From contig QCNR01000006.1 of assembly GCA_003210075.1 (NCBI GenBank), positions 1 to 64,000 of the forward strand: a stretch of DNA of 64,000 bases. Reading direction: 5' to 3'. Positions 1 to 64,000 of the stretch are shown here, in pieces. A program made the translations under genes and the position numbers. The stretch comes from Pelagibacteraceae bacterium AG-426-G09 (GTDB lineage: Bacteria; Pseudomonadota; Alphaproteobacteria; Pelagibacterales; Pelagibacteraceae). A model generated the notes under the pieces. That model worked only from the letters and a program-made list of their open reading frames with translations, ran no database searches and was not told the DNA's origin. The first letter of the stretch is position 1, and every line of letters starts with the position of its first letter.

Positions 1-333
1 ACAAGTAAACTTATGTATAAAGCATCAAGTGGTTGCATAGAACACCTAAATATATTTTTAGTTTCCAATATAAATTCAACTTTAAAATCTTTAAGAGAAA
101 AAAACTTTTGGATTTATGGTTTTGATGCATCTGGAAAAAAGAATTTAACTGACATCGAGTTGAATGGTAATAATATTTTAGTATTTGGATCCGAAGGTTA
201 TGGAATGAAAAAACATACAGAAAAATATCTAGATTTTATTGTTAAGATTGAAATTAACAATAGAATAGAAAGTTTAAATCTTTCAAATACTGCCTCTATT
301 GTATTTCATCACATAAATACAAATAAAAAATAA
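1..333 (+). CDS. rlmB: TrmH/SpoU-family RNA 2'-O-methyltransferase, RlmB type (5' partial)
   Basis: The reading frame is open to base 1, so only the C-terminal part of the protein lies in the window; the ATG at 13 is internal. The fragment carries the SpoU motifs of the trefoil-knot fold: FGSEGYGM (about residue 63) and the SLNLSNTASI motif near the C-terminus, which bind S-adenosylmethionine. The KASSGCIEHL stretch at the N-terminal edge resembles RlmB, the 23S rRNA G2251 ribose methyltransferase. Assignment to RlmB rather than another SpoU paralogue is inference, because the N-terminal domain is missing. It ends 38 bases before tRNA-Thr on the same strand. Confidence 0.8.
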   Translation, partial: TSKLMYKASSGCIEHLNIFLVSNINSTLKSLREKNFWIYGFDASGKKNLTDIELNGNNILVFGSEGYGMKKHTEKYLDFIVKIEINNRIESLNLSNTASIVFHHINTNKK

Positions 334-371
334 CTTGATCTTATTTAAATAAGGATTAAAAAACCTGTCAT

Positions 372-447
372 GCCCCTATAGCTCAGCTGGTAGAGCAACT
401 GATTTGTAATCAGTAGGTCCGCGGTTCGAGTCCGTGTGGGGGCACCA
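372..447 (+). tRNA. tRNA-Thr (anticodon TGT)
   Basis: A 76-nt cloverleaf with a seven-pair acceptor stem (GCCCCTA with TGGGGGC), a GCTC/GAGC D stem, an anticodon loop TTTGTAA giving TGT, a GGTTCGAGTCC T arm and an encoded CCA end. Its 3' end lies six bases from the stop of the convergent epimerase gene. It forms the left edge of the polysaccharide block, a common position for exchangeable cassettes. Confidence 0.97.
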
Positions 448-453
448 TTTTTT

Positions 454-1458
454 TTAAACACTATAATATTTTCTATACCAATTAACAAAACTTTTGATAC
501 CTTTTTTTATTTCAGTATTAGGATTATATTTGTATAAATTTTTAATCTTTTTGATTGAAGCATTAGTTTTTTTTATATCTCCTTTTTGAAGAGGTTTGTA
601 AATTTTGTTCGATTTAATACCAAGCTCAGATTCTAAAACTTTAATATATTTCATCAATGGTACTGGCTTATTATTTCCAATATTAAGAATTCTAAATGGA
701 CAAAATGATTCTGATGGATCATTGTTTTTTGTTTTATTTATAAAATTCTTTTTTGTAATTTTATAAATTCCATCAATTATGTCATCAACATATGTAAAAT
801 CTCTAATATGATTTCCGTTGTTAAATACATGGATAGGTTTTTTATTTAATATATTTTTTGTGAATAAAAATAAGGCCATATCAGGTCTTCCCCATGGTCC
901 GTATACAGTAAAAAATCTAAGACCAGTTGTTGGTAATTTATATAAACTACTAAAGGCATGAGCCATTAATTCATTTGATCTTTTTGTTGCAGCATAAAAT
1001 TGTATGGGATGATCAACATTATCGGACTCTGTTAATATATTTTTAGTTGAATTTCCATAAACGCTACTGGTACTTGCGTAAATTAAATGTTTTATATTAA
1101 ATTCTTTAGATAAAATTAAGATGTTTGAGAAGCCAACTAAATTTGATTTAACATAATCTAGAGGTTTTTTTAATGAATGTCTTACTCCAGCCTGAGCTGC
1201 CAAATTAATAACTATTCTTGGCTTATATTTGATAAATATTTTTTTTAAAGATTTGTAATTATCAATAGAGGTCTTACAAAAGATAAAATTTTTATTTTTT
1301 TTGTGTTTAAGAAGTTGTTTTAATCGATCTTTTTTTAATTTTTTACTATAATAATTATTTAAATTATCAACTCCGATTACTGTGAAGTTCATATCTAAAT
1401 ATTTTTTTGTTAGATGAAATCCTATAAATCCTGCGCAACCAGTTAAAATAACTTTCAT
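454..1458 (-). CDS. NAD-dependent sugar epimerase, UDP-glucuronate 4-epimerase-like
   Basis: An extended short-chain dehydrogenase of 334 aa, the usual length for nucleotide-sugar 4-epimerases. It shows the NAD-binding TGCAGFIG motif at residues 7-14, the VDNLNNYYS stretch characteristic of UDP-glucuronate epimerases near residue 31, a STSSVYG active-site segment and the catalytic YAATK (Tyr-x-x-x-Lys) near residue 155. The expected reaction is UDP-glucuronate to UDP-galacturonate for capsule or lipopolysaccharide. The ATG start directly precedes the Rossmann motif. Substrate choice is inferred from the family pattern; a GalE-type activity on another UDP-sugar is the alternative. Confidence 0.85.
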   Translation of the reverse strand: MKVILTGCAGFIGFHLTKKYLDMNFTVIGVDNLNNYYSKKLKKDRLKQLLKHKKNKNFIFCKTSIDNYKSLKKIFIKYKPRIVINLAAQAGVRHSLKKPLDYVKSNLVGFSNILILSKEFNIKHLIYASTSSVYGNSTKNILTESDNVDHPIQFYAATKRSNELMAHAFSSLYKLPTTGLRFFTVYGPWGRPDMALFLFTKNILNKKPIHVFNNGNHIRDFTYVDDIIDGIYKITKKNFINKTKNNDPSESFCPFRILNIGNNKPVPLMKYIKVLESELGIKSNKIYKPLQKGDIKKTNASIKKIKNLYKYNPNTEIKKGIKSFVNWYRKYYSV

Positions 1459-1512
1459 AAATTATATATTATTTTTTTATTTATATTAAACATGTTTGTA
1501 TAGAAAAATTAA

Positions 1513-2286
1513 TTAACGTCCAACTTCATTTCTTATTTGTTCAATTTTTATTTTTTTTTCAATGGAATTATTTTTATTATAAAGCAAATTAAATTTTATT
1601 TTTTTATTTTCATATACACGAATTTCAACAGCATTACGAACTTCAAAGTTATCAGCAACAGCACTAATAGGTCTTTTTTTGGGATTTAAATTTTTTATAT
1701 AAATATTAGATTTATTACTAACAATCTTACCTTTCCATCTTCTAGGTCTAAACGGACTAACAGGTGAAATTGCTAATTTATTAGAGTTTAAATTTAATAT
1801 AGGTCCATGAACAGATAAATTATAAGCAGTGCTACCCGCGGGAGTACAAACTAATAATCCATCACCCCTTAGTTTTTTAATAATATTTTTTGATCCATTT
1901 TTTACAAGCATAGATGCAGCTTGTTTACTTTGTCTTAAAATTGAAATCTCATTAATTGCTATAGATCTTTTAATTTTTCCATATTTATTTTTAACTATCA
2001 TTTGCAAAGGAGAAATTTTTATTAAATCGGTTTTTAAAAAATTTTTAAATATATTTTTTTCATGAAATTTATTCATTAAAAAACCATAATCTCCAGAATT
2101 TATTCCATAAAAGGGTTTTTTGTATTTATAATATTTTTTTAAAGTTTGCAGCATGAAACCATCACCGCCAATTACAATAATAAAGTCGGATTTAATTAAA
2201 CTTGTAAGTTTAATTTTTTTTTCTAATTTATTTTTAATTATTTCCGATTTTTTATTTTTATCAGAAATAATAAAAAGTTTTTTCAT
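1513..2286 (-). CDS. nadK: NAD kinase
   Basis: The 257-aa protein matches the ATP-NAD kinase family: GGDGFML at residues 40-46 (phosphate binding), NSGDYGFL near residue 78, and the NAD-binding GDGLLVCTPAGSTAYNLS block near residue 140. It phosphorylates NAD to NADP in the cytosol. The start ATG lies only five bases from the encoded CCA end of tRNA-Leu on the same strand, so it is probably expressed from a tRNA-Leu-nadK transcript. It is a housekeeping gene sitting inside a polysaccharide block. The C-terminal tail is rich in lysine, like many proteins of this window. Confidence 0.95.
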   Translation of the reverse strand: MKKLFIISDKNKKSEIIKNKLEKKIKLTSLIKSDFIIVIGGDGFMLQTLKKYYKYKKPFYGINSGDYGFLMNKFHEKNIFKNFLKTDLIKISPLQMIVKNKYGKIKRSIAINEISILRQSKQAASMLVKNGSKNIIKKLRGDGLLVCTPAGSTAYNLSVHGPILNLNSNKLAISPVSPFRPRRWKGKIVSNKSNIYIKNLNPKKRPISAVADNFEVRNAVEIRVYENKKIKFNLLYNKNNSIEKKIKIEQIRNEVGR

Positions 2287-2291
2287 TTCAA

Positions 2292-2377
2292 TGGTGCCCT
2301 CGGCCAGACTCGAACTGGCACTCCCAAAAGGGCAAGGATTTTAAGTCCTTTGTGTCTACCAATTTCACCACGAGGGC
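2292..2377 (-). tRNA. tRNA-Leu (anticodon TAA)
   Basis: Read on the minus strand this is an 86-nt class II tRNA with acceptor GCCCTCG paired to CGAGGGC, a long variable arm (TTGCCCTTTTGGGAGT region), a TTCGAGTC T loop and encoded CCA. The anticodon loop CTTAAAA gives TAA. It lies immediately upstream of nadK. The ORF at 2153-2344 on the other strand is an artefact of this tRNA. Confidence 0.97.
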
Positions 2378-2426
2378 ATGAGTTATTTTCATGAGTATTT
2401 ATGCTAATATTTATAATTGAGCAAGT

Positions 2427-3554
2427 TTAATTAGACAATATTTTTTTTAAATTAAAAATTATTCTTTTAATATCCTTTATTTTTAAGTCAGGGTACAATG
2501 GTAAACAGAAAATTCCTTTATTTAATTTTTCTGTGTTTTGTAAATTTTTATGATCCCTTTTTGTCATAAATCTGTATCCATTCATTTTGTGAATTAAGTG
2601 AGGATAAATTTTCCTACATTGAATTTTTTTTTTATTCAACTGACTAATAATATAGCTACCTTTAGGATGGTATGCTGTAAACAAATGGTAAACGTGTCTG
2701 CATTGTGAATTTTCATTTGGTAAAATTAATGAGGTTTGTTTAAGTTGATTTAAGTAGTATTTAGCAATTTTTCGTCTTTTAATAATATTCTGATCCACAT
2801 ATTTTAATTTTACATTTAAAATTGATGACTGAATTTCATCTAATCTAGAATTTATTCCATTTTCTTGAGCATAATAATCATTAAAATATTTACTTTTACT
2901 ATTAGTAGTTTCAATACCGTAAAATCTTAATCTTTTTATTCTTTGTAGCAACTTAACATTTTTCGTTGTAATAAATCCTCCGTCTCCATATGCTCCTAGT
3001 ATTTTTGTTGGATAAAATGAGAAACATCCCAAATCACCAAAATTACCAACAAAATTATTTTTAAATTTTGCGCCTTGTGCTTGGGCACAATCCTCTATGA
3101 CTTTTAAATTATTTTTTTTTGCAATCTGGTTAATTCGATCCATATTGCATGACTGACCATATAAATGTACAGGTATTATAGCTTTTGTTTTAGAATTAAT
3201 TAATTTTTGAATTTTATTATAATCCATCAAGTAATCTTGACCAGTATCTACAAATCTTGGAATTGCTCCAACATTAACAATTGCTGATACTGTAGGTATT
3301 GCAGTATTCGATACAGTTATTACTTCATCCCCATATCCAATGTTTAATGATTTTAATGCAATTATTAATGCTTCGGTACCACTGCCAACAGCAACACCAT
3401 ATTTTGTTCTATTCTTTTTTAGAAAGTTTTTTTCAAATTTTTTTAATTCTTCTCCAAAAAAAACATTTCCTCTCTTTAAAGATATATCGATTGATTTAAG
3501 AAATTTTTTATTTAACCTTTTATACTCAGATTTATATGACCAAAAATTAATCAT
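2427..3554 (-). CDS. DegT/DnrJ/EryC1 PLP-dependent sugar aminotransferase
   Basis: A fold-type I aminotransferase of 375 aa that should transfer an amino group, usually from glutamate, to a keto nucleotide-sugar. Visible hallmarks are the GSGTEAL cofactor-phosphate loop near residue 57, EDCAQAQGA near residue 155, and the Schiff-base lysine in SFYPTKILGAYGDGG near residue 183. It lies five bases downstream of the C-methyltransferase gene in a minus-strand operon with an FdtA-type ketoisomerase. That neighbour makes a dTDP-3-keto-6-deoxyhexose a plausible substrate (FdtB/QdtB-like role). The exact sugar is inference. Confidence 0.88.
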   Translation of the reverse strand: MINFWSYKSEYKRLNKKFLKSIDISLKRGNVFFGEELKKFEKNFLKKNRTKYGVAVGSGTEALIIALKSLNIGYGDEVITVSNTAIPTVSAIVNVGAIPRFVDTGQDYLMDYNKIQKLINSKTKAIIPVHLYGQSCNMDRINQIAKKNNLKVIEDCAQAQGAKFKNNFVGNFGDLGCFSFYPTKILGAYGDGGFITTKNVKLLQRIKRLRFYGIETTNSKSKYFNDYYAQENGINSRLDEIQSSILNVKLKYVDQNIIKRRKIAKYYLNQLKQTSLILPNENSQCRHVYHLFTAYHPKGSYIISQLNKKKIQCRKIYPHLIHKMNGYRFMTKRDHKNLQNTEKLNKGIFCLPLYPDLKIKDIKRIIFNLKKILSN

Positions 3555-3559
3555 TTTTT

Positions 3560-4750
3560 CTATAATTCAACATGTGAAAACCATTCACCATTAAATTTTT
3601 TTTCTTTTTTAAAAATCTCTTCTTTATGATTCCAGGCAAATAAATAGGCTGCATCTGGTTGATTGTTGTAAAAGTGATCCATTGCGACTATTGGAATATG
3701 CGTACCTGGACTATATTTTCCAATTTTTTCATGTGTAGTATCACAAATATAATCGATCTGACTATTATTTATTTGGCAATAGTTTAATATAGTTGTACTT
3801 TTTGATGTAGCTGCATATCCGCATATTTTTTTATCATTAGATTTTAATTCATTGATTTTTTTAACTATTTTTGATTTCGATAATTCACAATTTTTTTTAA
3901 AATTTAAGCAGGACTCAATTGTATCTAGAGAATTAATTTTTTCTTTGTCGATAAGATTTAACAATTGTTTTGATTGTTTTGTATTTCCTTTTCTTTTAAT
4001 TATATATCTCATAGAACCACCATGTGTGATTTGAGGTAATGCATCTACTAACTCAAAATCATATAAACTAAAGATTTTAGAGATGGATGACAAAGAAAAC
4101 ATATATATATGCTCATCATAAATTTGATCATAGGATGTTTTTTCGAACATTGATCCCAGGTAAGGCTCTTCAAAGATAAAGGCGCCACTTTTGGATAGCA
4201 AAAGATCAATACCTTTAATTAGGTTATTTAAATCTGGTATATGGCAGATACAATTTGAGGCAAAAATTGCATCTGTTTTACCTAAAAAATTTTTATACTT
4301 AGAAGCGTTTTCAGAATTAAAAAACTCGTTTGTCGTTGGAACTCCGTCAGCTTTGGCAAGATCAGCTACATTTTTTGAAGGCTCAAATCCTAAAATATTA
4401 TCTTTCAGATCAATAAAGTTTTTTAATAATGTTCCGTCATTTGAACCTATCTCTATTAATTTTGAATTTGAACCTAAATAATTGTTTTTCAAATATTGAG
4501 AAAATTTTCTAAAATGTTCTTTCATATACTCTGAACTCCCAGTAAAAAAAGGGTATTTTTCATTAAACATTAGTTCTGGCTTTGGATGGTCATTAAGTTG
4601 AAATAATGAAAGATCTTTTGAAAAACCAACTTCCATTTCAAAGAAAAATTCTTTATCAAAATTTTTTTTTTCAATAAAACCATTTGCAATTGGCATTTTT
4701 CCAAAAGTCATGAATGGCTCAATAGCTTTATTTGTAATTTTACATTTCAT
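3560..4750 (-). CDS. SAM-dependent sugar C-methyltransferase (TylC3/NovU-like)
   Basis: The 396-aa protein has the three-part layout of nucleotide-sugar C-methyltransferases: an N-terminal MPIANGFI segment, a central Rossmann domain with SAM motif LIEIGSNDGTLL near residue 96, and a C-terminal domain with GYAATSKSTTILNY and PGTHIPIV. These enzymes methylate a keto-sugar ring carbon, often C3. Oddly, the N-terminal zinc module looks degenerate: the family's CxxC pairs are reduced to a single Cys in CKIT. The start overlaps the upstream epimerase gene by 11 bases. The substrate is not known. Confidence 0.82.
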   Translation of the reverse strand: MKCKITNKAIEPFMTFGKMPIANGFIEKKNFDKEFFFEMEVGFSKDLSLFQLNDHPKPELMFNEKYPFFTGSSEYMKEHFRKFSQYLKNNYLGSNSKLIEIGSNDGTLLKNFIDLKDNILGFEPSKNVADLAKADGVPTTNEFFNSENASKYKNFLGKTDAIFASNCICHIPDLNNLIKGIDLLLSKSGAFIFEEPYLGSMFEKTSYDQIYDEHIYMFSLSSISKIFSLYDFELVDALPQITHGGSMRYIIKRKGNTKQSKQLLNLIDKEKINSLDTIESCLNFKKNCELSKSKIVKKINELKSNDKKICGYAATSKSTTILNYCQINNSQIDYICDTTHEKIGKYSPGTHIPIVAMDHFYNNQPDAAYLFAWNHKEEIFKKEKKFNGEWFSHVEL

Positions 4751-5672
4751 TTTTTATATTTTTAAATAAATTAATTGTATTCTTTATATCAGTTATTATT
4801 TCTGAATTTAAATTTAATCCAGCATTTTTAAGTTTTTTTGTACTTACAATAAAATTAATTTTATTCATAATTGGTGAGGAGATATATTTAATTTTAACTT
4901 TTTTTTTATATCTTTTTATTTTAGCTATAATTTGACCAACAGAATAGTTACCTGATAAAGCATTATAAGTTTGATTATTATAAAAATTTTTTTCTATACA
5001 AAATTTAAATACTTTAAATGCATCTCTTACTGACAAATATGGTCTTACTTGATTATAGGCAGTTTTATAAATCGTTATTCCCCTATTTAATGATGCATCT
5101 AAGCAAAATTTATTGACAGCTGTATGAAATCTCATTCCTTTTGAAATTCCTGTGATTGTTCCAAATCTAAAAGAAACAAATTTTATTTTTCTTTTAATCT
5201 TATTAAGCATTTTTTCTTCAATTAATTTTATGTCAGCATATGGGGATTGTGGTTTTATTAAATGAGTATCGCTTTCACTTACAAGATTTGATGATTTTCC
5301 ATAGATGCTTGTTGAAGATATATGAATTAGTTTTGACTTATTTTTTTTACAATAATTGATTACAGTCTTCATGCATTCTATATTATTGTAATACATTTCG
5401 TTTTTATTTTTAAAACTTGCGGCTGCTGTAGTTATTGAGGCACAATGTATTATTAAATCAACATTTTTAAAATCATTTAGAGATTTTTTATTTGTAAGAT
5501 CCCTCTGAAAAAAAAAAATTTTAGGTTTATTTTTAAGATTAAATATAGAATTAAATCTATTAGATTTTAGATTATCAATAAGTATTGCGGTTTTTACTTT
5601 TTTTATTTTTGATAAATTTTCTACAACATAGGAGCCTATGTGACCACATGAGCCTGTAATAATTATTTTCAT
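4740..5672 (-). CDS. NAD-dependent epimerase/dehydratase (extended SDR)
   Basis: A 310-aa extended SDR with NAD-binding TGSCGHIG at residues 6-13, an active-site ISSTSIYG segment and SPYADIKLIEEK carrying the Tyr-x-x-x-Lys pair near residue 150. It probably epimerises, reduces or dehydrates a nucleotide-linked sugar made by neighbouring enzymes. It overlaps the upstream ketoisomerase gene by four bases (ATGA) and the downstream methyltransferase gene by 11, so the three are almost certainly co-translated. The sequence does not fix the substrate; a 4-epimerase or a 4-ketoreductase are both possible. Confidence 0.82.
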   Translation of the reverse strand: MKIIITGSCGHIGSYVVENLSKIKKVKTAILIDNLKSNRFNSIFNLKNKPKIFFFQRDLTNKKSLNDFKNVDLIIHCASITTAAASFKNKNEMYYNNIECMKTVINYCKKNKSKLIHISSTSIYGKSSNLVSESDTHLIKPQSPYADIKLIEEKMLNKIKRKIKFVSFRFGTITGISKGMRFHTAVNKFCLDASLNRGITIYKTAYNQVRPYLSVRDAFKVFKFCIEKNFYNNQTYNALSGNYSVGQIIAKIKRYKKKVKIKYISSPIMNKINFIVSTKKLKNAGLNLNSEIITDIKNTINLFKNIKNEM

Positions 5673-6073
5673 TTTTTTTTAATTATTTTTAAAAAATGTT
5701 TATATTTTACTATATAATCTTTGAAATCGTATTCTTGATCACAAAATACCATCAAAATTGAGTAATCTGTTAAAAATTTAATTTTACACCAAGTTAGTGG
5801 TTTTATTAGATAGGCTTCCTTTTTTCTATAGTCTAATTTTTTTTGGAACTTTAATGACTTATTTTCACAGTAAAGTTCAATTTTACCATGAATAGGCATT
5901 ATAAATTGAGAACATTTTTTATGAGCATGTTTTGCCCTTGTAAAATTTTTATTACCGTAAACTAAAAAAATCCTTTTAACTTTAAAAGGAATATCTTTTT
6001 TCAAAGAAAAAGGGATAAGTGTACCACTTTTTTTTTTAAAAGATTTAAAATGGTTAAATTTTATGTTTTTCAT
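5669..6073 (-). CDS. FdtA/QdtA/WxcM-type dTDP-4-keto-6-deoxyglucose 3,4-ketoisomerase
   Basis: The 134-aa protein looks like a single cupin domain of the sugar 3,4-oxoisomerase family. Signature segments are the DIPFKVKRIFLVYG strand near residue 28, the histidine-rich RAKHAHKKCSQF near residue 49 holding the likely catalytic histidines, and the C-terminal YDFKDYIVKYKHFL typical of the family. It would convert dTDP-4-keto-6-deoxy-D-glucose to a 3-keto isomer, the substrate of the aminotransferase three genes downstream. The precursor enzymes RfbA and RfbB are about 50 kb away in this window. Stereochemistry (FdtA versus QdtA product) cannot be read from sequence. Confidence 0.82.
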   Translation of the reverse strand: MKNIKFNHFKSFKKKSGTLIPFSLKKDIPFKVKRIFLVYGNKNFTRAKHAHKKCSQFIMPIHGKIELYCENKSLKFQKKLDYRKKEAYLIKPLTWCKIKFLTDYSILMVFCDQEYDFKDYIVKYKHFLKIIKKK

Positions 6074-6098
6074 TAAATTAGAATTACTTGATAATTAA

Positions 6099-7481
6099 TC
6101 AATTATCACTATTTATTTTTTTGGCTTTATCAAACCCAATTCTTATCATTTGATCTATATCACCATAATAAAATTGTCCTTGTCTTCCAATTGAAAAAAA
6201 ATTACTAATACCAGAAAAAAATTTGTTTGTTTCATTTAGTGATTTTTCATAATCTTTTCTATAAATTGGATATACATTAGATACTTTTAATACTTTATAA
6301 TCTATAATTTCTTCCTTGCCTATAATGTTATCTTTTTCAATTGATGCCATGCACATATCATAAAGGTCACTATCCTTCATTGATAATAAATCAGAATTTG
6401 GTAGACAAGATATTTCTACTGAAAGAATATTTTTATCTTCAGGACTTGTATTATTGCTAAATGAATTCATTTCAGAAATTCGATTGTAAGGTTTATTTAT
6501 ATAATAACAATATTGACAATTGAGAACATTTTTTCTTTTTGTAATTAAATAAACAAGTATCAAAGATAAATATTGAAGCTTAGATGATTGATCTAAAATT
6601 TCTATAGATGGTTTAGGTAAAATCTTAGGAACAAGTTTATTAATAGGTATTGTTGAAACCACACATTCACAGTTAATAAATCCTTTATTAGTTTTAATTT
6701 CAAATTTTTTATCATTATTTATTTTTATTTCTTCAACTGTTTCATTTAATAAAATTTTGCCGCCTTTATTTGTCACTATTTTTGAAATTCTTTTTGCAAT
6801 TTCTCCAAAACCTTTTTTTGGATAGTAGCTAGGCAAACTTTCTCTTTGAACTAAAGATAATTTACCTGGTTCTCTCTTAGAGATTTCAAGATATTTGCTG
6901 ATTAACAAATGTTTAAGTGTTTTTGCAAAATCCATTTTTTTACTAGATGGTATAACTCTATGTGAAAGTTCTGAGGTAGGAATTTTCCAGAATTGTTCTG
7001 TATATGGTTTAAAGAAATTTAAAAAAAGATACTTTCCAAAATTTCCAATTGCCCACTCCTCTATCGTAAGTGTTTCTTTATCTTTTGGTTTAACAAAAAG
7101 ACTTGAAAGATATGATTTAGCAAAACTCAGTGAACTTAAAATAGGAGAGATAAGGCCCATTTGAAGAAGTACACTTTTTGCTGACAATGGATAGTCGACA
7201 TATCTACCCCTAAACCACATTTTAACTGATCTTTTAGAAAAAGGTATTTCCCCTTCTTCGCCTTTAAAAAGATTCATAACGGCATTAAATACTTCTTTAT
7301 CCTCACTAAAAAATGAATGAGGACCTATATCAAAATAATAGTTATCCACTTTAACTGATCTTGCTAATCCTCCCACTGAATCGCTTGACTCTATAATTAT
7401 TACTTCTTTGCCATTTTCAGCAAGTTTCCAGGCAGCACTTAGACCTGTTATTCCACCGCCTATTATTACTATTTTTTTCAT
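6099..7481 (-). CDS. FAD-dependent oxidoreductase (amine oxidase / protoporphyrinogen oxidase-like)
   Basis: The start is set at the ATG before KKIVIIGGGITGLSAAWKL, the dinucleotide-binding motif, giving 460 aa. The ORF-track start at 7703 adds 74 hydrophobic residues and would run across the divergent SDR gene. The protein has ESSDSVGGLARSV after the second beta strand, as in COG1232 flavoproteins, and a SIGRQGQFYYGDIDQ segment near the C-terminus that matches FAD-contacting C-terminal motifs. Homologues in polysaccharide clusters are usually named protoporphyrinogen oxidase or UDP-galactopyranose mutase-like; given the context, a sugar or lipid-linked substrate is more likely than heme synthesis. 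Function is uncertain. Confidence 0.8.
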   Translation of the reverse strand: MKKIVIIGGGITGLSAAWKLAENGKEVIIIESSDSVGGLARSVKVDNYYFDIGPHSFFSEDKEVFNAVMNLFKGEEGEIPFSKRSVKMWFRGRYVDYPLSAKSVLLQMGLISPILSSLSFAKSYLSSLFVKPKDKETLTIEEWAIGNFGKYLFLNFFKPYTEQFWKIPTSELSHRVIPSSKKMDFAKTLKHLLISKYLEISKREPGKLSLVQRESLPSYYPKKGFGEIAKRISKIVTNKGGKILLNETVEEIKINNDKKFEIKTNKGFINCECVVSTIPINKLVPKILPKPSIEILDQSSKLQYLSLILVYLITKRKNVLNCQYCYYINKPYNRISEMNSFSNNTSPEDKNILSVEISCLPNSDLLSMKDSDLYDMCMASIEKDNIIGKEEIIDYKVLKVSNVYPIYRKDYEKSLNETNKFFSGISNFFSIGRQGQFYYGDIDQMIRIGFDKAKKINSDN

Positions 7482-7569
7482 GTCAAAACTAAATATTAAA
7501 TTAAAAATATAAAGTAAATTAATTTCTTTATAAAATATACTAAGATATAAGAAATAATTTAAATTTATT

Positions 7570-8292
7570 ATGAATAAAAAGAAAATAATTATTTTTACAG
7601 GTGGAAACGGTAGATTTGGGAGAGTATTCCAATCTTTAAATAAAAATAAAAAAATTCTTTTTCCAAGCAAAAGTGAATTCAATATTCTTAGCACTAATAA
7701 CATGAGAAAATATATTAAAAGAAAAAAACCAAATTATATAATTCATGGTGCGGGTCTCTCCAGACCTATGTCTGTACATGACAAAAATATTGGAAAAAGT
7801 ATTGATTTAAACATTGTTGGTACCTGCAATATTGTAAAAGTTTGTGTAGAAAATAATATTAAACTAATTTATTTCTCAACAGCATATGTATATCCAGGCA
7901 AAAAAGGAAATTACAATGAAACAGACGCACTTAAACCAATAAACAATTATGCTTGGTCAAAATTAGGAGGTGAGGCTGCTGTACAAATGTACAAAAACTC
8001 CTTAATTTTAAGGCTGTCAATGACTGAAAAACCATTTGTTCACAACAAAGCATTTTATGATTTCAAAACAAATTTTATGTTTCACATAGATTTTGCAAAA
8101 ATATTATTAAAACTAATTAATAAAAGAGGAATAATTAATGCTGGTGGTAAAAGTCAAACTGTTTACAATTTTGCAAAAAAACAAAATTCAAAAGTTGGCA
8201 AAGTTTCTTACAAAAAGTTTTATGGAAAGAAATCATCGATTGACATATCTATGAGTATTTTTAAATTAAAAAAATTATTGTCCAAAAAGTAA
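7570..8292 (+). CDS. SDR sugar nucleotide reductase, RmlD/RfbD-like
   Basis: A 240-aa extended SDR with TGGNGRFGRVF near residue 10 (NAD(P) binding), YFSTAYVYPG near residue 100 and YAWSKLGGE with the Tyr-x-x-x-Lys pair near residue 127. The architecture and the IIHGAGLSRP strand resemble dTDP-4-dehydrorhamnose reductases. It is shorter than a full RmlD (about 290-300 aa), with a reduced C-terminal substrate domain. The rfbBAC cluster later in this window lacks rfbD, so this may be the missing reductase, though that is inference. Its last 32 bases overlap the convergent azlD gene. Confidence 0.75.
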   Translation: MNKKKIIIFTGGNGRFGRVFQSLNKNKKILFPSKSEFNILSTNNMRKYIKRKKPNYIIHGAGLSRPMSVHDKNIGKSIDLNIVGTCNIVKVCVENNIKLIYFSTAYVYPGKKGNYNETDALKPINNYAWSKLGGEAAVQMYKNSLILRLSMTEKPFVHNKAFYDFKTNFMFHIDFAKILLKLINKRGIINAGGKSQTVYNFAKKQNSKVGKVSYKKFYGKKSSIDISMSIFKLKKLLSKK

Positions 8293-8575
8293 TCAAGCCT
8301 CCTAATATTGTTATAATCAAATTTTTTGTAATAATACCTATTATAAAAGAAATTAAAATAGCTATTACTTTTGGATCGTTTAACTGTACTAACTGATTTT
8401 CTTGATTTAAAAAAACTGCAGGAAATATTATAGCGGGGAAAACTGCAGACGGTACATAAGTAAGAATTTTTTTAGTTCTCTCACTCATTTTTTTTGGATT
8501 TATAGCTAAAACTGAAACTAATCTGGTTAAATAATTTATTAAACCTGCAATAATGATTGAAAACCAAATACTCAT
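8261..8575 (-). CDS. azlD: AzlD family branched-chain amino acid export subunit
   Basis: A small 104-aa integral membrane protein with three or four hydrophobic segments. The pattern near the N-terminus (NYLTRLVSVLAI) and KILTYVPSAVFPAIIFPAVF match the AzlD family, the small partner of AzlC in LIV-E type branched-chain amino acid exporters. Its ATG overlaps the azlC stop by four bases, so the two subunits are coupled. The 3' end overlaps the convergent RmlD-like gene by 32 bases. Confidence 0.85.
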   Translation of the reverse strand: MSIWFSIIIAGLINYLTRLVSVLAINPKKMSERTKKILTYVPSAVFPAIIFPAVFLNQENQLVQLNDPKVIAILISFIIGIITKNLIITILGGLITFWTIIFLI

Positions 8576-9261
8576 TTTTTTTTTATTTTAATTAAAATTG
8601 TTGCACCAATTAGTGCAATTATACTTGATAAAATAATATATGCTTTAAAAGGTGCATCAAAAAAAACAATGGATGAAATACCTGACAATATAATAACTAT
8701 TAAGTGATCAATTTTTCTTAAATAATTAACTAATAATGCAAGAAAAGTAAGTGGAATTGTAAATGTTAAACCTAACTCCTCTGGAACTATTGATCCTAAA
8801 AAAATACCTATAATTGTTGTTGCTTGCCAAATAAACCATAAGGTAAAACCTGAGCCAACAAGATAATAATGTTTAAATATATTATCATTATTTTTTTTAA
8901 AATATTCATTTGATACTGCAAAGGCTTGATCTGTAAGTAAATAAGATAATCCAATTTTCCAATATATTGATAAATGGTTTAAGTGTTGACTTACCACAGC
9001 TCCATATAAGAGATGTCTTGTGCTTACAACCGATGAGGAGGTTATTGCAACTAAAGATGAAGCTCCAGCTGAAAACAATTGAAGTATTACTATCTGACTC
9101 GCTCCACTAAATATTATTACCGATGTTGCATAAGTTAAATAAGGTCCAAAACCAAGCTCAATGCCTATTGCACCAAATATTATCCCAAATGGTACTACTG
9201 GTATCATTAATGGCATAACATCAATTACACCTTTAAAAAAAGTATTTGATTTTGAATACAT
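8572..9261 (-). CDS. azlC: AzlC family branched-chain amino acid permease
   Basis: The 229-aa membrane protein has the AzlC hallmark GVIDVMPLMIPVVPFGIIFG near the N-terminus and IIFSGASQIVILQLFSAGAS, with five or six hydrophobic helices. With AzlD it should form an inner-membrane exporter of branched-chain amino acids or analogues. It lies directly after the GGCT-fold gene, whose stop abuts its neighbourhood without a spacer, and is followed by azlD with a four-base overlap. No signal peptide is expected; the first helix starts near residue 15. Confidence 0.9.
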   Translation of the reverse strand: MYSKSNTFFKGVIDVMPLMIPVVPFGIIFGAIGIELGFGPYLTYATSVIIFSGASQIVILQLFSAGASSLVAITSSSVVSTRHLLYGAVVSQHLNHLSIYWKIGLSYLLTDQAFAVSNEYFKKNNDNIFKHYYLVGSGFTLWFIWQATTIIGIFLGSIVPEELGLTFTIPLTFLALLVNYLRKIDHLIVIILSGISSIVFFDAPFKAYIILSSIIALIGATILIKIKKK

Positions 9262-9669
9262 TTATCTAATTGGATTTAATGCTTTTAATAAATAAGATTT
9301 ATCTAAATCACAATCTTTATAACCTTGTTTAATTACGTTAAGATATCTTTCTGTTGGATATCTGAACTCAGTTTTATTATTCATAAAATAAGTCATTACT
9401 TTTTTATTATAATAATAAAAATATATTTTTTTGTATAAAATTGGAAAATCTTCATAAATATCTAGTTTTTTCTCATCACTTTTTGAAATTTCAAACAATC
9501 CACCAGGAACAATTGAGTTCTTTTTTTTTTCAATGTCCGCAGCCCTATAATTGCTTCTAAAATTAAGTTTATAACCCCTAAGTTCAAATTTTTTCAGAAA
9601 AACTGAATCTTTGCATCTTCTTTTCATTTGAAAATGATTTAGATTACTACCATATGCAAAATATAACAT
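9262..9669 (-). CDS. Gamma-glutamylcyclotransferase-fold protein (AIG2-like)
   Basis: The 135-aa protein opens with LYFAYGSNLNHFQMKRRC, the substrate-binding YGSN loop of the GGCT/AIG2 family, and has GGLFEISKSDEKKLDIYEDFP near residue 70, where the acidic residue of the LDxYE motif is the usual catalytic base. Family members release 5-oxoproline from gamma-glutamyl amino acids or amines. The start overlaps the stop of the upstream CinA-like gene by one base (TAATG), indicating coupled translation. The substrate is unknown. Confidence 0.82.
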   Translation of the reverse strand: MLYFAYGSNLNHFQMKRRCKDSVFLKKFELRGYKLNFRSNYRAADIEKKKNSIVPGGLFEISKSDEKKLDIYEDFPILYKKIYFYYYNKKVMTYFMNNKTEFRYPTERYLNVIKQGYKDCDLDKSYLLKALNPIR

Positions 9670-10421
9670 TAAACATCCTCAATGATTTTAATTGATTTGG
9701 AATTAACAAAATTTAAAATTTCTTTGTTACATTGGTCTAATTTATTTCTATTAGAAGACCTAAGAACTATTGACACGCCAAGCTTCCCAGCTTTAAAGAA
9801 AGGATAGCTGCCAATTTCAACATCTTTATTTTTATTTTGTATTTCAGTAATTGATTTTGCAATTTCACTTTCAACAGTTCTAAGACTGATTGTTAAATTT
9901 AAAATTGGATCGCCACCGATCAGTATATTATTTAATCCACCAATCATTGATTGAAGAATTGATGGCACCCCCGGTAAACAAAAAACGTTATCAACATAGA
10001 ACCCAGGCGCACCACTTGTTGGATTTAAAATTAAATTTGCTGTGGTAGGCATTTTTGCCATTTTTTGCCTTCCATCATTAAATTCACCTGGTTTGTAATA
10101 TTTTTCTAAAATAGAATAAGCCTCTTTATGAAAACCATAGTTTAAATTAAATGCTTTAGAAACAGATTCAGCTGTAATATCATCGTGAGTAGGCCCTATA
10201 CCACCAGTAGTAAAAATATAATTAAACCTTTTTCTTAAATTGTTAACTGTTTCAATTATGATTGCCTCATCGTCAGCAATTATTCTTACTTCTTTGACTT
10301 GAATACCAAGGGAATTTAACCACTTTGCTAAAGTAGAAGTATTTATATCTTTAGTTCTGCCCGATAATACCTCATTACCAATTATAATAATTCCAGCAGT
10401 TATTTCTTTTTTATTTGTCAT
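9669..10421 (-). CDS. CinA-like / molybdopterin-binding domain protein
   Basis: The 250-aa protein is the stand-alone MoaB/Mog-fold domain found at the N-terminus of CinA (COG1058): AGIIIIGNEVLSGRTKDINTSTLA near residue 9, FTTGGIGPTHDDITAESV near residue 70 and LPGVPSILQSM near residue 148. In full CinA this region hydrolyses ADP-ribose while a separate domain deamidates NMN; the deamidase domain is absent here. A role in nucleotide-cofactor housekeeping is therefore plausible, molybdenum cofactor binding less so. It is divergent from sfsA with only 22 bases between starts. Confidence 0.85.
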   Translation of the reverse strand: MTNKKEITAGIIIIGNEVLSGRTKDINTSTLAKWLNSLGIQVKEVRIIADDEAIIIETVNNLRKRFNYIFTTGGIGPTHDDITAESVSKAFNLNYGFHKEAYSILEKYYKPGEFNDGRQKMAKMPTTANLILNPTSGAPGFYVDNVFCLPGVPSILQSMIGGLNNILIGGDPILNLTISLRTVESEIAKSITEIQNKNKDVEIGSYPFFKAGKLGVSIVLRSSNRNKLDQCNKEILNFVNSKSIKIIEDV

Positions 10422-10443
10422 TTCTCAATATAAATAAACTAAA

Positions 10444-11130
10444 ATGAAATTTACCAACAGTTTAATCAAAGGCAAATTAATTAAAAGGTATAAAAGATTT
10501 TTTGCAGATGTTGAAGTAAATAATAAAATTTTAACTGCTCACTGCCCAAATACTGGATCCATGCACGGTTTATTGGATAAAGGAAATGACGTATGGATTT
10601 CAAAAGCAGACGATCCTAAGAGAAAATTAAAATACACTCTTGAAATGATTAAATCAAAAAACAAAATTATTGGTGTTAATACTCATAGAGCAAATCGAAT
10701 AGTTGAGCACGGATTAAAAAATAAATTATTTAATGAGTTTAATTCAGTAAAAAATATTAAGCCAGAATTTAAATATTCTGATGATACAAGGTTTGATTTT
10801 TTATGTGATAAATACCTTATCGAAGTTAAAAATGTAACTCTTAACAGAAATGATAGTATCGCAGAATTTCCTGATGCTGTCACATTAAGAGGGTCAAAAC
10901 ACTTAAAAAAATTAACAGAGTCTATAACAAAAGGATATATTCCGTATGTATTATTTCTAATTCAAATTCAGAATATTTCTAAATTTAGAATAGCAAAAGA
11001 TATAGATTCAGATTATTATAATAATTTTCTTAAAGCAAAAAAAAAGGGGTTAAAATTTATTGCATATAGATGCAAATTGAGTTCAAAAAAAATTGTAATT
11101 GAAAAAAAAATATTAATTGATCATGACTAA
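10444..11130 (+). CDS. sfsA: SfsA family DNA-binding/nuclease protein
   Basis: The 228-aa protein fits SfsA along its length: KRYKRFFADVEV near residue 14, AHCPNTGSMHGLL near residue 32, GVNTHRANRIVEHGL near residue 77 and the nuclease-like DTRFDFLCDKYLIEVKNVTL, where the Asp and the Glu-x-Lys form a PD-(D/E)XK-type site. SfsA was first described as a sugar fermentation stimulation protein and its biological role is unsettled. It starts 22 bases from the divergent CinA-like gene and its end overlaps map by eight bases. Confidence 0.92.
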   Translation: MKFTNSLIKGKLIKRYKRFFADVEVNNKILTAHCPNTGSMHGLLDKGNDVWISKADDPKRKLKYTLEMIKSKNKIIGVNTHRANRIVEHGLKNKLFNEFNSVKNIKPEFKYSDDTRFDFLCDKYLIEVKNVTLNRNDSIAEFPDAVTLRGSKHLKKLTESITKGYIPYVLFLIQIQNISKFRIAKDIDSDYYNNFLKAKKKGLKFIAYRCKLSSKKIVIEKKILIDHD

Positions 11131-11893
11131 ATATAAAGAAAAATTTGAAAAAATGAGAATTGCTGGGAGTCTAGCTTCAAAAACTTTAGACATGTTAATA
11201 GGATATATTAAACCAGGAATTACAACAGCAAAAATTGATCAACTAGGATTTGAATTTATAAAAGATAATGGAGGTTTTTCAGCTCCACAGTTTTACAGAG
11301 GTTTTAAAAAATCACTTTGTACTTCATTAAATCATGTTGTTTGTCATGGAATTCCTTCTGATCGTATTTTAGAAGATGGTGATATAATTAATATTGATGT
11401 AACTGCAGTTGTCGATGGATATCACGGGGACACAAGTAGAATGTATGCTGTTGGAAATCCTTCTGTAAAATCAAAAAATTTAATTGATGTGACTTATGAA
11501 TCAATGATGAAGGCAATAAAAATTTTAAAACCTGGGATTAGATTAGGAGATATTGGGCATGAGATACAAAGTTATGTAGAGGAAAAAGGGTATTCTGTTG
11601 TAAAAGATTTTTGTGGACACGGTATTAGCAATACATTCCACGAGACACCAAATATACTCCATTATGGAAAAAAAAATACAGGTCTAGAAATTTATCCTGG
11701 AATGACTTTCACGATAGAACCTATGATAAATGCTGGGAAGTATGAAGTTAAAATTTTAAATGACGGTTGGACTGCTGTCACCAAAGATAAGTCTTTATCT
11801 GCACAATTTGAACATACTGTGGGAATAACTGAAAATGGATATGAAATTTTCACAGAATCTGTTAAAGGATATAATAAACCCCCATACTTATAA
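11123..11893 (+). CDS. map: Methionine aminopeptidase, type I
   Basis: The enzyme removes the initiator methionine from nascent proteins using a two-metal centre. All five ligand sites are visible: IDVTAVVDGYHGDTSR (two Asp), FCGHGISNTFHETP (His), FTIEPMI (Glu) and SAQFEHTVGIT (Glu). The ORF track starts at a TTG at 11117; the ATG two codons later (MTKYKEKFEKMR, 256 aa) fits type I Map better. The stop overlaps the purB start in TAATG, placing map at the head of the purine operon. Confidence 0.95.
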   Translation: MTKYKEKFEKMRIAGSLASKTLDMLIGYIKPGITTAKIDQLGFEFIKDNGGFSAPQFYRGFKKSLCTSLNHVVCHGIPSDRILEDGDIINIDVTAVVDGYHGDTSRMYAVGNPSVKSKNLIDVTYESMMKAIKILKPGIRLGDIGHEIQSYVEEKGYSVVKDFCGHGISNTFHETPNILHYGKKNTGLEIYPGMTFTIEPMINAGKYEVKILNDGWTAVTKDKSLSAQFEHTVGITENGYEIFTESVKGYNKPPYL

Positions 11894-13185
11894 TGATTGA
11901 TAGATATTCTAGAAGTGAACTAAAAGCCATTTGGTCTGAAGAAAATAAATATAAAATTTGGTTAGATATTGAAATTGCTGCTGCTGAAGCAATGGAAAAA
12001 TATAAAATTATACCCAAAGGTGTTTCTTCTATCGTAAAAAAAAAAGCGAAGATTAAGGTAAAACGAATACATGACATTGAGAATAAAGTTAAACATGATG
12101 TAATTGCATTTCTTACATCAATTACCGAACAAGCAGGTATAAAAGCAAGATACCTTCATCAAGGGATGACATCATCTGATGTTTTGGATACTGCTTTTAA
12201 CATACAATTAAAACAGTCTGGAGAAATTTTATTAAAAGATATTGATAAAATTCTTTTAATTTTAAAAAAACAAGCAAAGAAATACAAATTTACTCCATGT
12301 ATTGGAAGAAGTCATGGAATACATGCAGAGCCAATAACCTTTGGTTTAAAACTAGCTTCATTTTACGAAGAGTTTAAAAGAAATAAAAAAAGACTAGCTA
12401 GTGCAATTTTTGATATTTCTACATGCGCTTTATCTGGTGCCGTAGGAACATATGCAAATGTTGATCCTAGAATTGAAAGTTATGTTGCAAAAAAATTAAA
12501 ACTATATCCAGAACCAATTTCAACTCAAATTATTCCTAGAGACAGACATGCTCATTATTTTTCTGTTTTAGGGATTATTGCAGGAAGTATCGAGAGAGTG
12601 GCTATAGAAATAAGACATTTACAAAGATCGGAGGTTTATGAGTTACAAGAATTTTTTTCTAAAGATCAAAAAGGTTCATCAGCAATGCCACATAAAAAGA
12701 ATCCAATATTAAGTGAAAATTTAACTGGTCTCGCTAGAGTTGTAAGAAGCTACACTATTCCAGCGCTTGAAAATATTGCCTTATGGCATGAGAGAGATAT
12801 ATCCCATTCCAGCGTAGAGAGAAATATTGGACCAGATGCGAATATTACATTGGATTTTGCTTTGATAAGATTATCAAATATTTTAGACAAAGTGATAATT
12901 TATCCAAAAAAAATGATTCAAAATATTAATCTAACAAAAGGTTTAATTTTTTCACAAGAAATTATGTTAGAGCTAACAAAAGCTGGAATAACTAGAGAAA
13001 AATCATATAAGCTTGTTCAATCTTATGCGAATAAATGTTTTGCTGAAAATAAAAATTTATTTGATTTGATATCTAATGATAAAAAAATTATGTCTATTAT
13101 CAGTAAAAAGAAATTAAAATTAATTTTTAATTATTCTACACACTTTAAAAATGTTAACTTTATTTTTAAAAGAATATTCAAATAA
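11893..13185 (+). CDS. purB: Adenylosuccinate lyase
   Basis: PurB splits SAICAR to AICAR plus fumarate and adenylosuccinate to AMP plus fumarate. The 430-aa protein is typical for the fumarase/aspartase superfamily; visible blocks are HQGMTSSDVLDTAF near residue 88, the RSHGIHAEP histidine region near residue 140, and the signature GSSAMPHKKNPILSENL near residue 262 carrying the mobile catalytic-serine loop. It overlaps map and purC by one base on each side (TAATG), so it is the first purine gene of a translationally coupled series. Confidence 0.96.
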   Translation: MIDRYSRSELKAIWSEENKYKIWLDIEIAAAEAMEKYKIIPKGVSSIVKKKAKIKVKRIHDIENKVKHDVIAFLTSITEQAGIKARYLHQGMTSSDVLDTAFNIQLKQSGEILLKDIDKILLILKKQAKKYKFTPCIGRSHGIHAEPITFGLKLASFYEEFKRNKKRLASAIFDISTCALSGAVGTYANVDPRIESYVAKKLKLYPEPISTQIIPRDRHAHYFSVLGIIAGSIERVAIEIRHLQRSEVYELQEFFSKDQKGSSAMPHKKNPILSENLTGLARVVRSYTIPALENIALWHERDISHSSVERNIGPDANITLDFALIRLSNILDKVIIYPKKMIQNINLTKGLIFSQEIMLELTKAGITREKSYKLVQSYANKCFAENKNLFDLISNDKKIMSIISKKKLKLIFNYSTHFKNVNFIFKRIFK

Positions 13186-13967
13186 TGAAAAAAGGTAAAA
13201 AACTTTATGAAGGAAAGGCAAAAATTATCTTTGCTTCAGCTGAAAAAAACTTGGTTATTCAACATTTTAAAGATGACGCGACAGCATTTAATAATCAAAA
13301 AAAAGCAAATATAGAAGGCAAAGGTATATTAAATAATAGAATTTCAGAACATATTTTATCTGCGTTAAAGGATGTGGGTATTGAAAATCATTTAATTAAA
13401 CGTCTTAATATGAGAGAACAACTAATTGATTTAGCTGAAATTATACCTATTGAATTTATTGTAAGAAATATTGTTACAGGATCTTTAACTAAAAGACTAG
13501 GCATTGAGGAAGGAACTATTTTAAATAAACCATTGATTGAGTTTTGTTACAAAAATGATCAATTAGGGGATCCTCTAGTTTCAAGAGAGCATATAGATGT
13601 GTTTGGATGGGCTACATTATCTGAACTTAATTTAATTACCGATCAATGCCTACGTATAAATGATTTCTTACAAGGAATGTTTAGAGGGATTAATATCAAA
13701 CTCATTGATTTCAAATTAGAATTTGGAAAACGAAAATCTGATGGTAAAATTATTTTAGCAGATGAGATAAGTCCAGATACTTGTAGATTGTGGGATGCTG
13801 ATACAGATAAAAAATTAGATAAAGATAGATTCCGAAAGGATTTAGGAGATGTTGTTGAAGCTTATCAAGAAGTTGCGAGAAGATTGGGAATTCTGCACGA
13901 GCAAGTAAGCAATGTAAGACCAATCAAATTCCCAAAACCTACTGCAGTTAAAATTAAGAAAAAATAA
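13185..13967 (+). CDS. purC: Phosphoribosylaminoimidazole-succinocarboxamide synthase
   Basis: PurC condenses CAIR with aspartate using ATP to form SAICAR. The 260-aa sequence shows the N-terminal KLYEGKAKIIF, KDDATAFNNQKKANIEGKGILNN near residue 29, IPIEFIVRNIVTGSLTKR near residue 88, IDFKLEFGK near residue 175 and DEISPDTCRLWD near residue 191, all PurC signatures. Both junctions are one-base TAATG overlaps. The proline- and lysine-rich C-terminal tail after residue 245 is a short extension of no known role. Confidence 0.97.
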   Translation: MKKGKKLYEGKAKIIFASAEKNLVIQHFKDDATAFNNQKKANIEGKGILNNRISEHILSALKDVGIENHLIKRLNMREQLIDLAEIIPIEFIVRNIVTGSLTKRLGIEEGTILNKPLIEFCYKNDQLGDPLVSREHIDVFGWATLSELNLITDQCLRINDFLQGMFRGINIKLIDFKLEFGKRKSDGKIILADEISPDTCRLWDADTDKKLDKDRFRKDLGDVVEAYQEVARRLGILHEQVSNVRPIKFPKPTAVKIKKK

Positions 13968-14200
13968 TGAAAATAAAAGTAATAGTCACTCTAAAAAAAG
14001 GTGTCTTAGATCCTCAGGGAAAAGCAATTCTACAAACTTTAAATGGAATGGGTTATTCTAATATCGATGAAATAAGACAGGGAAAATTTTTTGAAATTAG
14101 CGTAAATGAAGATAATGAAGCAAAAGCTAAAGCACAAGTTGAAGATATGTGCAAAAAACTGTTAGCTAACCTTGTGATTGAGGATTATAAAATTATTTAG
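13967..14200 (+). CDS. purS: FGAM synthase subunit PurS
   Basis: The 77-aa protein is the small structural subunit of the three-part FGAM synthase (PurS-PurQ-PurL). It carries the family features VTLKKGVLDPQGKAI near residue 8 and the GKFFEISV strand near residue 39. PurS dimers bridge the glutaminase and synthetase and are needed for ammonia channelling. It overlaps purC by one base and is followed by purQ after only six bases. Confidence 0.95.
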   Translation: MKIKVIVTLKKGVLDPQGKAILQTLNGMGYSNIDEIRQGKFFEISVNEDNEAKAKAQVEDMCKKLLANLVIEDYKII

Positions 14201-14206
14201 CCACCA

Positions 14207-14890
14207 ATGAAATCATCAGTAATTATTTTTCCAGGTTCAAATTGTGATAGAGATATGGATGTAGCTCTTAAAAAATTTGGATTTAAGAACACAATGGTTT
14301 GGCATGATAATCAATCAATACCAAAAAGTGATTTAATAGTATTGCCTGGTGGGTTTTCTTATGGAGATTATTTAAGATGTGGAAGTATTGCTTCAAAGTC
14401 AAAAATAATTAAGTCTGTGATAGATTTTGCTAATTCTGGAGGATTGGTACTTGGTGTTTGTAATGGATTTCAAATTTTAACCGAAACAGGTTTACTGCCA
14501 GGTATTCTTCAACAAAACAAATATTTAAATTTTATTTGTAAAAATATTTTTGTAAAAATTAAAGACAAAAAAAATAAATATTTTAAAAATATAAAAAAAG
14601 ATATTTTAGAGTTACATATCGCCCACAATGAAGGAAATTTTTTTTGTACTGAAGCAGAATTAAAAAACCTAGAAGACAATAATCAGATAGCTTTAACCTA
14701 CTGTAGTTCAAATGGATTGGAGGATGAGATTAACAATCCAAATGGTGCAATCAAAAATATAGCAGGTATATTTAATAAAAATAAAAACGTCTTAGGAATG
14801 ATGCCCCACCCTGAAAGAATGATTGATAAATTTCTCTCTGGAGAAGATGGTTCATTATTTTTTGAAAACCTATTAGGAAATTTAAAATAA
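14207..14890 (+). CDS. purQ: FGAM synthase glutaminase subunit PurQ
   Basis: PurQ is a class I glutamine amidotransferase that supplies ammonia to PurL. The 227-aa sequence shows [10 protein letters not shown] near residue 9, the nucleophile elbow [10 protein letters not shown] near residue 83 with catalytic Cys, and the C-terminal GMMPHPERM holding the His and Glu of the triad. An insertion of lysine-rich residues around 105-125 is unremarkable for this AT-rich genome. The stop overlaps purL by one base. Confidence 0.96.
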
Positions 14891-17082
14891 TGCAAGTTAC
14901 AGAGTCAGTTGCAATTGACCATGGTTTAAAGAAAGAGGAATATTTTAAAATTTGTGAATTATTAAAACGAACTCCAAACATAACCGAGCTTGCAATTTTT
15001 TCAGCTATGTGGAATGAGCATTGTTCATATAAATCATCAAGAATTCACTTAAAAAAATTGCACACGCAAGGAGAGCAAGTAGTTCAAGGTCCAGGTGAAA
15101 ATGCTGGCATAATAGATATTGGTGATAATGATGCAATTGTTTTTAAAATAGAAAGTCATAACCACCCATCTTTTATTGAACCTTATCAAGGTGCTGCTAC
15201 AGGTGTGGGTGGTATAATGAGAGATGTTTTTACTATGGGAGCAAGACCTATTGCCAATCTAAATTCCATTCACTTTGGATCACCACAACATAAAAAAACA
15301 AAAAATCTTTTAAGAGGAGTTGTAAAAGGAATAGGAGGTTACGGAAATTGCATTGGTGTTCCAACTATTGCAGGACAAACTTCTTTTGATGAGTCATACA
15401 ATGGAAATATATTAGTCAATGCTATGACTATAGGTTTAGTAAATAAAAATAAAATATTTTATTCAAAGGCAGCTGGTTTAAATAAACCAGTCATATACGT
15501 AGGCTCCAAAACGGGAAGAGATGGAATACATGGGGCAAGTATGGCGTCTGCTACATTTGATGATAAAATTGATGAAAAAAAGCCTACAGTGCAAGTTGGA
15601 GATCCATTTACAGAAAAACTTTTATTAGAAGCTTGTTTAGAACTGATGGAAGATAATTCAATTATCTCAATTCAAGATATGGGTGCTGCTGGACTAACTT
15701 CTTCAAGTATTGAAATGGCATCAAAAGGAAACCTAGGTATAAAACTAGATCTAAGTAGAGTTCCATGTAGAGAAGATAAAATGTCTCCTTATGAAATAAT
15801 GTTATCGGAAAGCCAAGAAAGAATGTTAATAATTTTGGAAAATGGTAAAGAAAATCATGCAAAAAAGATTTTTGATAAATGGAATTTAGATTTTGCAGTA
15901 ATTGGAGAAACAACTGATTCTAAAAAAATAGAATTAATATTTAATAATTCTAAAGTTGCTGAAATTCCAATTGACCTACTAGCAGAAAATGCTCCTGTCT
16001 ATGATAGAAAATGGAAAAAAACAAAACTTCCACAAAAACTTAAGTTTAATAAAGAAAATTTTAAATCTTTGAATATATCTGATTGTTTAAAAAAGATTTT
16101 AAGCAATCCAAATATATCAGAAAAAAAATGGATCTGGGATCAATACGATCACACAGTAATGGGTGATACAATTCAAAAACCAGGTGGTGATGCAGGTGTT
16201 GTAAGAGTTCATGGAACTAAAAAGGCTGTAGCTGCATCAGTAGACTCTTCAGCATCATATTGTTACTCCCATCCTTTGAGCGGTGGTAAACAAGTTGTTT
16301 GTGAAAGTTGGAGAAATTTAATTTCAGTTGGTTCAAAACCCATTGCAATAACTAATTGTTTAAATTTTGGAAATCCAGAAAAAGAAAAAAATATGGGAGA
16401 ATTTGTAGAGTGTGTTGAGGGAATTACTGAAGCAAGCAAATATTTAAATTTTCCAGTAGTTTCTGGAAATGTATCATTTTATAACGAAACTAAAGATAGA
16501 GGAATTAAACCTACACCTGCTATTGGAGGAATTGGATTAATAAAAGATTATAAAAATATGATTACAATGGATTTAAAAGATGTTGGTAATCCTGTTTATG
16601 TAATCGGAAAAACAGAAGGTCATCTTGATCAGAGCATTTTTGCAAAAGATATTCTTAATGAAAAAAAGGGACCTCCCCCAAGTATAAATTTATGCAATGA
16701 AAAAAATATTGGTGAAACTGTATTAAGCTTAATTGAAAAAAAATTAGTAATTAGTTGTCATGATGTATCTCTTGGAGGAATATTAACTGCTATTTCTAAA
16801 ATGTGTATTAAAGGAAATAAAGGATTAAAAATTAACAATCTTAAAGGATTAACTAATAAATATGAGTATTTCTTTGGGGAAGACCAAGCTCGTTATTTAG
16901 TTGAAATACCAAGGAAAAATCTTAATAAAGTCGTTGAAATATTAAACAATAATTCAATACATTTTGATGATTTTGGTATTATTCAAGAGAAAAACCTCAC
17001 TTTTAATAGTGATATAAATTTACCTATTGAAGAATTATCAGATGCGCATAAGTATTGGTTAAAGGATTATATGGATAACTAA
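14890..17082 (+). CDS. purL: FGAM synthase large subunit PurL (small type)
   Basis: The 730-aa protein is the small-type PurL, which works with separate PurS and PurQ and lacks the fused glutaminase of the gammaproteobacterial enzyme. Signatures include [14 protein letters not shown] near residue 37, [14 protein letters not shown] near residue 64, [22 protein letters not shown] near residue 90 and the duplicated AIR-synthase-like halves, the second starting around residue 420 with [17 protein letters not shown]. It converts FGAR to FGAM with ATP. Both neighbours (purQ, bolA) overlap it by one base. Confidence 0.97.
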
Positions 17083-17312
17083 TGGCAATGAATTTAAAAG
17101 AAATTGAAAGTTTAATTAAAGAAGCTATGCCAGATGCAACTATTGAAATTCAAGATTTGGCTGGTGATGGCAATCATTACTCAGCTACAATTACATCTTC
17201 TCGATTTACAGGTAAAACTAAAATTGAGCAACATAAAATGGTTTATAGTTCATTAAAAGGCAAAATGGGTAATGAACTTCATGCATTAGCCATTAAAACA
17301 AAGGAGAATTAA
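17082..17312 (+). CDS. bolA: BolA family iron-sulfur trafficking protein
   Basis: A 76-aa BolA-fold protein of the short BolA2-like type. The central helix-loop with DLAGDGNHYSATITSSRF (residues 24-41) has the conserved His next to the glutaredoxin-binding surface, and LHALAIKT forms the final helix. It is directly followed by the monothiol glutaredoxin grxD with no spacer. BolA and CGFS-type glutaredoxins form [2Fe-2S]-bridged heterodimers, so the pair is expected to function together. The start overlaps purL by one base; the ATG at 17088 is an alternative. Confidence 0.93.
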   Translation: MAMNLKEIESLIKEAMPDATIEIQDLAGDGNHYSATITSSRFTGKTKIEQHKMVYSSLKGKMGNELHALAIKTKEN

Positions 17313-17645
17313 ATGGATCAACAAATAAACGACTTAATCAAAAATGAAATAGATAATAATGAAGTATGTCTTTTTATGAAAGGTACACCAGATGCCCCTC
17401 AATGTGGTTTTTCAATGGCCGTATCTAATATGTTAAAAATTTTAGATGTAAAATTTAAAGGAGTAAATGTTTTAGAGGATCAAAAGCTAAGAGAAGGAAT
17501 TAAAGCATTTAGCGACTGGCCAACAATACCTCAGCTATATATAAAAAAAGAATTTATAGGTGGGTGTGATATAGTTAAGGAGATGTTCGAAAACGGTGAA
17601 CTTAAAAATTATTTAGACTCTAAAGGAATAGAATATAAAAAGTAA
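17313..17645 (+). CDS. grxD: Monothiol CGFS glutaredoxin
   Basis: The 110-aa protein has the single-cysteine active site CGFS (APQCGFSMA, about residue 32), preceded by VCLFMKGTPD and followed by WPTIPQLYIKKEFIGGCDIV, which builds the glutathione site. Class II monothiol glutaredoxins carry [2Fe-2S] clusters rather than reduce disulfides. An AAGGAG ribosome site lies six bases upstream of the ATG, one of the few clear ones in this window. Its stop is directly adjacent to the convergent rpsD stop. Confidence 0.96.
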   Translation: MDQQINDLIKNEIDNNEVCLFMKGTPDAPQCGFSMAVSNMLKILDVKFKGVNVLEDQKLREGIKAFSDWPTIPQLYIKKEFIGGCDIVKEMFENGELKNYLDSKGIEYKK

Positions 17646-18263
17646 TTATCTAGAATAATATTCTACAACTAAACTTGGCTCCATCACAACTGGGTACGGC
17701 ACTTCTTCAAATTTAGGTATTCTTACAAATTTTACTTTCTTATTTTTCTCATCTACTTGAATATATTCAGGAATTTCTCTTTCTTTACTTGCCATTGCAA
17801 CATCTATAATTGCGAGTTGTTTTGATTTATCTCTAATCTCAATAGTATCTTCTTCTTTAACTTGGTAACTAGAAATATTTACTTTCTTACCATTAACTTT
17901 TACATGTCCGTGATTTATTAATTGTCTTGATGAAAAAATTGTATTAGCAAACTTTGATCTGTATACTACAGCATCTAGTCTTCTCTCTAATAATCCAATA
18001 AGATTTTCAGCTGTATTTCCTTTTGCCATGATGGCTTTTTTGTATAGATTTCTAAATTGTCTTTCATTCATATTGCCATAATAAGATTTCAATTTTTGTT
18101 TTGCTTGCAATTGAACTCCAAAATCTGACGGCTTAGCAGATTTTGTTTGACCGTGTTGTCCTGGTGGATAAGCTCTAGAGTTGAACGGGCTTTTGGGTCT
18201 TCCCCAAAGGTTAACTCTTAACCTTCTATCTACTTTATGTTTAGAATTTAATCTTTTTGTCAT
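17646..18263 (-). CDS. rpsD: 30S ribosomal protein S4
   Basis: At 205 aa it has the standard S4 length and layout: N-terminal [31 protein letters not shown] in the alphaproteobacterial style, the [20 protein letters not shown] core near residue 85 and the S4 RNA-binding domain [19 protein letters not shown]-like segment near residue 105 (here [15 protein letters not shown]). It binds 16S rRNA early in small-subunit assembly. It stands alone, outside the alpha operon, and converges with grxD without any intergenic base. Confidence 0.98.
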
Positions 18264-18299
18264 TGAATAAAAGGTCTTATAAGCAGAAGATTTGTTTTG

Positions 18300-19019
18300 T
18301 CAATCAACCTTTTTTTTAGTTAAACCTGCAAATACACTTGATAATATGCGAGTTTCTTTTTCTGAAAGGTTTAATTTAAAAAATATACTTCTTAAATTTT
18401 CTAACATGATGGGTTTTTTTTCTATAGGATAAAAAAAACGTCTTTCTTCAAGTTTTTTAATACATAAAGAAAGCATATCATTTATATCTTTTTTTGTAGC
18501 ATTCTTAATTTTCTTAGATTTTTTAAATTTATCTTTATTAATTGATATTAAACCGCTCACTATGTGTGCTATTATGATAAGACTATGTGATAGATTTAAA
18601 GATCTAAAATTTTCATTACTAGGTATCTGTAAAGTATAATCTGCATAACTTACTTCGTTATTACTCAAACCAGAAGCCTCTGAACCGAATAAAAAAGCAA
18701 TTTTTTTTGATAAATCAATCTTTTTAAGATCAGAAACAGTTATATGTTTAATATTTTTATTTCTAAATCGAGCAGATGTTGCGATTAGAATATCAACTTT
18801 ACTTAAAGAATTTTCAAGGTTATTAAAAACTTTGGTTTTGTTTATAACATCTTTTGCCCCAACAGATGTTGCTATAATTTTATCATTAGGAAAAATTGGT
18901 TTAGGGTTAATTAACAACAATTTACTAAAGTTAAAATTCTTAATAGCTCTAGCGCACGCACCAATATTTTCAGATAATTGAGGCTTATGTAAAATAAATG
19001 AAATGTTATTAAAAGACAT
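18300..19019 (-). CDS. trmJ: tRNA (cytidine/uridine-2'-O-)-methyltransferase, TrmJ-like
   Basis: The 239-aa SpoU-family protein starts directly with ISFILHKPQLSENIGACARAIKNF, the TrmJ motif 1 region, followed by FLFGSEASGLSNNE near residue 109 and IPSNENFRSLNLSHSLIIIAH near residue 134 (motifs 2 and 3 of the trefoil knot). TrmJ methylates the ribose at position 32 of tRNAs. A lysine-rich extension near residues 160-180 leads into the C-terminal helical part. The start overlaps cimA by one base (TAATG). Confidence 0.9.
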   Translation of the reverse strand: MSFNNISFILHKPQLSENIGACARAIKNFNFSKLLLINPKPIFPNDKIIATSVGAKDVINKTKVFNNLENSLSKVDILIATSARFRNKNIKHITVSDLKKIDLSKKIAFLFGSEASGLSNNEVSYADYTLQIPSNENFRSLNLSHSLIIIAHIVSGLISINKDKFKKSKKIKNATKKDINDMLSLCIKKLEERRFFYPIEKKPIMLENLRSIFFKLNLSEKETRILSSVFAGLTKKKVD

Positions 19020-20620
19020 TATGTGCTTGCTGGAGCATTATCTTTAAATAATTTATAATCTAAGCTATCAATCAATGCCTTAAATGATGCATCTATAATG
19101 TTAGGTGAAACCCCAATTGTAAACCAATTTTTTCCTTTTGAGTCAGTGCTTTCGATAGAAACTCTAGTTGTAGCTTCAGTACCTGTGTTAAGAATTCTTA
19201 CTTTATAATCTACAAGTTTAAGATCTTTTAAATATTCAGAATATTTTGCTAACTTGTCTATATTATTTCTTATTGCGTTGTCTAATGCATGAACTGGACC
19301 ATTGCCTTCTCCTTCACATAAAATTGAGTTATTGTCGACAACTAATTTTGCTTTAGCGAATGATACTATTTCGACTTTAGATTTTTTCTTTACAGTTACT
19401 TCGTAATCGTTAATTGAGATATATCTTGGTATGGTTCCAATAATTCTACGAGCCAATAATTCAAAGGATGCATCAGCACCATCATAACTATAACCAATAA
19501 ATTCCCTTCCCTTAACTTCATCTAATAGTTTTTTAATCTTTGGATCATTTTCTTCAAAATCAATACCAATCGATTTTAATCTTGAAATTATATTTGATTT
19601 TCCTGATTGATCTGAAACAACAATATTTCTTGAATTTCCCACTAATTCTGGCTCTATATGTTCGTAAGTTTTTGGATCTTTCTGAACTGCTGAAACGTGT
19701 AAACCACCTTTGTGTGAAAATGCTGAAGCACCAACATATGGCAAATGTTGGTTAGGTTTTCTATTCAATATTTCATCTAATAATCTAGAACATTGTGTAA
19801 GGTTCTTAATATTTTTTTCTTTAATATTAGTTTCAAATTTTTCTTTATAAACATTTTTTAAGTGTAGGCTTGGAATAATTGACATCAAATTAGCATTTCC
19901 ACATCTTTCTCCTAATCCATTAATAGTTCCTTGAATTTGTCTTACACCTGCAAGTACTGCTGAAAGTGAGTTTGAAACTGCATTCTCGGTATCATTATGT
20001 GCATGAATTCCCAAATTTTTTCCAGGGATTACTTTTATTACTTCCGAAACAATCTCAAATACTTCATTTGGTAAAGTGCCTCCGTTTGTATCACAAAGAA
20101 CAATCCATCTAGCTCCATTTTCGTAAGCTGCTTTTATACAAGAAAGTGCATATTCTTTATTATTCTTATATCCATCAAAAAAATGCTCTGCATCAAACAT
20201 GAATTCTTTTTTTTTATTAACAAAATGTTTAGTACTTTCAGATATATTATCTAAATTTTCTTCTTTAGAAATTCCCAGTGCCACATCAACGTGGAAATCC
20301 CAAGATTTTCCCACTAAACAAATTGCTGGTGAATTTGTGTTTAATAATGCTGATAGTCCAGGATCATTTTCTGCGCTTCTTCCAGATTTTTTTGTCATTC
20401 CAAAAGCAGTGAGTGTAGAGTTTTTAAGTTTTTTAATTTTTTGAAAAAATTCAGTATCTGTGGGGTTAGCTCCAGGCCATCCTCCTTCTATATAATCAAC
20501 TCCTAAAGTATCAAGAGAGTTGGCTATTTTTATTTTATCATCAATAGAAAAATCAACACCCTGAGTCTGAGCTCCATCTCTAAGTGTAGTATCAAAAATA
20601 AATATTTTTTCTTTACTCAT
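19019..20620 (-). CDS. cimA: (R)-citramalate synthase
   Basis: The 533-aa protein belongs to the CimA group of the isopropylmalate synthase family, recognisable from IFDTTLRDGAQTQGVDFSIDDKI at residue 7 and YIEGGWPGANPTDTEFF near residue 41. It has HAHNDTENAVSNSLSAV near residue 201, AFSHKGGLHVSAV near residue 300 and a C-terminal LeuA-type regulatory domain after about residue 400. It condenses pyruvate with acetyl-CoA and feeds isoleucine synthesis without threonine deaminase. It overlaps cysS by four bases and trmJ by one. Confidence 0.92.
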   Translation of the reverse strand: MSKEKIFIFDTTLRDGAQTQGVDFSIDDKIKIANSLDTLGVDYIEGGWPGANPTDTEFFQKIKKLKNSTLTAFGMTKKSGRSAENDPGLSALLNTNSPAICLVGKSWDFHVDVALGISKEENLDNISESTKHFVNKKKEFMFDAEHFFDGYKNNKEYALSCIKAAYENGARWIVLCDTNGGTLPNEVFEIVSEVIKVIPGKNLGIHAHNDTENAVSNSLSAVLAGVRQIQGTINGLGERCGNANLMSIIPSLHLKNVYKEKFETNIKEKNIKNLTQCSRLLDEILNRKPNQHLPYVGASAFSHKGGLHVSAVQKDPKTYEHIEPELVGNSRNIVVSDQSGKSNIISRLKSIGIDFEENDPKIKKLLDEVKGREFIGYSYDGADASFELLARRIIGTIPRYISINDYEVTVKKKSKVEIVSFAKAKLVVDNNSILCEGEGNGPVHALDNAIRNNIDKLAKYSEYLKDLKLVDYKVRILNTGTEATTRVSIESTDSKGKNWFTIGVSPNIIDASFKALIDSLDYKLFKDNAPAST

Positions 20621-21978
20621 TTATATTTCCATGTTGTTGTATCACCTTTGTCTTCAATCAGAATACCATTATCAAGTAATTCTTTTCTAATCTTATCTGC
20701 TAACTCAAAATTTTTATTTTTCCTTGCTATATTCCTTTCATCTATTTTTTTTAAAATTTCATTTTCAGAAATTTTTATATTTGCTTTCTTATAAGAATTC
20801 CATTTTTTATTATCCTCTAATAATAAGCCAATATAATTACATGCTTGGTTAAATAATTTCTTATCTGCATCGTTACCTTTAATTCCTCTAGAATATAACT
20901 CATGTAATTTAGCAATATATCCAGGTGTATTTATATCATCCAGCAGTGGTTTTAAAATTTCATCTGGTATTGGATTGATTTCATCTACCTTTGTATAAAT
21001 AGAATACCATTTGTCTAAAGTATTTTGACAATTTTCAATTAACTGATCATTCCAGTCAAGGGGTTGTCTATAATGTGTATTTATTAAAGCTAATCTTAAA
21101 ACCTGACCACTAATTTTATTTTTAAAGTCTTTAATTTTTAAAATATTTCCCTGTGATTTTGCCATTTTTTCGTTAGACATTGTTATAAAGTTGTTATGTA
21201 ACCAGTATTTTGCGAAAGATTTAGTTTCGTTAGCGCATCTTGATTGTGCTATTTCATTTTCGTGATGAGGAAAAATTAAATCTCTTCCTCCACCATGAAT
21301 ATCGAATTCATTATTTAAATATTTTTTAGACATAACAGAACATTCCAAATGCCAGCCTGGTCGGCCTTCACCCCAAGGGGATGACCAGTAAGGTTCATTA
21401 TTTTGTGAAGGCTTCCATAAAACAAAATCTGCAGGATTTTTTTTATTCTCTGAAATTTCTACTCTAGATCCGGCAAGCAGTTCATCTAAATTTTTATTTG
21501 ATAATTTTCCATAATCTTTAAATTTTTGAACCTCAAAATATACATGATGGTTTTTTTCATAAGCAAAACCTTTTAAAATCAAATTAGATATCATTTTAAT
21601 CATTAAATCAATATTCTCAGTAGCTTTTGGTTCTGCTGTTGGTTTTTCACAAAATAAATACTCACAATCATTATGAAAATTTTTTGTAATTTTGCTTGTA
21701 AGTTCTGAGATTGATATTTTTTTTTCTTTCGATGATGTAATGATTTTATCATCAACATCTGTAATATTTCTTATGTAAGTCACAGAACTATCATTAAATT
21801 TTGATTTAAGAATCTTAAATAGAATATCAAAAACAACTAAAGGTCTTGCATTGCCAATATGTGGATCGTCATATACTGTTGGGCCACATACATACATGCC
21901 TACTTTTTTTGAGTCTATGGGAATAAATTTTTCTTTTTTATTTCCAAAAGAATTAGTTAAATATATATCTTTGCTCAT
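20617..21978 (-). CDS. cysS: Cysteinyl-tRNA synthetase
   Basis: A class I aminoacyl-tRNA synthetase of 453 aa. It shows the first zinc ligand and ATP site in MYVCGPTVYDDPHIGNARPL near residue 28 (HIGN as the HIGH motif), GWHLECSVMSKKYL near residue 205, the zinc site DIHGGGRDLIFPHHENEIAQS near residue 224 and the KMSKS-type loop SNEKMAKSQGN near residue 267. The length is normal. The cimA start overlaps its stop by four bases. Confidence 0.97.
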   Translation of the reverse strand: MSKDIYLTNSFGNKKEKFIPIDSKKVGMYVCGPTVYDDPHIGNARPLVVFDILFKILKSKFNDSSVTYIRNITDVDDKIITSSKEKKISISELTSKITKNFHNDCEYLFCEKPTAEPKATENIDLMIKMISNLILKGFAYEKNHHVYFEVQKFKDYGKLSNKNLDELLAGSRVEISENKKNPADFVLWKPSQNNEPYWSSPWGEGRPGWHLECSVMSKKYLNNEFDIHGGGRDLIFPHHENEIAQSRCANETKSFAKYWLHNNFITMSNEKMAKSQGNILKIKDFKNKISGQVLRLALINTHYRQPLDWNDQLIENCQNTLDKWYSIYTKVDEINPIPDEILKPLLDDINTPGYIAKLHELYSRGIKGNDADKKLFNQACNYIGLLLEDNKKWNSYKKANIKISENEILKKIDERNIARKNKNFELADKIRKELLDNGILIEDKGDTTTWKYK

Positions 21979-22022
21979 TGTTTCTAGGAATATACTGAAT
22001 TATGTGTTTTGTGAATCCTAGA

Positions 22023-22760
22023 TTATCTAGGAATTATACAGACTGGAATTGGCTCCATTTTATGGAGATTTGAAAGCCTTATTTTTTCATATTTTTCTCT
22101 ATTTGGTGATTTTGGATCATTCATAGCTAACTCTATATCCTTATAACTCATACCAAGCTGTCCTTCGTCTGTTCTTCCATCATCCCATAGTCCATCTGTT
22201 GGTGGTGCATCAATTATTTCTTTCAAGATATTTAATTCTTTTCCAATTTCCCAAATCTCTGTTTTATTACAATCGGCAATAGGTGAAATATCTACACCGC
22301 CATCTCCATATTTTGTATAAAAACCAACTCCAAAATCTTCTACTTTGTTACCAGTTCCTACAACTATACCGTTGTTTGCTGCGGCTACCTGGTAAAGTGT
22401 TGTCATTCTTAACCTTGCCCTTGAGTTTGCAAACCCGTGGTCATTTTTAAAATTTGATAAATTATTTTCAAAAGATTTAAATAACTGATCTAATTCTATT
22501 ACATGTCCTTCTACGTTACTAAAATTTTTTATTAGCCAATCTTTATGTTTAATACTTAAATCATGTTGAGATTTATGCTGTTTAATTGGCATACATAATA
22601 CTATTGTTTTTAAACCTGTCATCGCGCTCAAAGTACTAGAAACTGAAGAGTCTATACCGCCAGAAACACCAATAACTAATGATTTAGCACTTACTGGCAT
22701 ATTTTTAACATAGTTATTTATCCAGCTAGAAATAAATTTTATTTTTTCTTTAGTATTCAT
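22023..22760 (-). CDS. nadE: NH3-dependent NAD+ synthetase
   Basis: The 245-aa enzyme amidates deaminated NAD in the last step of NAD synthesis. It has the PP-loop motif VIGVSGGIDSSVSSTL near residue 29, GTGNKVEDFGVGFYTKYGDGGVDISPIADCNKTEIW near residue 135 and APPTDGLWDDGRTDEGQLG near residue 185. No N-terminal nitrilase-type glutaminase domain is present, so it should use free ammonia. It lies between the DAHP synthase and cysS genes on the same strand. Confidence 0.95.
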   Translation of the reverse strand: MNTKEKIKFISSWINNYVKNMPVSAKSLVIGVSGGIDSSVSSTLSAMTGLKTIVLCMPIKQHKSQHDLSIKHKDWLIKNFSNVEGHVIELDQLFKSFENNLSNFKNDHGFANSRARLRMTTLYQVAAANNGIVVGTGNKVEDFGVGFYTKYGDGGVDISPIADCNKTEIWEIGKELNILKEIIDAPPTDGLWDDGRTDEGQLGMSYKDIELAMNDPKSPNREKYEKIRLSNLHKMEPIPVCIIPR

Positions 22761-22784
22761 GATTCTGATAATAATTATTTTTTT

Positions 22785-24164
22785 TTAAGATACAGCTTGT
22801 ATTTTTGTCCTGCTGTAAATTGTATTCTTTTTAATTTCGTCAGATATTAGAAATGCCAGTTCAAGGGCTTGATTTGAGTTAAGCCTTGGATCACAATGTG
22901 TATGATATCTGCTAGACAAATCTTGATCAGATATTTTTTGAGCTCCACCTGTACATTCTGTCACATTCTGACCTGTCATTTCAATGTGCAGACCTCCTGC
23001 AAAAGTACCTTCTGCTTGATGAACGGCAAATACATTTTTAACCTCATTTAAAACATTATTAAATGGTCTAGTTTTAAATCCAGTTGTTGATTTAATCGTA
23101 TTACCGTGCATTGGGTCGCACGACCAAACAACATGAACACCCTCTTTTTTAACTTTTCGAATTAATTTCGGCAAAAATTTTTCAACCTTGTCATATCCAA
23201 ATCTAGAAATTAAGGTAATTTTACCTTTTTCATTTTTTGGATTTATAACATCACATATTTTCACTATTTCATCTGGATCTGAAGTAGGTCCACATTTAAT
23301 CCCAATAGGATTTTCTATTCCTCTACAAAATTCTACATGTCCACCATCAAGTTGTCTTGTTCTATCACCAATCCACACAAAGTGCGCTGATGTATCATGA
23401 TGTTCACCTGTGGTTGAGTCAACTCTTGTCATGCTCTCTTCAAATGGAAGAAGTAGAGCTTCGTGGGATGTCCAAAAGTTTACAGTTTTTAATCTTCTAT
23501 TAAACTCAGCAGTTATTCCACATGCTTCCATAAAAGCTAAAGCATCTGCAATTTTATCTTCAAGTTCCTTAAATTTAGCAGCCTGTGGACTATTTTTTAT
23601 ATATCCTAAATTCCACAAATGAACTTTTTTAAGGTCTGCAAATCCACCATGACAAAAAGCTCTAATTAAATTCAATGTTGATGCCGCTTGAGAATATGCT
23701 TTAAATAATCTTTTGGGATCTGGTCTCCTCGATTTTTCTGTAAATTCAATACCATTTATATTATCACCTAAATAACTAGGTAGTTCAATATCTCCTTGTT
23801 TTTCAGTTGGAGCACTTCTTGGTTTTGAAAACTGTCCAGCTATTCTTCCCAATTTCACAACTGGTAAAGATGCAGAATAAGTTAAAACTAATGACATTTG
23901 CAACATAGCTTTAAAATAATCTCTTATATTGTCAGGATTAAATTCAGCAAAACTTTCTGCACAATCACCGCCTTGCAATAAAAAAGCTTTTCCATCAACA
24001 ACCTCGGCTAATTGTTGCTTTAAGTGTCTTGTTTCACCAGCAAAAACTAATGGAGGAAAAGATTTAAGTTTATTTAAAACAGAATTCAATTCCTTCTCAT
24101 CCTCATAACTTGGAATGTGTTTAACGGGATAATTTCTCCAACTATTTAATTTCCATTTTTTCAT
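22785..24164 (-). CDS. DAHP synthase, class II (plant type)
   Basis: This 459-aa enzyme joins phosphoenolpyruvate and erythrose 4-phosphate, the first step of the shikimate pathway. Class II features are WRNYPVKHIPSYED near the N-terminus, FLLQGGDCAESFAEF near residue 75 (metal-binding Cys), STTGEHHDTSAHFVWIGDRTR near residue 253 and CDPMHGNTI near residue 347. The ORF-track start is a TTG at 24170; the ATG two codons later (MKKWKLNSW) is preferred. No class I AroF/G/H-like sequence or fused chorismate mutase is visible. Confidence 0.95.
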   Translation of the reverse strand: MKKWKLNSWRNYPVKHIPSYEDEKELNSVLNKLKSFPPLVFAGETRHLKQQLAEVVDGKAFLLQGGDCAESFAEFNPDNIRDYFKAMLQMSLVLTYSASLPVVKLGRIAGQFSKPRSAPTEKQGDIELPSYLGDNINGIEFTEKSRRPDPKRLFKAYSQAASTLNLIRAFCHGGFADLKKVHLWNLGYIKNSPQAAKFKELEDKIADALAFMEACGITAEFNRRLKTVNFWTSHEALLLPFEESMTRVDSTTGEHHDTSAHFVWIGDRTRQLDGGHVEFCRGIENPIGIKCGPTSDPDEIVKICDVINPKNEKGKITLISRFGYDKVEKFLPKLIRKVKKEGVHVVWSCDPMHGNTIKSTTGFKTRPFNNVLNEVKNVFAVHQAEGTFAGGLHIEMTGQNVTECTGGAQKISDQDLSSRYHTHCDPRLNSNQALELAFLISDEIKKNTIYSRTKIQAVS

Positions 24165-24199
24165 ATTCAACTAGAAATTGTTTTAACAGAGTTTATCAA

Positions 24200-26020
24200 T
24201 TATTCAACAGTAACAGATTTTGCTAAATTTCTAGGTTTATCTATGTCATAGCCTTTATTTAACGCAGAGTGATAAGCAAGTTTCTGCAAGGGTATGGTAA
24301 TTAAGAACGGTAATAAATCGTCGTTTGTATTTTCTACTTTAATTGATTGCCAGATATTTTCATGAACAACTTCATCTTTACTTTTATTTGTAATCAGGAG
24401 TACTTTTGCACCACGAGCTATTACCTCTTGCATATTAGAGATTGTTTTTTTAAAAAAATCATCTCTTGGTGCTAAAACTACTACAGGCATTCCATCTTCT
24501 ATTAACGCCAAAGGCCCATGCTTCATCTCACCTGCTGGATAACCTTCAGCATGAACATATGCTAATTCTTTCAATTTAAGTGCGCCTTCCAAAGCTATAG
24601 GGTAAGAATAACCTCTGCCTAAAAACATTGATCCTTTTGCATCTACAAAACTTTTGCAGACTGATTGAATTTGGTCCTCAGTTAATAGAGTTTTTTTTAC
24701 ATTTTTTGAAAGTTCTAGTAGTGATTTAACTTTAAAACTAAAAGTTTTTTTATCTACTTCTTTTCTTTCACAAGATAATTTTAGACAAAGAATATAAAGA
24801 ACCAACATTTGACCCAAAAAGGCCTTGGTAGAAGCAACACCTATTTCTGGCCCACAATGTATTGGTAAAACAAATTTTGAGTCTCTTGCAATAGAGCTTT
24901 CGACTACATTCACAATTGAACATGTTTTAACTTTATTTTTATTACATAAGTCTAAAGCTGCATATGTATCAGCTGTTTCGCCTGATTGTGATACAAAAAT
25001 ATACAGACAATCTTTCTTAAATCTATTTTTTCTATATCTAAATTCTGAAGCTATATCCACATTGACATCAAGAGTAGTCATTTGTTCAAACCAATACTTG
25101 GCTACTAAGCAGGAATGGTAGGCTGTACCACATCCTATTAATAATATTGATGAAATATCTTTTTCTTTCCATGGAAAATTAAAAATATTTATTGAATTAC
25201 TAATTTTATCTATATATTCGTTGATACAATTTTTGATTGTTATTGGCTGTTCATCGATCTCTTTAGCCATAAAATGTTTATAATCTCCCTTTTTATATTC
25301 CTGCTCATTTTTTGAAAGTTCTAAAATTTTTTTATTAATTTTGTTTCCTTTTTCATTAAAAAATTCAACTCCATCTTTTTTAACAATACAAAATTCACTA
25401 TCATCTAAATAAGTAATTTTATTTGTCATAGATTTTAAGGCATAAGAATCTGAACCTAAATAGTTTTCATTGGGCCCATATCCAACTGCTAACGGAGAAC
25501 CTCTTCTTGCTCCAACAATTAAATCTGGTTGATCCTGAAAAATAATTCCTAAAGCAAAACTACCATGAACTCTTTTAAGCATTTTAATTATAGAATTTTT
25601 CAAATCATTTTTTTTTAAGTAATCAGTTATCAAATGAACAATTACCTCTGTATCTGTTTGAGATTTAAATACATATCCTTTTTTAATTAAAAGTTTTTTA
25701 AGAATTGTTGAGTTTTCAATTATTCCGTTGTGAACAACTGAAACCTTGTCAGATGAATGAGGATGTGCATTTACTGTACTTGGCACACCATGCGTAGCCC
25801 ATCTTACGTGTCCTATACCAACATTACCTTCAATATTTTGTTTTGAAAGATTATTTTCTAATGCGTCCACTCTTCCTTCGCACTTAACTTCTTTTATTAA
25901 ACCTTTTTCTAAAGTGGCTATTCCAGCAGAGTCATAACCTCTATATTCTAGTTTTCTTAACGAGTTCAATATAGAACTTGAAACATTTTTTGTACTAGTT
26001 ATTCCTACAATTCCACACAT
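24200..26020 (-). CDS. glmS: Glutamine-fructose-6-phosphate aminotransferase
   Basis: The 606-aa protein starts MCGIVGI, exposing the catalytic Cys after removal of Met1. The N-terminal glutaminase domain includes HVRWATHGVPSTVNAHPH near residue 72. Two SIS sugar-isomerase domains follow: LIGCGTAYHSCLVAKYW near residue 293 and LGRGYSYPIALEGALKLKELAYVHAEGYPAGEMKHGP near residue 466. It makes glucosamine 6-phosphate for peptidoglycan and lipid A. It abuts the acetyltransferase-only glmU gene upstream, a glmU-glmS pairing found in many bacteria. Confidence 0.98.
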   Translation of the reverse strand: MCGIVGITSTKNVSSSILNSLRKLEYRGYDSAGIATLEKGLIKEVKCEGRVDALENNLSKQNIEGNVGIGHVRWATHGVPSTVNAHPHSSDKVSVVHNGIIENSTILKKLLIKKGYVFKSQTDTEVIVHLITDYLKKNDLKNSIIKMLKRVHGSFALGIIFQDQPDLIVGARRGSPLAVGYGPNENYLGSDSYALKSMTNKITYLDDSEFCIVKKDGVEFFNEKGNKINKKILELSKNEQEYKKGDYKHFMAKEIDEQPITIKNCINEYIDKISNSINIFNFPWKEKDISSILLIGCGTAYHSCLVAKYWFEQMTTLDVNVDIASEFRYRKNRFKKDCLYIFVSQSGETADTYAALDLCNKNKVKTCSIVNVVESSIARDSKFVLPIHCGPEIGVASTKAFLGQMLVLYILCLKLSCERKEVDKKTFSFKVKSLLELSKNVKKTLLTEDQIQSVCKSFVDAKGSMFLGRGYSYPIALEGALKLKELAYVHAEGYPAGEMKHGPLALIEDGMPVVVLAPRDDFFKKTISNMQEVIARGAKVLLITNKSKDEVVHENIWQSIKVENTNDDLLPFLITIPLQKLAYHSALNKGYDIDKPRNLAKSVTVE

Positions 26021-26632
26021 TTATTTTTTTCTTTTGTAATTTTTAATTTCGACTTGTTTTGATCTTGTAAGTGCTAACGACTTTTTATTTACACTTCTTG
26101 TAATGACAGATCCTGCGCCTACAACGCTTTGTTCATTTATAATTACTGGAGCTACTAAAGATGTATTTGATCCAATAAATGCTTTATCTTTTATTATTGT
26201 CTTACTTTTTTTAACGCCATCATAATTACATGTAATAGTCCCCGCGCCTATGTTAACATTTTTTCCAAGCTGTGAATCTCCAATATACGATAAATGATTT
26301 ACTTTTGAATTTTGTCCTATTCTTGTTTTTTTAACCTCTACAAAATTTCCAACCTTTGCTCCTTTTTCTAAAATGGTACCTGGTCTAAGTCTTGCGTATG
26401 GACCTATTGTTACATTGTTTTTAACCTTTACATCTTCTAAATGAGAAAAAGATTTCACTGATATATTATTTTTTAAAATAACCTTTCCAATGAAAACTAC
26501 ATAGGGTTCTATAGAAACGTTTTTGCCTATCTTGGTTTTGTTGGAAAAAAAAATAGTTTCAGGAGATATCATTTTCACCCCTTGTTTTAGAAATTTATTT
26601 CTTAATTTTTTTTGAATTAATTCTTGCTTCAT
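26021..26632 (-). CDS. glmU: Glucosamine-1-phosphate N-acetyltransferase (GlmU C-terminal half only)
   Basis: The 203-aa protein aligns only with the C-terminal left-handed beta-helix of GlmU, whose full form is about 450 aa. It has GPYARLRPGTILEKGAKVGNFVEVKKTRIG near residue 94, NHLSYIGD near residue 131 and NIGAGTITCNYDGVKKSKTII near residue 144, covering the known acetyl-CoA and glucosamine-1-P contacts. It starts at what would be the linker between the two GlmU domains. No uridyltransferase domain lies upstream: the next gene is divergent gph. The uridylyl step must be done elsewhere in the genome. Confidence 0.88.
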   Translation of the reverse strand: MKQELIQKKLRNKFLKQGVKMISPETIFFSNKTKIGKNVSIEPYVVFIGKVILKNNISVKSFSHLEDVKVKNNVTIGPYARLRPGTILEKGAKVGNFVEVKKTRIGQNSKVNHLSYIGDSQLGKNVNIGAGTITCNYDGVKKSKTIIKDKAFIGSNTSLVAPVIINEQSVVGAGSVITRSVNKKSLALTRSKQVEIKNYKRKK

Positions 26633-26703
26633 TTGAAATTATATATATTTAAGTAAATAGTATAATTAAGTCACAAATTATTTCTTATTAATACTTTTAA
26701 AAA

Positions 26704-27393
26704 ATGAGTCAAAAACTAACGATTATATTCGATCTTGATGGAACTCTTGTAGAGACTGCCCCTGATCTTATTAGTGCTCATAATCATGTAATGGCTAAAT
26801 ATGGCTTTGAAACAAAAAAATCAGAGGATATAAAAAAACTTGTTGGTAAAGGAGCAAATTCATTAATAACAAGATCTGTCTGGGGACAGGCTCAAGAAAA
26901 TTTTAAAAGAATTAATGATCAGATGCTTAAAAAAGAGATGGTTAATGAATTTTTAGATTATTATACAAAAAACATTTGCGTTGATAGCAAGATTGTAAAT
27001 GGAGCTGAAAATTTTTTAAAATGGTGTAAAGAAAAAAATATTTCATTAGGTGTATGTACCAATAAACAAGATTATCTATCAGTTGACTTGTTAAAAAAAT
27101 TAAAAATTAATCATTTCTTTGAGTACATCGCTGGAAGTAATACTTTTGACTATTGTAAACCAGATCCAAGACATTTAACGAATGTAATCGAAATAATGCA
27201 GGGAGATTTAAAAAAATCAATTATGATTGGTGATAGTGAAACAGATGCAGAAACAGCTAAATCAGCAGGTGTGCCATTCATATTATTAGAAAATGGATAC
27301 ACGGAGAAAAATCCGTCTGAAATACATCATGATCATTTAATCAAAGATTTTATAGGTATTGAGGCAATAATAAGCAAATATCTCTATCATTAA
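26704..27393 (+). CDS. gph: Phosphoglycolate phosphatase-type HAD hydrolase
   Basis: The 229-aa HAD-superfamily protein has motif I FDLDGTLVETAPDLISAH at residue 9 (two catalytic Asp), a helical cap, motif II VCTNK near residue 117, the motif III lysine in YCKPDPRHL near residue 155 and motif IV MIGDSETDAETAKSAGVP near residue 176. The ETAPDL segment after motif I is typical of Gph, which clears 2-phosphoglycolate. A related phosphatase specificity cannot be excluded. It is divergent from glmU and precedes prpD by 51 bases on the same strand. Confidence 0.85.
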   Translation: MSQKLTIIFDLDGTLVETAPDLISAHNHVMAKYGFETKKSEDIKKLVGKGANSLITRSVWGQAQENFKRINDQMLKKEMVNEFLDYYTKNICVDSKIVNGAENFLKWCKEKNISLGVCTNKQDYLSVDLLKKLKINHFFEYIAGSNTFDYCKPDPRHLTNVIEIMQGDLKKSIMIGDSETDAETAKSAGVPFILLENGYTEKNPSEIHHDHLIKDFIGIEAIISKYLYH

Positions 27394-27420
27394 TATTGAT
27401 TAAATTTTAAGCTAGCTGTA

Positions 27421-27444
27421 AATAATTACCCGAAAGGAGTTATT
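27421..27444 (+). promoter_or_regulatory. Hairpin sequestering the prpD ribosome-binding site
   Basis: The leader just before the prpD GTG reads AATAATTACC-CGAAA-GGAGTTATT. The arms pair (AATAA with TTATT, a T-G and T-A pair, one bulged A, CC with GG) around a CGAAA loop, putting the GGAG ribosome site in the 3' arm right up to the start codon. A palindromic AGCTAGCT lies about 10 bases upstream. This could make prpD translation depend on melting or ligand- or protein-induced refolding. Regulation is inference; only the pairing is seen. Confidence 0.5.
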
Positions 27445-28947
27445 GTGATTTTACACACAGTAAAAGTTTATCCATCTAAAAAAAAACTTCCAAAAAAAAA
27501 TCAATTAGCTTGGAAGATCGCAGAGATTGCAAGTGATAATGCAAAACTTAATGAAGATTCAATCCAAATGGCGATTAATAGAATTATTGATAATGCATCA
27601 GTTGCAATAGCCTCTTTAAATAGAAAATCAGTAATTTCATCTAGAGAAATGGCGCTTGCACATCCAAGAAAAAACGGAGCTACAATATTTGGCGTTAATT
27701 CAAAAAAAAAATTTGATTGTGAGTGGGTAGCTTGGTCTAACGGTACAGCAGTAAGAGAGTTAGACTTTCATGATACATTTTTAGCTGCAGACTATAGTCA
27801 CCCAGGTGATAATATTCCTCCCCTAATAGCTGTGGGTCAACAATTAAAAAAAAGTGGAATAGATCTATTAAGAGGAATTATTACTGCATACGAAGTACAA
27901 GTGAATTTAGTCAAAGGTATATGTTTACACAAACACAAAGTTGATCATATTGCTCACTTAGGTCCGAGTGTTGCTGCAGGGATTGGTTCAATGCTTAAAC
28001 TTAATACAGAAATAATTTACCAAGCAATTCAACAAGCTCTTCATACTACTATTTCAACTAGACAATCTAGAAAAGGAGAAATATCAAGTTGGAAAGCATT
28101 TGCGCCTGCACATGCAGGAAAATTAGGAATTGAAGCAGTGGATCGGGCAATGAGAGGTGAAGGTGGACCAAGTCCAATCTATGAAGGTGAAGACAGTGTA
28201 ATTGCAAGAATACTAGATGGTAAAAAATCAAATTACAAAGTTCCTATGCCAAAAATAAATAATGAAAAAAAAGCTATTCTTGAAACATATACTAAAGAAT
28301 ATTCTGCTGAATACCAAGCTCAAGCACTTATAGATCTTGCAAAAAAAATTAAATTAAAAATAAATAATCTTAATATTATTAAAAAAATAGATATTTATAC
28401 TAGTCACCATACACACAATGTAATAGGAACAGGTGCAAACGATCCACAAAAAATGGACCCAAATGCAAGTAGAGAGACGCTTGATCATTCAATTATGTAT
28501 ATTTTTGCTGTAGCATTAGAGGATGGTGAGTGGCATCACGAAAAATCATATAGCAAGTCAAGATCCAACAGAAAAAGTACGATTAAATTGTGGAAATCAA
28601 TTAAGACTCACGAAGATAAAAAATGGACTAAAAAATATCATGATCCAAATCCTAAAAATAAATGTTTTGGTGCTAGGGTGACTGTAACTCTCAAAAATGG
28701 TAAAAAAATTACAGAGCAATTAGAAAGAGCTGATGCCCATCCATATGGTTTAAGACCATTTAAAAGAGAAAATTATATAAAAAAATTTAGAATTCTCACT
28801 CATAAGATAATTACAAAAAAAGAAAGTGAAAGATTTTTAAAATCAGTTCAAAATTTAAAAAAAATAAAAAAGGGGCAGTTACAAAAACTAAATATTGAAG
28901 TAAGTAATAAAAAGTTAAAAAGAAATAATAGAAAGTCTATTTTTTAA
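27445..28947 (+). CDS. prpD: 2-methylcitrate dehydratase
   Basis: The 500-aa protein belongs to the MmgE/PrpD family: [17 protein letters not shown] near residue 67, [28 protein letters not shown] near residue 108, the [14 protein letters not shown] segment near residue 288 and [13 protein letters not shown] near residue 430. It dehydrates 2-methylcitrate in propionyl-CoA breakdown. The start is GTG, chosen because AAAGGAG lies five bases before it and the sequence matches from residue 1. It overlaps prpB by one base (TAATG). Confidence 0.95.
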
Positions 28948-29843
28948 TGCACTTTATAGAAAAAAAACCTGAGGAGAAAAGATTAGATTTCAATAATAAA
29001 TTAAAATCAAAAAAAATTTTAAAAGTTCCGGGAGCTTATAATCCACTTACAGCAAAATTAATTGAAGAAATAGGTTATGATGCTGTTTATGTTTCTGGAG
29101 GAGTTATGTCTAATGATTTGGGGTATCCAGATATTGGTTTAACCACTCTAAAGGATGTTAGTAATAGATCAAATCAAATCGCGAGAGTAACAAATTTACC
29201 AACTATTGTTGATATAGATACAGGATTTAAGTCTTGTAAAGAAACAATTGAAACTTTTGAAAATTATGGAATTTCTGCTGTTCATATAGAAGATCAAATC
29301 GAAAGAAAGAGATGTGGTCATCTTGAAAATAAAGAGCTTATTTCGACAGAACGAATGATTAATAAAATTAAAGAGTGTGTTAAAGCAAAAAAAGATAAAA
29401 ATTTTAAAGTAATTGCTAGATCAGATGCTAGATCTGTCGAGGGAATAGAAAAAATGATTGAAAGATGCAAATCTTATATAGATGCAGGCGCTGATATTAT
29501 TTTTCCTGAAGCATTAAAAGATGAGAAAGAATTTGAAAAAGTAAGAAAATCACTTAGCTCATATTTATTAGCTAACATGACTGAATTTGGTAAATCTAAA
29601 TTATTAAGTTCTAAAGAGCTAGAAAATTTGGGATATAATATTGTTTTATACCCAGTTACAAGTCAGAGGCTAGCTATGAAAAATGTTGAAGATGGACTGC
29701 GTGCTATTTTTGCAGATGGACATCAAAATAATATTATAGATAAAATGCAAACTAGAAAAAGGTTATATGATTTAGTCGATTATGAAAAATATAATTCACT
29801 AGATGAAAAAATATATAATTTTAATACTGAAGGACATGAGTAA
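28947..29843 (+). CDS. prpB: 2-methylisocitrate lyase
   Basis: The 298-aa protein is of the isocitrate lyase/PEP mutase superfamily. It shows VPGAYNPLTAKLIEEIGYDAVYVSGGVMSN near residue 27, DIDTGF near residue 89, and the catalytic loop HIEDQIERKRCGHLENKEL near residue 112, with the reactive Cys in RCGH. It cleaves 2-methylisocitrate to pyruvate and succinate. Both junctions in prpD-prpB-prpC are one-base TAATG overlaps, so the three enzymes are translated together. Confidence 0.95.
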   Translation: MHFIEKKPEEKRLDFNNKLKSKKILKVPGAYNPLTAKLIEEIGYDAVYVSGGVMSNDLGYPDIGLTTLKDVSNRSNQIARVTNLPTIVDIDTGFKSCKETIETFENYGISAVHIEDQIERKRCGHLENKELISTERMINKIKECVKAKKDKNFKVIARSDARSVEGIEKMIERCKSYIDAGADIIFPEALKDEKEFEKVRKSLSSYLLANMTEFGKSKLLSSKELENLGYNIVLYPVTSQRLAMKNVEDGLRAIFADGHQNNIIDKMQTRKRLYDLVDYEKYNSLDEKIYNFNTEGHE

Positions 29844-30967
29844 TGAGTGATGAAATAAAAAAAGGCTTACTAGGAATCGTTGTGGATGAAACCGAGGTTT
29901 CTAAAGTTATGCCTGAAATTAATTCTCTTACTTACAGAGGTTATGCTGCTCAGGATCTATGTGCAAAATGCAAATTCGAAGAAGTAGCTTATTTAATATT
30001 AAATGGTGAACTTCCAAACAAAAATCAGTTAAAAAAGTTTGAAAATCAAGAAAGAAAAGAGAGAAAACTTTCTAATACAATTCTTCAAGATATAAAAAGA
30101 TTTCCCAAAACTGCTCACCCTATGGATGTTGCAAGAACTGTAGTTAGTATAATGGGACTCGAAGATAAGGAAACTAAAGATAATTCAATTGAGGCAAATA
30201 TGAGAAAAGTAATGAGGATATTTGCAAAAACGCCAGTTGCTTTGGCAGCCTTTTATAGAGTTAGGAAAGGAAAAAAAATTATTTCTCCAAAGAAAAATCT
30301 TTCATTTTCAGAGAATTTTTTTCACATGTGCTTTGGTAAAGTTCCAAATAAAGAAATAGTTAAAGCATTTGATGTTTCTTTAATTTTATATGCTGAACAC
30401 AGTTTTAATGTTTCAACTTTCACCGCTAGAACTATCACAAGCAGCTTATCAGATATTCATGGGGCTATTACTGGAGCTATAGCAAGTCTAAAAGGACCTC
30501 TACATGGTGGAGCAAATGAAGAGGTGATGCACATGATGAATAAAATAAAAAAGCCAGAAAATGCATTAAAATGGATTAATAAAGCGCTAGATAATAAAGA
30601 TGTTGTTATGGGATTTGGTCATAGAGTATATAAAAGTGGAGACTCTAGAGTTCCTACTATGAGAGAGTATTTTGGAAAAGTTGCAAAGATTAAAAAAGAT
30701 AAAAAATATGAAAAAATTTACGATATAGTTGAAAAGGTAATGATTGATAGAAAAAATATTCACCCCAATGTTGATTATCCAACTGGACCAACTTATCATC
30801 TAATGGGGTTTGACACTGATTTCTTTACTCCAATTTTTGTGATTTCTAGAATTACAGGTTGGTCTGCTCATATAATTGAGCAATATGCTGCAAATAAATT
30901 AATTAGACCATTGGCTAGTTACAAAGGAAATAAACATAGAAAAGTTCTTCAGTTAAATCAAAGATAA
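29843..30967 (+). CDS. prpC: 2-methylcitrate synthase / citrate synthase family
   Basis: The 374-aa citrate-synthase-fold enzyme condenses propionyl-CoA with oxaloacetate. Catalytic segments are LYAEHSFNVSTFTARTI near residue 180, GPLHGGANEEVMHM near residue 219, VMGFGHRVYKSGDSR near residue 253 (catalytic His) and GFDTDFFTPIFVISRITGW near residue 312 (catalytic Asp). The length and the DAQDLC-like AAQDLCAKCKFEEVAYLIL N-terminal segment suit the short PrpC type. Gene order prpD-prpB-prpC completes the 2-methylcitrate cycle apart from acyl-CoA activation. It converges with the next gene at four bases. Confidence 0.93.
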   Translation: MSDEIKKGLLGIVVDETEVSKVMPEINSLTYRGYAAQDLCAKCKFEEVAYLILNGELPNKNQLKKFENQERKERKLSNTILQDIKRFPKTAHPMDVARTVVSIMGLEDKETKDNSIEANMRKVMRIFAKTPVALAAFYRVRKGKKIISPKKNLSFSENFFHMCFGKVPNKEIVKAFDVSLILYAEHSFNVSTFTARTITSSLSDIHGAITGAIASLKGPLHGGANEEVMHMMNKIKKPENALKWINKALDNKDVVMGFGHRVYKSGDSRVPTMREYFGKVAKIKKDKKYEKIYDIVEKVMIDRKNIHPNVDYPTGPTYHLMGFDTDFFTPIFVISRITGWSAHIIEQYAANKLIRPLASYKGNKHRKVLQLNQR

Positions 30968-30971
30968 TTTG

Positions 30972-31598
30972 TTATTGTTCGATCTTAGCAAATCTAGAAT
31001 TAAGTAAAATTTCACATTTAAAATTATTTTTTTTTACAAACTCGTCTATAGCTTTTTTTACTCCAGGCGCGTAAGATAAATTGTAATCATCACACAATAT
31101 CGTACCATTATTTTTGACAACCAACATGCAATTTTCTAAGTCATTTTTAACTGTTTCATAATCATGACCACCATCTAAAAATACGTAGTCTATTTTTGAC
31201 ATATCAATTTTTTTTAAAACATTATTTGAATTTCCTTTAACTAAATCTATATTGTTTTTAAATTTTTTTAATAAATCTTTAACAGCTTCTAGGGAATAAG
31301 GGTTTTGTCTTTTGATATATCTAAAATAAATTTTTTTGAATGGATTTGAGAAATTAGTATTTGGAATAATTTCAGATTTATTTTCATCATTTTCTTCAAA
31401 TAAATCTAATCCGATATATTTAAAATTGTCATAATGAATACTGTATAATAGCTCACAAACATTCCTAGCGGTTACCCCATGAAATACGCCAACTTCAAGA
31501 AATATTTTAGGTTTTTTTAATAAAACTTGATTTAAAAAAAAGTCTCCGTCACCTTTTTGTTTTAGACTGGTTTTTCTAAAATAATTTTTATATTTCAA
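30972..31598 (-). CDS. Class I SAM-dependent methyltransferase (Methyltransf_24-like)
   Basis: The 208-aa protein has a Rossmann SAM fold with FLEVGVFHGVTARNVCELL near residue 33 (motif I), KYIGLDLF near residue 60, and DYVFLDGGHDYETVKNDLENCMLVVKNNGTILCDDY near residue 136, the pattern of Methyltransf_24 enzymes that often act on sugars or small metabolites. The only upstream start is TTG five bases after the nrdB stop, so the true start is uncertain. The target is unknown. Co-orientation with nrdAB may be only positional. Confidence 0.75.
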   Translation of the reverse strand: MKYKNYFRKTSLKQKGDGDFFLNQVLLKKPKIFLEVGVFHGVTARNVCELLYSIHYDNFKYIGLDLFEENDENKSEIIPNTNFSNPFKKIYFRYIKRQNPYSLEAVKDLLKKFKNNIDLVKGNSNNVLKKIDMSKIDYVFLDGGHDYETVKNDLENCMLVVKNNGTILCDDYNLSYAPGVKKAIDEFVKKNNFKCEILLNSRFAKIEQ

Positions 31599-31603
31599 TT
31601 GGT

Positions 31604-32617
31604 TTAACTAAAAGCTTCAGTCCATGATCCCTGAGTAGAGGCTTTAGAATATTCTGTTGCTCTTCCCTCAAAGAAATTCATATGCTCAACTGCATTAAGC
31701 ATTGTATCGAGCCATGTTAAAGGGTTCTTTTGCACATTATAAATTGGCTCTAGACCCAACTGTGATAATCTTCTATTTCCAATGAATCTTATATAATCTT
31801 TAACTTCTTGTGCAGTTAAACCATTCATAGGTCCCATTTCAAATGCCAAGTCAATGAAAGCATCTTCGTGGTGAACTATTGTTCTACAAGCTTCATATAA
31901 TTCTTTTTTAAGCTTAGCTGTCCAAATTTGAGGTTCTTCTTTAATAAATTCTTTAAACAATCTGATCATAGAGTTACAGTGTAAAGTTTCATCTCTCACT
32001 GACCAAGTTACAATCTGACCCATACCTTTCATTTTATTAAATCTAGGAAAGTTTAATAATATTGCAAAACTTGCAAACAATTGTAAACCCTCAGTGAAAG
32101 CACTAAATACTGCAACAGTCTTTGCTATATCTTCTTTTGAATTTACATTAAAGTTTTGCATGTAATCATATTTGTCTTTCATTTCTTTATATTTCATAAA
32201 TGCCGAATACTCGGACTCAGGCATGCCAATAGTATCTAATAAATGTGAATATGCAGCAATGTGGACAGTTTCCATAGATGCAAAAGATGTCATCATCATT
32301 AAAACTTCTGTTGGCTTAAATACAGTTGTGTAATGTCTCAAATAACAATTGTTAACTTCAACATCAGCTTGAGTAAAAAATCTAAATATTTGAGTTAGTA
32401 AGTTTTTTTCTGCTTGAGATAAGTTTTTTTGCCAATCTCTCACATCGTCACCTAAAGGTACTTCCTCTGGTAGCCAATGAATTCTTTGCTGAGTTAACCA
32501 CGCATCGTAACACCATGGATATCTAAATGGTTTATAAACAGGATTTTCAACAAGTAATCCCATTTTTTTTGGCTTTATGATTGTTTGATTTTGATTTTTT
32601 AAACTCTCTACTGACAT
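31604..32617 (-). CDS. nrdB: Ribonucleotide reductase class Ia, small subunit
   Basis: NrdB holds the di-iron/tyrosyl radical cofactor for deoxynucleotide synthesis. The radical-site pattern METVHIAAYSHL near residue 119 keeps Glu, His and Tyr in the spacing of the class Ia radical tyrosine; further metal ligands are in EGLQLFASFA and RDETLHCNSMIRL. The ATG at 32617 is preferred over the GTG at 32626 because GAGGAG lies eight bases upstream. The resulting 337-aa protein overlaps nrdA by about 10 bases. No ATP-cone is visible at its N-terminus. Confidence 0.96.
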   Translation of the reverse strand: MSVESLKNQNQTIIKPKKMGLLVENPVYKPFRYPWCYDAWLTQQRIHWLPEEVPLGDDVRDWQKNLSQAEKNLLTQIFRFFTQADVEVNNCYLRHYTTVFKPTEVLMMMTSFASMETVHIAAYSHLLDTIGMPESEYSAFMKYKEMKDKYDYMQNFNVNSKEDIAKTVAVFSAFTEGLQLFASFAILLNFPRFNKMKGMGQIVTWSVRDETLHCNSMIRLFKEFIKEEPQIWTAKLKKELYEACRTIVHHEDAFIDLAFEMGPMNGLTAQEVKDYIRFIGNRRLSQLGLEPIYNVQKNPLTWLDTMLNAVEHMNFFEGRATEYSKASTQGSWTEAFS

Positions 32618-34554
32618 GATAAGCACTCCTCGTATTCTGGTTGATCATTTTGATTATTTTTTGATTTATATACATTGGATGTAACATCCGTTGATTTCGT
32701 ATCATTAACATTTTCTGCTCTTTGTATTGATTTAGATCTACAATAATAGAGGCTTTTCAATCCTTTTTTCCATGCTTGAAAATGGATTTGATGTAAATCT
32801 CTTTTATGAATATCCGCAGGTATGAAAATATTTATTGATTGGGCCTGAGAAATGAAAGGTGTTCTGTCAGCACCTAAATCAATTATCCATCTTTGATCAA
32901 GTTCAAAAGCTGTTTTAAACACATCTTTTTCTTCTTTAGTCAAGAAATCAAGATGAGATACAGATCCTTGATTTGTAGTTATGCTTGACCATGTTTCATC
33001 ATCATTTTTAGAATGTTTTTCTAAAAGTTTTGCTAAATATTTATTCCTAACATTAAATGAGCCTGAAAGAGTTTTATGTGTATAACTATTAGCAGCAATA
33101 GGTTCAACCCCAGGAGATGCTCCTCCACAAATAATTGATATAGAAGCAGTCGGTGCGATCGCTGTTTTATTTGAAAATCTCTCGTTCATTCCATATTCTG
33201 CAGCATCTGGGCATGGACCTCTTTCTTCAGCAAGATCTTTAGATGCTTGATCAACTTGTTCTTGGATGTTTTGGAATATTTTTTTATTCCATACTTTAGC
33301 CATTACAGATTCAAAAGGTATCATTTTTTGTTGGAAATAAGAGTGCATTCCCATAACACCTAAACCCACACTTCTTTCTTTCATTGCAGAATAAGTTGCA
33401 TCACTAAATTCTTCCGGAGCTCTTTCAATAAAGTCTGTCAAAACATTATCTAAAAATCTCATAACATCTTTAACGAAATTTTTATCATCTTTCCATTCGT
33501 CATATTTTTCTAAGTTTAACGATGATAAACAACAAACTGCTGTTCTATCTCTACCTTCTTTATCAACTCCAGTTGGTAATGTAATTTCACTACATAAGTT
33601 AGATGTTTTAACTGTAAGTCCTGCAAGTTTATGATGTTGTGGAATTTGTCTATTAACAGTGTCTATATAAATTATATATGGCTCGCCTGTTTCAACTCTA
33701 GCAGTTAAAAGTCTTATCCATAAATTTCTTGCAGAGACAGTAGACTGAACAGCGCCATCTTTAGGACTTTTTAATGCCCATTGTTCATCTAACTCAACAG
33801 CTCTCATAAAAGCATCACTTACTAGAACACCATGGTGTAGGTTTAATGATCTTCTGTTTGGGTCTCCGCCCGTTGGTCTTCTCATTTCAATAAATTCTTC
33901 TATTTCTGGATGATCAATTGGTAAATAACAAGCTGCAGATCCTCTTCTCAATGAACCTTGGCTAATAGCCATTGTTAAAGAGTCCATAACTTTTATAAAA
34001 GGAATAATTCCAGATGTTTTTCCTACTCTTCCAATTTTTTCTCCAATAGATCTTAAGTTACCCCAGTAACTTCCTATACCACCTCCTTTTGCAGCGAGCC
34101 AAACATTTTCACTCCATAAATCTAAAATTCCGTGCAAACTATCTCCGGCTTCATTTAAAAAACACGAGATTGGTAAACCCCTTTTTGTTCCACCATTTGA
34201 TAGAACAGGGGTTGCAGGCATAAACCATAAGTTGCTTATGTAATTATATAATCTTTGAGCATGCAAATTGTCATCGGCATAATGACTTGCAACTCTTGCA
34301 AATAAATCTTGAAATGATTCATTATGACCTAAATATCTGTCACTAAGCGTTGCTTTTCCGAAATCAGTTAAATTTTCATCTTTAGATCTATCAATTTTTA
34401 TTGTGATACCTTTTGAATTTTGGAACAATTCAGTGCTGTTTGAAAGTGAGAATAAATCTAGTCTCTTATGAGAATTATCTTCAATATTAACTATGTTGTT
34501 ATTGGTATATTCCGAGACAGCTTTTTTAATGGCTTGAGACAAGACTTTATTCAT
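32608..34554 (-). CDS. nrdA: Ribonucleotide reductase class Ia, large subunit
   Basis: The 648-aa catalytic subunit contains FMPATPVLSNGGTKRGLPISCFL near residue 112 (first active-site Cys), GGIGSYWGNLRS near residue 155, TSNLCSEITLPT near residue 310 (the NLC-x-E thiyl-radical cysteine and glutamate), PTASISIICG near residue 466 and a C-terminal EECLSCQ redox pair. The first 75 or so residues show no recognisable ATP-cone, so the overall activity site of enterobacterial NrdA seems absent. It is the first gene of nrdAB behind two NrdR-box-like palindromes. Confidence 0.95.
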   Translation of the reverse strand: MNKVLSQAIKKAVSEYTNNNIVNIEDNSHKRLDLFSLSNSTELFQNSKGITIKIDRSKDENLTDFGKATLSDRYLGHNESFQDLFARVASHYADDNLHAQRLYNYISNLWFMPATPVLSNGGTKRGLPISCFLNEAGDSLHGILDLWSENVWLAAKGGGIGSYWGNLRSIGEKIGRVGKTSGIIPFIKVMDSLTMAISQGSLRRGSAACYLPIDHPEIEEFIEMRRPTGGDPNRRSLNLHHGVLVSDAFMRAVELDEQWALKSPKDGAVQSTVSARNLWIRLLTARVETGEPYIIYIDTVNRQIPQHHKLAGLTVKTSNLCSEITLPTGVDKEGRDRTAVCCLSSLNLEKYDEWKDDKNFVKDVMRFLDNVLTDFIERAPEEFSDATYSAMKERSVGLGVMGMHSYFQQKMIPFESVMAKVWNKKIFQNIQEQVDQASKDLAEERGPCPDAAEYGMNERFSNKTAIAPTASISIICGGASPGVEPIAANSYTHKTLSGSFNVRNKYLAKLLEKHSKNDDETWSSITTNQGSVSHLDFLTKEEKDVFKTAFELDQRWIIDLGADRTPFISQAQSINIFIPADIHKRDLHQIHFQAWKKGLKSLYYCRSKSIQRAENVNDTKSTDVTSNVYKSKNNQNDQPEYEECLSCQ

Positions 34555-34591
34555 GTATCTTCCTTATTATAAACGTTAAACTTATGTAAAA

Positions 34592-34607
34592 CAACTATAT
34601 GTTGTGT
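34592..34607. promoter_or_regulatory. Candidate NrdR box 1 upstream of nrdAB
   Basis: CAACTATATGTTGTGT matches the known 16-bp NrdR box consensus ACACWATATATWGTGT at 13 of 16 positions, including all the strongly conserved central positions. It lies about 38 bases upstream of the nrdA start, where a repressor would block transcription. The family consensus is established knowledge; binding here is inferred. Confidence 0.7.
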
Positions 34608-34622
34608 GTTGAATAAGCTAAT

Positions 34623-34638
34623 ATACTATATAAACTAT
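34623..34638. promoter_or_regulatory. Candidate NrdR box 2 upstream of nrdAB
   Basis: ATACTATATAAACTAT matches the NrdR box consensus at 12 of 16 positions, weaker in its right half. Its start is 31 bases from that of box 1, about three helical turns, the same-face spacing usual for tandem NrdR boxes. The pairing of the two sites is stronger evidence than either alone. Confidence 0.6.
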
Positions 34639-34712
34639 AATTCAAGAGAACATTTATAGAAAATTAGTTTTTTTATTCAACAAAAAACCAAAAAAAATGT
34701 AGATATATCCAC

Positions 34713-36158
34713 ATGTCTGAAACTATAAAAATCGACCCATTCGGCTTTAGAGAATATGACGCACGATGGTTGTATCCCAGAAACATAAATCGAGAGGGAA
34801 TCACAGAAGTTGGAAAAGGGTTTGGCTCGCAAGTGATTAAAACTAAAAAAAATCCAAGGGTTGCGGTTGGATTTGATTATAGATCTTACAGTGAAGAAAT
34901 AAAAGATAGTTTTGTAAAGGGTTTAATTTCGACAGGATGTAATGTTGAAGATATTGGTTTATGTCTTTCTCCAACCATATACTTTTCACAATTTGATCTA
35001 AATTGCGATGCTGTAGCAATGATCACAGCAAGTCATAATGAAAATGGTTGGACAGGTATAAAAATGGGCATCCAAAAAGGCTTGACCCATTGTTATGAGG
35101 AAATGAAAGAACTAAAAGAAATAGTTCTAAATAAGAAATTTGAAATAGGTAATGGAACTTACAAAAAGATAGATAACTATAAATCAAAATATATTAAAAA
35201 CTTATCCAAAAATAAAATTAAAAAACAACTAAAAGTAGTGGCAGCTTGTGGAAATGGAACAGCTGGAATTTTTGCACCAGATATATTAAGAAATATCGGT
35301 TGTGAGGTAATTGAATTAGATTGCAACTTAGACTTTACTTTTCCTAAATATAATCCAAATCCTGAAGATCTTAAAATGCTTCATGAAATTGCAAGATGTG
35401 TAAAAGAAAATGATGCAGATGTTGGTTTTGGATTTGATGGTGATGGAGACCGTGTGGGAGTAATTGATGAACTGGGAAATGAAATATTCTCAGATAAAGT
35501 TGGTCTGCTACTTGCAAGAGAAATATCAAACCAGTATCCTAAAAATAAATTTATTGTAGATGTAAAATCTACTGGATTATATGAAAATGATAAAATTTTA
35601 AAAAAAAATAATTGTGAGACTATTTACTGGAAAACAGGACACTCGTATATTAAAAGGAAGGTTAACGAGGATAAAGCAATTGCTGGTTTTGAAAAAAGTG
35701 GACATTTCTTTTTTAATCAACCTTTAGGATATGGTTATGATGATGGAATTAACTCAGCGATACAAGTTTGTAAATTACTTGATAATGAAAAACTCAAATT
35801 GAGTAAATTAATAGATTCCTTACCCAAAACTTATCAAAGCCCAACGATGGGTCCTTTTTGTAAAGATGATGAAAAATATGGAGTAATTGAGGAAATAACA
35901 AAAAAAATTATAAATTTAAAGGAAACTAATCAAAAAATTGACAATCAAGATATTATTAATGTTTTAACTATAAATGGTATTAGATTTAGTCTATCCGACG
36001 GTTCTTGGGGTTTAATTAGAGCATCATCAAATAAGCCGTCATTAGTAATAGTAACAGAAAGCCCAACATCAGATGAAAGAAAAAAAAAGATATTTTATTT
36101 TATAGATAGTCTGCTCCAAGATACTGGAAAAATAGGAAAATACGACCAAAAGATGTAA
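34713..36158 (+). CDS. Phosphomannomutase/phosphoglucomutase
   Basis: The 481-aa alpha-D-phosphohexomutase interconverts hexose 6- and 1-phosphates for nucleotide-sugar synthesis. Four domains are evident: the N-terminal FGFREYDARWLYP, the phosphoserine loop MITASHNENGWTGIKMG near residue 105, the magnesium loop GFGFDGDGDRVGVIDE near residue 239, the sugar-binding GFEKSGHFFF near residue 327, and a C-terminal phosphate-binding RASSNKPSLVIVTES. The layout resembles AlgC-type dual-specificity enzymes, though mannose versus glucose preference is not readable. It is divergent from nrdA. Confidence 0.9.
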   Translation: MSETIKIDPFGFREYDARWLYPRNINREGITEVGKGFGSQVIKTKKNPRVAVGFDYRSYSEEIKDSFVKGLISTGCNVEDIGLCLSPTIYFSQFDLNCDAVAMITASHNENGWTGIKMGIQKGLTHCYEEMKELKEIVLNKKFEIGNGTYKKIDNYKSKYIKNLSKNKIKKQLKVVAACGNGTAGIFAPDILRNIGCEVIELDCNLDFTFPKYNPNPEDLKMLHEIARCVKENDADVGFGFDGDGDRVGVIDELGNEIFSDKVGLLLAREISNQYPKNKFIVDVKSTGLYENDKILKKNNCETIYWKTGHSYIKRKVNEDKAIAGFEKSGHFFFNQPLGYGYDDGINSAIQVCKLLDNEKLKLSKLIDSLPKTYQSPTMGPFCKDDEKYGVIEEITKKIINLKETNQKIDNQDIINVLTINGIRFSLSDGSWGLIRASSNKPSLVIVTESPTSDERKKKIFYFIDSLLQDTGKIGKYDQKM

Positions 36159-36219
36159 TTAAAAGATTCAATTAATAAGAGTTTATCCAAAAAGAGAGAA
36201 TCATATATAAGAATGTTAA

Positions 36220-36262
36220 GGGAGTGGCAGAGGGAGACTGAAACCGCTCCCGATTTTATATA
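36220..36262 (+). terminator. GC-rich hairpin between the convergent mutase and TauE genes
   Basis: GGGAGTGG pairs with CCGCTCCC in an eight-pair stem (one G-T), enclosing a 16-base loop that can form an extra CAG/CTG helix capped by AGGGAGA. GATTTTATATATTT follows. It is the most GC-rich short stretch in the area and the only structure in the 97-base convergent gap. A terminator for the mutase gene is the simplest reading; a small structured RNA is an alternative. The minus strand also has a T-run beyond the stem. Confidence 0.55.
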
Positions 36263-37089
36263 TTTAAGTATCTATAAAGAAAAATTGACCCCACCACTAA
36301 AAGAAATATTCCAAAAAACTTTGTTATTTTGTCTTTTTCTATTCTGTGTACGGCATTAGCTCCTACTCTAGCCATGTAAGTTGTGATTGGTATAAATATC
36401 AATAATGCTGGAATATTAATAAAACCAACACTTAAAGGCAAATCTACATTTAAATATGACCCAGAAATTAAAAATCCGATAGCTCCAAATAAAGCTATAA
36501 AAAAACCAATAGCTGCGGCGCTACCAATAGCCTTGTTAATTGGATATCCAAAATACTTAAGTATTGGAACGTTCATTACAGCTCCTCCAATTCCCATTGG
36601 AGCTGACACAAACCCTGAAATAAATCCAAAAACTATTTTAGGCAGCAAATTAAAATTAGGCTTAGTATCCTGTGCTTTTTCTCTCAAAAATAATAAATAA
36701 ATACTTAAAATGTAAACAACTACTGTAAAAAATAATATTAATCCCTTGGTTTTTAAAATTGATGCAAGTGATGTTCCAATAATAACGCCAATAATCACAA
36801 AAATTGCATAAGACTTTATTATTTGAAGATCTACTGCTCCGTGCTTATGGTGAGTATATACAGATACAAAAGAGGTAGGAATAATTATAGAAAAAGAAGT
36901 TCCTACAGCCAAATGCATTACATAATTGGCATCAATATCTAAAGAACTAAATATAAAAAATAAGAAAGGAACTGTTATCAATCCTCCACCTATTCCAAAT
37001 AATCCAGCAAAAAAACCAACTGGAAATGCAGTAATGATCATTAAAATAATAAATAATGAATATTGATTTTCTAAGATTTGACTTATCAA
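36256..37089 (-). CDS. TauE/SafE (TSUP) family membrane permease
   Basis: The 277-aa protein has about eight hydrophobic segments and the family's duplicated motif: GFFAGLFGIGGGLITVPFLFF near residue 25 and GFVSAPMGIGGAVMNVPILKYFG near residue 158. TSUP proteins move sulfite, sulfoacetate or other organosulfur and organic anions across the inner membrane. The frame starts at TTG two bases after the dusA stop; the first ATG is inside helix 1, so TTG is accepted. The substrate is unknown; sulfur compounds are plausible given the family. Confidence 0.85.
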   Translation of the reverse strand: MISQILENQYSLFIILMIITAFPVGFFAGLFGIGGGLITVPFLFFIFSSLDIDANYVMHLAVGTSFSIIIPTSFVSVYTHHKHGAVDLQIIKSYAIFVIIGVIIGTSLASILKTKGLILFFTVVVYILSIYLLFLREKAQDTKPNFNLLPKIVFGFISGFVSAPMGIGGAVMNVPILKYFGYPINKAIGSAAAIGFFIALFGAIGFLISGSYLNVDLPLSVGFINIPALLIFIPITTYMARVGANAVHRIEKDKITKFFGIFLLVVGSIFLYRYLNI

Positions 37090-37090
37090 T

Positions 37091-38074
37091 TTAAATACTC
37101 GCTTCTTGTAGTTGCGGATATTTTACTTTATCTAGAATATGCTCAACTTTTTGTACATCTGCATCTCTAACACACAAATTCTCACTTAAATATCTTTTCC
37201 AAAAACTTGAACCAGATATACCGTGAAATAAACCTAATGTGTGTCTCATAATATGATGAAGCTTTGTTCCTTTTTTAATTTCAACTTTAACATAATCAAC
37301 TAATTGCTTTACAACTTCCTCTCTCGAAGAAATATTTTCATTTGAATATATTTCTTTTTCAATATCAGCTAAGAAGTATGGCGAGTGATAAATTGATCTT
37401 CCAATCATAACTCCATTAACTTTTTTTAGATGATCTTTAATTTGTTCTGTAGATGTAATTCCTCCATTTATAATTATTTCAAGCTTAGGAAAATCTTTTT
37501 TTAATTTATAAACAACATCGTATTTAAGTGGCGGTATATTAAGATTTTGCTTTGGGGTAAATTTACCTAACATAGCTTTTCTCGCATGCATGATAAAAGT
37601 TTTAACACCAGTTTTCGATAATAAGTTTATGAAATTATAAATATTTTCATAATCCTCTACATTATCATAACCAATTCTTGTTTTAACTGTAACTGGTAAT
37701 TTAGTACATGAAACCATTTCATTAAGACAATCAGCAACAAGATTTGGTTCTTTCATTAAACATGCTCCAAATTTATTTTTTTGTACTTTTTTACTCGGGC
37801 AACCTAAATTTAGATTAATTTCGTCATAGCCAAAACTTTCTCCAACTTTGGTTGCATTTGATAAAAGTTTAGGTGATGATCCACCTAGTTGAAGTGCAAC
37901 TGGTTTTTCTTTAATATTAAATTCTAATAGTTTTTTTTTATCGCCCCTATCGATTGCCTCTGAAACAATCATTTCGGTATATAGAAGGACGTTTTTACTA
38001 ATTAATCTTAAAAAATATCTCTCATGACGATCTGTGCAATCCATCATAGGTGCTACTGAGACTAATCTATTCAT
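37091..38074 (-). CDS. dusA: tRNA-dihydrouridine synthase A
   Basis: The 327-aa flavoenzyme reduces uridines in the tRNA D loop. DusA-type signatures are VAPMMDCTDRHERYFLRLISKNVLLYTEM at residue 7, NLNLGCPSKKVQKNKFGACLMKEP near residue 89 (catalytic Cys), VKTRIGYD near residue 129, FIMHARKAMLGKFTPKQN near residue 159 and NGGITS near residue 203. The HxARKA-type segment and MDxTDRH start distinguish DusA from DusB and DusC. It lies between rpoZ and the permease gene on the minus strand. Confidence 0.94.
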   Translation of the reverse strand: MNRLVSVAPMMDCTDRHERYFLRLISKNVLLYTEMIVSEAIDRGDKKKLLEFNIKEKPVALQLGGSSPKLLSNATKVGESFGYDEINLNLGCPSKKVQKNKFGACLMKEPNLVADCLNEMVSCTKLPVTVKTRIGYDNVEDYENIYNFINLLSKTGVKTFIMHARKAMLGKFTPKQNLNIPPLKYDVVYKLKKDFPKLEIIINGGITSTEQIKDHLKKVNGVMIGRSIYHSPYFLADIEKEIYSNENISSREEVVKQLVDYVKVEIKKGTKLHHIMRHTLGLFHGISGSSFWKRYLSENLCVRDADVQKVEHILDKVKYPQLQEASI

Positions 38075-38103
38075 AAAAACTAGGAAATTAATATATTATT
38101 TAA

Positions 38104-38619
38104 TTAACTATTTGAAGTTTCTGATTCATCAGCGACTACTTCATTATTTTCATCTTCTGTCATTTGATCTAATGAAACATCTTCATTTTGTGATTCTATG
38201 TCTTCTACTTTAACTTCGGGTGAATTGGTTAATTCTTCGAGATCTTCTTTTGAAACTTGAATTTTTTCTGGAATTTTTCTGGCTCTTTTTGATGGTAAAA
38301 TAGGTACTCCACTTTTTGAAATTTCACCCTTATAAAGATTTTCAAAATCATCACCGATTTCCTCATCTTCTTCTATAGTATCATCAATTTGCTCAACATG
38401 TTTTCTTAATTTATAAACCGCACTATCAACTAATTCAGAAACTTTAACTTTTTCTTCAGCTATCTCTCTTAATGAAATAACTGTATTTTTGTCATTGTCT
38501 TTCGGTAATGTTGGTTCAATTCCTGAGTTAAGCTGTGTTACTCTCTCTTTTGCTACTAATACTAGTTGATAAGGACTATCTACTTTATCAATACAATCTT
38601 CTACCGTTACTCTTGCCAT
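38104..38619 (-). CDS. rpoZ: RNA polymerase omega subunit with long acidic tail
   Basis: The first 65 residues are omega: [30 protein letters not shown] and [11 protein letters not shown] match the family, whose members are usually 70-130 aa and help assemble the beta' subunit. Here the protein reaches 171 aa. Residues from about 70 on are low-complexity and acidic ([23 protein letters not shown]) with a basic patch [10 protein letters not shown] in the middle. The tail has no recognised fold. The gene has an ordinary ATG start and its own short spacer on each side. Confidence 0.92.
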
Positions 38620-38659
38620 GCGTGGTGTTTATACTCCAAGTTTAACAAAATCAAGGTTT

Positions 38660-39869
38660 TTATTGTTTTATTGGATTTAGCTTATTTCTTATTAAAAAAA
38701 GCAAAAATAGAGAAATTGATATGTAAATTGATGAAATTATAGCAATCTGCTCTATTGAAAATCCTCTATCAATCAATACTCCAAATAAAGCGGTACCAAA
38801 TGCTGTTGCAAAAACCATTAGAGCAGTTGTTAATGCTTTTATAGAACCAATATATTTAACACCATAAATCTCTGCCCAAGTAGAAGAGCCTAGTACGTTA
38901 GCAAATCCATTGGAAACACCAATTAAACCAAGAAAAACAAAAGCTGTTATAGGATGATTAAAATAAATTATCACAATAACCGAAAGCAAAAGCGGGATAT
39001 TCATGAAAATTAGTAATTTTCTACTAGTAAATTTATCTATTAAAAAAACCTGATAAAAACAAAGTTATTACAGATAATATTGAATAAACCATGAATGATT
39101 GGGCAATAATAAAAGGACCCCAGTTTTTAGATTCTAATATGAAAGATTGATATACAAAGGTACCAGTTGCAATCCACGGCATTGCTAACATATTTGCGCA
39201 TATTATATAAAATCTAAAATCTTTAATAACTTCAATTCGTTTCCAGTCTTTAATTTTATCATCTAGAGAATTTTCGTCTTCCTGGGTTTCTCTAGAATCG
39301 AAATTTAAATTTCTAACAAGAAAGTAAGAAGCAAGAGGAAGAAAAATTATTACAATTATCGCTATTGTTATCCAAATGTTTTTCCAATTATAAATCGCTA
39401 AAAGATATACAATTAATACTGGAAGAATAAATTCAGCAGTTGAAAGTCCAAACCATCCAGTGCTTAATGCCTTTCCTCTAGATTTTGTAAAATATCTTGA
39501 AATAGTTGTTGTTGCAGTATGAGACATCATACCTTGTCCTGCAAATCTCATTAAAAAAATTGCAATAAATAACAAAGATACAGATGATATTTTTGAAAAG
39601 AAAAAAGATGAAAAAGATAGTAATAAAATTACAAATAAAGCAAATTTCGAAATATTTATGTCATCTATTTTTTTTCCAACCCATATCAAAAGAAAGCTAC
39701 TTAATAAGGTTGCTGATGCATATATCGAGCCAAACTGCCCATGAGTAATAGAGAGTTCGTTTCTTATACTTGAGTTAAAAAGTCCTAAAAAAAAACTCTG
39801 TCCAAAGCTAGAAAAAAATGTAAATATAAATCCAAATACAATTACTTTTAAACTTAAATTTTTAAACAT
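38660..39869 (-). pseudogene. MFS transporter interrupted by one frameshift
   Basis: Two ORFs (39033-39869, 278 aa; 38660-39004, 114 aa) together make a normal 12-helix major facilitator of about 400 aa. The first ends SGFFNR at a run of seven T on the coding strand (39042-39048). Dropping one T continues as GFLIDKFTSRKLLIF straight into the second ORF, restoring the typical loop between helices. The N-terminal half has GRAFSTGW-like SRGKALSTGWFG. It resembles monocarboxylate/oxalate-formate type MFS proteins. The break may be a recent mutation, a sequencing error in the homopolymer, or slippage-tolerant expression; the rest of the coding sequence is undecayed. Confidence 0.85.
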
Positions 39870-39877
39870 AAAAAATT

Positions 39878-40747
39878 ATGACTTGTAATGTTGCTTTCAT
39901 CGGTCTTGGTGTAATGGGTTATCCAATGGCTGGTTATATATCAAAAGGTGGACATAATGTAACTGTTTTTAATCGCACAAAATCAAAAGCAGAAAAATGG
40001 ACAAGTGAATTTAAAGGTAAAATCGCAGAAACACCTGCTGAAGCTGCAAAAGATGCTGAATATATTTTTACATGTGTTGGTAACGATAATGATTTAAGAG
40101 AAGTCACTTTTGGAGACAACGGTGCTTTTAAAACAATTAAGAAGGGTGCGATCTACGTAGATAACACTACAGCTTCTGCAACAATTGCAAGGGAGATTTA
40201 TGAATATGCCAAAAAAAATGGATTTGGTTCCTTAGACGCTCCTGTATCAGGTGGTCAGGCTGGTGCGGAAAATGGAGCTCTAACAGTTATGATTGGTGGA
40301 GATCAAGCAGACTTCGATAAGGCAAAAGATAAAATAGATTGTTATAGCAAAAAAATGAAGCTTCTTGGAAAAGCTGGTAGTGGTCAACTTGCAAAGATGG
40401 TTAATCAAATATGTATTGCAGGATTGGTCCAAGGTTTATCTGAAGGAATTAACTTTGGGATGAAAGCTGGATTAAACATGGAAGATGTAATCGAAGTTAT
40501 ATCAAAAGGTGCTGCTCAGTCCTGGCAGATGGAAAATAGATACAAAACAATGATTGATGATAAATTTGATTTTGGTTTTGCAGTTGATTGGATGAGGAAA
40601 GATTTAAAAATTGCAATGGATGAAGCTAAAAATAATGGCTCTTTATTACCTATCACTGAACTTGTAGATAAATATTACGGAGAAGTTCAAGAAATGGGTG
40701 GCAACCGTTGGGATACATCAAGTTTAATCAGAAGATTTAGAAAGTAA
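39878..40747 (+). CDS. 3-hydroxyisobutyrate dehydrogenase family oxidoreductase
   Basis: The 289-aa beta-hydroxyacid dehydrogenase has the NAD(P) motif VAFIGLGVMGYPMAGYI at residue 5, the substrate segment DAPVSGGQAGAENGALTVMIGG near residue 119, the catalytic lysine in GQLAKMVNQICIAG near residue 169 and DLKIAMDEAKNNGSLLP near residue 247. The family includes 3-hydroxyisobutyrate, tartronate semialdehyde and glyoxylate reductases; the sequence alone does not pick one. The FNRTK after the second strand suggests NADP preference. Its ATG is only eight bases from the divergent MFS start. Confidence 0.85.
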   Translation: MTCNVAFIGLGVMGYPMAGYISKGGHNVTVFNRTKSKAEKWTSEFKGKIAETPAEAAKDAEYIFTCVGNDNDLREVTFGDNGAFKTIKKGAIYVDNTTASATIAREIYEYAKKNGFGSLDAPVSGGQAGAENGALTVMIGGDQADFDKAKDKIDCYSKKMKLLGKAGSGQLAKMVNQICIAGLVQGLSEGINFGMKAGLNMEDVIEVISKGAAQSWQMENRYKTMIDDKFDFGFAVDWMRKDLKIAMDEAKNNGSLLPITELVDKYYGEVQEMGGNRWDTSSLIRRFRK

Positions 40748-40753
40748 AATTGT

Positions 40754-41353
40754 ATGCAACCAGCATACTACGAAAATTTAAAAGAAATTCAAAACAAGTA
40801 CTGGTCTATGTTAGATGATGCTGTTACCAATAGAGCTTCTCCTTTTAGAATTCCTGTTTTTATGTGTGCTCATCAAGATGAAATTGATGGAAGAATAGTT
40901 GTTCTAAGAAAATCTGATAGAGAAAATAATCTATTACAATTTCATACTGATCTTAGATCTCCAAAAGTACATATACTAAAGAAAAACAATAAAGCTTCAC
41001 TCCTTTTTTATGACAAAGAGGAAAAAATTCAATTAAGGGTAAAAGTGGAATGTAAAATAAATAATCAAAACTCCACAACTGAAGAATCTTGGAAAAAAAC
41101 TCAACATATAAGTAGAAGATGCTATTTAACAGATAGTCCTCCTGGAACTACATCGAAAAATCCTACATCTGGTATGATATCTAAATTAGAAGATTTTGAT
41201 TATACGATGGAACAAAGTGAAGAAGGTTATAAAAACTTTACTGTTATTAAATGTAAAATTAAATCTATTGAATGGCTATATCTTGCAGCCAAAGGACATC
41301 GAAGAGCTAAGTTTGATTTTGAAACTAATAAAAATGTTTGGTTAGTTCCTTAA
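40754..41353 (+). CDS. Pyridoxamine 5'-phosphate oxidase-like FMN-binding protein
   Basis: The 199-aa protein has the split-barrel flavin fold: RIPVFMCAHQDEIDGRIVVLRKSDREN near residue 32, LLQFHTDLRSPKVHILKKNNKASLLFYDKEEKIQLRVKV near residue 60, and the C-terminal RRAKFDFETNKNVWLVP like the PNPOx tail. It matches the PNPOx-related proteins in which the true PdxH substrate residues are not conserved. A flavin or FMN-dependent reductase role is possible. It follows the dehydrogenase gene by six bases and overlaps the convergent hydrolase stop by four. Confidence 0.75.
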   Translation: MQPAYYENLKEIQNKYWSMLDDAVTNRASPFRIPVFMCAHQDEIDGRIVVLRKSDRENNLLQFHTDLRSPKVHILKKNNKASLLFYDKEEKIQLRVKVECKINNQNSTTEESWKKTQHISRRCYLTDSPPGTTSKNPTSGMISKLEDFDYTMEQSEEGYKNFTVIKCKIKSIEWLYLAAKGHRRAKFDFETNKNVWLVP

Positions 41354-42444
41354 TTTAGTAAGTTTTCTTCCCAAAATTTAATATTTTTATTAAAAAACTG
41401 TTTTCCTTTATCTCCACCACCTTTTGCACCTGTAAACATGCATGCGCTGTTATTATAGGCATCATAACTGAACTTTAAAGTTCGTAGTGGATCTTCTTTA
41501 GACATTTTGTAAAAATCGTCCTCTGTTTTCCAACGATCTACATATTCTAACAAAAAGTCCATGTATGATTTGCTCATTTTTCCATTATCCTCTGTATACC
41601 ATTTAGGACATTTCCAAAAAATCTGTGCATATTCCATATCTTCAACTTCATAATTACCAATAAAATCATGATGCCATCCTTTTTTAACATCAACTTTTAT
41701 ATCTCCGCCATTTGCTTTTATTTTATTACCAAGTTCAACACAAGGTTCTGCTCTTGTATAGTTATCTGATCCACCTAAAATCATCCATGTTTTAGTTTCT
41801 TTTATCGGTTGAGGGTTTCTAAACATTCCAACGTCTTCACAGTCAGCATATAATGGTTGAGCTGCAGCAAAATATAAATCTTTGCTTATAAGTGCATCTC
41901 TTAATCTTTTTTCTGATGCTAAAATTGAAACCATTCCGCCTCTTGATCCTCCTTGAATACCAATTTTTTTTATATCGATCTTTGGATTCTTAGATAAGTA
42001 TTCAAGGGCAATGAAAGGATCAATAAATTGTGACCAAATATTTACTGTAAATTGATTGCCGGCTGTACTACCCAATTGATCTCTTGCGGTAAAATGATCA
42101 ATGAACATTGTTGCAATTCCTTTTTTTTGTAATTTCTTAGCCTGTTTTGTATGCCAAACCATCCACTTTGAATAAAATTCCTCAGGTCCCCAACTGCTAT
42201 GGCTTACCATTACGAGAGGAAAAGGTCCGTCACCTTTTGGGTATATAATTAAAGCATCAAACTCACTTGGTGAATCTTTATACCAACCTTCTTGAATAGA
42301 ATAAAAATCAAAAGCTCTATAAGATGGTATCTTTACTAACTCGCTATTTTTGAATCTTTTTTGTTGTTTAACCATGAATTCATTAAATGCAAAAGAGGGG
42401 CCTGCAATTAATAAAGCAACGAATATTATAAATATTTTTTTCAG
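41350..42444 (-). CDS. Secreted dienelactone hydrolase-like alpha/beta hydrolase
   Basis: The ORF track begins at ATG 42375, but the open frame continues upstream 23 codons to a CTG at 42444, encoding (M)KKIFIIFVALLIAGPSFAFNEF, a textbook signal peptide ending in an SFA cleavage site. No ATG, GTG or TTG lies in that stretch before a TAA, so CTG is the likely start, giving 364 aa. The mature part has the nucleophile elbow GIQGGSRGGMVS (Ser about residue 167 of the long form), a YPKGDGPFPLVMVSHSSWG oxyanion region and GWHHDF with the probable catalytic His. The substrate is unknown. It ends in a four-base overlap with the previous gene. Confidence 0.75.
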   Translation of the reverse strand: MKKIFIIFVALLIAGPSFAFNEFMVKQQKRFKNSELVKIPSYRAFDFYSIQEGWYKDSPSEFDALIIYPKGDGPFPLVMVSHSSWGPEEFYSKWMVWHTKQAKKLQKKGIATMFIDHFTARDQLGSTAGNQFTVNIWSQFIDPFIALEYLSKNPKIDIKKIGIQGGSRGGMVSILASEKRLRDALISKDLYFAAAQPLYADCEDVGMFRNPQPIKETKTWMILGGSDNYTRAEPCVELGNKIKANGGDIKVDVKKGWHHDFIGNYEVEDMEYAQIFWKCPKWYTEDNGKMSKSYMDFLLEYVDRWKTEDDFYKMSKEDPLRTLKFSYDAYNNSACMFTGAKGGGDKGKQFFNKNIKFWEENLLN

Positions 42445-42482
42445 ATTTAAAGTTTACATTCAAATTAAATCTTTAGATACAT

Positions 42483-42995
42483 CTAAAAAATTGATTTTGA
42501 GTATTTTTTCCAGTTATCTTGATAATGTTTAGTGTTTTCCCAAACTGCTTTCTTTTCCTCTTCTGTAACTTCTCTTACAACCTTACCTGGTGAACCAATA
42601 ACAAGTGAGTTGTCTGGTATCTCTTTATTCTCTGTAATTAAAGCTTTTGCCCCAATGATACAATTTTTTCCAATTTTTGCATTATTGAGAATCACTGCAC
42701 CAATTCCAATTAAACTATTATCCCCTATCGTACATCCATGAAGCATAACCATATGACCAACTGTAACATTTTTTCCAACTTTTAAAGGACATCCAGGATC
42801 TGTATGCAAAACACTGCCATCTTGAACATTTGACCCCTCACCTATATGAATATTTTCAATATCTCCTCTTAATGTCGCATTAAACCAAATACTAGAATTC
42901 TTGTCTAATGTGACATCTCCTATTACTACTGCGTTTGGGGCTACCCAATTTTCGCCAGAGTTTTTTGGTTTTTTATCTTTTAAATCGTAAAACAT
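42483..42995 (-). CDS. Gamma carbonic anhydrase-like hexapeptide protein (YrdA/PaaY type)
   Basis: The 170-aa left-handed beta-helix protein shows the family pattern [36 protein letters not shown] near residue 35, then [25 protein letters not shown] near residue 83 with the zinc-ligand histidines ([11 protein letters not shown]). It ends with a helix [20 protein letters not shown]. Members bind zinc at trimer interfaces; some are carbonic anhydrases, many have no measured activity. It is divergent from the thioredoxin-like gene with about 20 bases between starts. Confidence 0.88.
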
Positions 42996-43015
42996 AATTT
43001 ATATAATAATACATT

Positions 43016-43564
43016 ATGGCTATAGAAACTCCAATATGTGATTTTGGTAAGAAGGCACCTGACTTTAAACTTAAATCAACCGATAACAAAATTTTATCTC
43101 TTAATGACATAAAAGGTGAAAATGGAACCTTGATAATGTTTATATGTAATCATTGCCCTTATGTTAAGGCGGTTACAAAAGAAATAGTAGAAGATTGTAC
43201 TGAATTACAAAAACTTGGTATTAATGCTGTTGCGATATGTGCAAATGATGCAGAGAATTATCCTGAGGATTCATTTGAAAATATGATTGAATTTGCGAAG
43301 AAAAATAAATTTAATTTCCCCTATCTCACAGATGAAACTCAGGAAATTGCGAAAACTTATGGTGCAGTATGTACACCAGACTTTTTTGGATACAATAAAG
43401 ATCTTGAACTTCAATATAGAGGACGATTAAGAGAGCTTAAAAACTTAGTTCCTGTAAAAGAGGGGACAAGTGATTTATTAAAGGCAATGAAGCAAATTGC
43501 TGAAAGTGGTAACGGACCTGAAAATCAAGTACCAAGTGCCGGCTGTAGTATTAAGTGGAAATAA
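43016..43564 (+). CDS. Thioredoxin-like / AhpC-TSA family protein
   Basis: The 182-aa cytosolic protein has a thioredoxin fold with the CNHCPYVKAV redox motif near residue 42, after PDFKLKSTDNKILSLNDIKGENGTLIMFI. The cis-Pro segment is TPDFFGY near residue 121. CxxCPY-bearing members of the alkyl hydroperoxide reductase/redoxin family are widespread in marine bacteria, usually unnamed. No signal peptide is visible. It may be a peroxiredoxin or a thiol-disulfide exchanger. It is followed after four bases by a glycosyltransferase gene. Confidence 0.8.
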   Translation: MAIETPICDFGKKAPDFKLKSTDNKILSLNDIKGENGTLIMFICNHCPYVKAVTKEIVEDCTELQKLGINAVAICANDAENYPEDSFENMIEFAKKNKFNFPYLTDETQEIAKTYGAVCTPDFFGYNKDLELQYRGRLRELKNLVPVKEGTSDLLKAMKQIAESGNGPENQVPSAGCSIKWK

Positions 43565-43568
43565 TTAA

Positions 43569-44651
43569 ATGCATTTAGTTGTAACTCGAAGTTATCCTCC
43601 AGAAATAGGTGGGATGCAAAATTTAATGTGGGGCCTTACAAATTCTTTGTCAAAACACGATTTAATAAAAGTTTTTGCTGATGATCATGATAATGCAAAA
43701 CAGTTTGATGAAAAAGTTTCTTTTACTATAGAAAGAATTGGGGGTCCAAAATTAATAAAAAAATATAGAAAGTCATTCTTGGTAAACAACTATCTTGAGA
43801 ATAATAACAAAGTTAAAACTGTTATTGCTGATCATTGGAAAAGCTTAGAAAAAATAAAAACAAATGTAAAAAAAATATGTTTAATTCATTCAAAAGAAAT
43901 AAATCATAATAAAGGATCATTCTTAAATAAAAGAGTTTTGAAAGTACTTAATAATGTTGATAAGATTGTAGCCAACTCTAACTTTACAAAAGAACTTGCT
44001 ATTTCTTTGGGTGTAATGGCTGAAAAAATAATCGTCATAAACCCAGGAATTGATCCTGTCAAAGAAATAGATGACAAAATTCTCAAAGAGGCTGATAAAA
44101 TACTTAAGGGGAAAAATCCAAGATTAATTACTGTATCTAGATACGATAAAAGAAAAAGCCATGATAAGATAATTATGGCGTTAAGAAATTTAAAACAAAT
44201 TTATCCAAATATTATTTATACCTCTATTGGGTATGGCGAAGAAGAAGAGAATATTAAAAAGTTAACTAAAGAACTTGATTTAAATGACCAAGTTTTGTTC
44301 TTTAAAAATATTAGTACTGAACTAAAAAACGCATTAATTGCAAAGTCTCATGTATTTGTAATGCCTTCTATAACTTATAAAAAATCTGTTGAAGGTTTTG
44401 GAATTGCTTACGTTGAAGCTGCACAATTTGGTATACCTTCAATTGGAGGAAAAGATGGCGGAGCATCTGATGCAATAAAACATAATGAAACAGGATTGAT
44501 TTGTGATGGTAACAACTTAGATGATATTTATTCTAGTATAGATTTAATTTTGAAAAATAATTCTTACAAAGAATTTGGTCAAAAAGCTAAGCAATTCTCT
44601 AGTAATTTTCACTGGGATAAAATTATCAAAGAATATTTAAAATTATTATGA
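43569..44651 (+). CDS. Glycosyltransferase family 4 (GT-B)
   Basis: The 360-aa protein starts with the GT4 acceptor-domain motif VVTRSYPPEIGGMQNLMWGL and carries the donor-domain pattern LITVSRYDKRKSHDKIIMAL near residue 178, then the E-x7-E nucleotide-sugar motif in KSVEGFGIAYVEAAQFGIPSIG near residue 277. It should add a hexose to a lipid or polysaccharide acceptor at the cytoplasmic membrane face. It lies among scattered glycan genes (GT9 and DUF6165 nearby) but not in a complete cluster. Donor and acceptor are unknown. Confidence 0.88.
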   Translation: MHLVVTRSYPPEIGGMQNLMWGLTNSLSKHDLIKVFADDHDNAKQFDEKVSFTIERIGGPKLIKKYRKSFLVNNYLENNNKVKTVIADHWKSLEKIKTNVKKICLIHSKEINHNKGSFLNKRVLKVLNNVDKIVANSNFTKELAISLGVMAEKIIVINPGIDPVKEIDDKILKEADKILKGKNPRLITVSRYDKRKSHDKIIMALRNLKQIYPNIIYTSIGYGEEEENIKKLTKELDLNDQVLFFKNISTELKNALIAKSHVFVMPSITYKKSVEGFGIAYVEAAQFGIPSIGGKDGGASDAIKHNETGLICDGNNLDDIYSSIDLILKNNSYKEFGQKAKQFSSNFHWDKIIKEYLKLL

Positions 44652-44664
44652 TAAGATATTAATC

Positions 44665-45081
44665 ATGATTGAGAAATTTAGCGGAATATTTCTTTTAATT
44701 GTTTTTATTCTTCACTTTATTGGCCATGGTGTTTATGGCTTTAGATGTGTGTTTGGAACAAAATCATTCCTAGATCAATATGCAATGCATGATTCAGGTG
44801 CTATCATGACAAGGTTTTTTGGATCAATTTTTTTAGCATCCTTCATAATGGCAATGTATATAATGTTTGTAAGATCGGGTGGTGTAAATGGTACATGGGG
44901 TTTTTTCAATTTAATATTTTTACAAAACCTTTCTGCATTTATTGTTGGAGTTTACACAATTAAAATAAATAAATTAGGACATACTGAAAAGACGTCGATT
45001 GAGGGAATTATTGCTCCTGGAATTTTAACGTTATTAAGTGCAATACTTTGCTACGGATTGGCAGATAAAATTTATTCTTAA
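44665..45081 (+). CDS. Small integral membrane protein of unknown function
   Basis: I do not recognise this family. The 138-aa protein has four hydrophobic segments: residues about 5-25, 50-68, 80-97 and 115-133. Polar features are HFIGHGVYGF at the end of helix 1, with two His close to the membrane, and a LDQYAMHDSGAIMTRFFGS loop before helix 2. The loop with Asp and His could bind a metal or lipid, but no catalytic motif is certain. The ATG lies 13 bases after the glycosyltransferase stop. Related proteins may exist in the same lineage. Confidence 0.65.
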   Translation: MIEKFSGIFLLIVFILHFIGHGVYGFRCVFGTKSFLDQYAMHDSGAIMTRFFGSIFLASFIMAMYIMFVRSGGVNGTWGFFNLIFLQNLSAFIVGVYTIKINKLGHTEKTSIEGIIAPGILTLLSAILCYGLADKIYS

Positions 45082-45111
45082 TTTTTAACTGTTCTATCAA
45101 GTAAAATCTTA

Positions 45112-45130
45112 AGTTCTAATAGGTAGAACT
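45112..45130. promoter_or_regulatory. Inverted repeat upstream of the IclR-type regulator
   Basis: AGTTCTA-ATAGG-TAGAACT is a perfect seven-base inverted repeat with a five-base spacer, centred about 56 bases before the regulator start. IclR proteins bind short palindromes and commonly autoregulate, so this is a candidate operator. It could instead be the stem of a terminator for the membrane-protein gene just upstream, although the following T-run begins some 14 bases later. Confidence 0.45.
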
Positions 45131-45176
45131 CTATAATTTATCGTTTTTTTTAAAAAAATATGTCGTAAGATAAACT

Positions 45177-45857
45177 ATGGATAAAAAAAATGCGGGTGTC
45201 GAAGCGGTAGATAAAGCTTTGCAAATTCTTAACGCTTTCAGCGAAAAAAGAGAAGAATTAACTTTAACAGAAATATCGAAACAAATTAATCAATACAAAA
45301 GTACAACATCTAGATTATGTACGTCATTACTTAAATTTGGATATATTGAAAGACTTCCAAATAAAAAATATAAACTTGGTAATGCAATAAACAGATTAAT
45401 TAATGTTTACGATGACACATTTCATATTAACAATCTTATACAAAAACAATTAAATTTTATTAAAGATAAAACAAATGAAACTGCAAGTTTTTGGATCAAA
45501 AGCGACAATGCACGGATTTGCATTTTGAAAAGTGAACCAGAGAAAGATATGAGGCACAATCTTATATTGGGTCAACCTAGATCGTTGGAAAGAGGATCTA
45601 GTGGGCATATAATATCAACATATCATGATTTAAAAACACAAAATAAAAATAAAGTTCTTAAAGATGAATTTTCAATCTCTCATGGTGAAATTGACCCTGA
45701 AAAAGCTTCTGTGACTGTACCTTTATTGTCAAAACAAAAAACCTTGTTGGGTGCTATATCAGTTTCTGGTCATGTTTCTAATTTCAATAAAACAAGTACT
45801 TTAAACTTTCTATCAATTCTTCAAAATTCGAGAGTAAAGTTAGAAAAGCAAATCTAA
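45177..45857 (+). CDS. IclR family transcriptional regulator
   Basis: The 226-aa protein has an N-terminal winged helix-turn-helix (AVDKALQILNAFSEKREELTLTEISKQINQYKSTTSRLCTSLLKFGYIER, residues 10-60) and a C-terminal IclR effector domain with ETASFWIKSDNARICILKSE, LERGSSGHIIS and a VPLLSKQKTLLGAISVSG block. IclR proteins sense small acids or aromatic compounds. Its targets are not evident: the neighbours are a membrane protein and a GT9 gene. The C-terminal stop overlaps the convergent GT9 stop by four bases. Confidence 0.9.
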   Translation: MDKKNAGVEAVDKALQILNAFSEKREELTLTEISKQINQYKSTTSRLCTSLLKFGYIERLPNKKYKLGNAINRLINVYDDTFHINNLIQKQLNFIKDKTNETASFWIKSDNARICILKSEPEKDMRHNLILGQPRSLERGSSGHIISTYHDLKTQNKNKVLKDEFSISHGEIDPEKASVTVPLLSKQKTLLGAISVSGHVSNFNKTSTLNFLSILQNSRVKLEKQI

Positions 45858-46795
45858 TTCAAAGATTTTAGAAATTTTTCAAATACTTTTTCAGGAGTTA
45901 GCTTATTTAGATCAACAACTTGTATGGCTTTAAAATTATCTCTTTCTATACTTACTTTTAAGGCTGTAGTATGTGATCCAAATAAAGTTAAACCTTTTAC
46001 TCCTAAATGAGCTGCCATATGTGCTGGACCTGTGTCATTCGCAATAACATAAGAACTATCTCTAATTAATGTAGCAAGTTCAGAAATATTCAATGCCTTT
46101 TCATTATTTAATACAGTATCTGCGTCTATATCTTTTGTCATAGGTATTTCTAAAGGGCCAGGTGCTACTAAAATTTTATATTCATCATTAAATTTATTTT
46201 TTACCATCTCAATAAATTTATTATAGTGAGGCCATTTCTTAATTGTTAAATGTGGAGAGCAAAAAGGAAATAAAATAATATATTTTTTTAAATTATATTC
46301 TTTTTTAATTTTATCTATATTTGTACATGCCCAATTAAAATCTGGAAACATTGTTTTATTTGTTTTTACTCCTGAAACCTCCAATTGATGTTTAAACCTG
46401 TCAAGTACAGGATTTTTATCAAAATCTTTTTTTGACTTATTTTCAGGTAAAGTTGTATCAGAAGAAGACCAAATAGTATTGTTTGCATTTGGAAATAAAA
46501 TTCTTTTATAAAAATTTGTCCTAGATGAATTTTGTAAATCAAAAACCTTAACAAATTTATATTTTTTGATTACACGCATAAGAGTAAAAAGATAAATTAG
46601 ATTAAATCTAGACAGTCTTTTATCTAATATAACTGCCTTTAAATGTGGATTACTTTTAAATAATTCAAAATAAGGTTTGGTTGTTAATAGATATATATCA
46701 TGCTCTTTGTGAAACTCAGAAATATCTTGAATAGCACCGCTAGCTTGAGCTATATCTCCTAAAGAGCCATGTTTGATTATTAAAATATTAGACAT
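45854..46795 (-). CDS. Glycosyltransferase family 9 (heptosyltransferase-like)
   Basis: The 313-aa GT-B protein matches the heptosyltransferase family: ILIIKHGSLGDIAQASGAIQDI at residue 4, the YIILFPFCSPHLTIKKWPHYNKFIEMV donor-domain entry near residue 173 and the C-terminal YVIANDTGPAHMAAHLGVKGLTLFG near residue 255, where DTGPxH contacts the ADP-sugar. It should transfer a heptose or related sugar during lipopolysaccharide core assembly. It is divergent from the DUF6165 gene, which is often found near LPS genes. Waa number cannot be assigned. Confidence 0.88.
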   Translation of the reverse strand: MSNILIIKHGSLGDIAQASGAIQDISEFHKEHDIYLLTTKPYFELFKSNPHLKAVILDKRLSRFNLIYLFTLMRVIKKYKFVKVFDLQNSSRTNFYKRILFPNANNTIWSSSDTTLPENKSKKDFDKNPVLDRFKHQLEVSGVKTNKTMFPDFNWACTNIDKIKKEYNLKKYIILFPFCSPHLTIKKWPHYNKFIEMVKNKFNDEYKILVAPGPLEIPMTKDIDADTVLNNEKALNISELATLIRDSSYVIANDTGPAHMAAHLGVKGLTLFGSHTTALKVSIERDNFKAIQVVDLNKLTPEKVFEKFLKSLN

Positions 46796-46831
46796 ATTTT
46801 TAACAATTTAACATACTATACAATTATTTAT

Positions 46832-47221
46832 ATGAATAAAATTTTAGTAGAAGTATCAATCGGAGAACTTTTAGATAAGCTTTCAATATTAGAAATTAAA
46901 CAAGAAAAAATAAAAGACACTGACAAACTTGAATACATTAATGATGAGTATAGTGTTCTGAAAGAACAACTATCTAAAAATGTTAAATCAGACGAAAAAC
47001 TTAATAAATTGTTTAATTCTTTAAAAGAAATTAATTCAAAATTATGGATAATAGAAGATGATAAAAGAATGTGTGAGAAAAATTCTGATTTTGGAGAAAA
47101 ATTTATAAAACTTTCTAGAGATGTGCATTTTTTAAATGATGATAGAGCTAAGATAAAATTTCAAATAAACGAACATACTGGATCTAAAATTAAAGAAATA
47201 AAAGAATATACTAAATATTAA
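46832..47221 (+). CDS. DUF6165-like protein of unknown function
   Basis: The 129-aa soluble protein opens with VEVSIGELLDKLSILEIKQEKI and is mainly charged helices with probable coiled coils between residues 15 and 110, including LWIIEDDKRMCEKNSDFGEKFIKLSRDVHFLNDDRAKIKFQIN. It resembles DUF6165 proteins, usually encoded beside lipopolysaccharide glycosyltransferases. Its start is about 35 bases from the divergent GT9 gene, in keeping with that link. Function is unknown. Confidence 0.75.
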   Translation: MNKILVEVSIGELLDKLSILEIKQEKIKDTDKLEYINDEYSVLKEQLSKNVKSDEKLNKLFNSLKEINSKLWIIEDDKRMCEKNSDFGEKFIKLSRDVHFLNDDRAKIKFQINEHTGSKIKEIKEYTKY

Positions 47222-48003
47222 TTTAAACTCGGTATTACTTTTCTTAATTTAAAAGACAGACCCGGATCGATATCTGCATAAATTATTCCTATACCTTTTT
47301 TTTTAATTTTTAAAATTTTTCCATCTGGGGAAATTATTACACTATGACCAAAGGTTTCCCTTTTTTTTGTATTTTTACCAAATTGGTTGGGAGCAAAGAT
47401 ATAACAAAAATTTTCAATAGCTCTTGCTTTAAGTAAAGTTAACCAATGTTTTTGACCTGTTATTTTTGTAAATGCAGAAGGAACACTAATAAAATTCAAA
47501 TTTTTTTTTGACAAGCTTCTATAAATCTCTGGAAATCTTAAATCAAAACAAATTGTGAGGCCCAGTCTTCCCCAAGGAAGTTTTACTGACACAAGCCTTT
47601 TTCCTGGAATATATGTTTTGCTCTCTTTATGCCGTTCTTTATTTGGAAGTTTGACATCAAACATTTTGATTTTATCATAATAAGCAATAATTTTTCCCAT
47701 TGGGTTTATCATAATTGATCTATTTCTATATTTTTTTTTATCCTTAATTGGCAATGATCCAATTAAAATCCATTTTTTATTTTTCTTTGCAATTTCTTTT
47801 ACTTTTAAAAGTAAAGGGTCGCTTCCCATGTTAAAAGTATTTTTATACAATATTTTTTTATTACTTGTTATTAAAGATGTTGTTTCAGGTGTTATAATTA
47901 AATCAGCTTTATTTTTAATCGAAAGATTTATAAATTTTATTATTTGATTAAAATTTTTACTATAGTTTTCACCTGCTGAAGATTGAATGCAAGCAACTTT
48001 CAT
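47218..48003 (-). CDS. Carbon-nitrogen hydrolase (nitrilase superfamily, Nit type)
   Basis: The 261-aa enzyme has the full Glu-Lys-Cys triad: LIITPETTS near residue 39, the lysine in AYYDKIKMFDV near residue 110 and the nucleophile in LGLTICFDLRFPEIYRSL near residue 150. The FDLRFPE sequence suits the Nit/omega-amidase branch, which hydrolyses omega-amides or deaminated glutathione. It overlaps the last ABC permease gene by one base (TAATG), so it is expressed with an amino acid importer. Hydrolysis of an imported amide is an attractive inference. Confidence 0.85.
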   Translation of the reverse strand: MKVACIQSSAGENYSKNFNQIIKFINLSIKNKADLIITPETTSLITSNKKILYKNTFNMGSDPLLLKVKEIAKKNKKWILIGSLPIKDKKKYRNRSIMINPMGKIIAYYDKIKMFDVKLPNKERHKESKTYIPGKRLVSVKLPWGRLGLTICFDLRFPEIYRSLSKKNLNFISVPSAFTKITGQKHWLTLLKARAIENFCYIFAPNQFGKNTKKRETFGHSVIISPDGKILKIKKKGIGIIYADIDPGLSFKLRKVIPSLN

Positions 48004-48674
48004 TAATAATTATACTTTCTTTCAAGAAACTTAATAAAATTATGTATTAAAAATGTCATAAATAAATAAATACTTCCGGCAACTATGAATACCTCTATTG
48101 GTTTAAAAGTTGTTGAAATTATATACTTTGCGACACCCGTCAAATCCATTAGTGTGACTGTACTTGCTAGTGAAGTTCCTTTTAACATCAAAATAATTTC
48201 ATTACCATACGCAGGAAGAGATTGCCTAATAGCAATTGGTATTTGTATTTTATAAAAAATAATTTTGCTTGATATACCTAGACTTTTCCCAGCTTCAATG
48301 TATCCTTTTTTAATTGTTTCGAATGCTGATCTTAGTATTTCTGATGTGTACGCTCCTGTATTAAGAGCAAAAGCAATTATTGCACACCAATAAGGTTCTT
48401 TTAATATTATCCATAAAAAACTTTCTCTAATGAATTCTATTTGCCCAAAACCAAAGTAAATTATAAAAATTTGGACTAGCAAAGGTGTTCCTCTAAATAA
48501 ATAAGAGTAACCATATGCAAATTTATTTAATATAAGATTTGTACTCATTCTCATTACTGCAAAAAGTAAACCTATAAATAATCCAAAGAATAATGATAAA
48601 GATAATAATTTTAGTGTTACTACAGTCGCGTTTAGTAACTTAGGAAAACTATTAATCATCAATTCTAAATCCAT
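48003..48674 (-). CDS. Polar amino acid ABC transporter permease (HisM/OccM type)
   Basis: The 223-aa inner-membrane permease has five hydrophobic segments and the family traits YLFRGTPLLVQIFIIYFG near residue 59 and the EAA loop YIEAGKSLGISSKIIFYKIQIPIAIRQSLPAYGNE near residue 125, which docks with the ATPase subunit. It overlaps the second permease gene by one base upstream and the hydrolase gene by one base downstream. With HisQ-like and binding-protein partners it should import a basic or polar amino acid or opine. Confidence 0.92.
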   Translation of the reverse strand: MDLELMINSFPKLLNATVVTLKLLSLSLFFGLFIGLLFAVMRMSTNLILNKFAYGYSYLFRGTPLLVQIFIIYFGFGQIEFIRESFLWIILKEPYWCAIIAFALNTGAYTSEILRSAFETIKKGYIEAGKSLGISSKIIFYKIQIPIAIRQSLPAYGNEIILMLKGTSLASTVTLMDLTGVAKYIISTTFKPIEVFIVAGSIYLFMTFLIHNFIKFLERKYNY

Positions 48675-49366
48675 TAAAAGCCCCTACTATATTTAATTTC
48701 TAATCTGTTTATTAATTTCATACTAAGGAAAGTAAGTAACAAGTACAAAACAGCTGCAAAAGAATAAAAAAATAATGGATCTCTGGTTGATCCAGCTGCA
48801 ATATAAGATTGTCGCATAATTTCAACTAATCCGGTTACAGAAATTAGTGAAGTATCTTTTAATGTAATTTGCCATACATTGCTTAAATTTGGTATTGCTA
48901 ATCTTAACATTTGAGGCAGAATAATTTTATAAAATTGTATATGTTTTTTTATGCCTAAAACTTTAGATGCTTCAAACTGTCCTTTATCTATAGACTGAAT
49001 TGCACCTCTAAAAACCTCAGTTGAATAGGCACCTGAAATAATTCCAATTGCAAAAGATCCAGTAATAAATGCATTGATTTCTATATACTCGTAATAACCA
49101 AACATAGAAGCAACAAACATAATTGCACCACTTCCCCCAAAAAAAAATAAATAAATAACTAAAAGCTCGGGCACCCCTCTAATAACTGTAGTATAAAAAT
49201 TTCCAATTACGTTTAATGATTTATATTTAGATAATTTTAAAGGTGTGAAGATTAGAGCAAATAAAAAACCTATTAACATTGCTGTTATCGAAACAGCTAT
49301 AGTCATCAGGGTAGCATAAAATAACTCATCTCCCCAACCAGTTTTTCCAAATGCTAGAAGTTCCAT
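48674..49366 (-). CDS. Polar amino acid ABC transporter permease (HisQ/OccQ type)
   Basis: The 230-aa permease has TVIRGVPELLVIYLFFFGG near residue 62 and the EAA loop QFEASKVLGIKKHIQFYKIILPQMLRLAIPNLSNVWQ near residue 133. It is the first permease after the binding-protein gene. Its start codon is six bases from a strong 25-base hairpin, and no ribosome site is free of that structure, so its translation is probably weaker than that of the binding protein. The LPQMLRLAIPNLSNVW segment is the usual one for HisQ-like subunits. Confidence 0.92.
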   Translation of the reverse strand: MELLAFGKTGWGDELFYATLMTIAVSITAMLIGFLFALIFTPLKLSKYKSLNVIGNFYTTVIRGVPELLVIYLFFFGGSGAIMFVASMFGYYEYIEINAFITGSFAIGIISGAYSTEVFRGAIQSIDKGQFEASKVLGIKKHIQFYKIILPQMLRLAIPNLSNVWQITLKDTSLISVTGLVEIMRQSYIAAGSTRDPLFFYSFAAVLYLLLTFLSMKLINRLEIKYSRGF

Positions 49367-49372
49367 AAAGAC

Positions 49373-49397
49373 TGGCGACTATACAATATAGTCGCCA
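49373..49397 (-). repeat. Perfect 11-bp hairpin between binding-protein and permease genes
   Basis: On the minus strand TGGCGACTATA-TTG-TATAGTCGCCA forms an 11-pair perfect stem with a three-base loop, the strongest inverted repeat I found in this window. It sits between the binding-protein stop and the permease start, without a clear T-run after it. The likely roles are protection of the binding-protein mRNA from 3' decay and partial termination or translational damping of the permeases. Confidence 0.75.
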
Positions 49398-49410
49398 AAT
49401 CTAAAATATA

Positions 49411-50262
49411 TTACATAGAAGCATCAAAACCGAACCACTTAGTAGCGATTCTGCTTATGTCTCCATTTTTTCTTGCTTTGTTAATAGCCATATTGAAATC
49501 TTTTAAAAGTTGGGCATCTCTCTCGCCAATTGCACCACTTCCACCTTTTCTAATTCCAACACCTACTCCATTTCCAAAAGCTCCACCTGAAAATGTTGGT
49601 CCAACTAATACTACAGGTTTACCGGATTTTTCTGCGTAATCTGTAAATGCAACTGCCGCAGCTAATGCAACGTCACATCTTCCAGCAGCTAAATCTAAGT
49701 TTACTTCATCCTGAGTTTTGTAAGTTCTTACATTTACACTTCCTACATCACCAGAGTCTAAAAAGTTTTGGTGAATAGTAGCTGTTTGAACACAAACGGT
49801 TTTACCAGCCAATGCACCTTCAATAGTTTTAAGTGCTTTTTTTACAGCGCCTCCACCTATTGATAAGTTTATTCCCGAGGGTGTATCCATGCCTTCAAGG
49901 TCTGATCCCTTCATGACAGCTAGCTGAGCAACTTCATCTGCATAACCTTGTGAAAAATTAATTGTTTTTAATCTTTCATCTGTAATTGACATCCCTGCCA
50001 TGATCGCATCAAATTTTCTCATAAGCAAAGCTGGTATCATACCATCCCAATCTTGCTCAACGATCTCACATTGTTTTCCGATGTATCTGCAAAGTGTCCA
50101 GGCTAGTTCAACCTCAAACCCTATTAACTTTCCAGAAGCATCTTTAGAATTCCATGGAGGATAAGCACCTTCAGTTCCAATTTTTATTGTATCAGAGTAT
50201 ACGTTTGTCATGATAAATAAAGAAGCTAGAACCGATATTATAGTTTTTTTGAATATATTCAT
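49411..50262 (-). CDS. Periplasmic amino acid-binding protein of ABC importer
   Basis: The 283-aa protein begins with a signal peptide (MNIFKKTIISVLASLFIMTNVYS) followed by the family-3 solute-binding domain: IKIGTEGAYPPWNSKDASGKLIGFEVELAWTLCRYIG near residue 26, MIPALLMRKFDAIMAGMSITDER near residue 80 and a hinge at VCVQTATIHQNFL. The GAYPPWNSKD motif fits HisJ/ArgT/OccT-like proteins binding basic amino acids or opines. An AAAGGAG ribosome site sits seven bases before the ATG, consistent with high expression. Confidence 0.93.
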   Translation of the reverse strand: MNIFKKTIISVLASLFIMTNVYSDTIKIGTEGAYPPWNSKDASGKLIGFEVELAWTLCRYIGKQCEIVEQDWDGMIPALLMRKFDAIMAGMSITDERLKTINFSQGYADEVAQLAVMKGSDLEGMDTPSGINLSIGGGAVKKALKTIEGALAGKTVCVQTATIHQNFLDSGDVGSVNVRTYKTQDEVNLDLAAGRCDVALAAAVAFTDYAEKSGKPVVLVGPTFSGGAFGNGVGVGIRKGGSGAIGERDAQLLKDFNMAINKARKNGDISRIATKWFGFDASM

Positions 50263-50323
50263 TATTTTCTCCTTTAATAAAAAAATTAGTATTTCATAAA
50301 ATTAAGAAATTAAAAAGAATAAA

Positions 50324-51364
50324 TTAGTGATTTACAGATGTGTAAAAATTCCAAGAACTATCGAAACTTGGAATATAAACTCTATCTAGGGTAGCATTTC
50401 CAAAGTTTTTATTGAATACATCTTTCCAGTTTTCGACCTGTTTTGGTCTTTTGTCTTGACTGCCAACTTGTGCAGTAACTACCCCATTTGGCTTTAAAAC
50501 TCTAATAATTTGATCCATATTTTTGGCTGCAAGATCTATGCAGAATTGATCATCATTAAGATCAATATATATTTTATCATATGTGTCGGTTTCAACTTTC
50601 TTAATACTTTCAAAGGCATCACCCCAAACACATTTAACTGAATTTTTTTCGGTTGCCTTTTGACCAATTGTTCCAAGATGTTTGTCACATACTTCAACAA
50701 CCTCTGGATCTAATTCATACCAATCTATGAAACCAAAATTTTTAGATATACATTCCCTTGCGACTCCTCCGTCTCCTCCACCAATTATTGCAGCTCTATC
50801 TTTTGAAGAATTCAGTTTTAATCCTGAATTTACAAATGTTGAACTATACAAATGTTCATCGCATGAAGCTACTTGCAAATCTTTATCTATAAATAAAGAT
50901 TTACCAAATTCTTCTAGATCTAAAATTTGAACATGCTGACCAACTTTTGATACAAAATCTTCGAGAACATCTTTTACAACATATGATTTCTGCATTCCTG
51001 GTGTGCTGGAGGTATCAAAGTAATTTTCAACTGTATGTCGGTCAAAAGATTTTTTAACAATTCTTTTACATTTAATTTCACTTTTAATTACATCTAAAGC
51101 TACGTTTGGAGAAACTTTTCCACATGTAAAAAAATCAAAACTTATAATTCCATGTTCTGGAAATGTATGAAAACTAATATGACTTTCTGCAAGTAGTGCA
51201 ACTAATGTAAAGCCTTGTGGTTCAAATTTATATTTTGATATATTTAGAACAGTCACCTTGGCTTTATCTGCTATTTTATGAACTAAACCCTCAAAAAATG
51301 AAGGCTCATATTCGCCAGTTGTACCGATAATATCGAGAGTGATGTGCTCTCCTACTTTAATCAT
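50324..51364 (-). CDS. Fused S-adenosylmethionine decarboxylase-aminopropyltransferase
   Basis: A two-domain protein of 346 aa. Residues 1-115 are a bacterial SpeD/SpeH-type AdoMet decarboxylase: LLAESHISFHTFPEHG holds the Glu60-Ser61 self-cleavage site that yields the pyruvoyl cofactor, and FFTCG (Cys81) the catalytic Cys. Residues 140-346 are a spermidine synthase-type aminopropyltransferase: AIIGGGDGGVARE (193-204), YELDPEVVEV (216-225), WGDAFE and IYIDLND with the catalytic Asp. The usual YHE after DE is YSS here and DxxDP is DLNDD, so the amine substrate may differ. It would make decarboxylated AdoMet and use it in one chain, releasing methylthioadenosine. It is last in an operon with MTA-salvage genes. 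Confidence 0.88.
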   Translation of the reverse strand: MIKVGEHITLDIIGTTGEYEPSFFEGLVHKIADKAKVTVLNISKYKFEPQGFTLVALLAESHISFHTFPEHGIISFDFFTCGKVSPNVALDVIKSEIKCKRIVKKSFDRHTVENYFDTSSTPGMQKSYVVKDVLEDFVSKVGQHVQILDLEEFGKSLFIDKDLQVASCDEHLYSSTFVNSGLKLNSSKDRAAIIGGGDGGVARECISKNFGFIDWYELDPEVVEVCDKHLGTIGQKATEKNSVKCVWGDAFESIKKVETDTYDKIYIDLNDDQFCIDLAAKNMDQIIRVLKPNGVVTAQVGSQDKRPKQVENWKDVFNKNFGNATLDRVYIPSFDSSWNFYTSVNH

Positions 51365-51370
51365 AAAAAA

Positions 51371-52033
51371 TTATCCCCTCTTATAACCTTTTACTTTTTC
51401 TAAAATCTTTTGCATTTCTGCAAAAGTCAGATTCTTTGGCTCTCCTAGCTTTATCGCAAGAAAGTATTGGTGGCAAATGTTTTCTACTTCTTGTGCAAGT
51501 TCAAATGCCTTGCTTAAACTTTCTGCAAATGCAATCTGTCCGTGATTTGCCATTAAGCATGCCTTTCTTTTTTCTAAAGCTTTTAAAATATTTTGAGATA
51601 ATTCCTTAGTTCCAAAAGTAGCATAGTCTGCACATTTAATATCGTCTCCACCCATAAGTGCAATCATATAGTGAAATGGTGGAATAGATTTACGATGAGT
51701 AGATATCGCTGTGGCATGTGCGGAATGAGTATGAACTATTGCTTTTGCTTCAGGTTTTTTTCTATAAATATCTTGATGAAAGCGCCATTCTGATGAAGGA
51801 TTTAAACCTGAATTTGCAATTTTTAAATAATCATATTCAGTTTTTAAAGACATAAAAACAATATCTGTCAATTTGAGTTTTTCATATTTAATACCTGAAG
51901 GTGTTATGTAAAATCCCTCATCATTATCTATTTTAGCTCTAACAGATAAATTTCCTGATCTTAGGGGAGATAAATTAGTCGAATTAAGTTTTAAAGAATA
52001 ATCTATTACCTGTTGTTTTAAATCCTCGTTCAT
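51371..52033 (-). CDS. Class II aldolase, FucA-like (probable 5-methylthioribulose-1-phosphate aldolase)
   Basis: The 220-aa protein is close to L-fuculose-phosphate aldolase: SGNLSVR near residue 30, PSSEWRFHQDIY with the catalytic Glu near residue 80, the zinc-binding HTHSAHATAIS near residue 100, HYMIALMGGDDIKCADYATFGTKELS and ANHGQ with a further zinc His. ATG 52033 is preferred to the TTG at 52045; it lies one base after the mtnA stop. Downstream of MtnA, a FucA-like aldolase would split methylthioribulose 1-phosphate into DHAP and 2-(methylthio)acetaldehyde (DHAP shunt). MtnB dehydratase is the alternative, but the FucA resemblance argues against it. Confidence 0.82.
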   Translation of the reverse strand: MNEDLKQQVIDYSLKLNSTNLSPLRSGNLSVRAKIDNDEGFYITPSGIKYEKLKLTDIVFMSLKTEYDYLKIANSGLNPSSEWRFHQDIYRKKPEAKAIVHTHSAHATAISTHRKSIPPFHYMIALMGGDDIKCADYATFGTKELSQNILKALEKRKACLMANHGQIAFAESLSKAFELAQEVENICHQYFLAIKLGEPKNLTFAEMQKILEKVKGYKRG

Positions 52034-52034
52034 C

Positions 52035-53108
52035 TTATTTATCAAATAATTTCTTAAGTCCTGAGGAAGATGCTTCGCATACTCCTTTCTCGGTTATTAA
52101 CGCTGTAACATATTTTGCAGGTGTTACATCAAAAGCAAGATTCATTGCCTTACTTTTTTTTGGATAAACTTGAATTTTTTTTAAGTTACCATTCTCATCC
52201 AAACCTTCGATGTGTGATAATTCTTCAGAATTTCTCTCTTCAATTGGAATTTCTTTATAATTTTTTATATTCCAGTCAATTGTCGAGCTTGGTAGAGCAA
52301 CATAAAAAGGAACTCTGTTATCATGAGCTGCTAATGCTTTTAGATAAGTTCCAATCTTATTACAAACGTCTCCATTAGACAAAGTTCTGTCTGTTCCAAC
52401 AATACACATATCCACCTCTCCTCTTTGCATTAAAATCCCCCCTGTATTATCTGCAATAATAGTATTTTCAATTCCTTCCTCATTTAATTCATAAGAAGTT
52501 AAATTAGCACCCTGATTTCTGGGTCTTGTTTCATCAGCCCAAATATGAACTGGAATTCCTTTTTTATGAGCATGGTAAATTGGCGATGTTGCTGTTCCCC
52601 AATTTATAGTTGCAAGCCAACCTGCGTTACAATGAGTTAAAATGTTAACTGTATCTTTCTTTTTATTATAAATTTCTTCGATTATCTTTAATCCGTTCAA
52701 ACCTATTTTTTCACAAAAAACAATATCTTCTTCACATATTTCATTGGCTTCATTAATTGCGAATTCTAAAATTTTATCACTATTTACACCAGATAATCTT
52801 TTCAACATTCTATCTACAGCCCATTTAAGATTAATTGCTGTAGGTCTTGAATTAATCAAATCATTTACAGATTGTTTTAAAAATGATTGATCATTGTTTT
52901 CAATTATTGCCAAAACTATTCCATAAGCAGCTGTAGCTCCTATTAATGGTGCACCCCTAACTTCCATATTTTTAATTGCATTAATTGCATCTTTAATACT
53001 TTTAAGATTTTTAATTATAAATTGATGAGGTAGCTTTGTCTGGTCTATTATTTTTACTACATTGTTTTCAAACCAAATGGTACGGTATTCTTTCCCTTCT
53101 ATTCTCAT
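52035..53108 (-). CDS. mtnA: S-methyl-5-thioribose-1-phosphate isomerase
   Basis: The 357-aa eIF2B-like isomerase converts methylthioribose 1-phosphate to the ribulose form. RGAPLIGATAAYG lies at residue 51, LTHCNAGWLATINWGTA places the catalytic Cys at residue 160, and VDMCIVGTDRTLSNGDVCNKIGTY the catalytic Asp at residue 240, the same numbering as the Bacillus enzyme. It follows the dioxygenase gene by nine bases and precedes the aldolase gene by one. The full set of active-site residues makes this assignment strong. Confidence 0.96.
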   Translation of the reverse strand: MRIEGKEYRTIWFENNVVKIIDQTKLPHQFIIKNLKSIKDAINAIKNMEVRGAPLIGATAAYGIVLAIIENNDQSFLKQSVNDLINSRPTAINLKWAVDRMLKRLSGVNSDKILEFAINEANEICEEDIVFCEKIGLNGLKIIEEIYNKKKDTVNILTHCNAGWLATINWGTATSPIYHAHKKGIPVHIWADETRPRNQGANLTSYELNEEGIENTIIADNTGGILMQRGEVDMCIVGTDRTLSNGDVCNKIGTYLKALAAHDNRVPFYVALPSSTIDWNIKNYKEIPIEERNSEELSHIEGLDENGNLKKIQVYPKKSKAMNLAFDVTPAKYVTALITEKGVCEASSSGLKKLFDK

Positions 53109-53117
53109 TTTTTAATT

Positions 53118-53909
53118 TTAATTACTCCAAACAATAGGAAACCAATCATTTCTCATTTTATCCCCATTTTTTAAATTTATATTTTTGAAAGGTGGTGATG
53201 TTTCGCCTTCTCTATCAATAAATCTTACATCATCGCCTATAAATCTTGCAGAGAAAGCTTTACGTATTTTCTTATCATTATTTCCTGTAGTTGAATGTAA
53301 GACTTTAAAATTAAATAAAATAGCATCTCCTAAGTTCAAATCAGTATTAAAAATATTATTTTCATCAATAATTGGCATATCTATAAATTTTTCATTATTT
53401 TCATACCATGATTTATCATTAGACCATTTTGTTGGCCTTACCAGCTTTGGTAAATTATGAGATCCTTTCAAAACTTTTAAAGAATTTTCTTTTGAAACAT
53501 TATCTAATGGTATCCAAAAACTACCTGTGTCATTTCCCTCTATACAATAATAAGGAAGATCTTGATGCCATGGAGTTTCCTTTTTTGTGCCAGGATCTTT
53601 TAAAAATATATGCTCATGGAAAACTTGAATACTATTTGAACCAGTTGCCTGTGCTACAATTTGTGCTGCAGGAGAATTTAAAATAAAATCTTTAAATTCT
53701 TCTATTCTTTCCCAATTGCAATAATCCTCAAAAAATCTTCCATCATTTTTATTTAAAACGTTCTCTCTTGCATGCGGGCCTGGATTTTTTATTACTTTTT
53801 CAAATCCATTTGTTAGTTTTTCTATCCAGGGCAAAAAAATTCCTTTGATTAAAATAACTCCATCTCTTTTATAATCAGAAATTAGTTGATTAGATATTTT
53901 TATTGTCAC
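53118..53909 (-). CDS. PhyH-type Fe(II)/2-oxoglutarate dioxygenase
   Basis: The 263-aa protein has the phytanoyl-CoA dioxygenase fold: the iron-binding HQDLPYYCIEG (His-x-Asp, about residue 119), the second His in LFNFKVLHSTTGNN near residue 206, and an Arg in RKAFSARFIGDD near residue 217 that would hold 2-oxoglutarate. It starts at GTG overlapping the mtnP stop by four bases and lies nine bases before mtnA, so it is embedded in the MTA-salvage operon. No standard step of that pathway needs such an enzyme. Oxidation of a methylthio compound or polyamine-derived substrate is possible but unproven. Confidence 0.85.
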   Translation of the reverse strand: MTIKISNQLISDYKRDGVILIKGIFLPWIEKLTNGFEKVIKNPGPHARENVLNKNDGRFFEDYCNWERIEEFKDFILNSPAAQIVAQATGSNSIQVFHEHIFLKDPGTKKETPWHQDLPYYCIEGNDTGSFWIPLDNVSKENSLKVLKGSHNLPKLVRPTKWSNDKSWYENNEKFIDMPIIDENNIFNTDLNLGDAILFNFKVLHSTTGNNDKKIRKAFSARFIGDDVRFIDREGETSPPFKNINLKNGDKMRNDWFPIVWSN

Positions 53910-54778
53910 TTTTTTAAAACTCTTCCAGCTATAGCACTTAATTTTTCAATTGTATTTTTAGTTCTTTTTTCGGGTGATGTAATAATTGCAACATCTAAAC
54001 AATTATTAGTTGGATCTTTAGGGTCAATGTTATTTTCGAAATTATCTATTAAATTTTTAATCATATTTTTAGCTTTAGCTGCATTGCCTAAAAGAACCTT
54101 AATAACTTGTTGAACATCAACATTTGCATGGTCTGGGTGCCAACAATCATAGTCAGTAACCATTGAAACTGATGCATATCTTATTTCAGCTTCCCTTGCT
54201 AATTTTGCTTCAGGCATATTAGTCATTCCTATTACATCGGCTTTCCAAGATCTGTATAAATTAGATTCTGCTAATGTAGAAAACTGAGGGCCCTCCATAA
54301 CAACATAAATTCCACCCCTTTGATATTCAATTTTTTCTTTTTTGATTGCTTCTTCGCATGCGTTCATCAATCCATTGGATGTGGGATGAGCCATTGAAAC
54401 ATGAGCTACTATCTCATCATCAAAGAAAGTTTTATTTCTAGCGAAAGTTCTATCTATGAATTGATCCACAATTACAAATTTACCAGGTGGTAATTCTTCT
54501 TTTAGAGAACCAACAGCTGATACTGATACAATATCAGTGATACCCAGTTGTTTAAGTGCACTTATATTTGCTCTAAAATTTATATTAGAAGGATTAATAA
54601 AATGTCCTTTTCCATGTCTTGGTAAAAAATAAACCTCCTTATCATTATAGTTAGTCTTTAAAATTTGATCCGAAGGTTTTCCCCAAGGTGTTTTAATTTC
54701 CAATAATTCTCTCTCCTTGAACTCTTCAACATCATAAAGGCCACTTCCACCTATTATTGCTAATTTATTTTTTGACAT
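53906..54778 (-). CDS. mtnP: S-methyl-5'-thioadenosine phosphorylase
   Basis: MtnP phosphorolyses MTA to adenine and methylthioribose 1-phosphate. The 290-aa protein shows AIIGGSGLYDVEEF at residue 8 (phosphate site), YFLPRHGKGHFINPSNINFRANI near residue 50, VVMEGPQFSTLAESNLYRSW near residue 185 and GMTNMPEAKLAREAEI near residue 208, with DYDCWH near residue 226, fitting MTAP rather than purine nucleoside phosphorylase. It is the first gene of the five-gene operon and divergent from apt, with 39 bases between starts. Confidence 0.95.
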   Translation of the reverse strand: MSKNKLAIIGGSGLYDVEEFKERELLEIKTPWGKPSDQILKTNYNDKEVYFLPRHGKGHFINPSNINFRANISALKQLGITDIVSVSAVGSLKEELPPGKFVIVDQFIDRTFARNKTFFDDEIVAHVSMAHPTSNGLMNACEEAIKKEKIEYQRGGIYVVMEGPQFSTLAESNLYRSWKADVIGMTNMPEAKLAREAEIRYASVSMVTDYDCWHPDHANVDVQQVIKVLLGNAAKAKNMIKNLIDNFENNIDPKDPTNNCLDVAIITSPEKRTKNTIEKLSAIAGRVLKK

Positions 54779-54817
54779 ATATAAATAATTTAAAATTTAT
54801 TATATAACTCAACTACA

Positions 54818-55345
54818 ATGAATCTTAAAGAATATATTAGATCGATACCTGATTATCCAAAAAAGGGAATTTTATTTAGAGATATAACAACTTTAATTAA
54901 GAATGAAAAAGCTTTTGAAAAAACAATAAATCAAATTATAAAAATATTAGAAAATTATAAATTTGACAAGATTGCAGCTATTGAGTCTAGGGGTTTTGTT
55001 TTTGCATCAGCAGTTTCATATTTATTAAAGAAACCATTTATTTTATTAAGAAAGAAAAATAAATTACCAGCCGAAAGATATTCTGTTGATTTTGAACTTG
55101 AGTATGGAACGGCTACAATAGAAATGCATAAAGATTCTGTTTCCAAAGATGAGAAGATAGTAATAATTGATGATTTAATTGCAACTGGAGGAACCGCTGA
55201 AGCTGGAGCTAAAATAATTGAAATGGGACATGGTAGAGTTGAATTATTTATATTTGTAATAAACTTATTTGATCTTGGTGGATGTGATAAACTTATTGAA
55301 AAAGGTTATAAAGTTGAGAATTTGATTGAATTTCCTGGACACTAA
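54818..55345 (+). CDS. apt: Adenine phosphoribosyltransferase
   Basis: The 175-aa enzyme converts adenine and PRPP to AMP. It has YIRSIPDYPKKGILFRDITTLIKN at residue 5, IAAIESRGFVFASAVSYLL near residue 52 and the PRPP-binding IVIIDDLIATGGTAEAG near residue 109. Lying head to head with mtnP, it recovers the adenine released from MTA, so the shared 39-base spacer may coordinate both. The stop overlaps the convergent glycosyltransferase stop by four bases. Confidence 0.97.
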   Translation: MNLKEYIRSIPDYPKKGILFRDITTLIKNEKAFEKTINQIIKILENYKFDKIAAIESRGFVFASAVSYLLKKPFILLRKKNKLPAERYSVDFELEYGTATIEMHKDSVSKDEKIVIIDDLIATGGTAEAGAKIIEMGHGRVELFIFVINLFDLGGCDKLIEKGYKVENLIEFPGH

Positions 55346-56202
55346 TCTTTAGGTCTTAGAAATGATTTTTTTCCTGTCATTGAAGAAAATAATCCATGAA
55401 ATCGCATTTTATAAATTGTTTTATTATGCTTATTAAAAGTCAGTGTGTAAAATAAATATTTTAAGGATGATGAAATCAGATTGCTTGAAGTTTTAAATAA
55501 TGCTGAAAGATATCCAAAATGTTTCCTATTAAAATAAAACTTTGACCACATCCAATGCCAATTTCTTATATATTCAAGATTATTAGATTTATCTAATTTA
55601 GTAGAATATGAACCTATATGGTTTATCTCAGAGGAATTAATAATAAATATTTTTTCGTTTTTCTTTCTTTGTCTAAGACATAAGTCTGTATTCTCAAGAT
55701 ATAAAAAAAAGTTTTCATCAAAATATTTTTCATTACTAAATTTCGATTTATTTATTAACATCGAGAAACCATCGATACTATCCACCTCTAATATCTCATT
55801 ATTTATACTTTGATATTTTTTTTTTATTTGATAATTAGGAAAATTTTTATTATCATTAATTGGTGATAATATTGAAAAATCATCAATGTGTTTAATCGAC
55901 TCAATTAAATTAGCAAACGTATCAGATTTAAAAGTTACATCAGGGTTTAAAATAAACACATAATTAGTATCCGCTTTCATAATACCTAAATTATTTGATG
56001 CACCCATGCCTATATTTTCATTCAGTACCACCTCAATATTGTCATATTTGGTCTCTAAATCCCTTTTTAATTCTTTATCAAATGAATTTTCTATAATTAT
56101 TTTTTTTGAAAATTTTGGTAATGAATCAATACAATTATATATGACTTTGTTTGCTTTATAACTGACAATGATAAATGTTATTTCATTTGAATTTAATTTC
56201 AT
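55342..56202 (-). CDS. Glycosyltransferase family 2
   Basis: The protein has the GT-A core: ITFIIVSYKANKVIYNCIDSLPKF near residue 8, VVLNENIGMGASNNLGI near residue 57, NYVFILNPDVTFKSD near residue 80 with a DxD-type acidic site, and FLYLENTDLCLRQRKKNEKI near residue 165, the pattern of rhamnosyltransferases. ATG 56202 (MKLNSNEITF, 286 aa) is preferred to the TTG at 56214. It sits beside the rfbBAC dTDP-sugar genes on the other strand, so a 6-deoxyhexose donor is plausible. Acceptor unknown. Confidence 0.87.
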   Translation of the reverse strand: MKLNSNEITFIIVSYKANKVIYNCIDSLPKFSKKIIIENSFDKELKRDLETKYDNIEVVLNENIGMGASNNLGIMKADTNYVFILNPDVTFKSDTFANLIESIKHIDDFSILSPINDNKNFPNYQIKKKYQSINNEILEVDSIDGFSMLINKSKFSNEKYFDENFFLYLENTDLCLRQRKKNEKIFIINSSEINHIGSYSTKLDKSNNLEYIRNWHWMWSKFYFNRKHFGYLSALFKTSSNLISSSLKYLFYTLTFNKHNKTIYKMRFHGLFSSMTGKKSFLRPKD

Positions 56203-56249
56203 AGTATTTAACAAGTATACTTAATTCATTTATTGATGTAAAAAAAATA

Positions 56250-57269
56250 ATGAAAAAAATATTGGTAACAGGTGGATTAGGCTTTATTGGGAGTAATTTA
56301 ATAAAATTATTACTTCGAAAAAAAAATAAAGTAACAAATATTGATAAAGTTACATATGCATCAAATTTTTATAATACAAAAGAAATTTCTAATAGTGCAA
56401 ATTATAAATTTATTAAATGCGATCTTAATAATAAAAAAAAATTAAAACAAATCATTAATAGAGTTCGACCAAATGTTATTTTTAATTTAGCAGCAGAAAC
56501 CCACGTTGATAGATCAATAGATGGTCCTAAAAATTTTATAGAATCAAATATAATTGGCACATTTAACTTATTAGAAATAATTCGAACTTTAAAAAATAAA
56601 ATAAAACTTATTCATATATCTACTGATGAAGTATATGGAGATGTATTAAAGGGAAGATCTAGAGAAGATGATGCGTACAAGCCAAGTTCACCCTATTCTG
56701 CCTCAAAAGCTGCATCTGACCATTTAGTTCATTCATATATAAGAACATATAATATTCCTGCTATAATCACTAATTGTTCAAACAATTATGGACCAAGACA
56801 ACATCCAGAAAAATTAATACCAAAACTAATTTACAATATTTTAAATAATAAAAAATTACCAATTTATGGAAAAGGGAAAAATTCAAGAGAATGGATATAT
56901 GTGGATGATCATTGTGAGGCCTTAATCAAAGTTAGTAAAAATGGAAAAGTAGGTGAGTTTTATAATATAGGATCAAATTATAATATTGATAATTTAACTG
57001 TAGTAAAAAAACTTCTTCTTGTAGCAAAAAAGAAAATTAAGATAGGCAAGCTGGTAAAAATTAAATTTGTAAAAGATAGGCCAGGTCATGATGTCAGATA
57101 TGCTATTGATAGTAGTAAAATAAAAAATAAATTAAAATGGATACCACAAATTAATTTTCAAAAAGGGTTGGAAAAAACGTTTGATTGGTATTTTAATAAT
57201 CAAAAATACTATTCGAAACTTAGGAAAAAAGATATTACAAGGAGAATTGGAATAAAAAATGATAAATAA
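56250..57269 (+). CDS. rfbB: dTDP-glucose 4,6-dehydratase
   Basis: The 339-aa extended SDR makes dTDP-4-keto-6-deoxyglucose. It has the NAD motif VTGGLGFIGSNLIKLL at residue 5, NLAAETHVDRSIDGPKNFIESNIIGTF near residue 79, the catalytic triad in STDEVYGDVLKG near residue 130 and YSASKAASDHLV near residue 157, and NYGPRQHPEKLIP near residue 185. The TDEVYGD and THVDRSI motifs are diagnostic of RmlB. It overlaps rfbA by 11 bases. Confidence 0.96.
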   Translation: MKKILVTGGLGFIGSNLIKLLLRKKNKVTNIDKVTYASNFYNTKEISNSANYKFIKCDLNNKKKLKQIINRVRPNVIFNLAAETHVDRSIDGPKNFIESNIIGTFNLLEIIRTLKNKIKLIHISTDEVYGDVLKGRSREDDAYKPSSPYSASKAASDHLVHSYIRTYNIPAIITNCSNNYGPRQHPEKLIPKLIYNILNNKKLPIYGKGKNSREWIYVDDHCEALIKVSKNGKVGEFYNIGSNYNIDNLTVVKKLLLVAKKKIKIGKLVKIKFVKDRPGHDVRYAIDSSKIKNKLKWIPQINFQKGLEKTFDWYFNNQKYYSKLRKKDITRRIGIKNDK

Positions 57270-58125
57270 AGCAATTATTTTAGCTGGTGGTATGGGTAGC
57301 AGAATGAGTCCACTTACAAAGGCTGTAAATAAACAATTATTACCAATTTATGATAAACCGTTAATTTTTTATCCACTTTCTGTTTTAATGTTAGCAAAAA
57401 TAAAAAATATTTTAATTATTGTAAATAAGGGACAACTGGAACAATATAAAAAAATAATACCTAACGGAAAAAATTTAGGAATTAAAATTACATACGCAGA
57501 ACAAGATAAGCCAAGAGGTCTTCCTGATGCTTTTGTTGTAGGTGAAAAATTTATAGCGAATAACAATGTAGCTTTAATACTTGGAGATAACTTCTTTTAT
57601 GGTCAAAGTTTCACAAATCAATTGTTAGAATCAGCAAAATTAAATTCTGGAGCAAAAGTATTCTTATATAAAGTATCTAATCCTGAGAGTTATGGTGTAG
57701 CAAAAATTAACAAAAATAATAAGATAATATCAATTAAAGAAAAACCGAAAAAATTCTTCTCAGATTTTGCAATCACTGGCTTATATTTTTTTGATAAAAA
57801 AGTAGTTAAATTTTCAAAAACATTAAAGCCATCTAAAAGAGGAGAGGTTGAAATTACAGATTTATTAAACAAGTATAAAAAATCTGGTAAACTTAAAGCT
57901 GGTTTTATTGGAAGAGGTGGTGCTTGGTTAGATACTGGAACAATTGATGATTTTTATAAAACAAGCGCTTTCGTGTCATCAATTGAAAATAGACAGGGAC
58001 TTAAAATCGCCTGCTTAGAGGAGATTGCACTTATGAATAAATGGATTGGAAAAAATGAAATAAAAAAATCAATAAAATTTTATGGAAATTGTAATTACTC
58101 TCAGTATTTAAAAAATTTAATATAA
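57259..58125 (+). CDS. rfbA: Glucose-1-phosphate thymidylyltransferase
   Basis: The 288-aa nucleotidyltransferase joins glucose 1-phosphate to dTTP. It opens with KAIILAGGMGSRMSPLTKAVNKQLLPIYDKPLIFYPL, the nucleotide-binding signature, and has QDKPRGLPDAFVVGEKFI near residue 82, LILGDNFFYG near residue 108, EKPKKFFSDFAITGLYFFD near residue 160 and GRGGAWLDTGTIDDF near residue 219. It is translated after rfbB by an 11-base overlap and runs directly into rfbC with no spacer. Confidence 0.96.
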   Translation: MINKAIILAGGMGSRMSPLTKAVNKQLLPIYDKPLIFYPLSVLMLAKIKNILIIVNKGQLEQYKKIIPNGKNLGIKITYAEQDKPRGLPDAFVVGEKFIANNNVALILGDNFFYGQSFTNQLLESAKLNSGAKVFLYKVSNPESYGVAKINKNNKIISIKEKPKKFFSDFAITGLYFFDKKVVKFSKTLKPSKRGEVEITDLLNKYKKSGKLKAGFIGRGGAWLDTGTIDDFYKTSAFVSSIENRQGLKIACLEEIALMNKWIGKNEIKKSIKFYGNCNYSQYLKNLI

Positions 58126-58656
58126 ATGAAGTTAATAAAAACAAATTTTAAAGGTCTTAATATTTATAAAAAAAAATATTTTAAGGATAGCAGAGGATAC
58201 TTTTTAGAATTATATAAAAAAAAAATTATAAATAAAAATTTTCCATTTACTTGTATTTCTTTTTCAAAAAAAAATGTGATTAGGGGACTTCATTTACAAA
58301 CCAAAAATGCACAAGGAAAATATATTTCTGTTCTAAAAGGCAAAGTTTTAGATGTTGTTTTGGATTTAAGAAAAAATTCAAAAACATTTGGTAAACATTT
58401 TAAAATTGTTTTAAGTGAAAAAAACTCAACCTCTATATTTGTCCCCGAAGGATTTGCTCATGGTTTTTGTGGTTTAGATAAAGAGAATTATCTTTTGTAC
58501 AGCTGTTCAAATTATAGAAATAAAAAGGCTGAACTAGGTATTAAGTGGGATGATAAAGATCTTAAAATAAAATGGCCCAATATTAAACCAATTGTATCCT
58601 CAAAAGATAAAAAAAATATTTCCTTTAAGGATTATAAAAAAAAATTTATAAAATAA
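58126..58656 (+). CDS. rfbC: dTDP-4-dehydrorhamnose 3,5-epimerase
   Basis: The 176-aa cupin epimerises dTDP-4-keto-6-deoxyglucose at C3 and C5 on the way to rhamnose. Signatures are FKDSRGYFLELYKK near residue 20, FSKKNVIRGLHLQTKNAQGKYISVLKGKVLDVVLDLRKNS near residue 45 (catalytic His in RGLHLQ) and FVPEGFAHGFCGL near residue 105. The order is rfbB-rfbA-rfbC without rfbD; the RmlD-like protein at 7570 may supply it. The stop lies six bases from the convergent tRNA-Met. Confidence 0.94.
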   Translation: MKLIKTNFKGLNIYKKKYFKDSRGYFLELYKKKIINKNFPFTCISFSKKNVIRGLHLQTKNAQGKYISVLKGKVLDVVLDLRKNSKTFGKHFKIVLSEKNSTSIFVPEGFAHGFCGLDKENYLLYSCSNYRNKKAELGIKWDDKDLKIKWPNIKPIVSSKDKKNISFKDYKKKFIK

Positions 58657-58661
58657 ATTAT

Positions 58662-58738
58662 TGGTAGCGGGAAGTGGGATCGAACCACTGACCTCGGGCT
58701 TATGAGTCCCGCGCTCTAACCAACTGAGCTACCCCGCC
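58662..58738 (-). tRNA. tRNA-Met (anticodon CAT), elongator type or Ile2
   Basis: On the minus strand a 77-nt cloverleaf: acceptor GGCGGGG with TCCCGCT (G-T pairs at both ends), GCTC/GAGC D stem, anticodon loop CTCATAA, GTTCGATCC T arm and encoded CCA. It lacks the initiator traits, so it is an elongator Met tRNA or the Ile tRNA read as CAU before lysidine modification. The anticodon stem has an A-G mismatch next to the loop. Confidence 0.93.
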
Positions 58739-58813
58739 GTAAATAATTGTTGATTTATACTACTTTTAAATTTTGTTGCAAACAAGTTTTGGCTAAAATT
58801 TTTACTCAGACTA

Positions 58814-59368
58814 TCAGTAAGTATCTATAGATCCAATTATATTATAATTTTTATTTGTAACTATTATTTCACCTGACGAAACCCCAATATTTAACATTTC
58901 CGAAATAACTACGTAATGTGTAACTAGTATTAAATTTTTTGTTCCATTCCATTCATTTATATATTTTCGTAAATCTTTTAATTGGCTCTTTTTATATTTA
59001 TAAAACTTTTCATCATAAAATGAATTTAATGCACTGAATGTATTATAATTATTAAAAGCATGTTTTGCAGTATCCTTGCACCTGCACCACTCACTAGATA
59101 ATACTCTATAGATTGGTATATTGTTTATTTTAAAAAAATCTCCAATTCTTTTAGACTGTTCAATTCCAATTTCATTTAAATTCCTTTGAGTTTTACAGTC
59201 ATTTAAATCTATATTATCAGGATCACCACTTCCTGGGGCGAGAGCATGTCTTATAAAAACTATGTTTCCTCCAGATTGTAATTTTGAGATTAATTCATCA
59301 TTAGAAAATGTGGATGGTGGAAAAATTATAGATAGAATAAAAGATAATATTAAAATAAAATATTTCAC
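58814..59368 (-). CDS. Secreted histidine phosphatase family protein
   Basis: The 184-aa protein begins with a signal peptide (MKYFILILSFILSIIFPPSTFS) and then NIVFIRHALAPGSGDPDN, the RHA/RHG-type phosphohistidine motif, with RVLSSEWCRCKDTAKHAF and LILVTHYVVISEML bearing the second His. It is a periplasmic member of the phosphoglycerate mutase-like superfamily; the substrate is unknown. The start is GTG, only two bases from the ATG of the divergent uracil-DNA glycosylase gene, so each promoter must lie inside the other gene. Confidence 0.85.
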   Translation of the reverse strand: MKYFILILSFILSIIFPPSTFSNDELISKLQSGGNIVFIRHALAPGSGDPDNIDLNDCKTQRNLNEIGIEQSKRIGDFFKINNIPIYRVLSSEWCRCKDTAKHAFNNYNTFSALNSFYDEKFYKYKKSQLKDLRKYINEWNGTKNLILVTHYVVISEMLNIGVSSGEIIVTNKNYNIIGSIDTY

Positions 59369-59370
59369 AT

Positions 59371-60045
59371 ATGAATCTTAATCTAAGTTCTTTAAATAAC
59401 AAAATAATTAAGTGTAGAGCCTGCCCTAGGTTAATAAAATTTAGAAATAAAATAGTTAAAAATAAAAGAAAACAATTTAAAAACGAGACTTATTGGGGAA
59501 AACCAATAACAGGTTTTGGGGATCCTAAAGGAAAGATTCTATTTGTCGGATTGGCTCCAGCTGCACATGGTGGTACAAGAACGGGCAGAGTGTTTACAGG
59601 TGATAAGTCGTCAGACTTTCTATATAAATGTTTATTTAATGCAAAAATTTCAAATCAAAGTACATCAGATCATATTAATGATGGATTAAAACTTAAAAAT
59701 GCGTTTATTACACCTGCTCTTAAATGTGTTCCTCCTGAAGATAAACCTTTGAAGATTGAATTAGATAATTGTTCTAAATTTTTTAATAATGAATTAAATA
59801 TTTTAAAAAATCTTAAGGTAGTTGTAGCCTTAGGAAAAATTGCATTTGATACATGTAAAATTTTTTATAGCGAAAAATTTGAAATATCAAAACATGTACA
59901 GTTTGGTCACGGAAAAACATATAAATTAAAAAATGGAGTAAATTTAGTTGGGTGTTATCACCCAAGTCCAAGAAATGTAAATACTGGTCGTATTAATGAA
60001 AAAATGATGACACAGCTATTTCAAAAAGTAAAAAGGTTGGATTAA
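59371..60045 (+). CDS. Uracil-DNA glycosylase, family 5 (UdgB)
   Basis: The 224-aa protein has the iron-sulfur family UDG signature: CRACPRL near residue 15 and two later Cys (ALKCVPPEDK, DNCSKF) as four cluster ligands, motif I GLAPAAHGGTRTGRVFTGD near residue 66, and motif II YHPSPRNVNTGR near residue 190. The polar Asp of family 1 is missing in GLAPAAHGG, as is usual for family 5. It removes uracil or deaminated bases from DNA. The stop overlaps the convergent YbgC gene by four bases. Confidence 0.92.
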   Translation: MNLNLSSLNNKIIKCRACPRLIKFRNKIVKNKRKQFKNETYWGKPITGFGDPKGKILFVGLAPAAHGGTRTGRVFTGDKSSDFLYKCLFNAKISNQSTSDHINDGLKLKNAFITPALKCVPPEDKPLKIELDNCSKFFNNELNILKNLKVVVALGKIAFDTCKIFYSEKFEISKHVQFGHGKTYKLKNGVNLVGCYHPSPRNVNTGRINEKMMTQLFQKVKRLD

Positions 60046-60440
60046 TTTTCTAATTTTTTCTTAAGATCTTCAGGAATTTTTGAAGGTTTCCCGTTTTTAT
60101 CAACAGATACTAAATGAATTTCTGCATCTGATATAATTTCATTATTTCTTAAAATACTTTGTTTCATCAAAAAAGATGTTTTGGTAAATGATTTAATTTC
60201 TGAAATAATTTCTAGCGTATCTTCAAATTTTGCTGGTTTTTTATATTCAATATTGCACGATTTAACTATTAGTAAAACTCCAAATCGTTCAAGTATAGAT
60301 GAATTAGTATAACCCAAAGAGTATATAGCTTCTGATCTGGCACGCTCTAAAAATTTTAAATAATTAGCATAATAAACAACTCCACCCGCATCTGTGTCCT
60401 CGTAATAAATTTTAAGTGTAAAACTAAATTTTTTTGCCAT
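60042..60440 (-). CDS. YbgC/4-hydroxybenzoyl-CoA thioesterase family protein
   Basis: A 132-aa hotdog-fold acyl-CoA thioesterase. The active-site region YYEDTDAGGVVYYANYLKFLERARSEA (residues 12-38) contains the catalytic Asp and the conserved Tyr-rich helix of YbgC, and AEIHLVSVDKNGKPSKIPEDLKKKL ends the fold. YbgC is normally encoded with the Tol-Pal envelope system and acts on short acyl-CoA or phospholipid precursors; no tol genes are near here. Substrate unknown. Confidence 0.88.
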   Translation of the reverse strand: MAKKFSFTLKIYYEDTDAGGVVYYANYLKFLERARSEAIYSLGYTNSSILERFGVLLIVKSCNIEYKKPAKFEDTLEIISEIKSFTKTSFLMKQSILRNNEIISDAEIHLVSVDKNGKPSKIPEDLKKKLEN

Positions 60441-60477
60441 AACTAATAATATTAATTATATTGAAAATAAATTTTAT

Positions 60478-60618
60478 ATGAAAGTTTTTATTATTTGGTT
60501 ATTTGGAGTGATTTTGTGGAACTTTGGATACCCTGCCGCCTCTCCCTTGGAAGATGTAATAGCTGCTGTAGTATTATCTTTTATCAGCATGTATCTTAAA
60601 AAGTTTATTAAAAATTGA
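60478..60618 (+). CDS. Small single-pass membrane protein, 46 aa (missed by ORF track)
   Basis: The ORF is ATG to TGA, 47 codons, reading MKVFIIWLFGVILWNFGYPAASP then LEDVIAAVVLSFISMYLKKFIKN. Two hydrophobic stretches (residues 3-15 and 26-40) surround an FGYPAASP turn. It fills the gap between the YbgC and DUF3047 genes exactly and ends one base before the DUF3047 stop. The antisense 60-aa ORF is a shadow of it. Protein-like composition and codon use support it; the function is unknown. Confidence 0.65.
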   Translation: MKVFIIWLFGVILWNFGYPAASPLEDVIAAVVLSFISMYLKKFIKN

Positions 60619-61269
60619 TCAATTAGATGAAAAATAAATATTTTGATAATAGGCAATAGATCTCAATTTTGAATTATCAGTATCTGCCATTATAGCCACT
60701 CCATTTATCTCATTTACATCTAAATCATGAAATTGTTTAAAATGGTTTTTTACATTTACTTTTACTGTAACCCACTCATTTAAATTATCTATAGTTGTGG
60801 ACAATACAAAATCTATTGATTTTTTAGTATAGGGGCTGGGATGTGAATTATTTACTTCTTCATTGCTAGAAAAAACATAATTCATTGCTCTATTTGATAA
60901 AGCTGTAGCGCCTGTTTTTTTTACAACAAACACTCTAGCTGCATAATCGTGCCCCTTTTTACTCTTTTCATTGATTCCTCTAAGGTCTTTTTCCACCTTC
61001 CAAGTTATGTTTAAGAAGGGAGTCTTGTTAAGGTCTATTTTAATTTCTTTTCCGAGGCCAGATGCAGCATTATCTGCTACAGCTTTTAAAAAGTTTCCAT
61101 TTTCGTTGGATCCTAAAAAATACTGTGTTTTTGAGTCTGCTCCTCTCACTTTCCTAACCTCCAAAGTGCTTAATTCTTCTTTGGTGAACTCAAAGACTTT
61201 AATTTCCTCTGCCGACAATGGAGTGACTAGTAGAACAAATGAAATTAATATTTTGAAAATTTTTTTCAT
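60619..61269 (-). CDS. DUF3047 secreted protein
   Basis: ATG 61269 gives MKKIFKILISFVLLVTPLSAEEIKVF, a clear signal peptide, so the ORF-track start 16 residues upstream is rejected; the mature protein is about 197 aa. The body matches DUF3047: PFLNITWKVEKDLRGINEKSKKGHDYAARVFVVKK near residue 77 and NYVFSSNEEVNNSHPSPYTK near residue 127. It is periplasmic or cell-surface and has no known function. The family is common in marine proteobacteria. It converges on the 46-aa membrane protein with no gap. Confidence 0.82.
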   Translation of the reverse strand: MKKIFKILISFVLLVTPLSAEEIKVFEFTKEELSTLEVRKVRGADSKTQYFLGSNENGNFLKAVADNAASGLGKEIKIDLNKTPFLNITWKVEKDLRGINEKSKKGHDYAARVFVVKKTGATALSNRAMNYVFSSNEEVNNSHPSPYTKKSIDFVLSTTIDNLNEWVTVKVNVKNHFKQFHDLDVNEINGVAIMADTDNSKLRSIAYYQNIYFSSN

Positions 61270-61350
61270 ATTTTTAAAAAAAATTCTTAATACATTATTT
61301 TGACAAAATTTAAACATCCAAAAATCAACTTTGATCAGTATATATTAAGT

Positions 61351-61488
61351 ATGAAGACAATTTCGATTTTTATACTTCTTATATATTGGTCAATAATGAT
61401 TCTAGCCCCTGTTATGTCTAAAGATATAAAATTTAGTAGAGCAAAAATAAACCAAATCAAGATAGTTGAGCAAAAACCACGTGGTTAA
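61351..61488 (+). CDS. Small exported or membrane protein, 45 aa
   Basis: The track begins this frame at 61300, but ATG 61351 gives MKTISIFILLIYWSIMILAPVMSKDIKFSRAKINQIKIVEQKPRG: a Lys-preceded 18-residue hydrophobic helix with an A-P-V-M-S end like a signal or anchor, then a basic tail. It lies between two minus-strand genes and overlaps the SDR stop by four bases. I do not recognise a family; function unknown. It may be a lineage-specific small protein. Confidence 0.55.
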   Translation: MKTISIFILLIYWSIMILAPVMSKDIKFSRAKINQIKIVEQKPRG

Positions 61489-62237
61489 TAAGTAGATCGA
61501 CCACCACTTATATCAAAAACAGCGGCTGTAGAGAAAGTATTTTCTTCAGAGGAAAGCCAGCACACTAAGGACGTAAATTCCTCTACTTCTAGAAATCTGC
61601 CTCTTGGTACTTTTGACAACATTCTTTGTACATGCTCTTTAGTCATTTGATCCAGAATACGTGTTTTTGCACCCGCTGGTGTAACTGCATTTACAGCAAT
61701 ATTTTTATCAGCTAATTCTTTGCCTAATGATTTAGTTAATGCAATCGCTCCAGCTTTTCCTGCACTGTATGCGCTAGCATTTGCATTGCCGTCTTTTCCA
61801 GCTACTGATGCAACATTTACTATTCTACCATAGTTATTTTTAATCATATTAGGCACTATAGCTCGACAACAATTAAATGTTCCCATCAAATTTATATCTA
61901 CTACTTTTTTCCAAAGATCAATATCATACTCCCAAAGTGTTGATGTTGGACCAGTAATTCCTGCATTGTTAATCAAGATATCAATTTTGGTGCTTTTGGT
62001 AATTTCGTTTACACAATCTTCAACTTCTTTGAAATTAGATACATCAACAATATTTGAACTTAAATCTGGATTATTTAAATCTTTCAATGATTTTTCAATC
62101 ATCTTATTATCAACGTCCCAAATTATTACTTTTGCTCCAGAATTTAAAAATCTTTTAGCTATATCTAAACCAAAACCTTGAGCACCTCCCGTAATCACAG
62201 CTGTCTTATTTTTAAAATTGAATGAAATATTATTCAT
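61485..62237 (-). CDS. SDR family NAD(P)-dependent oxidoreductase
   Basis: A classical 250-aa short-chain dehydrogenase with AVITGGAQGFGLDIAKRF near residue 12, a VWDVD-type second strand (IIWDVDNK; acidic, favouring NAD), ILINNAGITGP near residue 87 and the Ser-Tyr-Lys triad in NVASVAGKDGNANASAYSAGKAGA near residue 140. It could oxidise or reduce a sugar alcohol, hydroxy acid or acyl carrier; the sequence does not decide. It lies next to an NCS1 permease gene on the same strand without a spacer, so import and catabolism of the same compound are plausible. Confidence 0.85.
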   Translation of the reverse strand: MNNISFNFKNKTAVITGGAQGFGLDIAKRFLNSGAKVIIWDVDNKMIEKSLKDLNNPDLSSNIVDVSNFKEVEDCVNEITKSTKIDILINNAGITGPTSTLWEYDIDLWKKVVDINLMGTFNCCRAIVPNMIKNNYGRIVNVASVAGKDGNANASAYSAGKAGAIALTKSLGKELADKNIAVNAVTPAGAKTRILDQMTKEHVQRMLSKVPRGRFLEVEEFTSLVCWLSSEENTFSTAAVFDISGGRSTY

Positions 62238-63695
62238 TTAATCGCTCGCTAATAAGTAATATGTAACATAAGATACCAATGCACCAATCAACCACGCAAA
62301 ACTTTGTAAAAATCTTAAATCTGCATTCCAAATAGTTGATGCAGCAAATATAAAACCTATAATCATTGAATATAAGCCTTTTATATGCCAACCATTGCTG
62401 TAAAAATATGTGCCACTTTTTAAATCAGAAAATATATCTTTTGAAATGTATTCTTTATTTTTAATTAGATAATAGTCAGCAATAATAATTCCAGCTATAG
62501 GTCCAAAAAATGATCCAAATGTATCGATAATTGATAAGGCTCCCGATTGGCTTAAAATTGGCAGCCATAGTCCACCAAAAAATAAACCAAGTATAATAAT
62601 TAACAAACCTGCACTTGATTTGTTAAAACTCTTTGGAAAAAAATTTAATAATATGTTTTGAGCTGGAATATAATTTGCTATTAGATTTGATGATCCCGAG
62701 GCAATCAGTATAAACATAATTGCAATAACAGTTAAATAACTATTATCTATCTTTCCAATAATATCTGTTGGATTGGTAAGTAATTGTTCAACTTCTAAAA
62801 GTTGCTTAGCCATTACTATATCCGCTCCTAATACAATAAATACAGATGCAAAAGAGAATATTAATAAGTTTATTATAATAGAAAAGTTGCCTTTTAAATT
62901 TTCTGAGCTATTTTTTACATATCTTGAAAAATCTCCAATATTTAAAATTACAATTGAAAAAAATGCAAATAATGTTCCTGTAATACTAATTAGAGCTAAA
63001 AAGTTTTCTTTAGAAATAAAGTTTTCAATTGTAATGCTGAGTTTAAACGCACTAATTATTTCCTTTGAATTTTCACCCGCAAGTATAATTATAAACACAG
63101 CTAGACCTGTATACACAAACCAAGCTGAGAAATTTAAAATATACTTTATAAAATTTTGACCCTGCTTAAATAAATAAAATTGCAATATCAAAGCAAAAAT
63201 AAAACTTATCCAATCAATTAAATCCATGCCCATTAAAAATGTAAGAAAAATCTCTTCTTCTAAAATAGTATCATCAACATTAAAAATAAATATTCTAATT
63301 AAATATCCAATTGATTTAGAAATAAAAAATGTTTGAACACCAAACATACAAAGACCTACAAGTCCTCTTAGCATAGCAATATATCTAGCTCCATTTATAC
63401 CAAATGCGCTTCTTAAAATTACTGGAAATGGTAATCCATATTTTTGTGATGGCTGACCAATTAGATGAGAAAAAATAGCAACCAAAAAACCAGCTATGAT
63501 ACAAGCTGTTAATACAATAATGATATTTAAATCATATACTAAATAAAGTGATGCTATTAATGAAAAACCAATTAAACTTTGAATATTGTTTGCCCAAAAA
63601 CAAAATATATCTCCACTAGTCCAATTTTTATCGTTTGGATTTATTCCAACAATATCCCAATTAGTTAGATTTATATTTGCTTTTTCTTGACTCAC
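62238..63695 (-). CDS. NCS1 family nucleobase/allantoin-type permease
   Basis: The 485-aa transporter has about 12 helices and NCS1 hallmarks: WDIVGINPNDKNWTSGDIFCFWANNIQSLIGFSL near the N-terminus, GQPSQKYGLPFPVILRSAFGINGARYIAMLRGL near residue 74 and NIGDFSRYVKNSS near residue 250. NCS1 proteins take up cytosine, uracil, hydantoins, allantoin or thiamine with Na+ or H+. It starts at GTG. Adjacent genes (SDR, TRAP permease) suggest a catabolic uptake locus. Confidence 0.9.
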   Translation of the reverse strand: MSQEKANINLTNWDIVGINPNDKNWTSGDIFCFWANNIQSLIGFSLIASLYLVYDLNIIIVLTACIIAGFLVAIFSHLIGQPSQKYGLPFPVILRSAFGINGARYIAMLRGLVGLCMFGVQTFFISKSIGYLIRIFIFNVDDTILEEEIFLTFLMGMDLIDWISFIFALILQFYLFKQGQNFIKYILNFSAWFVYTGLAVFIIILAGENSKEIISAFKLSITIENFISKENFLALISITGTLFAFFSIVILNIGDFSRYVKNSSENLKGNFSIIINLLIFSFASVFIVLGADIVMAKQLLEVEQLLTNPTDIIGKIDNSYLTVIAIMFILIASGSSNLIANYIPAQNILLNFFPKSFNKSSAGLLIIILGLFFGGLWLPILSQSGALSIIDTFGSFFGPIAGIIIADYYLIKNKEYISKDIFSDLKSGTYFYSNGWHIKGLYSMIIGFIFAASTIWNADLRFLQSFAWLIGALVSYVTYYLLASD

Positions 63696-63720
63696 TTATA
63701 AGATAATAAACAATTATTTA

Positions 63721-64000
63721 CTACTGTCCATACAACAGTGTTGGCAACCATAATACAATTTTAGGAAATACTATTATTATAATTAGTCCAATCACTTGAA
63801 GAACCATAAATTGCATCATACCAAGGTAAATATCTTTTAAATCCCAACTAGGCACAACACCTTTTAAAAAATAGGCTGAAAGAGCGACCGGCGGTGAAAG
63901 CCAGGCGGTTTGCAGGTTAACAGCAACTAGAATTGCAAACCATGTTAAATTAAATCCTAATGCCTCAATTAAAGGTAAAATTATAGGAACAATTATCATT
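63721..64000 (-). CDS. TRAP transporter large permease, DctM type (5' partial)
   Basis: Only the C-terminal 93 or so residues lie in the window; the frame runs off the right edge. PIILPLIEALGFNLTWFAILVAVNLQTAWLSPPVALSAYFLKGVVP is the conserved penultimate region of the DctM subunit, followed by a last hydrophobic helix IGLIIIIVFPKIVLWLP. The protein should form the Na+-driven channel of a TRAP importer for an organic acid. The binding protein and small permease must be beyond the window. Confidence 0.88.
   Translation of the reverse strand, partial: MIIVPIILPLIEALGFNLTWFAILVAVNLQTAWLSPPVALSAYFLKGVVPSWDLKDIYLGMMQFMVLQVIGLIIIIVFPKIVLWLPTLLYGQ

Follow-up and report, generated by a model that had tools for sequence, protein, structure and literature searches.

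The locus raises the question of what an oxygenase is doing within an operon for the salvage of S-methyl-5′-thioadenosine (MTA), where no known step on the way to DHAP needs one, a point on which the sequence-only reading was right. The window, the whole 64,000-nucleotide stretch analysed here, belongs to a SAR11 genome; among the public matches listed, the top relative of its oxygenase is that of Pelagibacteraceae AG-447-L04, at 92% identity. The gene order on the minus strand is mtnP–PhyH–mtnA–class II aldolase–speDE–SBP–PermA–PermB–nitrilase-family gene, with apt divergent. Both mtnP (53906..54778), encoding S-methyl-5′-thioadenosine phosphorylase (NCBIfam PRK08931, 443.4 against a cut-off of 437), and mtnA (52035..53108), encoding methylthioribose-1-phosphate isomerase (TIGR00512, 420.8 against 279), exceed their equivalog cut-offs, so that the MtnP and MtnA of the DHAP shunt are in place. 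The class II aldolase (51371..52045; Ald2-like, L-fuculose-phosphate aldolase family) carries a PF00596 domain (E=1.1e-50) yet lies under all NCBIfam cut-offs shown, and is the putative methylthioribulose-1-phosphate aldolase of the shunt. Profile matches identify speDE (50324..51364) as a fused S-adenosylmethionine decarboxylase/spermidine synthase, a local source of MTA. It is followed by an amino-acid ABC solute-binding protein (SBP, 49411..50262), very close over its mature part to PDB 8hqr, and by the open reading frames of two permeases, PermA (48674..49366) and PermB (48003..48674), the order SBP–PermA–PermB being kept in relatives. A carbon–nitrogen hydrolase of the nitrilase superfamily (47218..48003) takes the position after PermB that PhyH fills in other genomes. 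The divergent neighbour apt (54818..55345, plus strand) encodes adenine phosphoribosyltransferase, and adenine is what MtnP releases. PhyH is probably co-transcribed with its neighbours in this MTA-salvage, spermidine and amino-acid-uptake locus.

The oxygenase gene itself lies at 53118..53909 on the minus strand, starts with GTG and encodes 263 residues of the PhyH family of Fe(II)/2-oxoglutarate (2OG) oxygenases (PF05721, E=3.5e-21; score 76.9 bits, cut-off 22). It overlaps mtnP by 4 bases (GTGA) and its stop lies 9 bases before mtnA; family, coordinates, overlap and gap, all proposed earlier, were confirmed by the open reading frames and Pfam. By alignment to human PHYH and to MysH, H115, D117 and H205 were assigned as the iron ligands and R216 as the 2OG-binding arginine. 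Conservation of all four reaches 95% or more in each of the gene contexts described below and outside SAR11, from which we conclude that the gene has not decayed. A chance open reading frame or pseudogene is likewise ruled out by the PF05721 score together with these residues. The conservation extends well beyond the metal site: at least 95% identity across the three SAR11 contexts (slots I, II and III below) as well as in non-SAR11 relatives was also found at G17, P43, F59, D62, C64-N65-W66, F97-H98, H100, K104, T112-P113-W114, Y120-Y121, S220, R222 and D226-D227, among others. The motif GRFFEDYCNW (residues 57–66) corresponds to the alphaproteobacterial subfamily signature GRFF[ED]DYCNW. Twelve positions vary between SAR11 contexts, mostly conservatively, the exceptions being G107S, S206G and E236P. 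An AlphaFold2 model built from 36 sequences (pLDDT 95.1) superseded a poor one from SAR11 sequences alone (pLDDT 69); its best fold matches are PhyH-type oxygenases and the predicted structure has the double-stranded beta-helix fold. The product is predicted to be an active Fe(II)/2OG oxygenase, a part of the overall explanation given below, in which we have moderate confidence.

We surveyed the gene context in the best 80 public loci by similarity, all from Pelagibacteraceae/Pelagibacterales, so that the following counts are shares of that set and not frequencies. In 49 of them PhyH lies between mtnP and mtnA (slot I), in most with the same 4-base overlap, and the order mtnP–PhyH–mtnA is also seen in a second genus (G074). 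This recurrence shows that the linkage is not due to chance, and the sequence-only reading was right to place PhyH in an operon with mtn genes. In a further 18 loci PhyH is the last gene after speDE–SBP–PermA–PermB, directly 3′ of PermB and with short gaps (slot II); in several of these (L108, L120, G022) mtnP–mtnA–aldolase–speDE–SBP–PermA–PermB–PhyH all lie on one strand. In the remaining 13 (slot III) PhyH adjoins a glycosyltransferase, usually followed by TauD, TrpB-like, DUF1015, SerC and SerA genes, the last named from sequence only. The protein tree separates a slot II clade (support 100/99) and a slot III clade (95/99), with genus g9, whose members carry PhyH at three further positions, as sister to the latter. 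Conservation next to mtnP and mtnA in relatives, the check suggested by the sequence-only reading, holds for the 49 loci of slot I and not for the 18 loci with PhyH after PermB or the 13 with it elsewhere. That reading had also named homologues away from mtn genes as evidence against its own interpretation, which is weakened because such homologues exist: the 13 loci of slot III, a complete SAR11 genome and a genus outside SAR11, the latter two described below.

Several features of these loci deserve mention in their own right. Slot III examples include L103, L105, L107 and L113, around positions 8001–14500, and the TrpB-like/DUF1015 pair found there also adjoins the mtn locus in L121, L131 and L094. 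In L104 a second, distinct PhyH-family oxygenase (10718–11545) lies directly after PermB, the first already being between mtnP and mtnA. Most slot I relatives have a sulfatase/PehA-like hydrolase directly after mtnA in the place of the aldolase (L025:10169–11752, and similarly among L055–L087). A fused class II aldolase/short-chain dehydrogenase of 677–682 residues, often between mtnA and speDE on the opposite strand, occurs where the small aldolase is missing (L080:10478–12526, minus strand; L124, L128–L130, L212–L214 and L216); it might replace the small aldolase and process the aldehyde.

The distribution of PhyH and the mtn genes was then compared within SAR11. The complete, single-contig genome G012 carries PhyH, yet mtnP, mtnA and the aldolase have no match there; in this genome (L021:4253–4780), as in L123, an MtnN-like nucleosidase between apt and speDE replaces mtnP–mtnA–aldolase. 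PhyH is also present in G789 and G790, where mtnP and mtnA were not found. Of the absences recorded outside G012, most come from incomplete genomes. Seven genomes with PhyH in slot III retain their mtn genes at a separate locus. In four (G777, G778, G779 and G783; loci L190, L191, L192 and L194) mtnP and mtnA are close together with no PhyH between, and in three (G776, G781 and G784; loci L189, L195 and L196) an unrelated gene, c89, lies between them. These data show that PhyH is independent of mtnP, mtnA and the aldolase. The converse is common, since a PhyH ortholog (60% identity or more) was found in 29 of 297 sampled genomes of the family and mtnA in 52 of the 57 SAR11 genomes tested. In 20 ortholog-negative genomes the gap between mtnP and mtnA was empty or held c89 or other proteins of 336–351 residues, indicating that it is a variable slot. 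The c89 product, about 309 residues long and hydrolase-like by eye, is predicted to be secreted, and its gene fills this slot in many of the genomes that have no PhyH at that position (for example L110:1980–2906, L128:519–1448, L195, L196, L204, L213, L214, L217 and L218).

Outside SAR11, 35 of the 385 alphaproteobacterial genomes searched match the subfamily at E<=1e-70. mtnA is present in 21 of these carriers and missing in 14; the association is not significant (p=0.11). Where both genes are present, in 21 genomes, PhyH never lies within 10 kb of mtnA. The four nearest relatives, all from genus g54 and 48–50% identical to the window protein, are without mtnA; mtnP has no match in three of them and a weak match in the fourth.

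The explanation we favour, and hold with moderate confidence, is that PhyH is an accessory oxygenase of small molecules, akin to MysH, that has been taken up into variable positions of this locus, rather than a step that MTA salvage requires, because its relatives keep the active site in other neighbourhoods and in genomes without the MTA pathway. PhyH would have settled in at least three slots in SAR11, two of them inside the MTA-salvage, spermidine-synthesis and amino-acid-uptake locus. By analogy with MysH, 2OG and O2 would generate an Fe(IV)=O species at the active site, which would hydroxylate some small polar metabolite at a carbon adjacent to a heteroatom, and we infer that the substrate is of the amine or amino-acid type. 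The likeness of the active-site residues in all contexts favours one shared chemistry, and this counts against any intermediate exclusive to mtnA-containing cells, MTA itself remaining compatible. Of the alternatives named by the sequence-only reading, a polyamine-linked enzyme and a passenger are both tenable, though two of the three slots of PhyH in SAR11 lie within one locus of about nine genes, more than is expected for an unrelated passenger. Since slot I is in addition widely conserved with the same overlap, PhyH is likely to have some functional link with MTA, spermidine or arginine in the lineages of slots I and II.

One form such a tie could take, which we nevertheless judge unlikely, is that PhyH hydroxylates arginine or lysine imported by the ABC system, or putrescine or spermidine from SpeDE. 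The position of PhyH as last gene after SBP–PermA–PermB in the 18 loci of slot II would fit this, as would its persistence with speDE–SBP after loss of mtnP, mtnA and the aldolase. The SBP points to the same class of substrate, being close to 8hqr, the arginine/lysine-binding protein SAR11_1210 of HTCC1062, and belonging to a sequence family that fits cationic amino acids and opines. Hydroxylases of free amino acids, such as proline hydroxylase H11 and GriE, are among the fold relatives of PhyH. Against this, PhyH in context III, in g9 and in the non-SAR11 relatives examined is not beside ABC or spe genes, and G298 has PhyH although neither SBP nor speDE was detected in this 92% complete genome. 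The co-occurrence of PhyH with SBP and speDE is in any case uninformative, since nearly all SAR11 genomes have the latter two whether or not they have PhyH. A literature search for hydroxyspermidine with dioxygenases found nothing, and the matches to PhyH with SAR11 concern, by their titles, other organisms or communities.

A minority view, which we consider rather improbable, is that PhyH acts on a methylthio compound in MTA salvage and releases methanethiol. Its attraction lies in the tight mtnP–PhyH–mtnA operon and in the precedent of Rhodopseudomonas palustris, where an aerobic route supplied by MtnP, MtnA and Ald2 runs via 2-(methylthio)ethanol to methanethiol, its terminal enzymes being unassigned in 2018 (PMC5893883); the titles and abstracts searched yielded no later identification of them. 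Hydroxylation alpha to a heteroatom is moreover the reaction predicted for MysH (PMC10510106). However, G012 keeps PhyH though mtnP, mtnA and the aldolase are gone, context III has its mtn genes away from PhyH, and most SAR11 with mtnP–mtnA–aldolase are without PhyH. The nearest non-SAR11 relatives, which have no mtnA and in three of four cases no mtnP match, carry the same catalytic and motif residues. The idea that the methylthio aldehyde or thiol undergoes an oxidative step, as suggested by the sequence-only reading, is accordingly unsupported, given G012, context III and the non-SAR11 carriers without mtnA. Direct action on MTA or methylthioribose would make mtnA dispensable and so reconcile the operon position with mtnA-less genomes, but that the subfamily sets methanethiol free by cleaving the C–S bond of a methylthio compound, be it MTA itself, methylthioribose or 2-(methylthio)ethanol, strikes us as very doubtful.

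The remaining candidates can be dismissed briefly: an obligatory role in the DHAP shunt or MTA salvage is ruled out by G012, context III, PhyH-negative genomes with all three genes and the 14 of 35 non-SAR11 carriers without mtnA; replacement of a lost aldolase is unsupported, Ald2 not being found in 13 of 33 PhyH-positive and 4 of 13 PhyH-negative genomes; and a lipid role like that of human PHYH was rejected because acyl-CoA genes are absent nearby and the identity is only 21%.

Were the substrate a methylthio compound after all, PhyH would supply an enzyme for a reportedly unknown step of aerobic MTA-to-methanethiol salvage in very abundant ocean bacteria. As an accessory oxygenase, it cautions that a tight operon position in SAR11 is no proof of pathway membership, because unrelated genes can occupy this gap and the enzyme also works from other positions.

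The DHAP shunt and its aerobic DHAP–methanethiol variant use MtnP, MtnA and Ald2, and in the window the genes mtnP and mtnA and that of a class II aldolase stand in order, but the shunt as described contains no oxygenase (PMC5893883), and PhyH and the shunt genes occur without each other. Ectoine hydroxylase EctD, proline hydroxylase H11 and leucine hydroxylase GriE share the fold and act on small polar amino-acid-like substrates, at about 15–18% identity to the window protein. Human phytanoyl-CoA 2-hydroxylase (PHYH, PDB 2a1x) shares the Pfam family and fold, and its H-x-D...H and arginine residues align, but at about 21% identity and with no acyl-CoA genes nearby the class of substrate is not indicated. 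Among solved structures the nearest is that of MysH (PDB 9c9n), an enzyme of mycosporine-like amino acid synthesis and the best match both by profile (E=1e-46) and by fold (Foldseek E=4e-23, TM 0.78, 26% identity), ahead of the amino-acid hydroxylases of this fold; PhyH has the Fe/2OG residues and a GDD motif in common with it, whereas the DYCNW and FHEH motifs of the window subfamily are replaced in MysH. The neighbours of PhyH are mtn, spe and ABC genes and not mycosporine genes, and both this and the 26% identity speak against a close MysH ortholog within a mycosporine cluster. What MysH does offer is a chemical model, since it is predicted to hydroxylate an N-linked glycine side chain so that the side chain falls off (PMC10510106).
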